Assembly (NCBI GenBank): GCA_021848385.1
Contig: JAJZUQ010000029.1
Span: 1 to 36,927 of the forward strand
DNA: 36,927 nucleotides
Source: Deltaproteobacteria bacterium
Lineage (GTDB): Bacteria > Desulfobacterota > Desulfuromonadia > Geobacterales > Geobacteraceae
Direction: 5' to 3'
Position numbers and translations under genes: made by a program. Shown here piece after piece: positions 1 to 36,927 of this stretch (the stretch's first letter is position 1; every line of letters begins with the position of its first letter). The notes under the pieces are model-generated. The model saw nothing but the letters and a program-made list of their open reading frames with translations. It was not told where the DNA came from and searched no databases.

Positions 1-456
1 ATGACACTGTCCACGGCCCAGGTGGCCAATGCGGCACGTGAACAGGCCCAGGGCGGGAAGCAGATCCGGGTTGCCGTTGAGCGGATGAATACCGTCACCC
101 AGGAGGTAACGGGAGCGACCCGAGAACAGACGCTGGGGAGCAAGCAGATCCGGATTGCCGTTGAGAACATGAATCACGTAACCCAGCAGGTGAGCATCGC
201 CACGAAGGAGCAGGCACTCTCAGCGCGGCAGATCGTGGAAGCGGTCAACAGTATGAACAGCATGACCATGTCGGTGGCCAATGCGACGGCGGAGCAGAAG
301 AAGGGTGGGGAGATGGTGGTGCAGGCGGTGGAAAATATCAGCGACAGCGCCCGGGAAAACCTCTCGTCGGTGCAGCAGCTTTCCCGTTCTGCCCAGAACC
401 TTTCCCAGCAGGCCATCGATCTGGCCGCCATGGTAGCTGAGTTCAAAGTGGAATGA
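1..456 (+). CDS. Methyl-accepting chemotaxis protein, C-terminal part (truncated by window edge)
   Basis: This is the C-terminal cytoplasmic end of a chemoreceptor, which would relay ligand binding to CheA/CheW. The visible 151 residues are all predicted coiled coil. They contain about three 28-residue imperfect repeats built around the pattern KQIR-AVE-MN-VTQ-V--AT-EQ, visible in the DNA as 84-bp repeats, and they end in the usual chemoreceptor tail motif (SQQAIDLAAMVAEFKV). The ATG at base 1 is internal to the gene; sensor domain, membrane segments and HAMP must lie upstream. The gene is followed after 59 bp by cheR, so the receptor probably belongs to the chemosensory operon running to 5141. 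I see no C-terminal pentapeptide for CheR docking. Family call is firm; the ligand cannot be told. Confidence 0.85.
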   Translation: MTLSTAQVANAAREQAQGGKQIRVAVERMNTVTQEVTGATREQTLGSKQIRIAVENMNHVTQQVSIATKEQALSARQIVEAVNSMNSMTMSVANATAEQKKGGEMVVQAVENISDSARENLSSVQQLSRSAQNLSQQAIDLAAMVAEFKVE

Positions 457-515
457 TATGACCCTCCGATGACAATGTCCCATCGGACGGTGCACTTTCT
501 TTAAAAGGGTAAACA

Positions 516-1418
516 ATGGCTGATGCTTCATTTGATGAAATCCGGCAGTATGTGCAGGACAGGACCCGTCTTAGTTTTTCGGGGCACAAGCTGAGTCTTT
601 TTCAAAAAAAATTGCAACAACGCGTTGAAGAGCTCTCGTTGTCCGGCTTATCAGCATACAAGGACATCCTGTTGGCCTCTCCCTCCGAGGAATCCGCGTT
701 GTTGGACAGTATCACTACAAACGAAACCTGCTTCTTTCGCAATCCGCGCCAGTTTGACTATCTGCGCACTCATATCCTGCCGCGCCTTGAAGAGGAGAGG
801 GGGAATGCCAGTTTTCGCCGTCTCGCACAGGGAGAGCTGTCTGGAAATTTGAACGACATGCGCCTGCGAATACTCAGCGCCGGCTGCTCCACAGGGGAGG
901 AGCCTTATACTGTTGCCATGACGGTTCTCGAAGGGCTGCGATATCCCCGTGCCTGGGATATCCAGATAGTCGCCGGCGACCTGAGCGAATGCTGCCTTGA
1001 AATCGCCCGGCGCGGTTTTTATGAAACGGCTCGTCTTAAAGGAATTCCGAACAAACTACTGACCAAGTATATGGACAACTCTGCCGACGGGGCCACCTTC
1101 AAGGAGGAAGTCAGGCGCCTTACCAGGTTCATGCGGCTCAATCTCAACGATGTCATGCGGGGAGACAGCTTTCCAGATACCTCCTCTACAGAGCCCTTTG
1201 ATATTGTTTTCTGCCGAAATGTCATGATATATTTTTCATCATCCTGCCAGCAACAACTGGTGGATTCTCTTTACAGTATCATCGCTCCCGGCGGGTATCT
1301 GTTTACAGGCGACGCCGAACCACTCCACCTGTTCAGTCATGACTTCACGCCGGTTCGTGAAGCCGGCTGCCTAATCTATCGAAAAACGGGGTCCAACGCG
1401 CATGGCCAAACTGTCTGA
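516..1418 (+). CDS. cheR: CheR-type chemoreceptor glutamate methyltransferase (first copy)
   Basis: The 300-aa product should transfer methyl groups from S-adenosylmethionine to receptor glutamates during adaptation. The N-terminal all-alpha CheR domain covers about residues 1-75 and ends in the family motif NETCFFR (69-75). The SAM-binding loop SAGCSTGEEPYT is at 121-132 and the later FCRNVMIYF motif at 232-240. Both are intact, so the enzyme should be active. The start has a purine-rich AAAAGGG at a normal distance. The 3' end overlaps the next gene, a HEAT-repeat protein, by 17 bp. A second CheR lies two genes downstream; the two differ clearly in sequence, so this is an old duplication or two independent acquisitions rather than a recent copy. 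Confidence 0.95.
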   Translation: MADASFDEIRQYVQDRTRLSFSGHKLSLFQKKLQQRVEELSLSGLSAYKDILLASPSEESALLDSITTNETCFFRNPRQFDYLRTHILPRLEEERGNASFRRLAQGELSGNLNDMRLRILSAGCSTGEEPYTVAMTVLEGLRYPRAWDIQIVAGDLSECCLEIARRGFYETARLKGIPNKLLTKYMDNSADGATFKEEVRRLTRFMRLNLNDVMRGDSFPDTSSTEPFDIVFCRNVMIYFSSSCQQQLVDSLYSIIAPGGYLFTGDAEPLHLFSHDFTPVREAGCLIYRKTGSNAHGQTV

Positions 1419-3234
1419 TCGGTTCCGTTCCGACGCTGCACGCCTGGAGGGTCGACCTGTGATCGAACTCCTCCTCCTGGTCGGCGACGAATCCAAGGGG
1501 TGCAGACAGGAAGCCCTCGATCTGCTCCTGGATCGTGATTTTGGTACTATTTATCCCACGCTGGAACATGCCGTGCGGAATAATGCCCTTGCCGACCTGC
1601 GTAACGGCGCCATGGAAGTGCTGGTACATTTCGGCCGTCAGTCCGTCCCCCACCTCATTGATCTGCTTCATGACGAAGACGAAGAGGTACGTAATTTCAG
1701 CACGGTCATGCTGGGTGACATCGCTGTCCGGGATGCGGTAGAACCTCTCATCGCCGCACTCAATGACCCCGATGCCAATGTTCGGCATGGTGCCGCCGAA
1801 GCCCTTGGAAGAATAGGCGATCGCTCAGCTTTGCTGCCTCTGCTCAAGCTCCTCGGAGAAGACTTCTGGCAACAGTACCCCGCCCTGGCAGCTATCCGCG
1901 AAATGCGCGACAACCGGGCAGTCCCCTATCTCTTGCCGCTGGTAAACGACGAGATGCTGGGAGAACCTGCCATAGAGGCGCTGGCTGCCATAGGTGACAG
2001 TCGGGCACTACCGTCCCTCACTGCACTACTCATGACACCATCTTCACGTTCTGCAGCGGCCGTGCGGGCAATTTGCACCATCTGCTCCGGCGAGACGGGG
2101 CAGGGCAGGGAACCTGCCCTGAAGCCCCCACTGCTCAATGATTTATTGGAGTCCGCCCCTGTCGAAGAGAATCTGCGGCGATTCGCCGGTAGTCCTGAAA
2201 CTGACGCAACTGCAAACGCGGCCCGCGCACTTCTGGAAATGCGCGATGGGAAATGCAAGCTACCTTTTGGTGACACGATCCCAAAAGGTCCATTGGCCGA
2301 TCACCCCTCCGTGGAAATCGCTAGCACTACCGAAGATGCTACCATCAAGGCGGCACTTGCCGAGATAGAAGCGGGACTCCCTCTCGAAGCGGTGCTTGTG
2401 AACGCGCGGTCAGCCGGCAATGGGCTTGAACAGACAATTATAGAAACAGTTGGGCGACAGGGAAAGGGTGACGTTGTCGAATCACTCCTTGCGCTGCTGG
2501 AAAAGCCCGATAATCCCCGTCATGTTGATTTTGCCATTCTCCATGCACTGGCTGCGGCACATCCCGGCAGGCCCGTAGCTGTGAATAGGTTGGAGCCCTT
2601 TACGGACCACCCCGACCCGGATATGCGTCGTCTTGCCCTGCAAGCGCTGACCGGACTCAATTCGTCAGAGGCGCTTCCTCCCCTCACCAGCGCGACAGCC
2701 GATCATCACTGGAGCGTGAGGATGGAAGCATTGCGGTTGCTACCCAGAATTGACATCAAACGTGCCGAGGATTCTTTGCTGGCAGCACTTGACGACACTG
2801 ATATACTCGTTCGCAAATCTGCCGTTACCGGTCTGGGGGAGCTGGGCAGTCTTAAAGCCGTAGTGCCGCTGGTGAACCTGCTGTGTGATAATGAAGTAGG
2901 CCGAGTGGCGTTTGACGCACTGTTGACGATTGGTGAAGCTGCGTTGCCAGAGCTTCATGCATATGCCAGAAGCAGTTCACTTGAAGTTCGCGAGCGGGTG
3001 ATCGACGTGGTCGGCCGGCTTGCTTCGACAACAAGCATCCCTCTGTTACGCGAACTTGCGGCCGATCCCCATCCAGCCATCAGAATGGCTGTCATCCATG
3101 CGTTCTGGAACTGTCACGATTCATCGGTCCTCCCCATACTTTCCCATCTGAATGGCAATGACCCTGTCCCCGAAGTGCGTCATGCCGCGATGGTTGTCTC
3201 AAAAGGGCTCGATGTGGAGACGATATCGCTATGA
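1402..3234 (+). CDS. HEAT-repeat protein (PBS-lyase type) in the chemotaxis operon
   Basis: A 610-aa protein made almost wholly of HEAT/PBS-lyase-type helical repeats about 31 residues long. They are recognisable as VPHLIDLLHDEDEEVR, AVEPLIAALNDPDANVRHGAA, SALLPLLKLL near the N-terminus and again at about 430-600 (ADDSLLAALDDTDILVRKSA-like and IPLLRELAADPHPAIRMA-like units). The middle (about 250-400) is less regular. There is no signal peptide or membrane segment, so it is cytoplasmic. HEAT superhelices are protein-binding scaffolds. Its place between two cheR genes, overlapping the first, suggests it scaffolds or modulates this chemosensory array; that role is inferred. It could instead be a PBS-lyase-like domain of unrelated use, but no catalytic motif is visible. 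Confidence 0.85.
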   Translation: MAKLSDRFRSDAARLEGRPVIELLLLVGDESKGCRQEALDLLLDRDFGTIYPTLEHAVRNNALADLRNGAMEVLVHFGRQSVPHLIDLLHDEDEEVRNFSTVMLGDIAVRDAVEPLIAALNDPDANVRHGAAEALGRIGDRSALLPLLKLLGEDFWQQYPALAAIREMRDNRAVPYLLPLVNDEMLGEPAIEALAAIGDSRALPSLTALLMTPSSRSAAAVRAICTICSGETGQGREPALKPPLLNDLLESAPVEENLRRFAGSPETDATANAARALLEMRDGKCKLPFGDTIPKGPLADHPSVEIASTTEDATIKAALAEIEAGLPLEAVLVNARSAGNGLEQTIIETVGRQGKGDVVESLLALLEKPDNPRHVDFAILHALAAAHPGRPVAVNRLEPFTDHPDPDMRRLALQALTGLNSSEALPPLTSATADHHWSVRMEALRLLPRIDIKRAEDSLLAALDDTDILVRKSAVTGLGELGSLKAVVPLVNLLCDNEVGRVAFDALLTIGEAALPELHAYARSSSLEVRERVIDVVGRLASTTSIPLLRELAADPHPAIRMAVIHAFWNCHDSSVLPILSHLNGNDPVPEVRHAAMVVSKGLDVETISL

Positions 3235-3246
3235 CATTCCCCTGCC

Positions 3247-4086
3247 ATGGTTAAAATGAATCCTGAAGAGTTCAGGCTTATCCAGGAGTTTGTCAATGAG
3301 CACTTTGGCCTTATCCTGAGCGAAGACAAGGCGGGTTCGCTGGCGAACAAGCTGACTCCACGTCTCGTGGATTTACGACTCAGTTCCATCACCGATTATT
3401 ACTACCACCTGAAATTTTCACAAGACAGCAAGAAGGAGCACCTCAATTTCATATCCCTCCTGACGAACAATGAGACCTATTTTTTCAGGGAGGATGCACA
3501 ACTCAAGGTTTTCGCCAACTCCATACTACCGGTCATCAAAGAAAACAGGATGCGTAAAAAAGATCGGCGCATCCGGATCGTTTCGGCAGGCTGCTCCAGC
3601 GGAGAGGAGGCCTATACCCTGGCCATGATTCTCCTTGAATCGGGACAATTCCTCTGGGAGTGGGATGTACAGGTTGTTGGGGTGGATATCGATCAGGCTG
3701 TCATTGCCAAAGCTGAAGCGGGAATCTACGGCAGAAGGTCTGTGTCCGTTACCCCTCCTCAACTTTTGGAGCGGTATTTCAGCAAAGAGGGGGATGGTTA
3801 TTGTGTCAAGGAGGTTCTGCGACGCCTCACCAGTTTCCGGCAGGTGAATCTCCTTGAATTCGCTGATCATTTTGCGGAGGATTCACTAGACATCATTTTC
3901 TGCCGCAATGTCATCATCTATTTTAACGACACTACCGTCCGAGAAACTGTTGAGGGATTCGCACGGACTCTACGCCCCGACGGTTACCTCTTTCTCGGCC
4001 ATTCCGAATCGCTGGCGAGAATCACGAAACTCTATGAGCCACTTCGTTTCACCGGCGCCGTTATCTACCAAACGAGGCAATCATGA
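3247..4086 (+). CDS. cheR: CheR-type chemoreceptor glutamate methyltransferase (second copy)
   Basis: A 279-aa SAM-dependent receptor methyltransferase. It has the N-terminal CheR domain with NNETYFFRE (74-82), the SAM loop SAGCSSGEEAYT (113-124) and FCRNVIIYF (219-227), all intact. It shares the full domain order with the first cheR but differs at most positions between motifs. The last four bases overlap the cheB start (ATGA), implying translational coupling with the opposing demethylase. An in-frame ATG at 3256 is an alternative start; neither has a strong Shine-Dalgarno sequence. Two methyltransferases against one methylesterase may serve different receptors, or one may methylate an atypical partner. 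Confidence 0.95.
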   Translation: MVKMNPEEFRLIQEFVNEHFGLILSEDKAGSLANKLTPRLVDLRLSSITDYYYHLKFSQDSKKEHLNFISLLTNNETYFFREDAQLKVFANSILPVIKENRMRKKDRRIRIVSAGCSSGEEAYTLAMILLESGQFLWEWDVQVVGVDIDQAVIAKAEAGIYGRRSVSVTPPQLLERYFSKEGDGYCVKEVLRRLTSFRQVNLLEFADHFAEDSLDIIFCRNVIIYFNDTTVRETVEGFARTLRPDGYLFLGHSESLARITKLYEPLRFTGAVIYQTRQS

Positions 4087-5141
4087 ATACCTCCTCAGAA
4101 CTACGAAAAATCAGGGTACTGGTTGTCGATGATTCGGCCTTCGTCAGGCGGGCGCTCATAAGGATGCTCGACAACAACCCTCTCATCCAGGTCGTTGACG
4201 TTGCATCGGACGGAGAAATGGCCATCAGTCTGGTGAAAAGGCTTCGTCCGGATGTAGTGACTCTCGACGTGCGGATGCCGGTACTTGACGGTCTGGCGGC
4301 GTTGGAACGGATCATGGCGGAATGCCCGACACCGGTCATCATGCTCAGTTCCCTGACGGAAAAAGGGGGAGAAAACACCCTGCGCGCCCTGGAACTGGGG
4401 GCGGTTGATTTTATCGACAAGTCCGCCGCGGGCGGTTCCATGGATATAACAGTGATTGCCAACGAGCTCATCGCGAAGATTCTGGTAGCCGCCAAGGTTG
4501 AGTTGCGCAAGCTGCAAGCTATCCCGAGAGAAGTACGAACTGAACATGCAAGCCATCCATATTCCACGTCAGCCGGCACGGAGGCTGTTCTTATAGGTAC
4601 CTCCACCGGCGGGCCTCCCGCACTTCAGCAGGTTCTCACCGCACTTCCCGCGGATTTTCCCTGTCCCATACTTATCGTCCAGCATATGCCGGTAGGATTC
4701 ACCGCTTCCCTTGCGGAACGTCTCAACCGGCTCTGTTCTCTTCACGTGAAAGAAGCAGTGGATGGTGAGCGTCTTTCCCGCGGTACCGCCTACCTTGCTC
4801 CAGCAGGCCAGCATCTCAAGTTGACCAGGGAGGGGGGAGTGTTACGGGCGAAGCTCGACCTCAAGCCGGAGGGTACCCTTCACCGGCCATCGGTTGACAC
4901 GTTGCTGGAAACAGCAGCGGAGGTCTGCGGCAGTAAATGCCTGGCAGCCGTGCTCACGGGGATGGGACGGGATGGAGCTGTCGGCGCTGCCGCGCTGGCA
5001 GGTGCCGGAAGCCGGATAGTGGTTGAATCGGAGGAATCGGCCATCGTTTTCGGCATGCCAAAGGCTGTGCTGGAGACAGTAAAAACGGCAACAGTGGTGC
5101 CGCTGCACAAGGTGGCAAAGACGCTGCTTGAAATGGTTTAA
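4083..5141 (+). CDS. cheB: Chemotaxis response regulator and receptor methylesterase/deamidase CheB
   Basis: A 352-aa two-domain protein. The N-terminal receiver has the acidic pair in VVDDSAF (14-20), the phosphoacceptor D62 in LDVRMP and a lysine in DFIDKS. A variable linker (about 140-165) joins it to the methylesterase domain. Its serine lies in GTSTGG (S174), the histidine in QHMP (H201) and the aspartate in TGMGRDG (D297). It removes methyl groups from receptors and deamidates glutamines when phosphorylated by CheA. The ATG overlaps the cheR stop. No cheA or cheW is in the window, so those genes must lie upstream or elsewhere. A terminator follows at once, closing the operon. Confidence 0.96.
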   Translation: MNTSSELRKIRVLVVDDSAFVRRALIRMLDNNPLIQVVDVASDGEMAISLVKRLRPDVVTLDVRMPVLDGLAALERIMAECPTPVIMLSSLTEKGGENTLRALELGAVDFIDKSAAGGSMDITVIANELIAKILVAAKVELRKLQAIPREVRTEHASHPYSTSAGTEAVLIGTSTGGPPALQQVLTALPADFPCPILIVQHMPVGFTASLAERLNRLCSLHVKEAVDGERLSRGTAYLAPAGQHLKLTREGGVLRAKLDLKPEGTLHRPSVDTLLETAAEVCGSKCLAAVLTGMGRDGAVGAAALAGAGSRIVVESEESAIVFGMPKAVLETVKTATVVPLHKVAKTLLEMV

Positions 5142-5168
5142 AGTGGATCGAAGGACGCTTGAACGAAT

Positions 5169-5198
5169 GCGGGGGTATCCTTTATGCGGACCCCCCTT
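5169..5198. terminator. Convergent terminator between cheB and infA
   Basis: GGGGGT at 5171-5176 pairs with ACCCCC at 5190-5195 around a 13-nt loop. It lies between two genes read towards each other, so it can serve both strands. The T-runs after the stem are short. Confidence 0.6.
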
Positions 5199-5216
5199 CG
5201 CTATTAAGAGGCGGGC

Positions 5217-5435
5217 TTATTTTGCGCGATAGGTGATACGGCCCCGTGACAGGTCATAGGGGGAAAGCTCCACGGTTACCTTGTCACCGGGAAGGATCTT
5301 GATGAAGTATTTGCGCATCTTGCCGGAGATATGGGCCAGCACGATGTGGTCGTTCTCAAGTTTCACCCGGAACATGGCATTGGGAAGCGGCTCTACGACC
5401 GTTCCTTCAACTTCGATGGCTTCTTCTTTACTCAT
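5217..5435 (-). CDS. infA: Translation initiation factor IF-1
   Basis: A 72-aa protein of exactly the usual IF-1 length, formed by a single S1-like OB fold. Diagnostic segments are the N-terminal [13 protein letters not shown], the central [16 protein letters not shown] and the C-terminal [16 protein letters not shown]-1 binds the 30S A-site and assists IF-2 and IF-3 during initiation. A GAGGAG ribosome-binding site lies about 10 bases upstream of the ATG. Many bacteria keep infA in the ribosomal-protein region; here it is solitary and is one of only two genes to the left of the dif site that oppose the general gene direction. Confidence 0.97.
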
Positions 5436-5635
5436 TATCTATGCTCCTCACATGGTATCCTGTCCATAAAGTCTTCTCAAACCTCGCTACTCTACAAGTA
5501 TTCTGCTGAAATTGCAAGCTGGAATTCTTTTGCGACAGCGGCTGCACCGCTTGCCTTCCGTCGGGAAAAACCCTTTACAAGTACCAGTCAACCGTATTAT
5601 TTTCACGTGGATTCTGTCGAAAGGACATATAACCC
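5436..5635. promoter_or_regulatory. Divergent intergenic region of infA; weak + strand promoter
   Basis: This 200-bp gap must hold the promoters for infA (reverse) and the following forward gene. For the forward gene a TTTACA at 5574-5579 and TTATTT at 5597-5602 with a 17-bp spacer form a weak sigma-70-like candidate. I see no clear match for infA. Confidence 0.35.
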
Positions 5636-6035
5636 ATGGCTGACCTCCTTCGGGATATCCCTCTTGCCAACGGCCTTACCGTATGCATATCTGATCATAC
5701 CCATCGTTATTACGGGGATTTTTACCGGGTAAGGGTGGAGTTTTCCTGTATGACACCTCTTCGTGAAGCTTACTTCGCAGACGAGCAGGCATTCGGAGAG
5801 GCTCGCCGCCTTCTGGGGAGAGGTGGTGACCTATCGCCGACTCGTCGAGCAGATGGGGGTACCATCCACAGAAATAGAACGGGTCCGGGAAAAACTTATT
5901 CAGAACTTTATCGACCATTCTCTCCCCTATTTTACCGCCGACGATTTCCCGGAGAAACTCGTGCGTGGAGAAGTGCGCAAAATTTCCCGGAAGGGGGCAC
6001 GGAAAGCAGTCTTTCCGTCGAAAAATGATGGGTGA
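5636..6035 (+). pseudogene. Small conserved hypothetical gene split by a +1 frameshift
   Basis: Two overlapping frames together read as one ~132-aa protein. Frame A from the ATG at 5636 gives a good start (MADLLRDIPLANGLTV, then RYYGDFYRVRVEF and AFGEARRLLG). Frame B then continues as EVVTYRRLVEQMGVPSTEIE and a long C-terminal part to 6035. The switch fits at base 5819, after the codon GGG at 5816-5818; dropping one base there gives a seamless LLG-EVVTYRR junction. From memory, a protein with this uninterrupted order is common in Geobacter-type genomes, but I cannot check it here. Function unknown. The 3' end overlaps the next gene's ATG. Causes could be a sequence error, a real inactivating insertion or programmed frameshifting. 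Confidence 0.7.
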
Positions 6036-7353
6036 GGCGTCCCTTGACATTGATAAACTGACCTTTGGCGGAGCCGGATTGGGGCACCTGGATGGCCGAG
6101 CCTGCTTTGTCCCTCTCACAGCTCCCGGAGACGAAGCACGCGTCAGAATTGTCCGGGAGAAGCGTTCCTATGTCGAAGCCGAGTTGCTTGAGATCCTCCG
6201 GCCGTCCCCCCTCAGGACATCACCTCCTTGCCCGGTTTTCGGCTCGTGTGGCGGTTGTAACTGGCAGCACCTTGACTACCCCGCCCAGATTGCCGCCAAA
6301 GAAGCGATTTTTTTCGAACTCCTCTGGAGGGGAGGGAGGGTAGCGCGCGAGCTGATTCTCCCGGCGGTCGAAGCACGAACCCCATATGGTTATCGATCCC
6401 GGGTGCAGCTCAAGCTGCGGCTTGCGTCAGGCAACCTGCACATGGGATTCTACCGGAACGGCACACATTTCGTCATTGCCGTTCCCGGCACGTGTGCAAT
6501 AGCCGATCCCGTCATCAACCGCCTCATCGGAGAACTGCGCATTGTTCTGCCGGAATTCAGGCATGCCGACAAGCTTTCCCAGATCGATATCGCCGTGGGA
6601 GAAGATGGCGCGGCCATCCTGATCTTTCATTTCATTGGCGAACAACCTGACGAGCTCCATGATTTCCTCCTGCAGCGTCTGTCCATGCTCCTGTCAGCTT
6701 CCGGCATCTTTATCCAGTGCGGCAGGAAATCGGCCATAACGCGTGTAGCAGGGATTGATTCTCTTTTTTACACGATTCCCGCCGAATTTCTGACGGGCCT
6801 TCCTGAAATGAAACTCTCCTTCAGCAGGGGAGGGTTCTCCCAGGTACATTACCGTCAGAACCTGGCACTCCTTTCTACCGTTGCTGATTGGGCAGCACCG
6901 GTAGACACGGATCGGTTGCTGGATATTTACTGCGGCAACGGGAACTTCTCCCTCCCCTTGGCCCGCTATGTGGCCAGAGTTGTCGGCATAGAGGAATATG
7001 AACCATCGATTGAAGATGCGCGACGGAATGCATCAGCAAACAGAATAGACAATACCACCTTTCGATGCCAGGGTGCCAGGGCCGGTATCCATGAACTGGT
7101 TGCGACCGGCGAATCTTTTGATCTCATACTGCTCGATCCTCCCCGGTCAGGTGCGTCTGACATAATTGCGCAACTTCCTGCGCTGTCTCCCCGTGCCATC
7201 ATCTACGTGTCATGTGACCCGGCGACCCTCGCCAGAGATATAGGCCTCTTGCGTGCACACGGCTATGCCGTCACCAAGAGCCGCCCCATTGACATGTTTC
7301 CCCAGACGTATCACATAGAGAGCGTTACATTGCTAGAGCCATACAGCGGATAG
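6025..7353 (+). CDS. rlmD: 23S rRNA (uracil-5-)-methyltransferase, RlmD/RumA type
   Basis: A 442-aa RNA m5U methyltransferase. An N-terminal TRAM/OB domain is followed by a [4Fe-4S] cysteine set C69, C75, C78 (PCPVFGSCGGCNW) and C157, as in RumA. The SAM-binding motif DIYCGNGNFS is at 300-309, LLDPPRSG at 369-376, and the catalytic-cysteine motif VSCDPATLARD at 395-405, with C397 the likely nucleophile. MFPQTYHIE near the C-terminus is also typical. I chose the ATG at 6025 (or 6028), not the upstream in-frame GTG at 5965, because it opens the TRAM domain and overlaps the previous stop. The closely related TrmA/RlmC specificities cannot be excluded, although the Fe-S cysteines favour the RlmC/RlmD side. 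Confidence 0.88.
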   Translation: MMGEASLDIDKLTFGGAGLGHLDGRACFVPLTAPGDEARVRIVREKRSYVEAELLEILRPSPLRTSPPCPVFGSCGGCNWQHLDYPAQIAAKEAIFFELLWRGGRVARELILPAVEARTPYGYRSRVQLKLRLASGNLHMGFYRNGTHFVIAVPGTCAIADPVINRLIGELRIVLPEFRHADKLSQIDIAVGEDGAAILIFHFIGEQPDELHDFLLQRLSMLLSASGIFIQCGRKSAITRVAGIDSLFYTIPAEFLTGLPEMKLSFSRGGFSQVHYRQNLALLSTVADWAAPVDTDRLLDIYCGNGNFSLPLARYVARVVGIEEYEPSIEDARRNASANRIDNTTFRCQGARAGIHELVATGESFDLILLDPPRSGASDIIAQLPALSPRAIIYVSCDPATLARDIGLLRAHGYAVTKSRPIDMFPQTYHIESVTLLEPYSG

Positions 7354-7392
7354 CATGACTGCTGCGAAGTATTTTCAGAAAGGCGGTGTAAA

Positions 7393-8412
7393 GTGTTCGG
7401 TAAATTTTTCAGCAGGGATTACCGGTATTATGTGAGCCAGGGGGACAAGTTTTTGGCGGCAGAGCGTTTCGCGGATGCACGAACTGCGTTTGACGATGCC
7501 TTGGAAAAGATGAATAGTGACAAGATTGATGATGCCGCACTGGTAGCGGACATCAAAGGAAAGATGGTGCTTGCGGGCGACAGATTGGGACTTACCAATC
7601 TTGAAGAAGCGGAACACGCCTTCCAGTCAGGGATTGCGTCCAAGGCACGTGAACATATCCATCTGGTCATGCAACTGGCAGAAGACGTAACCACTAGGGA
7701 AAAGGCTGAAATATTACTACGGCGTATTGCGGAAGAGGAAGCGGGGGAACCTGCCGCACCTCCCGTACACGGGTGTGCAACTTGCAACGGTGCTTCCCCT
7801 GAATCAGTTGAAAATAGCGGCATTAGCGATGAACAGCTTTCATCAGATGACAGGTTTTACCTGGCAATACAGACTCTTCCTCAAGAGTTGTCCCTTCGGT
7901 ATGCAGGTTTGGGAGAGGAATTTGCATACGCTTACCTGACTGCGCATGGAGTGGATGGAGAAGGCGCATTAACCCTTTTTCATGCACTCAATAAAACGGG
8001 TGAAAGTGACATTTATCACTATGAGATTTCCCTCATCTATTTCAGGAAGGGAGATCTGGCACATTGTGAACATCACCTGCAACGTGCCATTGAGTTGAAC
8101 GGGGCAAACCCCCTCTGTTGGCTTGCCTTGGCTCAACTTCATGCAGATACCGGACGTTTTCAGGAAGCCCTGAAGTCACTCGACCATATGGTTGCGAATC
8201 GATTTTTGCCCGACCAGGCAAAAAGCCTGCAAGGGGATATCTATCAGAGTATTGGGGCTGTAGATAAGGCCATTGACTGTTATACCGAACTCCTGGCATC
8301 GCCGGGGGCAGCACGAATTGCCGCTGAAAGGCTGGTTCCTCTACTGGAGAGCCAGGGGCGTAGCGATGAGGCTGAATTCCTGTTCAAGAAATATCTAAAG
8401 GGATGTTGTTAA
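7393..8412 (+). CDS. Tetratricopeptide-repeat protein
   Basis: A 339-aa cytoplasmic protein of helical repeats. TPR-like units are clear in the C-terminal half: SDIYHYEISLIYFRKGDLAH, NPLCWLALAQLHADTGRF and KSLQGDIYQSIGAVDKAID. The N-terminal 110 residues (RDYRYYVSQGDKFLAAERFADA onwards) look like degenerate repeats. Between the halves lies a CATC motif near residue 128, and the protein ends in two cysteines, so a redox or metal role is possible but unproven. The start is GTG at 7393 with AAAGG just upstream. TPR domains hold protein complexes; no partner is indicated by the neighbours. Confidence 0.8.
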   Translation: MFGKFFSRDYRYYVSQGDKFLAAERFADARTAFDDALEKMNSDKIDDAALVADIKGKMVLAGDRLGLTNLEEAEHAFQSGIASKAREHIHLVMQLAEDVTTREKAEILLRRIAEEEAGEPAAPPVHGCATCNGASPESVENSGISDEQLSSDDRFYLAIQTLPQELSLRYAGLGEEFAYAYLTAHGVDGEGALTLFHALNKTGESDIYHYEISLIYFRKGDLAHCEHHLQRAIELNGANPLCWLALAQLHADTGRFQEALKSLDHMVANRFLPDQAKSLQGDIYQSIGAVDKAIDCYTELLASPGAARIAAERLVPLLESQGRSDEAEFLFKKYLKGCC

Positions 8413-8416
8413 TCAT

Positions 8417-8438
8417 GGACCGATCCGCGTGACGGTCC
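8417..8438. other. Hairpin between the TPR and HU genes
   Basis: GGACCG (8417-8422) and CGGTCC (8433-8438) are perfect complements around a 10-nt loop. No U-run follows, so it is a weak terminator or a leader hairpin of the HU gene. Confidence 0.35.
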
Positions 8439-8509
8439 TTGCCTCAGTTTAGGGACCGGCCACGAAGGTAACTTCCTGATGCCGGCGGAGATACAATCAG
8501 GAGGGTTAT

Positions 8510-8785
8510 ATGAACAAATCCGAACTCATTGATGCGCTGGCGGTAAAAAAGAATATCTCTTTCAAAAAAGCGGAAGAGATAATCAACACGATATTCGATT
8601 CGATGTCGGCAGCAATGCTGGCTGACGAGCGGATTGAAATCCGTGGATTTGGCAGTTTCGTTGTCAAGGAATACAAAGCATATACAGGGAGAAACCCGAA
8701 AACAGGCGAAGCTATCGCCGTAAACCCAAAAAAACTTCCTTTTTTCAAGGTGGGTAAGGAACTGAAGGAAAGGGTGGCTGAATAG
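8510..8785 (+). CDS. HU/IHF-family DNA-bending protein
   Basis: A 91-aa nucleoid protein. It has the N-terminal helical dimerisation part (MNKSELIDALA, then FKKAEEIINTIFD) and the beta arm IEIRGFGSFVVKEY-ARNPKTGE-like, with the diagnostic GRNPKTGE and the prolines that intercalate into DNA (VNPKK). FGSF is shared by HU and IHF. The acidic-basic pattern and FFKVGKELKERV ending resemble IHF-beta-like proteins in this lineage. AGGAGGG at 8499-8505 gives an excellent ribosome-binding site. It lies in its own short transcription unit. It bends DNA as a homo- or heterodimer; HU cannot be separated from IHF on this sequence alone. Confidence 0.93.
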   Translation: MNKSELIDALAVKKNISFKKAEEIINTIFDSMSAAMLADERIEIRGFGSFVVKEYKAYTGRNPKTGEAIAVNPKKLPFFKVGKELKERVAE

Positions 8786-8951
8786 TCGCTCTCAAACGAG
8801 CACATCACGTTTATCGCGTTCACTGTTGTTGTGGCACTGTACCTGCGTTTGGTTGTGAACTAATTAAAAACATGTGCACTAAAACTCCTTGAACTCTCCT
8901 GCGCAATCTGCTAACACTGGAAAGAAAAATTCAGGCGCCCCCACTTATTTA

Positions 8952-10775
8952 ATGAAAAAAATATTTTTCCCCATAATTGTCGTTCTTATCTCTACTCCGT
9001 GTGCATTTGCCAATCCCACGCAAAGCGGCGTGTCTGGTCTGCTGGCCGTGCCGTCGGCTGATACGCTCGACTCCGGCAACCTGTGTATCGGTTTATGGGG
9101 TGATCTGAGCAAGAACAAGAATTCCGGCAAGCACGCAGTGGTCCTTCCCGCCACCTTGACTCTCGGCATCGGCTCATTCTGGGAAATTTACGGTTCATAC
9201 CCCAACCTGCTGTTCAATAATCAACAGGAACTGTCGGGGAAGGGAACAGCCAACCTTGGCACCAAGCTCCGCTTGTACGGAACGAGAAGTTCAAACGTCA
9301 AGATTGCAGTCGATATCTCAGCCAATCGTCATGTTGCGGATGACCCCGTCGTCAACGGCGTTACCGACGTCGGAGGGAGGCTTGTCGCCTCGTTCATCAC
9401 CCAACGTTTTGCCGTGCACGGTTATGGCGGTTATCTCTCTAAAGGCAAGCAACCCGGCACGGCAGGCTCAGATCAGATGCTCTACGGCGGAGGTATCGAA
9501 TTGTCCCCCACTTCCAGGACCAAGGTGACCCTGGAACTGACGGGAGGTCAAAACAGCAAGTCGGGCAATTCCCTGAAAGATGCTCCCATCGAGAGCTTGG
9601 TCGGTTTTCAATATTACATTTCTCCCCATCTGACCTTCAATGCCGGAGCTGGAAAGCAGGTCAATTCATCGGGTCAGGACTGGCGTGCGATTATAGGTTT
9701 TACTACATGCCAGGGTATCGGTACCTATATCAAGCCGGTGCCTCGCCTGGTACTCGAACCGGATGAAAAACCCCGCCAGGTCGTCAAGGCTGCTAAAATA
9801 ACTCCGATTTCCTCTATGCTTCTTAAGTCCACGGCAATAGCTCCGGCAAGCAAGCTCGAAATTCCTGTCGATTCCGACCGTGAAGAGATTGTCATAAAGC
9901 CGTACGGCCAGGTGGTGATCCCGCCCCAGCCGCAACGGGCCCAGTCATCTTTACCGGTTATGCCCGTACTACAGCCGGCACAGCCACCAGTACAGCCGGC
10001 ACAGCCACCAGTACAGCCGGCACAGCCACCAGTACAGCCGGCACAGCCACCAGTACAGCCGGCACAGCCACCAGTACAGCCGGCACAGCCAGTTTCATCC
10101 ATTCAGCCCGTGCAAGTACCGGTACAGGTGATTCCCGCCGTGCCGCTTGTGCCGGTAGCGATAAAATCTATCCCCACGCCACCACTCGCGGCCGCAACGA
10201 CCCAGCCGTTTTCAGCAGTTCAACCCGTAACGACAGCGGTTCAACCGGTTCCGGCAGTTCAACCCACGGAGGAGCGTGTCTCTCAAGGCGAGTCTGTCAC
10301 GCCTGTCGACATTCAGATAGAAGGGCAAACCCCCCTCTATTCCGTCGATGTAAGGGGAGACAAGGTAGAGGTACTTTCCGGCAGTTCGCAACTGCCTTCT
10401 AAAACCGCCACCGTCTACCGTAAATTCCGGATCCCCGATGTCATGGCCGAATTCGGTCAGATGGATCTGTCCGATGAGGTGAAAAGATCTCTCTCGGAAG
10501 TTGCGGAGTATATCCGCGCCGACAAGAAGACTGCGTATATCAGGATCGAAGGATATACCGACAGCATCGGCTCCGAAAGATACGACATGGACCTTTCCCT
10601 GAAGCGCGCCATTGCTGTTGCGCACTACCTGGTAACCCGCGAAGGGATTGACCCTAAAATGCTTTTCGTCAAGGGCATGGGTAAGACGAAACTCCTCGCT
10701 GGCAATGAGACCACGGAAGGACGCCGGATCAACCGCCGCTTTGAGATTCTCTTCCTGGTTCCCAAGGGTACATGA
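8952..10775 (+). CDS. OmpA-family outer-membrane protein with a PAQ/PV-rich repeat linker
   Basis: A 607-aa envelope protein. The ATG at 8952 opens a clean signal peptide (MKKIFFPIIVVLISTPCAFA, cut before NPTQSG); a TTG upstream at 8889 would add residues without purpose. Residues about 20-270 alternate in the manner of an outer-membrane beta barrel (GSFWEIYGSYPNLLF, RFAVHGYGGYLSKGK, FQYYISPHLTFNAGAGKQ). A long Pro/Gln/Val linker follows with five exact QPAQPPV units. The last ~120 residues are an OmpA peptidoglycan-binding domain (RIEGYTDSIGSERYDM, KRAIAVAHYLV, NETTEGRRINRRFEI). It should tie the outer membrane to the cell wall. A second OmpA-type protein with a different N-terminal half lies at 32660-34105. 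Confidence 0.88.
   Translation: MKKIFFPIIVVLISTPCAFANPTQSGVSGLLAVPSADTLDSGNLCIGLWGDLSKNKNSGKHAVVLPATLTLGIGSFWEIYGSYPNLLFNNQQELSGKGTANLGTKLRLYGTRSSNVKIAVDISANRHVADDPVVNGVTDVGGRLVASFITQRFAVHGYGGYLSKGKQPGTAGSDQMLYGGGIELSPTSRTKVTLELTGGQNSKSGNSLKDAPIESLVGFQYYISPHLTFNAGAGKQVNSSGQDWRAIIGFTTCQGIGTYIKPVPRLVLEPDEKPRQVVKAAKITPISSMLLKSTAIAPASKLEIPVDSDREEIVIKPYGQVVIPPQPQRAQSSLPVMPVLQPAQPPVQPAQPPVQPAQPPVQPAQPPVQPAQPPVQPAQPVSSIQPVQVPVQVIPAVPLVPVAIKSIPTPPLAAATTQPFSAVQPVTTAVQPVPAVQPTEERVSQGESVTPVDIQIEGQTPLYSVDVRGDKVEVLSGSSQLPSKTATVYRKFRIPDVMAEFGQMDLSDEVKRSLSEVAEYIRADKKTAYIRIEGYTDSIGSERYDMDLSLKRAIAVAHYLVTREGIDPKMLFVKGMGKTKLLAGNETTEGRRINRRFEILFLVPKGT
9972..10090 (+). repeat. 21-bp coding tandem repeat, five exact copies plus a partial
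   Basis: The unit CAGCCGGCACAGCC followed by ACCAGTA starts at 9972, 9993, 10014, 10035 and 10056; a sixth partial copy of 14 bases runs from 10077 to 10090. It encodes QPAQPPV and keeps the frame, so slippage would change linker length without breaking the gene. Confidence 0.97.
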
Positions 10776-10808
10776 TGCAACGGACACATATTTTTGTCTG
10801 TCCTAAAC

Positions 10809-10834
10809 AGTTCAATAAAGGATACTATTGAACT
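10809..10834. terminator. 9-bp inverted repeat downstream of the OmpA gene
   Basis: AGTTCAATA (10809-10817) pairs perfectly with TATTGAACT (10826-10834) around an 8-nt loop. It could end the OmpA transcript, but lacks a real U-run. It could also be an operator for the lipoprotein gene. Confidence 0.4.
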
Positions 10835-10920
10835 TTCGTGTAATCTCACCGAAAGTAAACGTGATGGTGCCCCGTCAGTCTTTGACAGGTGACAAGGTCA
10901 TACCCCCGGAGGTCACGGCA

Positions 10921-11562
10921 ATGAAAATTTCTGTTTTTTTCATGGGAATACTGTTGGCAGTGGTTCTGGCGGGTTGTTCTTTGAAGGTCGTCCCTGAACA
11001 GACGGGATCCGGGGTCATAAATACCGCCGATAACTCCCAGACAATTGCCAAGAATGGGCTTTCCGTTACGGTTAAACCGGCCGATGTGGACCTCCGTAAT
11101 TACAATCTGGAAGGGACGGTGTCGGCATTCTCGGTGCTCATAGACAACCATACCGGCAAAGAGATCAGTTTCAGCAACGACTCGTTCGTTCTCCTGGATA
11201 ATGAAAACCGCCAGTATCTGCCCCTCACCCCTGAGAAAGTAAAAGAGATCCTCTCCAAGGATTCCTACTACCTGATACCCTATCCCTATGTCGGTTTCTA
11301 CTACATGGAAGACTACGCTAAATCTTCCTCCTACAATGAGTTCAATTCCCAGGCCCCTTATTTTTACGACCTCTACCCGCAAGACATCTATACCAAAGCT
11401 TTGAGCGGTGATTCCATCATTCCGGACGCAAAAGTGTCGGGTCTCGTTTATTTCAAGATTGATCTTTCTTCAGTCAAGGGCGCAAAGCTTCTCGTATTCA
11501 TGAAGGGAACCCCACGGTCGGCAGCGCCTGATTTTGCCTTTCCGTTCAAAGTTGAAAAATAA
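10921..11562 (+). CDS. Predicted lipoprotein of unknown function
   Basis: A 213-aa protein starting at the ATG at 10921, which has CGGAGG nine bases upstream. An in-frame start further upstream at 10828 would place the signal peptide internally. The N-terminus is a type II signal peptide with lipobox LAGC, giving an acylated C19. The mature part is mainly beta (GLSVTVKPADVDLRNYNLEGTV, VLIDNHTGKEISFSNDSFVLLD), with a Tyr-rich central stretch (YYLIPYPYVGFYYMEDY). The C-terminal segment ends VYFKIDLSSVKGAKLLVFM. I do not recognise the family. It may be an immunoglobulin-like outer-membrane lipoprotein acting with the adjacent OmpA-family protein, which is a guess from position. Confidence 0.8.
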   Translation: MKISVFFMGILLAVVLAGCSLKVVPEQTGSGVINTADNSQTIAKNGLSVTVKPADVDLRNYNLEGTVSAFSVLIDNHTGKEISFSNDSFVLLDNENRQYLPLTPEKVKEILSKDSYYLIPYPYVGFYYMEDYAKSSSYNEFNSQAPYFYDLYPQDIYTKALSGDSIIPDAKVSGLVYFKIDLSSVKGAKLLVFMKGTPRSAAPDFAFPFKVEK

Positions 11563-11580
11563 TCCTGGAGTATTATTCCG

Positions 11581-13281
11581 ATGCCTCTGACGTCACTCTG
11601 GCAGGCACTGGGGGGGCTCGGTCTTTTTATCCTCGGCATGAAGTCCATGTCCGAGGGGTTACAAAGAATTGCCGGCGAACGACTGCGCCAGACACTTGAA
11701 AAAGTCACCGGCAATAGACTGACCGCGGCTCTCATGGGGAGTTGCCTCTCCTCCCTGCTCCAGTCCAGCAGCGCTGCTTCTATTATCATCGTCGGTCTTC
11801 TCAACGCCGGCCTGCTCTCCTTGTACCAGGCACTCGGTGTGCTGATGGGGACCGGCATAGGCACTACCCTCGCCATCCAGTTCATTGCCTTCAAGATTTC
11901 CCAAATAGCCCTGCCGGCAATTGCCATCGGCGTATTCCTGAAATATTTCAGCAAGCGGAGGCGGGTCGTCTACGTTGGAGAACTTCTGCTCGGTGCGGGA
12001 CTGATATTTTTCGGCCTCCAACTGATGGAGTCGGGCTTCGCTCCCGTCAAACAGACCGCGCTGTTCCAGGCCATCCAGCATCCGCTGTTCAGTTGGCGCA
12101 TCAGCTACGTTCTTCTTGGTGCGCTGCTGACCTTTCTCATCCAATCCGGCAGTGCCGTAATCGGCATTGTTATCGCCCTTGCAGGAAGCGGCCTCATAGG
12201 TTTCCCCAGCGGCGTTGCCATGGTCATCGGCGAGGTACTCGGCACGTCACTCATTGCCCTGGTCGCCACTATCGGCGGGACAATAGCCGCCAAGCGCACC
12301 GCAATCATCTACTGTATTATCAACGTCGTTGCCGTTACCCTCGTCCTCCTCAGTTTCCCCCTGTTCCTTAAGACGATTCAGTTCTTCTCACCCGGTGAAG
12401 CCGAATTCACTATCACATCCATTGGCAGCACCGGCACTCATCCTGACCTCAGTCGCCCTAACATTGCACGCCACCTGGCCAACGCCCATACGATCTTCAG
12501 TGTTTTCAGCATTATGGTTTTCCTGCCGCTCATGGGTTTTTTTGTCCGCTCCGCAGCACGAATCCTCCCCGGCATCGATGGCAATCTCGATTACGAACCC
12601 CGCCCTAAATTTATTGACAACCGCATTCTCAACACCCCGTCCATTGCTCTTCTACAGGCAAAGAACGAAACCAGACGCATGGCGTCCATCGCCGAATCCA
12701 TGTTCGAGGATGTAGTCAAACAGTTTTACAAGTACGATGCCCGCCGGACGATGCGTATCAAGCAGAAGGAAGAGGCGCTGGACGCTCTGCAACGTGATAT
12801 TTCAAATTTCCTCGTCTCCCTGTCCAAACAGTCGGTTGGCCAGGACAGTTTTCTCGAAATTCCTCTCATGCTCCAGGTGATCAGCGGACTTGAACATATC
12901 GGAGATCAGAATGAGACAGTCCTCGACTATCTGAGACGTAAAAAGGAAGACAAGATCATCTTCTCGGCAGCCGCCATGACGGAGTTGCGCTATTTAGCCG
13001 CCACCGTCGGCGACCTGGTGAGAGTAGCCGTTGCCTCTGTACAGGAGTCTGGCCGGGACAGCCTGTCTGCCGGGACAGAGCTTCGCGAGTCGGTGACTCA
13101 ACTCCAGGAGAACATGCTCGACAACCATATCAAACGTCTCACCGATGGGGAATGTACGGTTATAGCAGGGCTGAATTACAGCGATATCGTTGGCGGATTC
13201 TCCAAGATAGCCGACGCTTCCATGCAGATAATCAAGAGCGAACGGGAGTTTTTCGATGCATCATCTTCTGGCGGCCATTGA
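11581..13281 (+). CDS. Na/Pi-cotransporter family protein with PhoU-like tail
   Basis: A 566-aa inner-membrane protein. The N-terminal ~330 residues form the Na+/phosphate cotransporter II fold, with about eight hydrophobic segments and the duplicated core motif: QSSSA at 61-65 and its second-half counterpart QSGSA at 188-192. The C-terminal ~230 residues are cytoplasmic and helical like PhoU (MEDVVKQFYKYD-like, SNFLVSLSK, QVISGLEHIGDQNETV). It likely imports phosphate with sodium and senses cell phosphate through the PhoU part. The stop lies 26 bp inside the next gene, a Ppx/GppA phosphatase, which links phosphate uptake to polyphosphate turnover. Confidence 0.92.
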   Translation: MPLTSLWQALGGLGLFILGMKSMSEGLQRIAGERLRQTLEKVTGNRLTAALMGSCLSSLLQSSSAASIIIVGLLNAGLLSLYQALGVLMGTGIGTTLAIQFIAFKISQIALPAIAIGVFLKYFSKRRRVVYVGELLLGAGLIFFGLQLMESGFAPVKQTALFQAIQHPLFSWRISYVLLGALLTFLIQSGSAVIGIVIALAGSGLIGFPSGVAMVIGEVLGTSLIALVATIGGTIAAKRTAIIYCIINVVAVTLVLLSFPLFLKTIQFFSPGEAEFTITSIGSTGTHPDLSRPNIARHLANAHTIFSVFSIMVFLPLMGFFVRSAARILPGIDGNLDYEPRPKFIDNRILNTPSIALLQAKNETRRMASIAESMFEDVVKQFYKYDARRTMRIKQKEEALDALQRDISNFLVSLSKQSVGQDSFLEIPLMLQVISGLEHIGDQNETVLDYLRRKKEDKIIFSAAAMTELRYLAATVGDLVRVAVASVQESGRDSLSAGTELRESVTQLQENMLDNHIKRLTDGECTVIAGLNYSDIVGGFSKIADASMQIIKSEREFFDASSSGGH

Positions 13282-14173
13282 CCTGGGAACGAACACCGCC
13301 CGCCTCCTCATTGGCAGACATCTTCCCGATGGCACCGTGCAACCGGTGACCGTCAGTCGTCGCATAACGCGTCTCGGTGGTGGATTTACCCGTGAATCCG
13401 GTATTTCACCGGAAGCCCGGGAGCGCACACTTGCAGCTCTGCACGAATTTGCCGCGGAAATGAAACGTCACGATGTTCAGCACTTACGGGCCGTGGCAAC
13501 AAGTGCGGTCCGAGATGCCGCCAATGGAAAGGAGTTCTGCCGCGAGGTCCTTGAAACCACCGGAATCAGGCTCGAAGTCATCAATGGTGAGGAAGAAGGG
13601 CTCCTTACCCTGAGGGGAGTGCTGGCCGTAATCGACAAACGCCCGGAATCCCTTTTCGTATTCGACGTTGGCGGGGGGAGCACTGAATACACCCTGTCCC
13701 AAGGCGAGACGCCGCTCTTTACCCGCAGTCTTCCCCTCGGTGTGGTCAGGCTCACCGAAGGGAAGGGTGAGTGCGAGGCGATGATCGAGAAAATCGACAG
13801 GGAATTGAATGCCTTACGGGATGAGGTGGGGGAAAAGGGGCTGCTGCCCAAGGTTGGCAACGCAATGCTCGTGGGAACCGCCGGCACGGCCACAACTCTG
13901 GCTGCCATCAGCATGTCCATGATTGACTACGATTACCGCCGGGTGAACAATCACACCCTCTCCCGTGCAGAAATCGACGCCATATTCAAGAGACTCCTCC
14001 CCCTGTCACCTGCGGAGCGGCTTCTGGTGCCCGGGATGGAAAAGGGGAGGGAGGACCTGATACTTGCAGGTTGCCTCCTCACCCTGCGGACCATGGAATT
14101 GTTCGGGTTCGAGCGGATGAAGGTGAGCGATTTCGGACTGCTGGAAGGGATTCTGCTATCGGTTCAAGAGTAA
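13256..14173 (+). CDS. Ppx/GppA-family phosphatase (exopolyphosphatase type)
   Basis: A 305-aa member of the ASKHA fold. Phosphate-binding motif 1 is DLGTNTARLL (9-18) and motif 2 is DVGGGSTEY (137-145). Between them are ATSAVRDA (81-88) and the catalytic-glutamate region GEEEG (111-115). Length and lack of a C-terminal HD domain fit the short form, which hydrolyses polyphosphate or pppGpp. The gene overlaps the Na/Pi transporter by 26 bp and must be co-transcribed. That pairing favours exopolyphosphatase over the stringent-response function. A terminator follows directly. Confidence 0.92.
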   Translation: MHHLLAAIDLGTNTARLLIGRHLPDGTVQPVTVSRRITRLGGGFTRESGISPEARERTLAALHEFAAEMKRHDVQHLRAVATSAVRDAANGKEFCREVLETTGIRLEVINGEEEGLLTLRGVLAVIDKRPESLFVFDVGGGSTEYTLSQGETPLFTRSLPLGVVRLTEGKGECEAMIEKIDRELNALRDEVGEKGLLPKVGNAMLVGTAGTATTLAAISMSMIDYDYRRVNNHTLSRAEIDAIFKRLLPLSPAERLLVPGMEKGREDLILAGCLLTLRTMELFGFERMKVSDFGLLEGILLSVQE

Positions 14174-14175
14174 CG

Positions 14176-14205
14176 AAAGGGGGACAACAGCCCCCCTTTC
14201 TGTTT
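14176..14205. terminator. Convergent terminator between ppx/gppA and the cytochrome gene
   Basis: AAAGGGGG (14176-14183) pairs with CCCCCTTT (14192-14199) around a short loop, followed by a T-rich CTGTTTG. It sits between two convergent genes. Confidence 0.8.
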
Positions 14206-14213
14206 GCCCAAGG

Positions 14214-14531
14214 CTAATTCCCTGGTCCGGCAAAGGTTTTCATATACATGATAAGGGATTGCATGTCGTTTCCGGCGGGATCGAGGGGTTTCCCCTTGAG
14301 CGCCTTTTCGATGCACTTGTTGACAATGCCGGTCAGTTTCCCCTCATCGTAGGTCGCAGCCCACTCAAGCTTCCTTCCGCCCGGGTGGCAGCTTGCGCAG
14401 CTTTTGCCACTGGTCCCGAGTTTTGTGCTTTCGAAGAGTTCCTTCCCCCGTTCCAGTGTGGGGCCATCGGCAGCCTGTGCGGTAACGGCAAGGGAGATAA
14501 GAACTGCGGCGAGCCAATATCGTTTTACCAT
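14214..14531 (-). CDS. Small periplasmic monoheme cytochrome c
   Basis: A 105-aa secreted electron carrier. The signal peptide (MVKRYWLAAVLISLAVTAQA) should be cut before ADG. A single CASCH heme-binding motif is at 45-49, with H49 as proximal ligand. A methionine in GNDMQSL (M90) is the probable distal ligand, as in class I cytochromes. AGGAGG lies upstream of the ATG. It probably shuttles electrons in the periplasm, in line with metal-reducing relatives; no partner redox gene is adjacent. It opposes the direction of its neighbours. Confidence 0.92.
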   Translation of the reverse strand: MVKRYWLAAVLISLAVTAQAADGPTLERGKELFESTKLGTSGKSCASCHPGGRKLEWAATYDEGKLTGIVNKCIEKALKGKPLDPAGNDMQSLIMYMKTFAGPGN

Positions 14532-14562
14532 GTGATCCTCCTTTGTTTGACCTTCAGGTTGA

Positions 14563-14590
14563 AGAGTATCTGAAAAACCGCGTCTGTCAA
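14563..14590 (-). promoter_or_regulatory. Promoter of the cytochrome c gene
   Basis: On the reverse strand TTGACA (14585-14590) and TACTCT (14563-14568) are 16 bp apart, giving a short 5' leader with an AGGAGG site. Confidence 0.65.
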
Positions 14591-14609
14591 CCCTTTGCCC
14601 CTTTCCTGA

Positions 14610-14628
14610 TATAGAAACCCGTTCTATA
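14610..14628. promoter_or_regulatory. 19-bp palindromic operator candidate upstream of iorA
   Basis: TATAGAA (14610-14616) and TTCTATA (14622-14628) are perfect inverted copies around ACCCG. It ends six bases before the -35 box of the iorA promoter. Size and symmetry suit a dimeric regulator such as a TetR- or GntR-family protein; which one is unknown. Confidence 0.6.
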
Positions 14629-14634
14629 AAGCAG

Positions 14635-14663
14635 TTGACATAAAAGCCCGTTTTTTGTATAGT
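14635..14663 (+). promoter_or_regulatory. Strong sigma-70-type promoter of the ior operon
   Basis: A consensus TTGACA (14635-14640), a 17-bp spacer and TATAGT (14658-14663). This is the best promoter match I found on the forward strand. Transcription should start near 14670. Confidence 0.85.
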
Positions 14664-14673
14664 TTCGGCACCG

Positions 14674-14701
14674 TTACGGGGTTCTGCCCCGTGTTTTTTT
14701 G
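14674..14701 (+). terminator. Promoter-proximal intrinsic terminator (attenuator candidate)
   Basis: ACGGGG (14676-14681) and CCCCGT (14687-14692) form a perfect stem with a 5-nt loop, followed by G and seven T residues (14694-14700). It begins within about ten bases of the predicted transcription start and lies ~95 bp before iorA, so most transcripts would stop after roughly 30 nt unless readthrough is controlled. Confidence 0.75.
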
Positions 14702-14795
14702 CCGCGCAGCTGCTGTTCCACTGGCGTTCCGAACCCTATCACTCCGCCTTCTGCCGGTAATCAGACAGTACTCTCTCTAGTAAGGACCGTATCCC

Positions 14796-16550
14796 ATGCA
14801 TGAAATTCTTTCCGGCAACGAGGCAATAGCCCGCGGCGCCTACGAAGCTGGCGTCAAAGTTGCCTGTGCCTACCCTGGTACGCCATCCACAGAAATCCTC
14901 GAAACCATCATCCAGTACAAGGAAATCAACTCCTCCTGGGCACCAAATGAAAAGGTTGCCCTCGAAGTTGCCATCGGTGCCTCCTTCGGTGGTGGCAGGT
15001 CGCTGGTGGCCATGAAACACGTCGGTGTCAATGTGGCTGCCGACCCGCTCTTCACCCTTTCCTATACCGGGGTAAACGGTGGCCTCCTGCTGGTAGTAGC
15101 CGACGACCCGGAGATGCACTCCTCGCAGAACGAACAGGACAGCCGCAATTACGCGAAGTTCGCCAAGATCCCGATGCTGGAACCGGCCGACTCCCGTGAA
15201 TGCAAGGAATTTACCCGTCTCGCCTTCGAGCTCTCCGAGCAGTACGATACCCCGGTCATGCTCCGGAGCACCACCCGTATCTCCCACGGCAAGTCCATAG
15301 TCGACCTGGCAGAACCGGTCACCGGCCTTGCCGAACCGAAACTGTCGAGAAATCCCTCCAAACTGGTCATGCTTCCCGGCAATGCCAAGATCCGTCACCC
15401 GTTGGTGGAGGAGCGGTTGGTGAAACTGTCAGCCGCAGGATGCACCATGCCGATCAACCGCCAGGAACTGCGCGACACCAAAGTAGGCATCATCACGGCG
15501 GGCGTCTGCTACCAGTACGTGCGCGAAGTGCTCCCCGACGCCTCGACCCTGAAGCTGGGGATGGTCCACCCTCTGCCCCGCGATCTCATCAGGGAATTCG
15601 CGGCAAAGGTCGACCGTCTCTACGTGGTCGAAGAACTCGATCCGTTCATCGAGGAGCAGGTCAAGGCCATGGGGATTGCCGTAACCGGCAAGGAAATCTT
15701 CTCCCTCTGCGGCGAACTGACTCCGGGACGCATCAGGAAGGCCTTCGGCCTGCCGGGAGGTGATGCCTCCGCTGGAGAAAAGCTGCCGGGACGTCCCCCC
15801 AACATGTGCCCCGGCTGCCCACACCGCGGCGTATTCTTTGCCCTTAACCAGCTCAAGGCATACGTCACCGGCGACATCGGCTGTTACACCCTCGGGTTCA
15901 TGCCACCCCTATCGGCCATGGACACCTGCATCTGCATGGGTGCCTCCATCGGCACCGCCACCGGCGTGGTGAAGGTGGTGGGGGAGGAGGAGCGGAAAAA
16001 GGTGGTTGCCGTCATCGGCGACTCAACCTTCCTCCATACCGGTATCAACGGTCTCATGGACATGGTGTACAACAATGCACCGGCGACGGTGGTCATCCTT
16101 GACAACCGGATCACCGCCATGACCGGGCGCCAGGACAACCCGGCATCGGGCTTCACCCTCATGAACGAACCGACCAGCCGCATCGACTTTCCTCTCCTCT
16201 GCAAGGCGCTCGGAGTAAAGCATATCAGGGTCATCAATCCCCTCGACCTGGAGGAGACCAAACGTGTGCTCCAGGAGGAGATGTCGCGCCCCGAACCGTC
16301 GGTCATCATCACCGACAAACCGTGTGTCCTGATTAATCGGGAAGGGGTCTTCACGAAGGGGCCGGTGTACCAAGTGGATGCGGATCAATGCACCGGTTGC
16401 CGCGCCTGCCTCAAGATCGGCTGCCCGGCCATCGAATGGAAGCCCGGGGAGGGGAAAAAGGGAAAAGCGTTTATCGACCCCCTTCTCTGTACCGGTTGCG
16501 ATGTCTGTCGTCAGTTGTGCAAATTCGACGCCATCGGGAGGTCCAAATGA
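14796..16550 (+). CDS. iorA: Indolepyruvate:ferredoxin oxidoreductase, alpha subunit
   Basis: A 584-aa subunit that with IorB oxidatively decarboxylates aryl-pyruvates (indole-, phenyl-, hydroxyphenylpyruvate) to aryl-acetyl-CoA, reducing ferredoxin. The N-terminal pyrimidine-type domain begins with YPGTPSTEI. The thiamine-diphosphate region includes GDIGCYTLGF from residue 359, GDSTFLHTG from 408, then DNRITAMTGRQDNP. The tail carries two 4Fe-4S cysteine sets: C532, C535, C538, C543 and C565, C568, C571, C575. All key elements are intact. The reaction can also run in the carboxylating direction in anaerobes. It shares an ATGA overlap with iorB and is followed by a phenylacetate-CoA ligase, which fits aromatic amino-acid or aryl-acetate metabolism. 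Confidence 0.95.
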   Translation: MHEILSGNEAIARGAYEAGVKVACAYPGTPSTEILETIIQYKEINSSWAPNEKVALEVAIGASFGGGRSLVAMKHVGVNVAADPLFTLSYTGVNGGLLLVVADDPEMHSSQNEQDSRNYAKFAKIPMLEPADSRECKEFTRLAFELSEQYDTPVMLRSTTRISHGKSIVDLAEPVTGLAEPKLSRNPSKLVMLPGNAKIRHPLVEERLVKLSAAGCTMPINRQELRDTKVGIITAGVCYQYVREVLPDASTLKLGMVHPLPRDLIREFAAKVDRLYVVEELDPFIEEQVKAMGIAVTGKEIFSLCGELTPGRIRKAFGLPGGDASAGEKLPGRPPNMCPGCPHRGVFFALNQLKAYVTGDIGCYTLGFMPPLSAMDTCICMGASIGTATGVVKVVGEEERKKVVAVIGDSTFLHTGINGLMDMVYNNAPATVVILDNRITAMTGRQDNPASGFTLMNEPTSRIDFPLLCKALGVKHIRVINPLDLEETKRVLQEEMSRPEPSVIITDKPCVLINREGVFTKGPVYQVDADQCTGCRACLKIGCPAIEWKPGEGKKGKAFIDPLLCTGCDVCRQLCKFDAIGRSK

Positions 16551-17125
16551 GCGATCAGATTACCAATATCCTCCTTGTCGGCGTGGGGGGGCAGGGGATC
16601 CTGCTCGCCTCGGAGATTCTCTCCGAAACCTTCATGCTGGCCGGTTTCGACGTGAAAAAGAGTGAAATTCACGGCATGTCACAGCGGGGAGGGAGTGTGG
16701 TCTCCCACGTCCGCTACGGCAAAGAGGTGTTTTCCCCCATTGTCCCCGAAGGGGAGGGTGACATACTCTTCGGCTTCGAACTGATGGAAACCTGTCGTGC
16801 CCTTCCCCTTCTGAAAAAGGGGGGACGGGTGGTCGTGAACGATCTCCGCATCCAGCCACCGTCGGTGCTGATGGGGCAGGAGTCCTATCCCGAAGGGCTG
16901 GTGGATCGGATTAGATCCCGCTTTCCCGATTTTCTCCTGGTGGACGGCCAGAAACTCGCCCTGGAGGCGGGAAATCCCCGTGCAGCCAATACGGTGCTTC
17001 TGGGTGCCGTTTCCAAGCGGCTCGACATCGACGAGAAATTCTGGCTCACCGCTCTGGAGAAACTGGTGCCGAAGAAGGCTCTGGAAATCAACCGGAAGGC
17101 GTTCATGCTCGGCAGGAACCTGTAA
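16547..17125 (+). CDS. iorB: Indolepyruvate:ferredoxin oxidoreductase, beta subunit
   Basis: A 192-aa gamma-type subunit of the 2-oxoacid:ferredoxin oxidoreductase family. It has the glycine-rich GVGGQGILLASE (12-23) and the signature KKSEIHGMSQRGGSVVSHVRYG (residues 37-58). I take the ATG at 16547, which overlaps the iorA stop as ATGA. An in-frame extension to 16388 would only run through the iorA ferredoxin region in the wrong frame. It pairs with IorA; together they form the CoA-binding and catalytic complex. A 29-bp gap with AAGGAG leads to the ligase gene. Confidence 0.94.
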   Translation: MSDQITNILLVGVGGQGILLASEILSETFMLAGFDVKKSEIHGMSQRGGSVVSHVRYGKEVFSPIVPEGEGDILFGFELMETCRALPLLKKGGRVVVNDLRIQPPSVLMGQESYPEGLVDRIRSRFPDFLLVDGQKLALEAGNPRAANTVLLGAVSKRLDIDEKFWLTALEKLVPKKALEINRKAFMLGRNL

Positions 17126-17154
17126 ATCGGTGATTAAAGGGTAAGGAGCTAACC

Positions 17155-18459
17155 ATGATGTTCAATGAAGAGTTCGAAACGCTTCCCCGCCAGGCACTGG
17201 AGGCGCTCCAGCTGAAGCGGCTCCAATTGATGCTGGAGCGGGTCTATGCCAATGTCCCCTTTTACCGGACCGCCTTCGACGGAGCCGGTATCCGTCCTGC
17301 CGATATCGGATCACTTCAGGACCTGCAGCGCCTCCCATTCACGACAAAACAGAACATGCGGGACAGCTACCCCTATGGCCTCTTTGCCTCCCCCCTGGAG
17401 GAGATCGTCCGGATTCACGCCTCCTCGGGGACTACCGGCAAACCGACGGTCGTGGGATATACGCACAGGGACATCGAGATGTGGAGCGAGCTCATGGCGC
17501 GTTCTCTGGCTGCCGCCGGCGCCAACAGGGGTGACATCATCCATAACGCTTACGGTTACGGGCTCTTCACGGGGGGGCTCGGAGCCCATTATGGTGCCGA
17601 GCGACTGGGGGCCTCCGTCATTCCCATTTCAGGCGGCAACACCAAGCGCCAGATCATGATAATGCAGGACTTCGGCTCCACGATCCTCACCTGCACCCCC
17701 TCTTATGCACTTTTTATGGCGGAGGAAGCAAGGTCCGAGGGGATCGATTTCCGGGACCTGAAGCTCAGGGTCGGTATTTTCGGCGCAGAGCCCTGGTCCG
17801 AGGCAATGCGGACTGAGCTCGAAGTTAAACTCAATATCACGGCGCTGGACATTTACGGCCTCTCCGAAATCATGGGGCCCGGCGTCGCCCAGGAATGTTT
17901 TCAGGGGAAATCCGGTCTTCACATCTGGGAAGACCATTTCATCCCTGAAATCATCAACCCCGTAACCTGCGAGGTGATGCCGGAAGGGACGAAGGGTGAA
18001 CTGGTCATTACCACCATTACCAAGCAGGGAATCCCTCTTGTCCGCTACCGGACCCGTGACATAACGAGCATTACCTACGAACCGTGCGTCTGCGGGCGCA
18101 CCCATGCCCGTATTGCCCGTTTGAGCGGCCGGAGCGACGACATGATCATCATTCGCGGCGTAAACGTCTTCCCGTCCCAGATAGAGTCTATCCTGGTCGG
18201 CATCGAAGGGGTCGAGCCACACTACATGCTCATTATCGACCGGCAGGACAATCTGGATACCCTGGAAGTGCAGGTCGAGGTGGACGAACATCTCTTTTCC
18301 GATGAGGTCAAGGTCCTGCAGACCCTTTCCCTCAAGATCGAAAAAACTATCAAGGAAGTGTTGGGGGTCACCAGCAAGGTCAAACTTGTGGAACCCAGAA
18401 CCATCCAGCGGAGTGAAGGCAAGGCTACACGGGTTATAGACAAACGCAAGCTACTGTAA
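17155..18459 (+). CDS. paaK: Phenylacetate-CoA ligase (first copy)
   Basis: A 434-aa adenylate-forming enzyme, the standard PaaK length. It activates phenylacetate (or indole-acetate) with ATP and CoA. The P-loop-like motif SSGTTGKPT is at 90-98, followed by [15 protein letters not shown] lies near 240, YRTRD at 298-302, and the C-terminal domain carries [20 protein letters not shown]. It is directly downstream of iorAB. Ligase and oxidoreductase both lead to aryl-acetyl-CoA, one from the acid and one from the keto acid. In the reverse direction ligase plus IorAB can make aryl-pyruvate for aromatic amino-acid synthesis. A clear paralog is at 25199-26506. Confidence 0.95.
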
Positions 18460-18468
18460 CCTGAAAAC

Positions 18469-18648
18469 GGCTGTTGAATACTGCCGGAAGGAGTACATGA
18501 GGGCTATTTCGTCGTAATTCTTGGCGAAATGAAGCGTCCGCAGCCGATCCTGTCCGAACCCGCAGGGTGAGTTGATCGGATGCAGCGCAATGAGCCTAGA
18601 ATTACAGAAATAGGCCTTTAGTACGAGTGCAGGCAGTGTTCAACTGCC
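18469..18648. repeat. 180-bp long imperfect palindrome (MITE-like or structured leader)
   Basis: The outer arms 18469-18485 and 18632-18648 match as inverted repeats in 15 of 17 positions (GGCTGTTGAATACTGCC against GGCAGTGTTCAACTGCC). The pairing resumes inward: AGGGCTATTTC-GTCG-TAATTCT (from 18500) opposes AGAATTACAGAAATAGGCCT (18598-18617). A small CCTG/CAGG hairpin is at the centre. It contains a well-spaced GGAAGGAG before a 6-codon reading frame (MRAISS), probably chance. No transposase is nearby. Confidence 0.75.
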
Positions 18649-18674
18649 GAATAGAGGGTAATGGTTTTTTGAGT

Positions 18675-18733
18675 GAGCGCAAGCTGGTGCGCGCTCCCCA
18701 TCAAAACAGGTCAGACACAGGGGGGTGCCCCTG
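18675..18733 (+). promoter_or_regulatory. Two leader hairpins before the ACT-domain gene
   Basis: GAGCGC (18675-18680) pairs with GCGCTC (18691-18696), and CAGGGG (18718-18723) with CCCCTG (18728-18733). The second hairpin ends only two bases before the AGGAGG site, so it could affect translation. No known riboswitch is recognised. Confidence 0.35.
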
Positions 18734-18745
18734 CCAGGAGGCTGT

Positions 18746-19177
18746 ATGCACGTAGAACAGATTTCCATCTTCATTGAAAACAAATCGGGGCGACTTGCAG
18801 AAGTAACCCGGATCCTTGGCGAGGCAGGGGTGAACATACGGGCCCTTTCCCTGGCTGACACCTCCGACTTCGGCATCCTGCGACTCATTGTCAATGACCG
18901 TGAGAAGGCCAAAACCTTCCTCAAAGAGAAGGGGTTCACCGTCAGCAAAACCGACGTGGTTGCGGTGGAGGTCCCCGACCGGCCGGGCGGTCTTTCATCC
19001 ATACTTCAGACCCTGGACAGGGAGAAGATCAACGTCGAGTACATGTATGCCTTTGTTGAACGCTGCGGCGAAAACGCAGTGATAATTTTCCGTTTCGACG
19101 AAACCGACAAGGCGATAAAGGCCCTTCTGGCCAATGGCTTTAACGTACTCGAAGGGGAACGGCTTTACTCCATGTGA
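18746..19177 (+). CDS. Tandem ACT-domain protein
   Basis: A 143-aa protein made of two ACT domains. The first ([20 protein letters not shown], then [15 protein letters not shown]) covers about 1-68; the second ([20 protein letters not shown], then INVEYMYAF) covers 70-143. ACT domains bind amino acids as small-molecule sensors. Proteins of this shape are commonly found beside phenylacetate-CoA ligase and ior genes. It probably senses a branched-chain or aromatic amino acid for this cluster, by contact with an enzyme, since it has no DNA-binding domain. I take ATG 18746 because AGGAGG lies at 18736-18741; the longer in-frame start at 18725 has none. Confidence 0.9.
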
Positions 19178-19191
19178 CCGGCTTTGAAAAA

Positions 19192-19251
19192 TCCGGGACC
19201 GGTGAATGGGGACCGGCACAACCTTGAACCTTGAACCTTGAACCTTGAACC
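19192..19251. repeat. Intergenic simple-sequence tract (GGGACCGG and AACCTTG families)
   Basis: CCGGGACCGG-type sequence is followed by four exact AACCTTG heptamers (19220, 19227, 19234, 19241) and a partial fifth. The tract ends 19 bp before livJ. The same GGGAC family recurs at other gaps in the window. Confidence 0.9.
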
Positions 19252-19269
19252 GTTTCTTAAAAGGGGGAG

Positions 19270-20412
19270 ATGATGAAACGTTTGATTGCAGTACTGATTG
19301 GCTGCATGACAGTGTTGCATACCGGTATGGCGCTGGCTGCCGGTACGGTCAGGATCGGCGCCCTGTTCTCGGTAACCGGTCCCGCCTCGTTCCTCGGCGA
19401 ACCGGAGAAGAATACACTGGAGATGCTCGTCAAGAATATCAACGAAAAGGGTGGCATCAAGGGGACGAAGATCGAGCTGATTATCTACGACACCCAGGGA
19501 GACAGCACCAAGGCCAAACAGCTGGTAAACAAGCTGATCAAGAATGACAAGGTCGTTGCCATAATCGGTCCCAGCACAACCGGTGACACCATGGCCATCA
19601 TCGAGGACGTGGAAAAGGCAGGTATTCCCCTCATTTCCTGCGCTGCAGGGATCAAGATCACCGAGCCGGTCAAGAAATGGGTGTTCAAAACCCCTGCCAA
19701 CGACCATTTGGCGGCGGAAAAAATCTTCAACTACATGACTTCGAAAAAGCAGAAAACCGTTGCACTGCTGACCGTATCCGACGCCTTTGGTTCTTCCGGC
19801 CGTGAGCAGTTGAAGGCCCTGGCAAAGCAGAAGGGGCTAACGGTTGTTGCTGACGAAGTCTACGGGCCGAAGGATACGGACATGACTCCCCAGTTGACCA
19901 AGATAAAAGGGACGAAGCCCGACGCCATCATCTGCTGGGGGACCAACCCCGGCCCGGCGGTGGTAACCCGCAACGTAAAACAGCTCGGCATCAAAATTCC
20001 CCTTTACCAGAGCCATGGCGTAGCCTCCAAGAAATACATCGCATTGGCCGGTGCAGATAATGCGGAGGGAGTACTGCTCCCTGCCGGTAAACTGGCCGTC
20101 TATGACAAGCTGAAACCTTCCGACCCCCAGCAGAAAGTGCTTAAAGAGTACGACAAGGCATACCGCAAGGCATATAAAATGGAGGCATCCACCTTCGGCG
20201 GCTATGCCTATGACGCTTTTCTGATGATCGCTGAAGCGGTAAAGAAGGGGGCAACCACTCCCGCCCAGATTCGCACCAATATAGAGCAGAACAAAAAACT
20301 GGTGGGCATCTCCGGCGTCTTCACCATGTCTCCCACAAACCATAACGGTCTCGACCTTTCCGCCTTCGAGATGGTTCGCATCGTCAAGGGTGACTGGGAG
20401 CTGGCCAGATAA
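19270..20412 (+). CDS. livJ: Branched-chain-amino-acid-type ABC transporter, periplasmic binding protein (first)
   Basis: A 380-aa type I periplasmic binding protein (Leu/Ile/Val-binding family). The signal peptide ends at ALA (residue 23) before AGTVRIGALFSVTGP. Family blocks include DTQGDSTKAKQLVNKLI, IIGPSTTGDTMA and GPKDTDMTPQLTKIKG. Two ATGs in tandem (19270, 19273) follow AAGGGGGAGA. It captures substrate for LivHMGF. Because of the ior/paaK context the substrate may be aromatic acids or amino acids rather than leucine. A close paralog starts 29 bp downstream; the two share long identical stretches (for example FSVTGPASFLGEPE), so this is a tandem duplication. Confidence 0.93.
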   Translation: MMKRLIAVLIGCMTVLHTGMALAAGTVRIGALFSVTGPASFLGEPEKNTLEMLVKNINEKGGIKGTKIELIIYDTQGDSTKAKQLVNKLIKNDKVVAIIGPSTTGDTMAIIEDVEKAGIPLISCAAGIKITEPVKKWVFKTPANDHLAAEKIFNYMTSKKQKTVALLTVSDAFGSSGREQLKALAKQKGLTVVADEVYGPKDTDMTPQLTKIKGTKPDAIICWGTNPGPAVVTRNVKQLGIKIPLYQSHGVASKKYIALAGADNAEGVLLPAGKLAVYDKLKPSDPQQKVLKEYDKAYRKAYKMEASTFGGYAYDAFLMIAEAVKKGATTPAQIRTNIEQNKKLVGISGVFTMSPTNHNGLDLSAFEMVRIVKGDWELAR

Positions 20413-20441
20413 TGTTATTCAACTTTATACAGGAGCGAACC

Positions 20442-21590
20442 ATGCGCACGAGATTTATCACGGGAATTCTATCTGCCGTTCTCTTGTCGGTCTTTTTGGG
20501 AAGTTCGTTGGTCCTTGCCGCTGAACCGATCAAGATTGGGGGCCTGTTCTCAGTGACCGGCCCCGCATCTTTTCTCGGTGAACCGGAACGGAATACGGCC
20601 CAGATGGTTGTCAATGAAATCAACGCCGCTGGTGGTATCAAGGGGCGCAAACTCCAGCTCATCGCCTATGACACCCAGGGGGACAGCACAAAAGCAAAAG
20701 AGCTGGTGAACAAGCTGATCAAGAACGACAAGGTCGTGGCCATCATAGGCCCCAGTACGACCGGTGACAGCATGGCGGTCATAGGTGATGTGGAGCGGGC
20801 GGGAATACCCCTTATATCCTGCGCCGCCGGCAACAAGATCACCGATCCGGTCAGGAAATGGGTCTTCAAGACAGCCCAGAATGACGTCCTGGCAGTGGAA
20901 AGGATCTTCGAATACCTGAACAAACGGAAGATTTCCCGCGTTGCTATCCTGACCGTTTCCGACGGTTTCGGCGCGTCAGGACGTGAGCAGCTCAAGGCCA
21001 ACGCGGCAAGACACGGTATCAAGATCGTTGTCGACGACACGTACGGTCCCAAGGATACGGACATGACCCCCCAGTTAACCAAAATCCGTTCCAGCCAGGC
21101 TCAGGCAATTATCTGCTGGGGGACGAATCCGGGGCCGGCAGTCATTGCCCGCAATGTCAAACAGTTGGGGATTAAACTGCCGCTGTTCATGAGTCACGGG
21201 GTCTCCTCCAAAAAGTTCATCGAACTCGCCGGTGATGCCGCCGAAGGTATCATTCTGCCGTCGGGACGGGTCATCGTTGCCGATGTCCTGCCCCATCAGG
21301 ATAGACAGAAAAAATCCCTCATCTCCTTCGTCAAGGATTACCAGAAACATTACAGGGCTGAGGGGGATCACTTCGGCGGTCACGCCTGGGATGCCATCAT
21401 GCTGCTGAAAGGGGCCATTGAACGTGGAGGGGCGACACCTGCCGGGATTCGCGATGCCCTGGAAAAAACGGCCAATTTCGCTGGAATCGGCGGCGTCTTC
21501 ACCTTTTCCCGGGCTGACCATGCCGGCCTGACCAAGGACGCCTTTGTCCTCGTCCAGGTGAAGAAGCATGACTGGACCCTGGTCAAGTAG
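20442..21590 (+). CDS. livJ: Branched-chain-amino-acid-type ABC transporter, periplasmic binding protein (second)
   Basis: A 382-aa paralog of the preceding binding protein. The start at 20442 has AGGAG nine bases upstream; an in-frame ATG at 20412 lies on the previous stop and lacks a site. The signal peptide runs to VLA (26) before AEPIKIGG. It shares FSVTGPASFLGEPE, YDTQGDSTKAKEL, IIGPSTTGDS and YGPKDTDMTPQLTKI with the first copy but differs in the hinge and C-terminal parts (YQKHYRAEGDHFGGHAWDAI). Two binding proteins for one permease usually widen the substrate range. It is co-transcribed with livH 18 bp downstream. Confidence 0.93.
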   Translation: MRTRFITGILSAVLLSVFLGSSLVLAAEPIKIGGLFSVTGPASFLGEPERNTAQMVVNEINAAGGIKGRKLQLIAYDTQGDSTKAKELVNKLIKNDKVVAIIGPSTTGDSMAVIGDVERAGIPLISCAAGNKITDPVRKWVFKTAQNDVLAVERIFEYLNKRKISRVAILTVSDGFGASGREQLKANAARHGIKIVVDDTYGPKDTDMTPQLTKIRSSQAQAIICWGTNPGPAVIARNVKQLGIKLPLFMSHGVSSKKFIELAGDAAEGIILPSGRVIVADVLPHQDRQKKSLISFVKDYQKHYRAEGDHFGGHAWDAIMLLKGAIERGGATPAGIRDALEKTANFAGIGGVFTFSRADHAGLTKDAFVLVQVKKHDWTLVK

Positions 21591-21608
21591 CGACGGGAGC
21601 CAGGACCA

Positions 21609-22493
21609 ATGCAGATTTCAGATCAATTGACCCAGTACCTTTTCTCCGGCTTCGCCACCGGTGCAATCTATGCCCTTATCGGCCTGGGTTTTGCGATCAT
21701 CTACAATGCCACCGGCATCATCAATTTTGCCCAGGGGGAGTTTGTCATGCTTGGGGGGATGTTCACCGTCTCCCTCATAACGACTGCCGGACTTCACCCG
21801 GGAGTGGCCGTTCCCTGTGCCATCATCCTTACCACCGTTGTCGGCATACTGTTTGAGCGTCTGGCCATCAGACCCCTCAAATCGGCTACCCCCCTGAGTC
21901 TGGTAATCATAACCATCGGCGGCAGCATTCTGATCCGCGGCATTGCCATGCTCGTCTGGGACAAGGACACCCATGCGCTGCCCGGTTTCAGCGGGGATGA
22001 ACCGATCGAGATCTTCGGCGCAACGCTCATGCCGCAACACCTCTGGATTTTTGCCGTCACCATTGTCGTCATCGGGATGAGCAAGCTCTTCTTCAGCTAC
22101 ACCATCAGCGGAAAGGCCATGCGGGCCTGCTCGTACAACAGTCGTGCCGCCAGTCTCATCGGTATCGACGTGCGTCGCATGGTCCTTTTTTCATTTATCA
22201 TCAGTTCCGCCATGGGGTCCCTGGCCGGCATCATCATCGCGCCACTTACCATGACTTCCTACGATGTCGGAATCATGATCGGCATCAAGGGTTTCTGCGC
22301 CGCCATAATCGGCGGCATGAGCAGCGGATTCGGCACCGTTCTCGGGGGGCTTATCCTGGGAGTGCTGGAGTCAATGGGTGCCGGGCTGGTCTCCTCGGGA
22401 TACAAGGATGCCATTGCCTTCGTTATCCTTCTCCTGATTCTGTTCATCCGGCCCCAAGGGCTCTTCAAAAAGGCGGAAACGGAAAGGGTTTGA
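21609..22493 (+). CDS. livH: Branched-chain-type ABC transporter permease LivH
   Basis: A 294-aa inner-membrane permease with about eight hydrophobic helices. The N-terminal GFATGAIYALIGLGFAII and NFAQGEFVMLGG are strongly conserved in LivH. The coupling segment to the ATPases (SYNSRAASLIGIDVRRM) lies near residues 175-195. The C-terminus includes KGFCAAIIGGMSSGFGTVLGG. It pairs with LivM to form the channel. An 86-bp gap to livM contains a small hairpin, GGGTAAA (22530-22536) with TTTACCC (22544-22550), and short AAAGT-type repeats. Confidence 0.94.
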   Translation: MQISDQLTQYLFSGFATGAIYALIGLGFAIIYNATGIINFAQGEFVMLGGMFTVSLITTAGLHPGVAVPCAIILTTVVGILFERLAIRPLKSATPLSLVIITIGGSILIRGIAMLVWDKDTHALPGFSGDEPIEIFGATLMPQHLWIFAVTIVVIGMSKLFFSYTISGKAMRACSYNSRAASLIGIDVRRMVLFSFIISSAMGSLAGIIIAPLTMTSYDVGIMIGIKGFCAAIIGGMSSGFGTVLGGLILGVLESMGAGLVSSGYKDAIAFVILLLILFIRPQGLFKKAETERV

Positions 22494-22579
22494 CCCGATA
22501 AAAGTAAAAAGTTAAAGGTTAATGGTGAGGGGTAAACCTGCCCTTTACCCTGTATTCCCAGCTGATTCTTAGGGGTATC

Positions 22580-23533
22580 GTGAAGCGCGAACTGCTGAAA
22601 TTCCTGATTCTTGCAATAGTGGTAGCCATTCTGCCCGCGCTCCTTTCCGGGAGCTACCTGGTGAACGTTCTCATCTTCGTCGGTATCCACACCATGCTGG
22701 CTGTCGCCCTGAACCTTCTCCTCGGCTTTGCCGGCCAGATATCCCTGGGACATGCCGGGTTCTTTGGTCTTGGCGCCTACGCATCGGCAATCCTGACGAC
22801 CACGTATGGCATAAACCCCTGGCTTGCCATGGTTGCGGCAGCTGTAGCCGTCTCCCTCCTTGCCTTCGCGATCGGGTTCCCGATTCTCAAACTGAAGGGG
22901 CATTATCTGGCCATGGCCACCCTCGGTCTCGGCATCATCTTCTTTATCATCTTTAACGAAGCGGTAGACCTGACGGGAGGGCCTTCAGGCTTTTCCGGCA
23001 TACCCAACCTGAAGATCGGCTCTATCACCTTCGATAACGATCTGAAGAACTACGCCTTGATCTGGCTCTTTACCCTGGTAACGGTCCTCCTTTCGCTGAA
23101 CCTGGCAAACTCCCGTATCGGTCGCGCACTGCGGGCCATTCATGATTCGGAAGTGGCAGCACGCGTGATGGGAGTCAACTCCCGGCTCCTCAAGGTCCAG
23201 ATATTTGCTCTCTCCGCCGGTATCTCCACTCTTGCAGGAAGCCTCTACGCCCACACCATGGGGTTCATCTCACCCACGTCTTTCGGCTTCAATTTCTCGA
23301 TAGAACTGATCACCATGGTCATAATCGGCGGCCTGGGGAGCATCTACGGCTCACTCATCGGCGCCTTCATCCTGACGATCCTTCCTGAAGCGCTGCGTAC
23401 CTTCCAGGATTACGACATCATCATTTACGGCCTCATCCTTATCCTCATGACCATGTTTCTTCCGGGCGGCCTCGTTCGGGGTGTTCCGGGACTTCTGGCC
23501 AGGCTTCGCCCTGCCGGCAGGCAGGAAGGGTAG
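22580..23533 (+). CDS. livM: Branched-chain-type ABC transporter permease LivM
   Basis: A 317-aa permease with the LivM hallmark NLLLGFAGQISLGHAGFFGLGAY near residue 50 and LKGHYLAMATLGLG near 105. The coupling segment IHDSEVAARVMGVNSRLLKVQ lies near 190. The C-terminus has SIELITMVIIGGLGSIYGSLIG. It starts at GTG 22580 behind AGGGG. About nine hydrophobic helices are visible. The stop is five bases before livG, so translation is likely coupled. It completes the membrane part of the transporter with LivH. Confidence 0.94.
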   Translation: MKRELLKFLILAIVVAILPALLSGSYLVNVLIFVGIHTMLAVALNLLLGFAGQISLGHAGFFGLGAYASAILTTTYGINPWLAMVAAAVAVSLLAFAIGFPILKLKGHYLAMATLGLGIIFFIIFNEAVDLTGGPSGFSGIPNLKIGSITFDNDLKNYALIWLFTLVTVLLSLNLANSRIGRALRAIHDSEVAARVMGVNSRLLKVQIFALSAGISTLAGSLYAHTMGFISPTSFGFNFSIELITMVIIGGLGSIYGSLIGAFILTILPEALRTFQDYDIIIYGLILILMTMFLPGGLVRGVPGLLARLRPAGRQEG

Positions 23534-23538
23534 GGAAT

Positions 23539-24291
23539 ATGCTGGAAATACAAGCCATTACCCAGGTCTTCGGCGGCCTGACCGCCCTGTGCGACGTCTC
23601 CTTCACCATCCGGCAAGGGGACATAACCGGCGTCATCGGCCCCAACGGTGCGGGAAAGACCACCCTGTTCAACATCATCAGCGGTATCTACCGTCAGACG
23701 TCCGGGCGCATCCTTCTACAGGGAAAGGATATATCGGGATTACCGCCGGAACGCCTCGCCCAGCTCGGCATCGTACGGACGTTCCAGAACATCGAACTCT
23801 TCGGACAGATGTCTGTGCTGGACAATGTCAAGGTCGGTCTCCACACGAAAAGCCACAGCGGACTGTTTTCCTGCTCGTTCAAACTGCCGTGGCACCTTGT
23901 CGAGGAGCGGCGCATAACTGAATCGGCGCGCCGCTGGCTTGAATTCTGCGGCATAGCCGATCTCGCCGACCAGCGGGCCGACAGTCTCCCCTTCGGCAAA
24001 GGCCGCCTCCTTGAGATCGCGCGCGCGCTCGCGTCGGAACCCAAGATCATCTTCATGGATGAACCGGCCGCGGGACTCAACAGTCGCGAAACCCAGGACC
24101 TCGCGTCCCTCATCCGAAAGATCCGGGAGGCGGGTATCACCGTCGTACTCGTTGAGCATGACATGGAGCTGGTCATGGACGTGTGCGACCGCATCCTGGT
24201 GCTCAGTCTCGGCGAGAAGCTGGCAGAGGGGACGCCACGGGAGATTCAGGAAAATACGTCAGTCATCGCGGCATACCTGGGGGAAGGTTGA
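23539..24291 (+). CDS. livG: Branched-chain-type ABC transporter ATP-binding protein LivG
   Basis: A 250-aa ABC ATPase. Walker A is GPNGAGKTT (34-42); the signature region reads LPFGKGRLLEIARAL, the usual LivG variant of LSGGQ; Walker B with the catalytic glutamate is KIIFMDEPAAGLN, and the switch histidine is in LVEHDMELVMD. It forms a heterodimer with LivF to power import. It overlaps nothing but is tightly spaced after livM. A 102-bp gap of simple-sequence DNA separates it from livF, which is unusual inside a liv operon. Confidence 0.95.
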   Translation: MLEIQAITQVFGGLTALCDVSFTIRQGDITGVIGPNGAGKTTLFNIISGIYRQTSGRILLQGKDISGLPPERLAQLGIVRTFQNIELFGQMSVLDNVKVGLHTKSHSGLFSCSFKLPWHLVEERRITESARRWLEFCGIADLADQRADSLPFGKGRLLEIARALASEPKIIFMDEPAAGLNSRETQDLASLIRKIREAGITVVLVEHDMELVMDVCDRILVLSLGEKLAEGTPREIQENTSVIAAYLGEG

Positions 24292-24292
24292 A

Positions 24293-24375
24293 AGCCGGGA
24301 CTCGGGACCAGGGACTCGGGACTCGAAAAACATTAAACGTAGCACGCTGAACGCTGAACGCTGAACGTTGAACGC
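24293..24375. repeat. Intergenic simple-sequence tract between livG and livF
   Basis: The GGGACTCGGGAC family (24293-24325) is followed by heptamers ACGCTGA at 24344, 24351 and 24358 and ACGTTGA at 24365. It interrupts the liv operon without a visible promoter or terminator. Confidence 0.9.
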
Positions 24376-24393
24376 AAACACAGAACGGACGTT

Positions 24394-25137
24394 ATGCTCA
24401 AAATCGTCAACATCAACACCTACTACGGCCAGATCCACGCCCTGAAGAACATTACCCTGCACCTGGGTGTGGGTGAGATCGTCACCCTCATCGGGGCCAA
24501 TGGGGCGGGGAAGACCACCATCCTCAACTCCATTTCCGCCCTGACGCCGGTAAAAAAGGGAGAGATTCTCCTGGACGGCACTCCGATCCAGGCTTTGCCA
24601 CCCTCCCAGATCGTGAGCCTTGGCATCTCCCAGGTGCCGGAAGGGCGACAGGTATTTAAACCGCTGTCGGTAGAGGACAACCTTGAACTGGGGGCCTATC
24701 TCCGCTACAGGGGCCGGGAGGGGAGGGTGGCCATCCGCCAGGACCTGGAGGAGATTTTCACGCTTTTCCCCCGCCTCAAGGAGCGCCGCCGCCAGATGGC
24801 AGGAACCCTTTCCGGCGGCGAGCAGCAGATGCTGGCGATCGGCCGGGCGCTCATGGCCAGGCCCAGGCTGTTGCTTCTCGATGAGCCATCCATGGGCCTT
24901 GCACCGCTGGTGGTTCAGGAAATATTCGGCGTCATCGAGAATCTGCGCCGCGAAAAAGGGACCACCGTCCTCCTGGTGGAACAGAACGCCAAGGCGGCCC
25001 TGAAGATGGCAGACCGTGGCTATGTACTCGAAACAGGTAAAGTAATACTTGAAGGGATTGCTGCCGAGCTACTGGAAAACAAGGAAGTTCAGCGAGCATA
25101 TCTCGGCAGGGACAAAAAAGAAGTATGGGAACGGTAG
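24394..25137 (+). CDS. livF: Branched-chain-type ABC transporter ATP-binding protein LivF
   Basis: A 247-aa ABC ATPase. Walker A is GANGAGKTT (34-42), the Q-loop follows, the signature is TLSGGEQQMLAIGRAL, Walker B LLLLDEPSMGLAP and the switch region VLLVEQNAKAAL. These LivF-specific variants, such as the glutamine in VEQN, separate it from LivG. It completes the LivJHMGF transporter. It is followed after 61 bp by a phenylacetate-CoA ligase, which ties the transporter to aryl-acetate metabolism. Confidence 0.95.
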   Translation: MLKIVNINTYYGQIHALKNITLHLGVGEIVTLIGANGAGKTTILNSISALTPVKKGEILLDGTPIQALPPSQIVSLGISQVPEGRQVFKPLSVEDNLELGAYLRYRGREGRVAIRQDLEEIFTLFPRLKERRRQMAGTLSGGEQQMLAIGRALMARPRLLLLDEPSMGLAPLVVQEIFGVIENLRREKGTTVLLVEQNAKAALKMADRGYVLETGKVILEGIAAELLENKEVQRAYLGRDKKEVWER

Positions 25138-25198
25138 TAATGAGACCGGGGATTGAGGACCGGTAAAAGGATTTTAAATTCTGTCACGAGGGACACCT

Positions 25199-26506
25199 AT
25201 GCAGCAATTGATCTGGGACGCCGAATACGAATGCATGCCACGGGAAGACCTGGCGCAGCTCCAACTGGAGCGGCTGCAGGCCACGCTCAACCGGGTATAC
25301 AAGAATGTCACCTGCTACCGGAACAAGTTCAACGAGTTGGGGATCGTTCCCGAGGACGTACAGTCCCTGGATGACCTCCAGAAACTGCCGTTCACCACAA
25401 AGGAAGACCTGCGCCTCAACTATCCCTATGGCATGTTCGCCGTCCCGCTGCGCGAAGTTGTCCGCATCCATTCGTCATCCGGAACGACGGGGAAGCCGAC
25501 GGTGGTCGGTTACACCCGCAATGACATCAAGGTCTGGTCCAACCTGGTGGCCCGGTTCGTAACCTCCGCCGGGGTGACCCATGACGATGTGGTACAGATT
25601 GCCTTCGGCTACGGCCTGTTCACCGGCGCCTTCGGGCTTCATTACGCTGCCGAGACTATCGGCGCCTCGGTCATTCCCATGAGTTCCGGCAATACCGAAA
25701 AACAGATCATGATCATGCAGGACTACAAATCGACCGTACTTGTCAGCACCCCCAGCTACGCCATCACCCTGGCGGACAGGATCGAAAAGATGGGGATCGA
25801 TCCGAAGACGCTATCACTCAGGATCGGCCTGTTCGGCGGCGAACCGTGGTCGGATGCCATGCGCCGCGAGATCGAAGAACGCCTCTACATCAGTGCAACC
25901 GATAACTACGGGCTGTCCGAAGTCATCGGCCCGGGGGTCGCGGGTGAATGCCAGTACAAATCCGGCATGCACCTCTTCGAGGATTCCTTTATCCCCGAGA
26001 TTATCGATCCGGACACCGGCCAGGTCCTCCCGCCGGGAAGCATTGGCGAACTGGTGCTGACCACCCTGAACAAGGAAGCATTCCCCATGATCCGGTACCG
26101 GACACGGGACATCACCAGCCTCGACTACACCCCCTGTGCCTGCGGCCGCACCCTGGTCCGGATGAGAAAGACCATGGGGCGTTCCGACGACATGCTCATC
26201 ATCAAGGGAGTCAACGTCTTTCCGTCACAGATCGAAGAGGTGCTCTTCGCCATCGAAGGGTGCGAACCCCACTATCAACTAGTGGTCGACAGGCAAGGTG
26301 CGATGGATGTTCTGGAAGTGCAGATAGAAGTCACGGAGAATATCTTTTTCGACGAAATGAAGAAACAGAAATCATTCCTCGAAGGAGTAGAGAAGAGATT
26401 GCAATCAACCCTGGGGGTCGGTGCCACGGTAAAGCTCGTCGAGCCGAACAGTATTCCCCGCCATATAGGAAAAGCGGACCGGGTGATTGACAAACGGAAG
26501 CTCTAA
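25199..26506 (+). CDS. paaK: Phenylacetate-CoA ligase (second copy)
   Basis: A 435-aa adenylate-forming ligase, a paralog of the enzyme at 17155-18459. It has SSGTTGKP at 93-100 with [17 protein letters not shown] near 240, YRTRD near 300 and [20 protein letters not shown] in the C-terminal domain. All catalytic segments are intact, so both copies should be active. They bracket the transporter genes. They may differ in substrate (phenylacetate against hydroxyphenyl- or indole-acetate) or in working direction. It is the last gene before the dif site; 142 bp separate them and I see no good terminator there. Confidence 0.95.
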
Positions 26507-26648
26507 GACAACTGCTACCCGTAGAGCAGCTCGGGAGTGAGCTTTGTGTTGACGACCTCCAAATTTCGCTTCTGAGCTGTTTTTGCGGGTCGGGCAAGGC
26601 CGATGATGCCAGGGCAAAAATCTTCATATCAGTTTCGCCTGGCACTGT

Positions 26649-26676
26649 ACTTGACATAATATATCTTATGGGACGT
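26649..26676 (+). other. dif: Probable chromosome-dimer resolution site dif (intact copy)
   Basis: A 28-bp site: left arm ACTTGACATAA (26649-26659), 6-bp centre TATATC (26660-26665), right arm TTATGGGACGT (26666-26676). The inner parts CATAA and TTATG are inverted copies. This is the arm-centre-arm layout of XerC/XerD sites; from memory, the Bacillus subtilis site also begins ACTT and has a TATATA centre, and the E. coli site has the same CATAA-N6-TTATG core. Gene orientation and the octamer GGGNAGGG flip strand here, as expected at a replication terminus. Left is the XerC-type arm and right the XerD-type arm. Confidence 0.85.
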
Positions 26677-26707
26677 AAATGATGGGAATATACCTGACAA
26701 GCATAAT

Positions 26708-26809
26708 GCAGGCAGTCCATAGGCAAGAGCCAGCCGAGGGGCGAGCGGCCGACCGGCCAGCACGTCGCCCCGCTTTCGGCGGTTTGGCTCCTTTGCCTGT
26801 GGGCCTGCC
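26708..26809. repeat. 102-nt hairpin beside dif, unit 1
   Basis: Nested complementary segments form one long stem: GCAGGC with GCCTGC at the base, then AGGCAAGAGCCA with TGGCTCCTTTGCCT, GCCGA with TCGGC, GGGGCGA with TCGCCCC, and GGCCG with CGGCC around a 2-nt tip. It differs from the unit 2 copy by one base. It is non-coding, since an upstream indel shifts the frame between copies. Confidence 0.9.
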
Positions 26810-27073
26810 GGATACTGCGGACAAACTACTAGATTATAGTCTTGATAGTTGTTCGCAAAGTGACACACTTTTAAATTTATCAACAGGGGGTTCCCGGCAA
26901 GACAGTCAAGGGATAAGAGGACAAAAAGCCATATTGGTAAACTTGAAGTGTTAAACAGGTTAACAGGATTTTTTATCAACAGGCAATTCCCCAGTACTGG
27001 CAAGGCTTTATGGGTAAAAACCGTTATTTTGCGTATGTCTCAAAACATCTCACACGTAATGGGGGGCAAATAG

Positions 27074-27265
27074 ATGGCAATTCAAAAAATGGCAAGCGGT
27101 AACGAATTGGCTATGCGGGTAACTTTCCGACTCGACCAGAATCGACTTGAAGAACTGGCAAACTATGCACACCGGGAAGGCTTCACCGTCTCGGTAATCG
27201 TTCGGCACCTTGTCAGCAGATTCCTTGAAGACAGGCGGCGTTATGAAAGGGTCAATCATGCGTAA
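27074..27265 (+). CDS. Ribbon-helix-helix (Arc/CopG-like) protein, unit 1
   Basis: A 63-aa protein with the RHH layout: a short beta strand (MRVTFRL, residues 14-20), helix A from about 21 to 34 (QNRLEELANYAHRE) and helix B from about 38 to 53 (TVSVIVRHLVSRFLED). Such proteins bind DNA as dimers through the strand. GGGGGG lies upstream of the ATG. The last bases overlap the start of the 201-aa gene. It is nearly identical to the unit 2 copy from residue 14 on and differs at the N-terminus. It probably regulates its own operon or marks the element's hairpin or att DNA; the role is inferred. Confidence 0.75.
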   Translation: MAIQKMASGNELAMRVTFRLDQNRLEELANYAHREGFTVSVIVRHLVSRFLEDRRRYERVNHA

Positions 27266-27863
27266 TCAGGTGGCGGCGTCCGGATTCCCGGCACTGGCCG
27301 GGGGGTCCCCCTTGGGGGGTTCCGGCTGTGCCGTAGGGACCGGTGAAACGAGCTTTGCGAGTGAGAGACGCGAGGAAGGGGCTTTGCACCTTCCGTCACC
27401 CTTCCCTCTCGACATGGGCCGGATACTGGTTGACCTCAATACCTCTTTCAACCCTCTCCATCCCGAGTTCATGCTTGATTACCATGTATCGGAAGCGCGG
27501 GAGGGGTATGTGTACCTGTCCATTGCTCTCCCGGAAGGAATGACAAAAGCGTTCATGACCTTCCTAGAGTCCATGTGCGGGTTCTTCCATTTCATCGACA
27601 TCAAAGCCCGTTCAGCGGTGGCCGTTGACAAGGCGGTAAACCATGCCGACCTAGCCGAACGACAAAAAGCACAAGACCTCTTTCGTCTCCAGGTCTGTGA
27701 CCTCTTCGACAGCTTCACAAGTCAGGGCATTGACACAAAATCAGCTGTCAGGCTCACAAATGCTTCCCTCAAGGCCAAAAATCATCCTTGGGCTAGCCAT
27801 GCGGTCATTTTGGACGTTCTCCGTTCAGCGGGCAAATTTCGCACAAGAAAGGGGGGAAAGTAG
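27258..27863 (+). CDS. Unrecognised 201-aa element protein, unit 1
   Basis: I do not recognise this family. The start at 27258 is chosen because the alternative ATG at 27243 is TTG in the unit 2 copy, while 27258 is kept in both and has GAAAGGG upstream. The N-terminal ~30 residues are Gly/Pro/Ala-rich and probably disordered. A compact, highly conserved part follows (residues about 45-130: MGRILVDLNTSFNP, EFMLDYHVSEA, YVYLSIALPEGMTKAFMTFLESMCGFFHFIDIKA). The C-terminal ~70 residues are helical and vary between copies, ending in a basic tail (RTRKGGK). No signal peptide or membrane helix. Replication or integration helper functions are conceivable but unsupported. Confidence 0.75.
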   Translation: MRNQVAASGFPALAGGSPLGGSGCAVGTGETSFASERREEGALHLPSPFPLDMGRILVDLNTSFNPLHPEFMLDYHVSEAREGYVYLSIALPEGMTKAFMTFLESMCGFFHFIDIKARSAVAVDKAVNHADLAERQKAQDLFRLQVCDLFDSFTSQGIDTKSAVRLTNASLKAKNHPWASHAVILDVLRSAGKFRTRKGGK

Positions 27864-27958
27864 AAAACGTTGAAAATGTCATACAAACCGGCTAGATTGT
27901 CCGACTTATTGAGGCATACTTACCGGGTAAGGGGTATCTGTAACTTGTAACATATCGT

Positions 27959-27986
27959 AATTACTAAACTATATCTTATGGGACGT
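27959..27986 (+). other. dif-like site with degenerate left arm, between units 1 and 2
   Basis: Centre TATATC (27970-27975) and right arm TTATGGGACGT (27976-27986) are identical to the intact dif. The left arm AATTACTAAAC has lost CATAA. This is the expected junction when an element with a poor XerC-type arm integrates at dif. Confidence 0.8.
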
Positions 27987-28019
27987 AAAAAAGATGGGAA
28001 TATACCTGACAAGCATAAT

Positions 28020-28121
28020 GCAGGCAGTCCACAGGCAAGAGCCAGCCGAGGGGCGAGCGGCCGACCGGCCAGCACGTCGCCCCGCTTTCGGCGGTTTGGC
28101 TCCTTTGCCTGTGGGCCTGCC
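28020..28121. repeat. 102-nt hairpin beside dif-like site, unit 2
   Basis: This is the same nested stem as at 26708-26809, differing by one base (ACAGGC in place of ATAGGC). The change improves pairing with GCCTGT on the other side, which supports a structural role. Confidence 0.9.
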
Positions 28122-28148
28122 GGATTCAGGCGTATGAATATGACACAA

Positions 28149-28172
28149 GCCCCCGGTTAGTAACACGGGGGC
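28149..28172. terminator. Strong GC hairpin in unit 2, possibly an insulator
   Basis: GCCCCCG (28149-28155) and CGGGGGC (28166-28172) form a perfect stem around a 10-nt loop. There is no U-run on either side, so termination would be Rho-independent only in part. Confidence 0.45.
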
Positions 28173-28243
28173 AGAAATTACATTACAGTATTCAGCATTC
28201 GCCTATGAGATCAGCATGTTAGCCGAAAACAGCCTTTACAACT

Positions 28244-28305
28244 TGAAACAAGATGAAACAAGTGGTAAACAGGTAGAATGAAACAAAATGAAACATGATG
28301 AAATA
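28244..28305 (+). repeat. TGAAACA iteron array upstream of the helix-turn-helix gene
   Basis: TGAAACA occurs at 28244, 28254, 28279 and 28289, with TGAAATA at 28299. Spacings of 10, 25, 10 and 10 bp put most copies on one DNA face. This could be the operator of the encoded DNA-binding proteins or replication iterons. Confidence 0.8.
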
Positions 28306-28315
28306 GGGGGGAAGC

Positions 28316-28714
28316 GTGGCACGAAATAAGAAAAAACCCGGTAAACAGGTCCATCTCTCTCCGTTACAACTCAGGGAAATGCATTTGAGGGAGAAAGCGG
28401 TTTTCGATGTTTTCCCCACGATCGAAGAGAAACCGGAGCCGGTGGGAATCGTTACGCATCATTCTTTGAGGCCACAACCGGCAAGGCAAAAGGCTCGCTC
28501 CCGGAAATTCGATGTCAAGGCAATGCCGAAAGATGACGCGTTGGTTCTCACTGTGGCCGATGTATGCCGCTTGCTGAAAATCTCACGTGTCACGCTGTAC
28601 CGGATTGAAAAGGAGACCCCCCTTCCCGGCCGTGTCAAGCTTGGCGGTCAGGTTCGCTATCATCGGGAAACCCTTGAACAGTGGCTTAAACAAAAAGTGG
28701 AGGGAAAACAATGA
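28316..28714 (+). CDS. Helix-turn-helix protein, excisionase (AlpA/MerR-like) type, unit 2 only
   Basis: A 132-aa protein. The C-terminal part (about 78-127) is a winged helix-turn-helix of the excisionase/MerR-like class: LTVADVCRLLKISRVTLYRI, then PLPGRVKLGGQVRY and ETLEQWLKQK. The N-terminal 75 residues are basic and probably flexible (ARNKKKPGK, LRPQPARQKARSRK). Starts at GTG 28316 with GGGGGGAAG upstream; the stop overlaps the next ATG (ATGA). Such proteins bend DNA to direct recombinases or act as repressors. Here it could direct Xer recombination or repress its operon through the iterons. No counterpart remains in unit 1. Confidence 0.82.
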   Translation: MARNKKKPGKQVHLSPLQLREMHLREKAVFDVFPTIEEKPEPVGIVTHHSLRPQPARQKARSRKFDVKAMPKDDALVLTVADVCRLLKISRVTLYRIEKETPLPGRVKLGGQVRYHRETLEQWLKQKVEGKQ

Positions 28715-28902
28715 CAAACAGGAGACTTGCAAACGGTACTGACCTGGCTATGAAGGTTAGTTTCCGACTCGATCAGGATCGACTTGAAGAACTGGCAAAC
28801 TATGCACACCGGGAGGGCTTCACTGTCTCGGTGATCGTTCGGCACCTTGTCAGCAGATTCCTTGAAGACCGGCGGCGTTTTGAAAGGGTCAATCATGCTT
28901 AA
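28711..28902 (+). CDS. Ribbon-helix-helix (Arc/CopG-like) protein, unit 2
   Basis: A 63-aa paralog of the unit 1 protein, with the same strand (MKVSFRL), helix A (QDRLEELANYAHRE) and helix B (TVSVIVRHLVSRFLED). From residue 20 onward only conservative changes separate the two, such as D for N and F for Y. The first 12 residues differ. It overlaps the helix-turn-helix gene by four bases and the 201-aa gene by eight, so all three are translated together. A DNA-binding role is firm by fold, but the target is not known. Confidence 0.77.
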   Translation: MTNRRLANGTDLAMKVSFRLDQDRLEELANYAHREGFTVSVIVRHLVSRFLEDRRRFERVNHA

Positions 28903-29500
28903 TCTGGGGGCGGCGTCCGGGTTCCCGGCACCGGCTGGGGGGTCCCCTTTGAGGGGTTCCAGCAGGGCCGAAGGAGCCGGTGAAACGAGCTTTGCGAGTG
29001 AGAGACGCGAGGAAGGGGCTTTGCACCTTCCGTCACCCTTCCCTCTCGACATGGGCCGGATACTGGTTGACCTCAATACCTCATTCAACCCTCTCCGCCC
29101 TGAGTTCATGCTTGATTACCATGTTTCGGAAGCGCGGAATGGGTACGTTTACCTGTCCATTGCTCTCCCGGAAGGAATGACAAAAGCTTTCATGACCTTC
29201 CTAGAGTCCATGTGCGGGTTTTTCCATTTCATAGACATCAAGGCCCGTTCAGCTGTGGCAATCGACAAGGCGGTTAATTCTGCTGATCTCGGGAAGCGTC
29301 AAGAGGAACAAGACCGGTTTAGTCTTCATGTCTGCAATCTCTTTGACAGTTTCACAGGTCAAGGACACGACACGAAACAGGCGGTTAAGCTCACAAATTC
29401 CGCTCTCAAAACCGAAAAACATCCTTGGGCGAACTATGCCACTGTTTTAGATGTGCTTCGAGCTGCTGGCCGCTTCCGAAAATCAAAGGGGGTGCGATAA
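28895..29500 (+). CDS. Unrecognised 201-aa element protein, unit 2
   Basis: Same length as the unit 1 protein and collinear with it (constant offset of 1637 bp). The region coding for residues about 28-63 is identical at nucleotide level for 106 bases (28977-29082), while the last 70 residues differ at about one third of positions. The central core is kept apart from a few substitutions (NPLRPEF for NPLHPEF, ARNGY for AREGY). The C-terminal pattern FDSFT-QG-DTK-AV-LTN, HPWA and VLDVLRAAGRF is preserved. Retention of two full-length copies suggests selection for function. Function unknown. Confidence 0.75.
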   Translation: MLNLGAASGFPAPAGGSPLRGSSRAEGAGETSFASERREEGALHLPSPFPLDMGRILVDLNTSFNPLRPEFMLDYHVSEARNGYVYLSIALPEGMTKAFMTFLESMCGFFHFIDIKARSAVAIDKAVNSADLGKRQEEQDRFSLHVCNLFDSFTGQGHDTKQAVKLTNSALKTEKHPWANYATVLDVLRAAGRFRKSKGVR

Positions 29501-29604
29501 CAGAAAATCTTGATTGACGTTGTCTGACAATCCGCCTATGTTGTCCGACTTATCAAGGGATACATGGCGGGTAAGGGTAAGCTATATCTTGTAACATGCT
29601 GATT

Positions 29605-29632
29605 TAATTGGAAAATATATCTTATGGGACGT
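29605..29632 (+). other. dif-like site with degenerate left arm, right border of unit 2
   Basis: Left arm TAATTGGAAAA (29605-29615) is unrelated to the intact arm; centre TATATC (29616-29621) and right arm TTATGGGACGT (29622-29632) are exact. Sequence to the right is ordinary chromosome, so this is the outer junction of the first integration. Confidence 0.8.
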
Positions 29633-29701
29633 TGCAGGTGAGTAAAGGGGAGTGAAATCTTCGGGAAATGACCATCCCCCTCCGTCGACCATTTGCAAAA
29701 G

Positions 29702-30424
29702 TCACTCCTCAAACGCCTCCAGCGCCCTGACCAGTTCCACCACCTTGCTCACCACGATCGCCTCGATCCTGCGTCCCTTGTCAGCCGTTGCCTTGGCCGG
29801 ATCACCCCAGACCCCGCCGGGCCAGTACTTCCGCTTGTCCCGTACCAGGATTCCTCCCGGAGGAAAATCCGGGAATTCCCGGGTGCCTGTCCCCTTAACC
29901 AGGTGCGGATGGGTATAAAGAATGCGGGATGTCTCGATCTCGCCGGCGTGGGCATCTCCCTCGGTCTCCACGATACCTGCGCCTTCACGGCTCGCCAGTT
30001 CGTACTCCGTCACCACCGCCATCCGGATATCGGCGTAGTCAGCGATCAGCTCCTCACCGGCATCCTGAAGCGCCATCCGGTGAGCGCCGCCGGCATGGCC
30101 GGTAAGTACAATGAAATTTTTTAATCCGTGACTTCGCAATGATACAACTATATCCTTCAATAAACACTTTAAGGTATTAGTGGTGATTGAAATGGTGCCG
30201 GGGTGACGTGCCGTGGAGCGGCAGTTGCCGTAGTGGACCGGTGGCGCCACGAACAGCGGTATTCGGAGCGACGCCTTCTTCCCCACCTCGTATGCCTGGA
30301 TGGTGTCGGTGGAAAGAGGAAGGTGGCTGCCATGCTCCTCCGTCGAGCCGAAGGGAATCAGGACCGAGCGGGTCCGTTCCAGCCCGGCAGCAAACTCCGT
30401 CATCGTCATCTCTTCAATGATCAT
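29702..30424 (-). CDS. Creatininase-family metal-dependent amidohydrolase
   Basis: A 240-aa member of the creatininase fold. Metal-binding motifs are GSTEEHGSHLPLSTD (26-40), TGHAGGAH (108-115) and GDAHAGEIETS (156-166), all in the usual order, so it should bind divalent metal. The start at 30424 has AGGAG eight bases upstream; a longer frame to 30541 has no site. Members include creatininase and formamide-forming hydrolases of deazaflavin and riboflavin routes, so the substrate cannot be assigned. It is the first chromosomal gene right of dif. Its neighbour queE works on deazapurine precursors, which may be coincidence. Confidence 0.88.
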   Translation of the reverse strand: MIIEEMTMTEFAAGLERTRSVLIPFGSTEEHGSHLPLSTDTIQAYEVGKKASLRIPLFVAPPVHYGNCRSTARHPGTISITTNTLKCLLKDIVVSLRSHGLKNFIVLTGHAGGAHRMALQDAGEELIADYADIRMAVVTEYELASREGAGIVETEGDAHAGEIETSRILYTHPHLVKGTGTREFPDFPPGGILVRDKRKYWPGGVWGDPAKATADKGRRIEAIVVSKVVELVRALEAFEE

Positions 30425-30687
30425 CCTTAACTCCTGAAGGCCGTGATCCGGGACTCGTAACGTCAAATTCACAAAAGCGGCGAAGAAAACAAAGGCAAAA
30501 TCTGTCTCTCGCGGAGATCGCAGAGAAAACCCAAAAAGCAATTTAACAGGGATAAATGGGATACAGGGGATACCCGCTGAAAAGCAAAATCAGAAATCTT
30601 TGGGGTAAACCAGTATCCAGGTTTTGGGCTTCTCTCTGTGTGCTCTAGCGAACGTAGTGAGCGGGTGAGAGATAAGACAGTATTGCT
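30425..30687. repeat. Gene-free stretch with recurring repeat families
   Basis: This 263-bp gap has no gene. It holds an AATTTAACAGGGATA / ATACAGGGGATA tract (30538-30572), whose reverse form recurs near 34391 and 35394. It also has a CTCTGTGTGCTCTAGCG-type tract with AACGTAGTGAGCGGG (30631-30667), related to 35207-35248 and 36757-36798. Confidence 0.7.
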
Positions 30688-31440
30688 CTACAGCTGTCCC
30701 ATAAACCGATGGGTCTGGGGTATGACCCGTACCTCCGTCAGGTGCCGGTACGCAAGTTCCTGTAGTTCCAGCACCAGTTGCGGTGGTATCGTCACCTTCC
30801 CTTCCCTGTCCGTTATCGGCTGGAGGATGAGGGGGATGGTCCGGTCGACGGCGGCGATGATTTCGCAGGTACGGGAGATTTCCCACTCCTCGGTTGACTT
30901 GCCGATCACCGTCTTGACGAAAAGATTTTTCCCGTGGGCAACACGGAGAAAGTCGAGATGATGCCCCCACTGGTCGCCGCAGTGCGAGGTCGACGGGAGC
31001 TTTATGTCCATACTGATATGGTCGATGTGGTGGATGAGGCTTTCCAGGGCGCTGGGAAGGACGCCGTTGGTCTCCAGGTAAATGGGGATATAGTTTCGGA
31101 GGACGGGCAACCACTCCTGCAGGGTCGCATGGTGGAGGAGCGGTTCGCCCCCCGTGAGGCTCAGGGAATGATGAAGACCCGGCCATCCCCGTTGCCACCC
31201 TTCCAGGACGGCAACGATCCGGTCGAGGGTGACGGGGTTGTGGGCGGGATGGAAATCACGCCGCCCCGGTGTCCCCTCCAGCTGGCAGGTCGCCGGGGGA
31301 GCCGGAGTCACGGTGTCACAGTAGTCGCAGGAGAGATTACAGCCGTGGAAGCGGAGAAACACCTGCCTGAGCCCCACCAGCATCCCCTCCCCCTGAATTG
31401 AGGAAAAGAGTTCGATACAGTCGGCGGTCCGGTAGCTCAT
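30688..31440 (-). CDS. queE: 7-carboxy-7-deazaguanine synthase (radical SAM)
   Basis: A 250-aa radical SAM enzyme that contracts 6-carboxytetrahydropterin to 7-carboxy-7-deazaguanine, the second step after QueD toward queuosine. The cluster motif CNLSCDYCD supplies C34, C38 and C41 (Cx3Cx2C). SIQGEGMLVGLRQVFLRF near the N-terminus is a QueE hallmark; SLTGGEPLL is the glycine-rich SAM motif, and YLETNGVLP follows. queD lies 88 bp upstream on the same strand. queC and queF are not in the window. Assignment is firm. Confidence 0.95.
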   Translation of the reverse strand: MSYRTADCIELFSSIQGEGMLVGLRQVFLRFHGCNLSCDYCDTVTPAPPATCQLEGTPGRRDFHPAHNPVTLDRIVAVLEGWQRGWPGLHHSLSLTGGEPLLHHATLQEWLPVLRNYIPIYLETNGVLPSALESLIHHIDHISMDIKLPSTSHCGDQWGHHLDFLRVAHGKNLFVKTVIGKSTEEWEISRTCEIIAAVDRTIPLILQPITDREGKVTIPPQLVLELQELAYRHLTEVRVIPQTHRFMGQL

Positions 31441-31494
31441 GAAAACCTCGGGGGATCAGTGAAAAGAGAAAAGTGAATAGTAAAAGGTTTTTAA

Positions 31495-31526
31495 ACTCAT
31501 AATTCATAACTCATAATTCATAATTA
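31495..31526. repeat. AT-rich ATTCATAA tandem tract between queD and queE
   Basis: ACTCATAATTCATA-type units repeat four times after a GTGAAAAG-type purine tract. The same ATTCATAATTCA family occurs at 34358, 35166, 35368 and 36715. Confidence 0.85.
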
Positions 31527-31528
31527 CT

Positions 31529-31900
31529 TCAGTCTTCATAGTACGTTGCGCACGCCATATCCGATTCCCACACCGTCACGAAGTCCACCCGCACGTTATC
31601 GTTATTGAGATGGCGGGACAGTTCCCCGAACAGGTAGCGGGAGATGTTCTCCGACGAGGGGGAGAGCCCGGCGAAGGGGGGAAGCTCGTTCAGGTACTTG
31701 TGGTCAAGGGTCTTGAGCAGGGCGTTGGTCTCGGCCTTGAGGACCTTGAAATCGATCCCGAGCCCCGCCTTGTCCAGTTCCCGGGCGGTGACCGTCACCT
31801 CCACCTTCCAGTTGTGGCCATGGAGGTTCTCGCAATCCCCCTGGTAGTGGACCAGATTGTGGGCGGCAGCAAATGATGTGAGGATCTTCAGTTTATACAT
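31529..31900 (-). CDS. queD: 6-carboxy-5,6,7,8-tetrahydropterin synthase
   Basis: A 123-aa pterin synthase of the PTPS/QueD family. The zinc ligands are H14 (AAAHNL), H27 and H29 (NLHGHNW), and C23 in GDCENLHGH is the catalytic cysteine typical of QueD rather than eukaryotic PTPS. It turns dihydroneopterin triphosphate into 6-carboxytetrahydropterin for QueE. Other family features are GIDFKVLKAE and LDHKYLNELPPF. The gene precedes queE on the reverse strand, so the two steps are probably expressed together. Confidence 0.95.
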   Translation of the reverse strand: MYKLKILTSFAAAHNLVHYQGDCENLHGHNWKVEVTVTARELDKAGLGIDFKVLKAETNALLKTLDHKYLNELPPFAGLSPSSENISRYLFGELSRHLNNDNVRVDFVTVWESDMACATYYED

Positions 31901-31928
31901 GATGGTGTCCTATCGTAAAGTTTTACTC

Positions 31929-32219
31929 TCATGATGCCAGTTTGAATGGTGTGATACGCAGGTTGGTCGTCTGTCTGGCTACCCTCAGATCATAATCTGT
32001 CTGCAGATTCAGCCATAATTCGGGAGACACTCCGAAGTAGAGTCCGAGACGGAGTGCCGTATCTGCTGTAATAGAGCGCTTGCCATTAACTATTGTGCTT
32101 ATCCTTCCCGGAGGCACGTTGATCTCCCGCGCCAGCATGTTGATACTGATCCCCATCGGCCTGAGAAACTCTTCAAGCAGAATTTCACCGGGATGAATCG
32201 GATCCAGTGATGTTTTCAT
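31929..32219 (-). CDS. higA: HigA-type antitoxin (XRE helix-turn-helix)
   Basis: A 96-aa antitoxin with an XRE helix-turn-helix: INMLAREINVPPGRISTIVNG and RSITADTALRLGLYFGVSPELWLNLQ, the family pattern of HigA/VapI proteins. The N-terminal DPIHPGEILLEEFLRPMGI is also diagnostic. It neutralises the toxin encoded 12 bp upstream and represses the operon by binding the palindrome at 32540-32556. Toxin-first order is the known higBA arrangement. It ends 28 bp before queD with no terminator seen. Confidence 0.94.
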   Translation of the reverse strand: MKTSLDPIHPGEILLEEFLRPMGISINMLAREINVPPGRISTIVNGKRSITADTALRLGLYFGVSPELWLNLQTDYDLRVARQTTNLRITPFKLAS

Positions 32220-32231
32220 AACGTAACCCTT

Positions 32232-32510
32232 TCAGTGATAATCCACTATCTCAACGTCACAGGCATCTCCATCAATCCAGGTGAAACAGATACGCCACTG
32301 GTCGTTGATCCTGATACTGTATTGCCCGGCCCTGTTTCCGCTCAATCCTTCCAGACGATTGCCCGGGGGGACAAGTAAATCCTGCAATGATCTTGCCCTG
32401 TGCAGGTAATATAATTTACGTCGTGCCGGTCGCTCAATCGCCTTGAAACGCCGTACGGAAATATCACTAAAGAGTGTCTCCGTATCCTTGTCCCGGAAGG
32501 TTTTAATCAT
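32232..32510 (-). CDS. higB: HigB-type toxin (RelE/ParE superfamily mRNA interferase)
   Basis: A 92-aa toxin, full length for HigB. It begins MIKTFRDKDTETLFSD, has RRKLYYLHRARSLQDLLVPPGNRLEGL in the middle, and ends with GQYSIRINDQWRICFTWIDGDACDVEIVDYH, where the arginines and terminal histidine match ribosome-dependent RNase residues in the family. It should cut mRNA on the ribosome when HigA is lost. The start lies just downstream of the autoregulated promoter. No truncation is seen. Confidence 0.93.
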   Translation of the reverse strand: MIKTFRDKDTETLFSDISVRRFKAIERPARRKLYYLHRARSLQDLLVPPGNRLEGLSGNRAGQYSIRINDQWRICFTWIDGDACDVEIVDYH

Positions 32511-32520
32511 GTTACGGCCT

Positions 32521-32556
32521 ATCCTATCGCACAGAAGGCATTACGTCAAGCGTAAT
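32521..32556 (-). promoter_or_regulatory. higBA promoter with palindromic operator over the -35 box
   Basis: On the reverse strand TTGACG (32544-32549) and TAGGAT (32521-32526) are 17 bp apart. ATTACG (32540-32545) and CGTAAT (32551-32556) form a perfect inverted repeat covering the -35 box, the expected HigA operator. Confidence 0.7.
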
Positions 32557-32580
32557 ACCAGGAGTGAATCGCTGTCAAGG

Positions 32581-32612
32581 TAAAAAGCCAGGCTGGAAGA
32601 CCCAGCCTGGCT
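32581..32612 (-). terminator. Intrinsic terminator of the OmpA/AMIN gene
   Basis: AGCCAGGCTGG (32586-32596) and CCAGCCTGGCT (32602-32612) form an 11-bp perfect stem with a 5-nt loop. Read on the reverse strand it is followed by TTTTTA. Confidence 0.92.
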
Positions 32613-32659
32613 AATGCGTCGAAGCATGGACGGCAGAAAAGATTGATGACGAACGAAAG

Positions 32660-34105
32660 CTATCTCACCGGCATCGCGGTGATCACTGCAACCGCGCGTC
32701 GATTGAGCTGGCGTCCTTCGGTGGTCTCATTGTCGCCTACCGGCTTGAAGGAAGCAAAACTGCGGGCGACGATCCTTTTCGGTGCGATGCCTCCGGTTTT
32801 GATAAGGAATGAGCGGATACTTTGTGCGCGCTGAAGCGACAGCTTCTTGTTTACCCAGTCAGGGCCGATGTTGTCCGTATGCCCCTCGATAATGATCGAG
32901 GTTCGGGGATTGGCTCGCATGAAATCGGCAAGCTGTTGCAGCTGAGGATAAAAGGCGGGCCTTATGCGGGCGCTCCCCGTGGTGAACTCAACATTCAACT
33001 CCACCGCCACCTCTTCCCCTGCCCTGCTCGGCACCGATGCCCCAACCGGGAAGCCTGACTGGCCGGGCAGGACCAGTTCAAGGCCGGTCGCGCTCCTTTG
33101 CAGGCGGTACTCAGGCAGCCGGTCGCCGGCAGCATCAATGACGATGCGCACCTTTCCCGGATCGGTGCCAACCCGCACTTCCTTAACCCCCATCCTGTTT
33201 ATGGCAATCCGGTCATACTTCATGCCATTGGTAGCGCCAAAAATATCAATTGCGAGGCGGGCGGGTTTTTCGAGCGCCATGGTCTTATAGGAGTCGACGG
33301 GAGCGCTCGTTTTGATTGCAATGCTGTTACCCGCTGCCATGATGCTGGTGATGACCGGCATACCCGTCTTGGAGCGTTCCCGCTGCTTCGTGGCAACCGG
33401 CACCGGCACAGGCGCAACGGTCTCTGCCATGGGCGCCGCAGGGTGTGCAACCGTCACCGGCGTTGTCATGGCAACCTGGGACGGGGGCTCGGTATACTTC
33501 CATTCAGTCTGATGCGGAACTGGCGCAACGGCCTGCTTTGTCCCCCCCAACTGGAACGTGAGGCCGGCGGTGTAGGCAAAGTTGTTATAGACGTAGCGCG
33601 TCCGGTTCACGTCCCTCACCGTGAAGTCGAGAATGTGACGAACATCGCCCCGCAGAGCGAGGTAGTCGGTGAGGAATAGCTTGAAGCCGGCACCGTAGTC
33701 GGCCAGGGTATCATGGTCGACCTCCCCTTGCCGGGGATCGAAAAAGATGATCCCGCCTCCCGCAGCCACATACGGGACAAATCGCTTCTGCGGCATGAAA
33801 TGGTAGAGGACGTCACCCCGCACTTCGTAAAGATTCACCGTCTGCTGCCGGGGGACGGCAGTTGAGAAAATGTCGGGACTGTAGGTCCCGGTAAGCTCCA
33901 ATCCCCAATGCTCACTTAAATTGTAACCGACCGCAAGGCCGTAGATCTCGCTGTTCTTACGCTGCTGGTTCCCCTCGAAGACATACCCCCCCGCAAAAGG
34001 GGTAACGGAGAGCGAATAGGGAATGTTTTCGCCCTGTGCCACAACAGGCTGAAGACAGCCCATCATCAGTAACGCCGCAACAATAGCTGCCTGGCATCGT
34101 TTCAT
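32660..34105 (-). CDS. OmpA-family protein with beta barrel, AMIN-like and peptidoglycan-binding domains
   Basis: A 481-aa outer-membrane protein. Translation starts at 34105 with AAGGAGG upstream and gives a signal peptide ending VVA before QGENIP. Residues about 24-215 look like an eight-stranded OmpA-like barrel (YGLAVGYNLSEHWGLELTGTY, YVAAGGGIIFF, FAYTAGLTFQLGG). A Pro/Val/Ala linker follows, then an AMIN-like domain (VITSIMAAGNSIAIKTSAPV, EKPARLAIDIFGA, VRIVIDAAGD). The C-terminus is an OmpA domain (VEFTTGSARIRPAF, IIEGHTDNIG, NETTEGRQLNRRAV). The AMIN part may localise it to peptidoglycan or the septum. It resembles the protein at 8952-10775 only in its C-terminal domain. Confidence 0.88.
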   Translation of the reverse strand: MKRCQAAIVAALLMMGCLQPVVAQGENIPYSLSVTPFAGGYVFEGNQQRKNSEIYGLAVGYNLSEHWGLELTGTYSPDIFSTAVPRQQTVNLYEVRGDVLYHFMPQKRFVPYVAAGGGIIFFDPRQGEVDHDTLADYGAGFKLFLTDYLALRGDVRHILDFTVRDVNRTRYVYNNFAYTAGLTFQLGGTKQAVAPVPHQTEWKYTEPPSQVAMTTPVTVAHPAAPMAETVAPVPVPVATKQRERSKTGMPVITSIMAAGNSIAIKTSAPVDSYKTMALEKPARLAIDIFGATNGMKYDRIAINRMGVKEVRVGTDPGKVRIVIDAAGDRLPEYRLQRSATGLELVLPGQSGFPVGASVPSRAGEEVAVELNVEFTTGSARIRPAFYPQLQQLADFMRANPRTSIIIEGHTDNIGPDWVNKKLSLQRAQSIRSFLIKTGGIAPKRIVARSFASFKPVGDNETTEGRQLNRRAVAVITAMPVR

Positions 34106-34222
34106 TACAGTTTCCTCCTTGGAGTAGAACATATCGGCATATAACAGACAACTTCCTGGATAGCATCGAACGCCTGCAGAACTCATCCGGTCACTATTTA
34201 TGAGAACGTGTCACGGCTGAGC

Positions 34223-34250
34223 ATTATAACTGAAATTCAGCGACAGTGAA
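34223..34250 (-). promoter_or_regulatory. Promoter of the OmpA/AMIN gene
   Basis: On the reverse strand a perfect TATAAT (34223-34228) lies 16 bp from TTCACT (34245-34250). It predicts a ~110-nt leader. Confidence 0.7.
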
Positions 34251-34259
34251 AGGTACAAT

Positions 34260-34540
34260 TTCTGGATAATAAATTAGAAGCCGGGACTCGTGGTCCGGAC
34301 TCGGAAAACCTGAGAAACCGGGACTCGGGACTCGGGACCGGGGATCGGTATTCGACTCAAAATTCATAATTCAAAATTCAAAATTTCCTTATATCCCTGT
34401 TAGATTGCATTTTTCTTCAGGTTTTCTTTTTAAGCCCGATTTGTAGGTCAGTGGTAAACAGTTTTTTGCCTTTGGTTCTCGTCGCGTCGTTGCGTCGTCG
34501 CGTGAGACCAGATTTTTGGTTTTACGGTTTTCTCTGTATT
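34260..34540. repeat. Gene-free stretch with three simple-sequence families
   Basis: GGGACTCGGGACC-type tract at 34279-34349, ATTCATAATTCAAAATTCA tract at 34358-34384, then TATCCCTGTTAGATTGCAT at 34391-34409. No gene is supported in it; a short forward frame over it runs into the toxin gene on the other strand. Confidence 0.85.
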
Positions 34541-34816
34541 CTAATAAACCTCATCATGGCTACCAACACTCACGGGGATGATCTTTCCGTCTTCGAGCAG
34601 AAACTCCAGGGTAATCCGATAGCTGATGTTAATCGACACGGAATGCAGGTCGTGCAGGGGACCCCCCAGGCGGTGCAGCCGCAACGAGGGATGTAACGGG
34701 TTCAACTCAAGCAGTTTCAGGGTCTTCTCGTACTGGGGGAGGAGTTCAGGATGGCGTCTGATGAACTTCGCGGCCCGCTTCAGATAACTGTGCGTATAGA
34801 TAATCCGGAAGCTCAT
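34541..34816 (-). CDS. RelE/YafQ-type toxin
   Basis: A 91-aa toxin of the RelE/ParE superfamily. The N-terminal helix pair FRIIYTHSYLKRAAKFIRRHPELLPQYEKTLKLL is followed by beta strands LRLHRLGGPLHDLHSVSIN and SYRITLEFLLEDGKIIPVSVGSHDEVY. The HDLHSV and the GSHDEVY endings match YafQ-like mRNA interferases, where the terminal histidine is catalytic. The start overlaps the antitoxin stop as ATGA. It should cleave mRNA at the ribosome when unmasked. RelE and YafQ branches cannot be separated here. Confidence 0.9.
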   Translation of the reverse strand: MSFRIIYTHSYLKRAAKFIRRHPELLPQYEKTLKLLELNPLHPSLRLHRLGGPLHDLHSVSINISYRITLEFLLEDGKIIPVSVGSHDEVY

Positions 34817-35073
34817 TTCGCGGCATTCCTGATCCGCGCGATATGCTCATCGACGTTCTCCTCCACAAACTCCCCGGACGCGATCTGCTGGCGGGTTTCA
34901 TAAAGAGCTGACTCCAGTTCGCAGACCCGTAACCGGTTGTACTCTTCCATGTCCATGACCACGTAGCGGTCCTGACCACGCACCGAAATGACCGCTTCGC
35001 CGCTCTCTTCCAGGGCCTTCTCGATGGAAGAGACCCCTCTGGTTTTCAACTCGTTCGCCGCAATCGTCTTCAC
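34813..35073 (-). CDS. Phd/YefM-type antitoxin
   Basis: An 86-aa antitoxin. The N-terminal half is the DNA-binding Phd/YefM fold (IAANELKTRGVSSIEKALEESGEAVISVRG, RYVVMDMEEYNRLR). The C-terminal half is acidic and should be unfolded until bound to the toxin (SGEFVEENVDEHIARI). The start is GTG at 35073 with GGAGG upstream. It lies first in a two-gene operon with the toxin, and should repress the promoter through the palindrome at 35118-35139. Confidence 0.92.
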   Translation of the reverse strand: MKTIAANELKTRGVSSIEKALEESGEAVISVRGQDRYVVMDMEEYNRLRVCELESALYETRQQIASGEFVEENVDEHIARIRNAAK

Positions 35074-35109
35074 ATCGCACCTCCGACAAAGCTTGTTATC
35101 GTGCGATTA

Positions 35110-35139
35110 ACAGTACTATTGACAGGACGGTTTGTCAAT
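35110..35139 (-). promoter_or_regulatory. Antitoxin-toxin promoter with palindromic operator
   Basis: On the reverse strand TTGACA (35133-35138) and TACTGT (35110-35115) are 17 bp apart. ATTGACA (35118-35124) and TGTCAAT (35133-35139) are a perfect inverted repeat that includes the -35 box, a likely Phd operator. Confidence 0.75.
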
Positions 35140-35146
35140 GCTGGCA

Positions 35147-35441
35147 GTCAGGGACCGGGGATTGGTTTTAAATTCATAATTCATAATTCAACACTGCCTC
35201 GCCTCTCGCCCGTTCGCTGCGCTCTCTAGAGCTCACAGAGAGAACCTTTGAATCTTTTCTTTAACCACGAATGAAGTTAAACCCCGAAAGCTTTATGTTT
35301 TTCTCTGTGTTCTCTGTGAGAGACAGATTCAAGGTTTCAACTCATAATTCTTCAGGCCCGCAGTTTGGGTCAAAATTCAAAATTCAAAACTGCCTTATCC
35401 CCTGTATCCCTGTTAAATTGCATTTCGGGTGGGATTCTGGT
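35147..35441. repeat. Gene-free stretch with recurring repeat families
   Basis: In order: GGGACCGGGGATTGG (35150-35164), ATTCATAATTCATAATTCA (35172-35190), an inverted CGCTGCGCTCTCTAGAGC-type tract (35207-35248), CTCTGTGTTCTCTGTGAGAG (35303-35322), ATTCAAAATTCAAAACTGCC (35374-35393) and CCCCTGTATCCCTGTTAAAT (35399-35418). No gene is supported. Confidence 0.85.
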
Positions 35442-36590
35442 TCAGAGGGTTGCAAAAAACTTTTTCGGATCTTCCGACAGGACAGGGAAATTATCAGGGG
35501 TCATGATAACCGGTTGTGCCTCGGGAAAGTGCTTCATAAAGGCCTCAAGCCCTTTTGCTGATTTTTTTCTGCCGGATTTCACTTCGATCGCGTAGAGACT
35601 CCCCTGATAGTGATAGACGAAATCGACTTCGGCGTTCTTCTCCCGCCAGTAGGAAAGTTCTCCCGGAAGCTGCAGTAACTCTGCTCCCACGGCCAGTTCA
35701 AAGACTCGTCCACGCAACTCCGCATCAGCAAGCACCTTCGGACCGGCGGTCATGGTGTAAAGGGCCGGGCAGCCCATAAGTATTTTGGGACTGGTGGCGC
35801 GCGTCAACCATCCCTTGGCCGAATACTTCCCCAGGGAATAGATCAGGAACGCTCCGGCATAGAGTTCGAGGTAATATTTGACGAGGTCGGTATTTCCTTT
35901 GTCCTGCAACTGGCCGAGCAGCTTGGTGTAGCTGATTTCCTGGGCCGGATAACGGCAGAGAATCTCGAATGCCTGCCGAAAGAGGGCCGGATTGGCCACC
36001 TTCCTGTTCAGAAGGATATCCTTGCCGATGACAGCTTCCACGATCGCATCTTTCAGATAAGCGTACCAGCGATCATACTCATCCTCATACGCCACCGAGC
36101 CGGGATACCCCCCGTACAGCAGATAGCGATCGAGATCATAGCCAAAGGCAACCTTCAATTCTGCAAACGTCCAATGGTAAATCCTGGTCAGCTCGAAACG
36201 CCCAGCCAGACTCTCGGTCAGTCCCGTCTGAATCTGTAGCGAACCCGATCCGAGCACAACCACCCGTAGCCGGTGCGGATGCTCATCCCACAAGGACTTG
36301 AGGGTTTCTGACCAGTTGGCTATTTTCTGGATCTCATCAATGATCAGCAATGTGCCGTTCCCGAGCAACAGAGCTTTCTGCCATTGTTCCAGCAGCCAGC
36401 TGCGCCCGGTCACCAACAGGTCATCGGCATTGGCGTAATGACTGGTACCAGGATAGCGCCCAAGAAGCTGGCGCATGCCGGTAGTCTTCCCCACCTGACG
36501 TGGGCCGACCAGCACTTGAATCAGCGGCGGTTCGCCAGCAAGGCGTTTTTCCAGCTGCGCTACAAATGATCGTTCAAAAGAATTCATCAT
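35442..36590 (-). CDS. AAA+ ATPase with C-terminal DUF4143 (AAA_14 family)
   Basis: A 382-aa protein. Walker A is GPRQVGKTT (29-37) and Walker B LLIIDEIQK with D85/E86. Sensor-like VVLGSGSLQIQ follows, as does ESLAGRFELTRIYHWTFAE. The C-terminal DUF4143 part has the nuclease-like block AEVDFVYHYQGSLYAIEVKSGRKKS, with the D-(E)xK spacing of the PD-(D/E)XK fold. The family is common in bacteria, often beside toxin-antitoxin loci or mobile DNA, but its role is not settled. Start is one of two consecutive ATGs (36590, 36587) with a poor ribosome site. A palindrome at 36620-36641 lies just upstream. Confidence 0.88.
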   Translation of the reverse strand: MMNSFERSFVAQLEKRLAGEPPLIQVLVGPRQVGKTTGMRQLLGRYPGTSHYANADDLLVTGRSWLLEQWQKALLLGNGTLLIIDEIQKIANWSETLKSLWDEHPHRLRVVVLGSGSLQIQTGLTESLAGRFELTRIYHWTFAELKVAFGYDLDRYLLYGGYPGSVAYEDEYDRWYAYLKDAIVEAVIGKDILLNRKVANPALFRQAFEILCRYPAQEISYTKLLGQLQDKGNTDLVKYYLELYAGAFLIYSLGKYSAKGWLTRATSPKILMGCPALYTMTAGPKVLADAELRGRVFELAVGAELLQLPGELSYWREKNAEVDFVYHYQGSLYAIEVKSGRKKSAKGLEAFMKHFPEAQPVIMTPDNFPVLSEDPKKFFATL

Positions 36591-36619
36591 GAGGAAATTT
36601 TACATCTATTTACAAGGCC

Positions 36620-36641
36620 TGTCTAGCAAAATTACTAGACA
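36620..36641. promoter_or_regulatory. 22-bp near-palindrome upstream of the AAA/DUF4143 gene
   Basis: TGTCTAG (36620-36626) and CTAGACA (36635-36641) are perfect inverted copies around an 8-nt A/T-rich centre. It lies ~30 bp before the start codon and could be an operator. Confidence 0.55.
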
Positions 36642-36657
36642 TGGTTAGCAAAAGGAG

Positions 36658-36798
36658 GGAACCGGTGAAATCGGGGGCCGGTAAAACTTGGAAGCAGGGA
36701 CCCGGGACTCGGATTTTAACTCAAAATTCATAATTCATAATTCAAAACTGCCTTGTTTCTCGTCCGTTCGCTGACGCTCGCAAGAGAACGCGGAGAGA
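36658..36798. repeat. Simple-sequence families at the right end
   Basis: GGGACCCGGGACTCGG-type tract to 36715, then ATTCATAATTCATAATTCA, then the GTCCGTTCGCTGACGCTCGC tract. The order (GGGAC, ATTCATAA, inverted CGCT tract) repeats that of 35150-35248. Confidence 0.8.
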
Positions 36799-36849
36799 AA
36801 CCTGAAACCTTTGAGCCTCTTGCAAAAAGACAAAAAATGCAAAATCTGT

Positions 36850-36909
36850 AACCCCCCTGCTTCGCTTCGCTCGCTTCCCCCCTTAGATAAGGGGGGATTG
36901 AGGGGGGTT
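36850..36909. repeat. Nested palindromic repeat of C6/G6 arms
   Basis: An outer AACCCCCCT / AGGGGGGTT pair (36850-36858, 36901-36909) encloses CCCCCCTTA / TAAGGGGGG (36877-36885, 36888-36896). This resembles a REP-type intergenic element. Confidence 0.75.
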
Positions 36910-36927
36910 ATGACGCGCACACATTGG

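Follow-up and report, generated by a model that had tools for sequence, protein, structure and literature searches.

Two tandem DNA units, just 1.3 and 1.6 kb long and inserted at the predicted dif site of a Geobacteraceae bacterium, are probably satellites of filamentous phages that lack a Rep gene; they would integrate via the host XerC/XerD recombinases and depend on a helper phage for replication and spread. The window analyzed comprises 36,927 nucleotides of contig JAJZUQ010000029.1 from assembly GCA_021848385.1 (Desulfuromonadia; Geobacterales; Geobacteraceae), a 3.26-Mb draft genome that is 94% complete. A first-pass annotation of this DNA had proposed successive integrations at dif of mini-elements or satellites that encode no recombinase and whose XerC-type arm is degenerate. 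Its identification of dif, the successive integrations, the lack of a recombinase and the satellite nature of the units are all supported by our analysis, whereas the XerC-degenerate arm is not. To that reading we add a link to filamentous phages through the family of a 201-aa protein, an origin-like stem-loop in the second unit, and still smaller units of 678 and 792 bp in other genomes.

The dif site and the att arms

The hexamer TATATC followed by TTATGGGACGT occurs at positions 26660-26676, 27970-27986 and 29616-29632, and these three copies bound the two related units. The 11-mer TTATGGGACGT has exactly three occurrences in the 3.26-Mb draft genome, all of them at this locus, and the 17-mer formed by the hexamer and the 11-mer is expected 0.0002 times per genome from base composition. 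The other arm is intact (ACTTGACATAA, 26649-26659) at the first copy only; the corresponding arms of the second and third copies show 6 and 7 mismatches to it, respectively, over the 11 positions. Read as its reverse complement, 26649-26676 departs at one of 28 positions from the G. sulfurreducens dif printed in Table 1 of PMC2731167, which places XerC on ACGTCCCATAA and XerD on the other arm. A match with at most three mismatches to the 22-base core of that dif was found in 44 of the 58 genomes searched, including the present one, and 41 of these 44 have just one match. Positions 26649-26676 are predicted to be the chromosome-dimer-resolution site dif, with support that is independent of the units.

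Since ACGTCCCATAA is TTATGGGACGT read on the opposite strand, TTATGGGACGT is the XerC arm. The left dif consists of the XerD arm (26649-26659; reverse complement TTATGTCAAGT, for which the printed G. sulfurreducens dif has TTATGTAAAGT) and of the central region TATATC with the XerC arm (26660-26676), which also forms the left end of the first unit. In the inter-unit att (27959-27986) and the right att (29605-29632), a degenerate XerD arm precedes the central region and the XerC arm. The XerC-degenerate att was therefore dropped, the published Geobacter dif reversing the arm names. Because the degenerate arm is that of XerD, the layout is of the known TLCφ/GGI type, with 17 of 17 bases of the XerC arm and central region kept and 6 and 7 of 11 XerD-arm bases changed, and is not a new one. 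In the att at which each unit ends, the XerC arm and central region are intact and the XerD arm is degenerate, so that a full dif is found on one side only; this layout agrees with successive integrations that restore dif on one side. The XerC arm of the right att is taken as the presumed original arm of the host, judging from relatives with unlike outer arms. The same genome encodes one XerD that scores above the cut-off of its family, along with another Xer-like gene, in favor of the satellite reading.

The three same-genus relatives lack a 201-aa homologue and carry a single dif match each; relatives without the units thus do have a dif, nor does the predicted site of the present genome lie elsewhere on the chromosome. 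In genome G001, dif is flanked by the same genes as here, but the correspondence is not base-exact. Genome G036 was dropped as an exact empty site, its dif being inverted relative to the flanking gene.

Gene content of the two units

Unit A (26660-27969, 1310 bp) and unit B (27970-29615, 1646 bp), both on the forward strand and bounded by copies of the central region and XerC arm, have two blocks in common, one of 137 nt at 99% and one of 870 nt at 83%. The open reading frames are as originally described, all on the forward strand. Each unit contains a 63-aa ribbon-helix-helix gene (27074-27265 in unit A, where it scores below the Pfam cut-offs; 28711-28902 in unit B) followed by a gene of the 201-aa family (27258-27863, conserved from near residue 46 and with a true start that may be further downstream; 28895-29500). 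Unit B additionally encodes a 132-aa HTH_17/excisionase-like protein with a GTG start (28316-28714; Pfam HTH_17, 6.6e-12; NCBIfam TIGR01764, 1.8e-7, over the cut-off). Except for this excisionase-type HTH, no unit A or B protein matched a recombinase family, and no Rep, coat, protein-I/Zot or morphogenesis gene was matched among them; having no Rep, coat or protein-I/Zot gene, the units do not qualify as full phages (Inoviridae). Comparison of unit A with unit B gives dN/dS values of 0.28 and 0.20, which are read as purifying selection and favor the satellite reading. The search for a Zot gene in the same 94%-complete draft genome was negative, which speaks against it.

The 201-aa family in phages, Rep-bearing elements and mini-units

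The 201-aa protein matched none of the families searched, and tblastn with two family members against 50,697 phage records gave no match. Fold searches yielded no significant relative, which counts against our explanation. Within the class, relatives were found in 49 of 277 genomes. Of these 49 genomes, 45 have a copy within 2 kb of a full dif (37) or a dif half-site (8), counted with att patterns that were widened after earlier loci had been seen, against a shuffled-sequence expectation of 0.007 full dif and 0.028 half-sites per 4 kb. With an att pattern fixed before the loci were fetched, 19 new genomes from outside the order were examined, and 16 of them have a dif in the fetched stretch.

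Three kinds of element bear the family: full-length filamentous phages integrated at dif (5.8-8.6 kb), elements of 2.5-3.6 kb that encode Rep but for which no coat genes were found, and 18 units, 0.68-1.83 kb in size, without any Rep seen. The family is present in elements of both att classes, so that a XerD-activating role alone would be insufficient. Genome G121, with phage genes and a family copy and no recognizable dif, is a further point against; the contrast set consists of a single clear non-dif phage (G040). Five phages of the XerC-arm class (G043, G054, G126, G135 and G136) have the att layout of the units, a 201-family gene and a stem-loop at the rep start. They are 5.8-6.3 kb long where both ends are covered and differ from the units of 1.3 and 1.6 kb in encoding rep, coat-like, pIII-like and protein-I/Zot genes.

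Our tally of mini-units comprises 19 segments, 18 of them with genes, from 14 genomes. Outside it stand the G043 satellite, whose gene is split and whose right end was not located, the units on the XerD side in G030, G064 and G084, and the later-found units of G593 (1.9 kb) and G649 (702 bp); G131 was dropped as a mini-unit, since its copy clusters with a phage copy and its contig ends there. Cultured carriers of mini-units are Geomonas anaerohicana Red421, with a unit of 1487 bp, and Desulfuromusa kysingii DSM 7343, with one of 1450 bp. In all 18 gene-bearing mini-units, of which the smallest measure 678 and 792 bp, a ribbon-helix-helix sequence precedes the 201-family sequence on one strand, either upstream or fused. 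The outermost XerC arms are unlike in 7 of the 14 genomes, as expected if one of them arrived with the element, in favor of the satellite reading. A Zot gene is present in 3 of the 13 mini-unit genomes searched (G040, G077 and G135), which weighs against it. In G135, phage and satellite lie in tandem, with 34 of 35 stem-loop bases identical.

Stem-loop and long hairpin

A candidate helper-Rep site in unit B, at 28149-28172 on the forward strand, is the origin-like stem-loop GCCCCCG-GTTAGTAACA-CGGGGGC, which dif phages also have, at the 5' end of their rep gene. The stem-loop of the phage rep start is present in 9 of the 18 mini-units, including unit B and not unit A, and each of the nine Rep_trans-type loci identified in the order has it at or near the rep start. 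Both origin-like motifs are absent from unit A and seven other mini-units, an argument against the satellite reading. The origin pattern was picked after the motif had been seen, and shuffled non-overlapping base pairs served as the control.

A long hairpin lies on the forward strand at 26703-26816 in unit A (DNA fold of 26649-26830, z -3.76) and at 28015-28128 in unit B, in both cases with homologues that show covariation. It was not found in any phage locus searched, contrary to what our explanation would favor. Both the hairpin and the origin searches covered the earlier-gathered loci only. A CTX-type folded attP was dropped as an interpretation of the hairpin, which sits after the dif arm and has its homologues elsewhere in other units.

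Comparison with known systems

The TLCφ satellite of Vibrio cholerae, a TLC-type IMEX, is described as having a dif-like XerC site and central region with a divergent XerD site, as having no morphogenesis genes, and as residing at dif, often adjoining a filamentous phage (PMC4246890, PMC5357621). It differs in its own replication module, no Rep having been found in units A and B. RS1 of CTXφ is likewise described as a filamentous-phage satellite at dif, of the CTXφ att class unlike the units. RS1 has replication genes. Because searches with the proteins of units A and B gave no Rep match, the units are only likened to RS1 and TLCφ and are not filed under them. In the available descriptions, the gonococcal genomic island (GGI) also keeps the XerC arm and central region with a divergent XerD arm, and the XerC/XerD sites of EludIMEX-1 have their homology on the XerC side; these elements measure 57 and 29.1 kb, in contrast to 1.3 and 1.6 kb here. 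Small size is compatible with the satellite reading, a 221-nt M13 circle being reported as packageable with helper proteins (PMC10480500). This miniphage, a tiny circle with an origin and a packaging signal, resembles the form proposed for the units; it differs in being a laboratory construct that does not integrate.

Proposed mechanism and alternatives

From these genomic patterns, we infer that the units are mobilized by a helper phage. The helper Rep would nick the stem-loop and drive rolling-circle copying of the unit; the single strand would exit in the coat of the helper, and the circularized unit would recombine with the dif of a new cell. A free or packaged copy of a unit was not seen, which speaks against this mechanism. 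With less certainty, the 201-aa protein, made together with the ribbon-helix-helix protein, may be an element-encoded XerCD accessory factor comparable in role to XafT of TLCφ, and the long hairpin may be a signal on the single strand.

The units could be satellites whose 201-aa protein acts in replication, single-strand binding or packaging and not in Xer recombination, a possibility to which we give limited credence. The homologue directly follows rep in the five XerC-arm-class phages, and this position in M13 is that of the single-strand-binding gene V; in six XerD-arm-class phages, however, it is the last gene, 28-85 nt from att and not beside rep. No copy is detectable in the non-dif phage of G040, the 678- and 792-bp units retain little besides this family, and in G136 a further small ORF after the homologue, read by eye, could be the binding protein. 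It appears improbable that the units are what deletions have left of filamentous phages integrated at dif, and no longer mobile. Their own genome lacks a helper gene, unit A lacks the stem-loop, the ORF around the stem-loop of the G135 satellite resembles a rep start by eye, and the G043 satellite gene is split, all of which would suit decay. Decay would hardly account for an identical two-gene arrangement in every one of the 18 mini-units with genes, for purifying selection between units A and B, for tandem arrays that retain intact att sites, or for satellite copies that cluster together and not with the copy of the neighboring phage (with rough bootstraps).

It is very unlikely that the units are fixed host genes of the dif locus with a terminus or immunity function. 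A lone family gene does lie 80-96 nt from dif amid host-looking genes in G360, G561, G591 and G650, but the occurrence is patchy (49 of 277 genomes, none of the three same-genus relatives), and phage-borne homologues, tandem copies and unlike outer arms speak for mobility. Least credible are small plasmid-like elements moved by conjugation, with the hairpin as transfer origin. The ribbon-helix-helix protein of the G135 satellite is weakly NikA-like (1.2e-4, below the cut-off) and several units have a strong hairpin; against this, neither relaxase nor replication genes were seen in any mini-unit, and the stem-loop and 201-aa family link these units to filamentous phages.

Implications

Beyond the Rep-less satellite reading itself, we tentatively suggest that a dif-like att and one small operon may by themselves make up a complete mobile parasite, which would rank with the smallest known integrative elements. 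The pair of ribbon-helix-helix and 201-aa proteins might then be a new Xer-control module common to phages, to satellites with and without Rep and to single-gene elements of 678 bp, and adopted by some hosts as a lone gene beside dif. If true, phage satellites would reach down to elements without Rep, coat or recombinase genes, and a single bacterial class would display, at one site of the chromosome, a graded series from full phage to single-gene element. How Xer recombination escapes cell-division control has been studied in few cases, among them XafT and the gonococcal island; the 201-aa family is a tractable candidate for how mobile elements achieve it. The dif of Geobacter relatives is also marked as an insertion hot spot.

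The dif site and its state in relatives

The first-pass annotation had described two tandem mini-elements bounded by three copies of one sequence. These 17-base copies were confirmed at 26660, 27970 and 29616, delimiting unit A (26660..27969, 1310 bp) and unit B (27970..29615, 1646 bp), and their 11-base arm has no further occurrence in the draft genome. The left site reads ACGTCCCATAA-GATATA-TTATGTCAAGT on the minus strand, one base apart from the Geobacter sulfurreducens dif printed in Table 1 of PMC2731167. Judged by this printed dif, the arms had been named in reverse: the XerC arm is the one kept at every boundary, and the XerD arm is degenerate. With up to three mismatches, a dif match was found in 44 of the 58 genomes searched, our own included, and was the single match in 41 of the 44.

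A comparison with relatives had been proposed, to look for empty dif sites. Three same-genus genomes were checked, and each has one dif match and lacks a homologue of the 201-aa protein that both units encode 3' of a ribbon-helix-helix gene. In genome G001, flanking genes of about 90% identity enclose one dif; the join is not base-exact, because about 2.8 kb of other sequence separates dif from the right-hand gene. The dif of G042 is unoccupied, and the window flanks, when joined, match 36 of 37 bases across it. Sequence comparison establishes both the site and the unit boundaries. The window dif is flanked at 25199-26506 by a gene resembling phenylacetate-CoA ligase (named by eye), and in many relatives the stretch around dif contains DNA like this flank.

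The 201-aa family and its association with dif

The 201-aa protein has no match of weight in Pfam, PHROGs or NCBIfam, and a search of 5.8 billion proteins returned 20 matches, two of them the window's own. Profile searches detected the family in 23 of 141 genomes of the host order and 49 of 277 of its class (own genome included in both counts), and in 5 of 395 sampled genomes of the phylum, all five within the same class. Loci were fetched for all 49 carriers (genomes and fetched stretches bear G- and L-numbers, respectively). A full dif lies within 2 kb of a family copy in 37 of these genomes, and a half-site with the central region in a further eight; the four with neither are G041 (copy at contig ends), G136 (dif 2114 bp away), G121 and G611. 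Counted per copy (n = 66), a full dif accompanies 41 and a full or half site 60, the shuffled-sequence expectation per 4 kb being 0.007 and 0.028 for full dif and half-site, respectively; the att patterns used for these counts had been widened on earlier loci. When the pattern was fixed beforehand, dif was found in the fetched stretch of 17 of 21 genomes outside the order and in 16 of 19 previously unseen ones, with one match in 1.59 Mb of shuffled control. The family marks dif elements (45 of 49 genomes with a site within 2 kb), and both the family and its association with dif are established.

Four loci from outside the order were read (L185, L187, L194 and L204, from G360, G561, G591 and G650). 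In each, a lone family gene lies among host-like genes on the XerC side of dif, at a distance of 80-96 nt. Such a gene may serve in immunity, may have been domesticated for a host role, or may be a residue. A family gene is likewise near dif in L191, L192, L193 and L198.

Filamentous phages carrying the family

G043, G135 and G136 each have an interval at dif, 5.8-6.3 kb long, that reads as a filamentous phage. The G135 phage encodes a Rep_trans-type protein (2.5e-48), a protein-I/Zot ATPase (Pfam 6e-22, PHROG 2.4e-24) and a weak match to inovirus coat protein B (0.003, below the cut-off). The family gene lies directly 3' of rep in these three genomes, in G126 and, at a contig end, in G054. 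Upstream of rep, the G135 phage has a gene for 176 aa (L121 10907-11437, minus strand) that matches phrog_12600 of unknown function (9e-52); a similar-looking gene, also of 176 aa, is present in the G136 phage.

Another six phages, of 6.3-8.6 kb (G125, G046, G101, G052, G093 and G029), have the opposite att arrangement, with the XerD arm kept and the XerC arm degenerate; they occupy L128 674-9312, L127 998-9477, L162 3205-10988, L165 5869-14292, L166 3433-11098 and L163 8405-14740. Their family gene comes last, 28-85 nt from the att site. This arrangement fits none of the three att classes described in two reviews (PMC4246890, PMC5357621).

A search of 141 genomes for the Zot family gave 19 loci in 18 of them, and at 13 of these loci the fetched stretch also contains a family copy (iterated profile, E 1e-3); for the G077 locus, a XerD-class copy is on a separate contig. 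At this threshold no copy was detected at five loci: G040, whose phage is not at dif; G005, where the family match reaches 0.019; G015, where a 72-aa look-alike next to an att was noted by eye; and two contigs shorter than 5.5 kb. G121 combines phage genes with a family copy and has no recognisable dif.

Rep-encoding elements and mini-units

In G064, G553, G566 and G593 there are elements of intermediate size (2.5-3.6 kb) that encode Rep and gave no match to Zot or pIII. Segments shorter than 2 kb and bounded by XerC arms numbered 19, from 14 genomes, and 18 of them bear genes. The gene-less 322-bp segment (G119, L118 9172-9493) lies between two like att sites and directly follows an 1824-bp unit. 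All 18 gene-bearing mini-units encode a ribbon-helix-helix domain with the 201-aa family 3' of it on the same strand; the two overlap in one open frame in G030 and G066, where a single gene fuses the domain to the C-terminal half of the family protein (678-bp unit, L038 4178-4855; 792-bp unit, L111 8365-9156). No Rep, coat or recombinase genes were recognised in the mini-unit ORF lists read by eye, family searches having covered units A and B together with parts of the G135 satellite. Purifying selection acts between units A and B (dN/dS of 0.28 and 0.20 for the two genes).

Seven of the 14 genomes (G032, G047, G075, G077, G119, G135 and G138) have outermost XerC arms that differ from each other, for example GGGCGAT and GGGACAT in G032; in the other seven, the window among them, these arms are identical. 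Differing outer arms are expected from recombination within the central region if one arm is element-borne.

Stem-loops and the long hairpin

In G135, a 1.74-kb satellite directly follows the 6.3-kb phage, and besides att the two have one strong common stretch, a stem-loop (34 of 35 bases) that sits at the 5' end of rep in the phage. A stem-loop of this type occurs at or near the rep start in all nine Rep_trans-type loci found in the order (eight by script, among them G095, where it is upstream of a rep fragment, and G052 by eye); its stem sequence varies while pairing is kept (GACCCCAT/ATGGGGTC in G043). Nine of the 18 gene-bearing mini-units have it, including unit B (28149-28172), as does the G030 XerD-side unit, and the strict pattern occurs seven times in mini-units against 0.15 in shuffles. 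The common stem-loop is established; we propose that it would act as a rolling-circle origin for a helper's Rep. A second motif is common to the 678-bp unit and the phages of G005, G015, G029, G093 and G101; in G015, the one examined among these phages, a G2P-type Rep match is weak and over the cut-off. Neither signal was found in unit A and seven other mini-units.

A 114-nt hairpin starts at 26703 in unit A and at 28015 in unit B, within a block whose 99% identity between the units exceeds that of the genes. It has homologues in G032, G064 and G069, a fragment in G031, and none in the phage loci searched. Across six sequences, 10 of 37 predicted pairs have a two-sided, pair-keeping change; several others are broken in some sequences, and covariation contributes little to the fold energy (-0.77 kcal/mol). 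This covariation is consistent with selection on the fold.

Relation to known elements and ancestry

TLCφ and the gonococcal island have the same att layout, XerC arm kept and XerD arm degenerate, as the two reviews describe (PMC4246890, PMC5357621). Their layout implies that the units would work in the manner of TLCφ-type elements; their gene content places them outside the RS1/TLCφ satellites, because a replication module was not found. A Zot gene is absent from our own draft genome and present in three of the 13 mini-unit genomes covered by the Zot search. Among the matches listed in searches of the open-access literature (titles and abstract openings), none describes such units or filamentous phages at dif of Geobacter relatives. 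We infer that the units move and depend on a helper; the 201-aa protein may act as an accessory factor for Xer recombination.

In a family tree of 53 copies, with unsettled bootstraps and weak deep branches, the five XerC-class phage copies cluster (98/91). The copy in the G135 satellite falls with those of G138 and G040 and not with that of the neighbouring phage, and the copy in the G043 satellite falls with four database proteins. Since satellite copies stand apart from those of neighbouring phages, the satellites look like an older line and not like fresh deletions.
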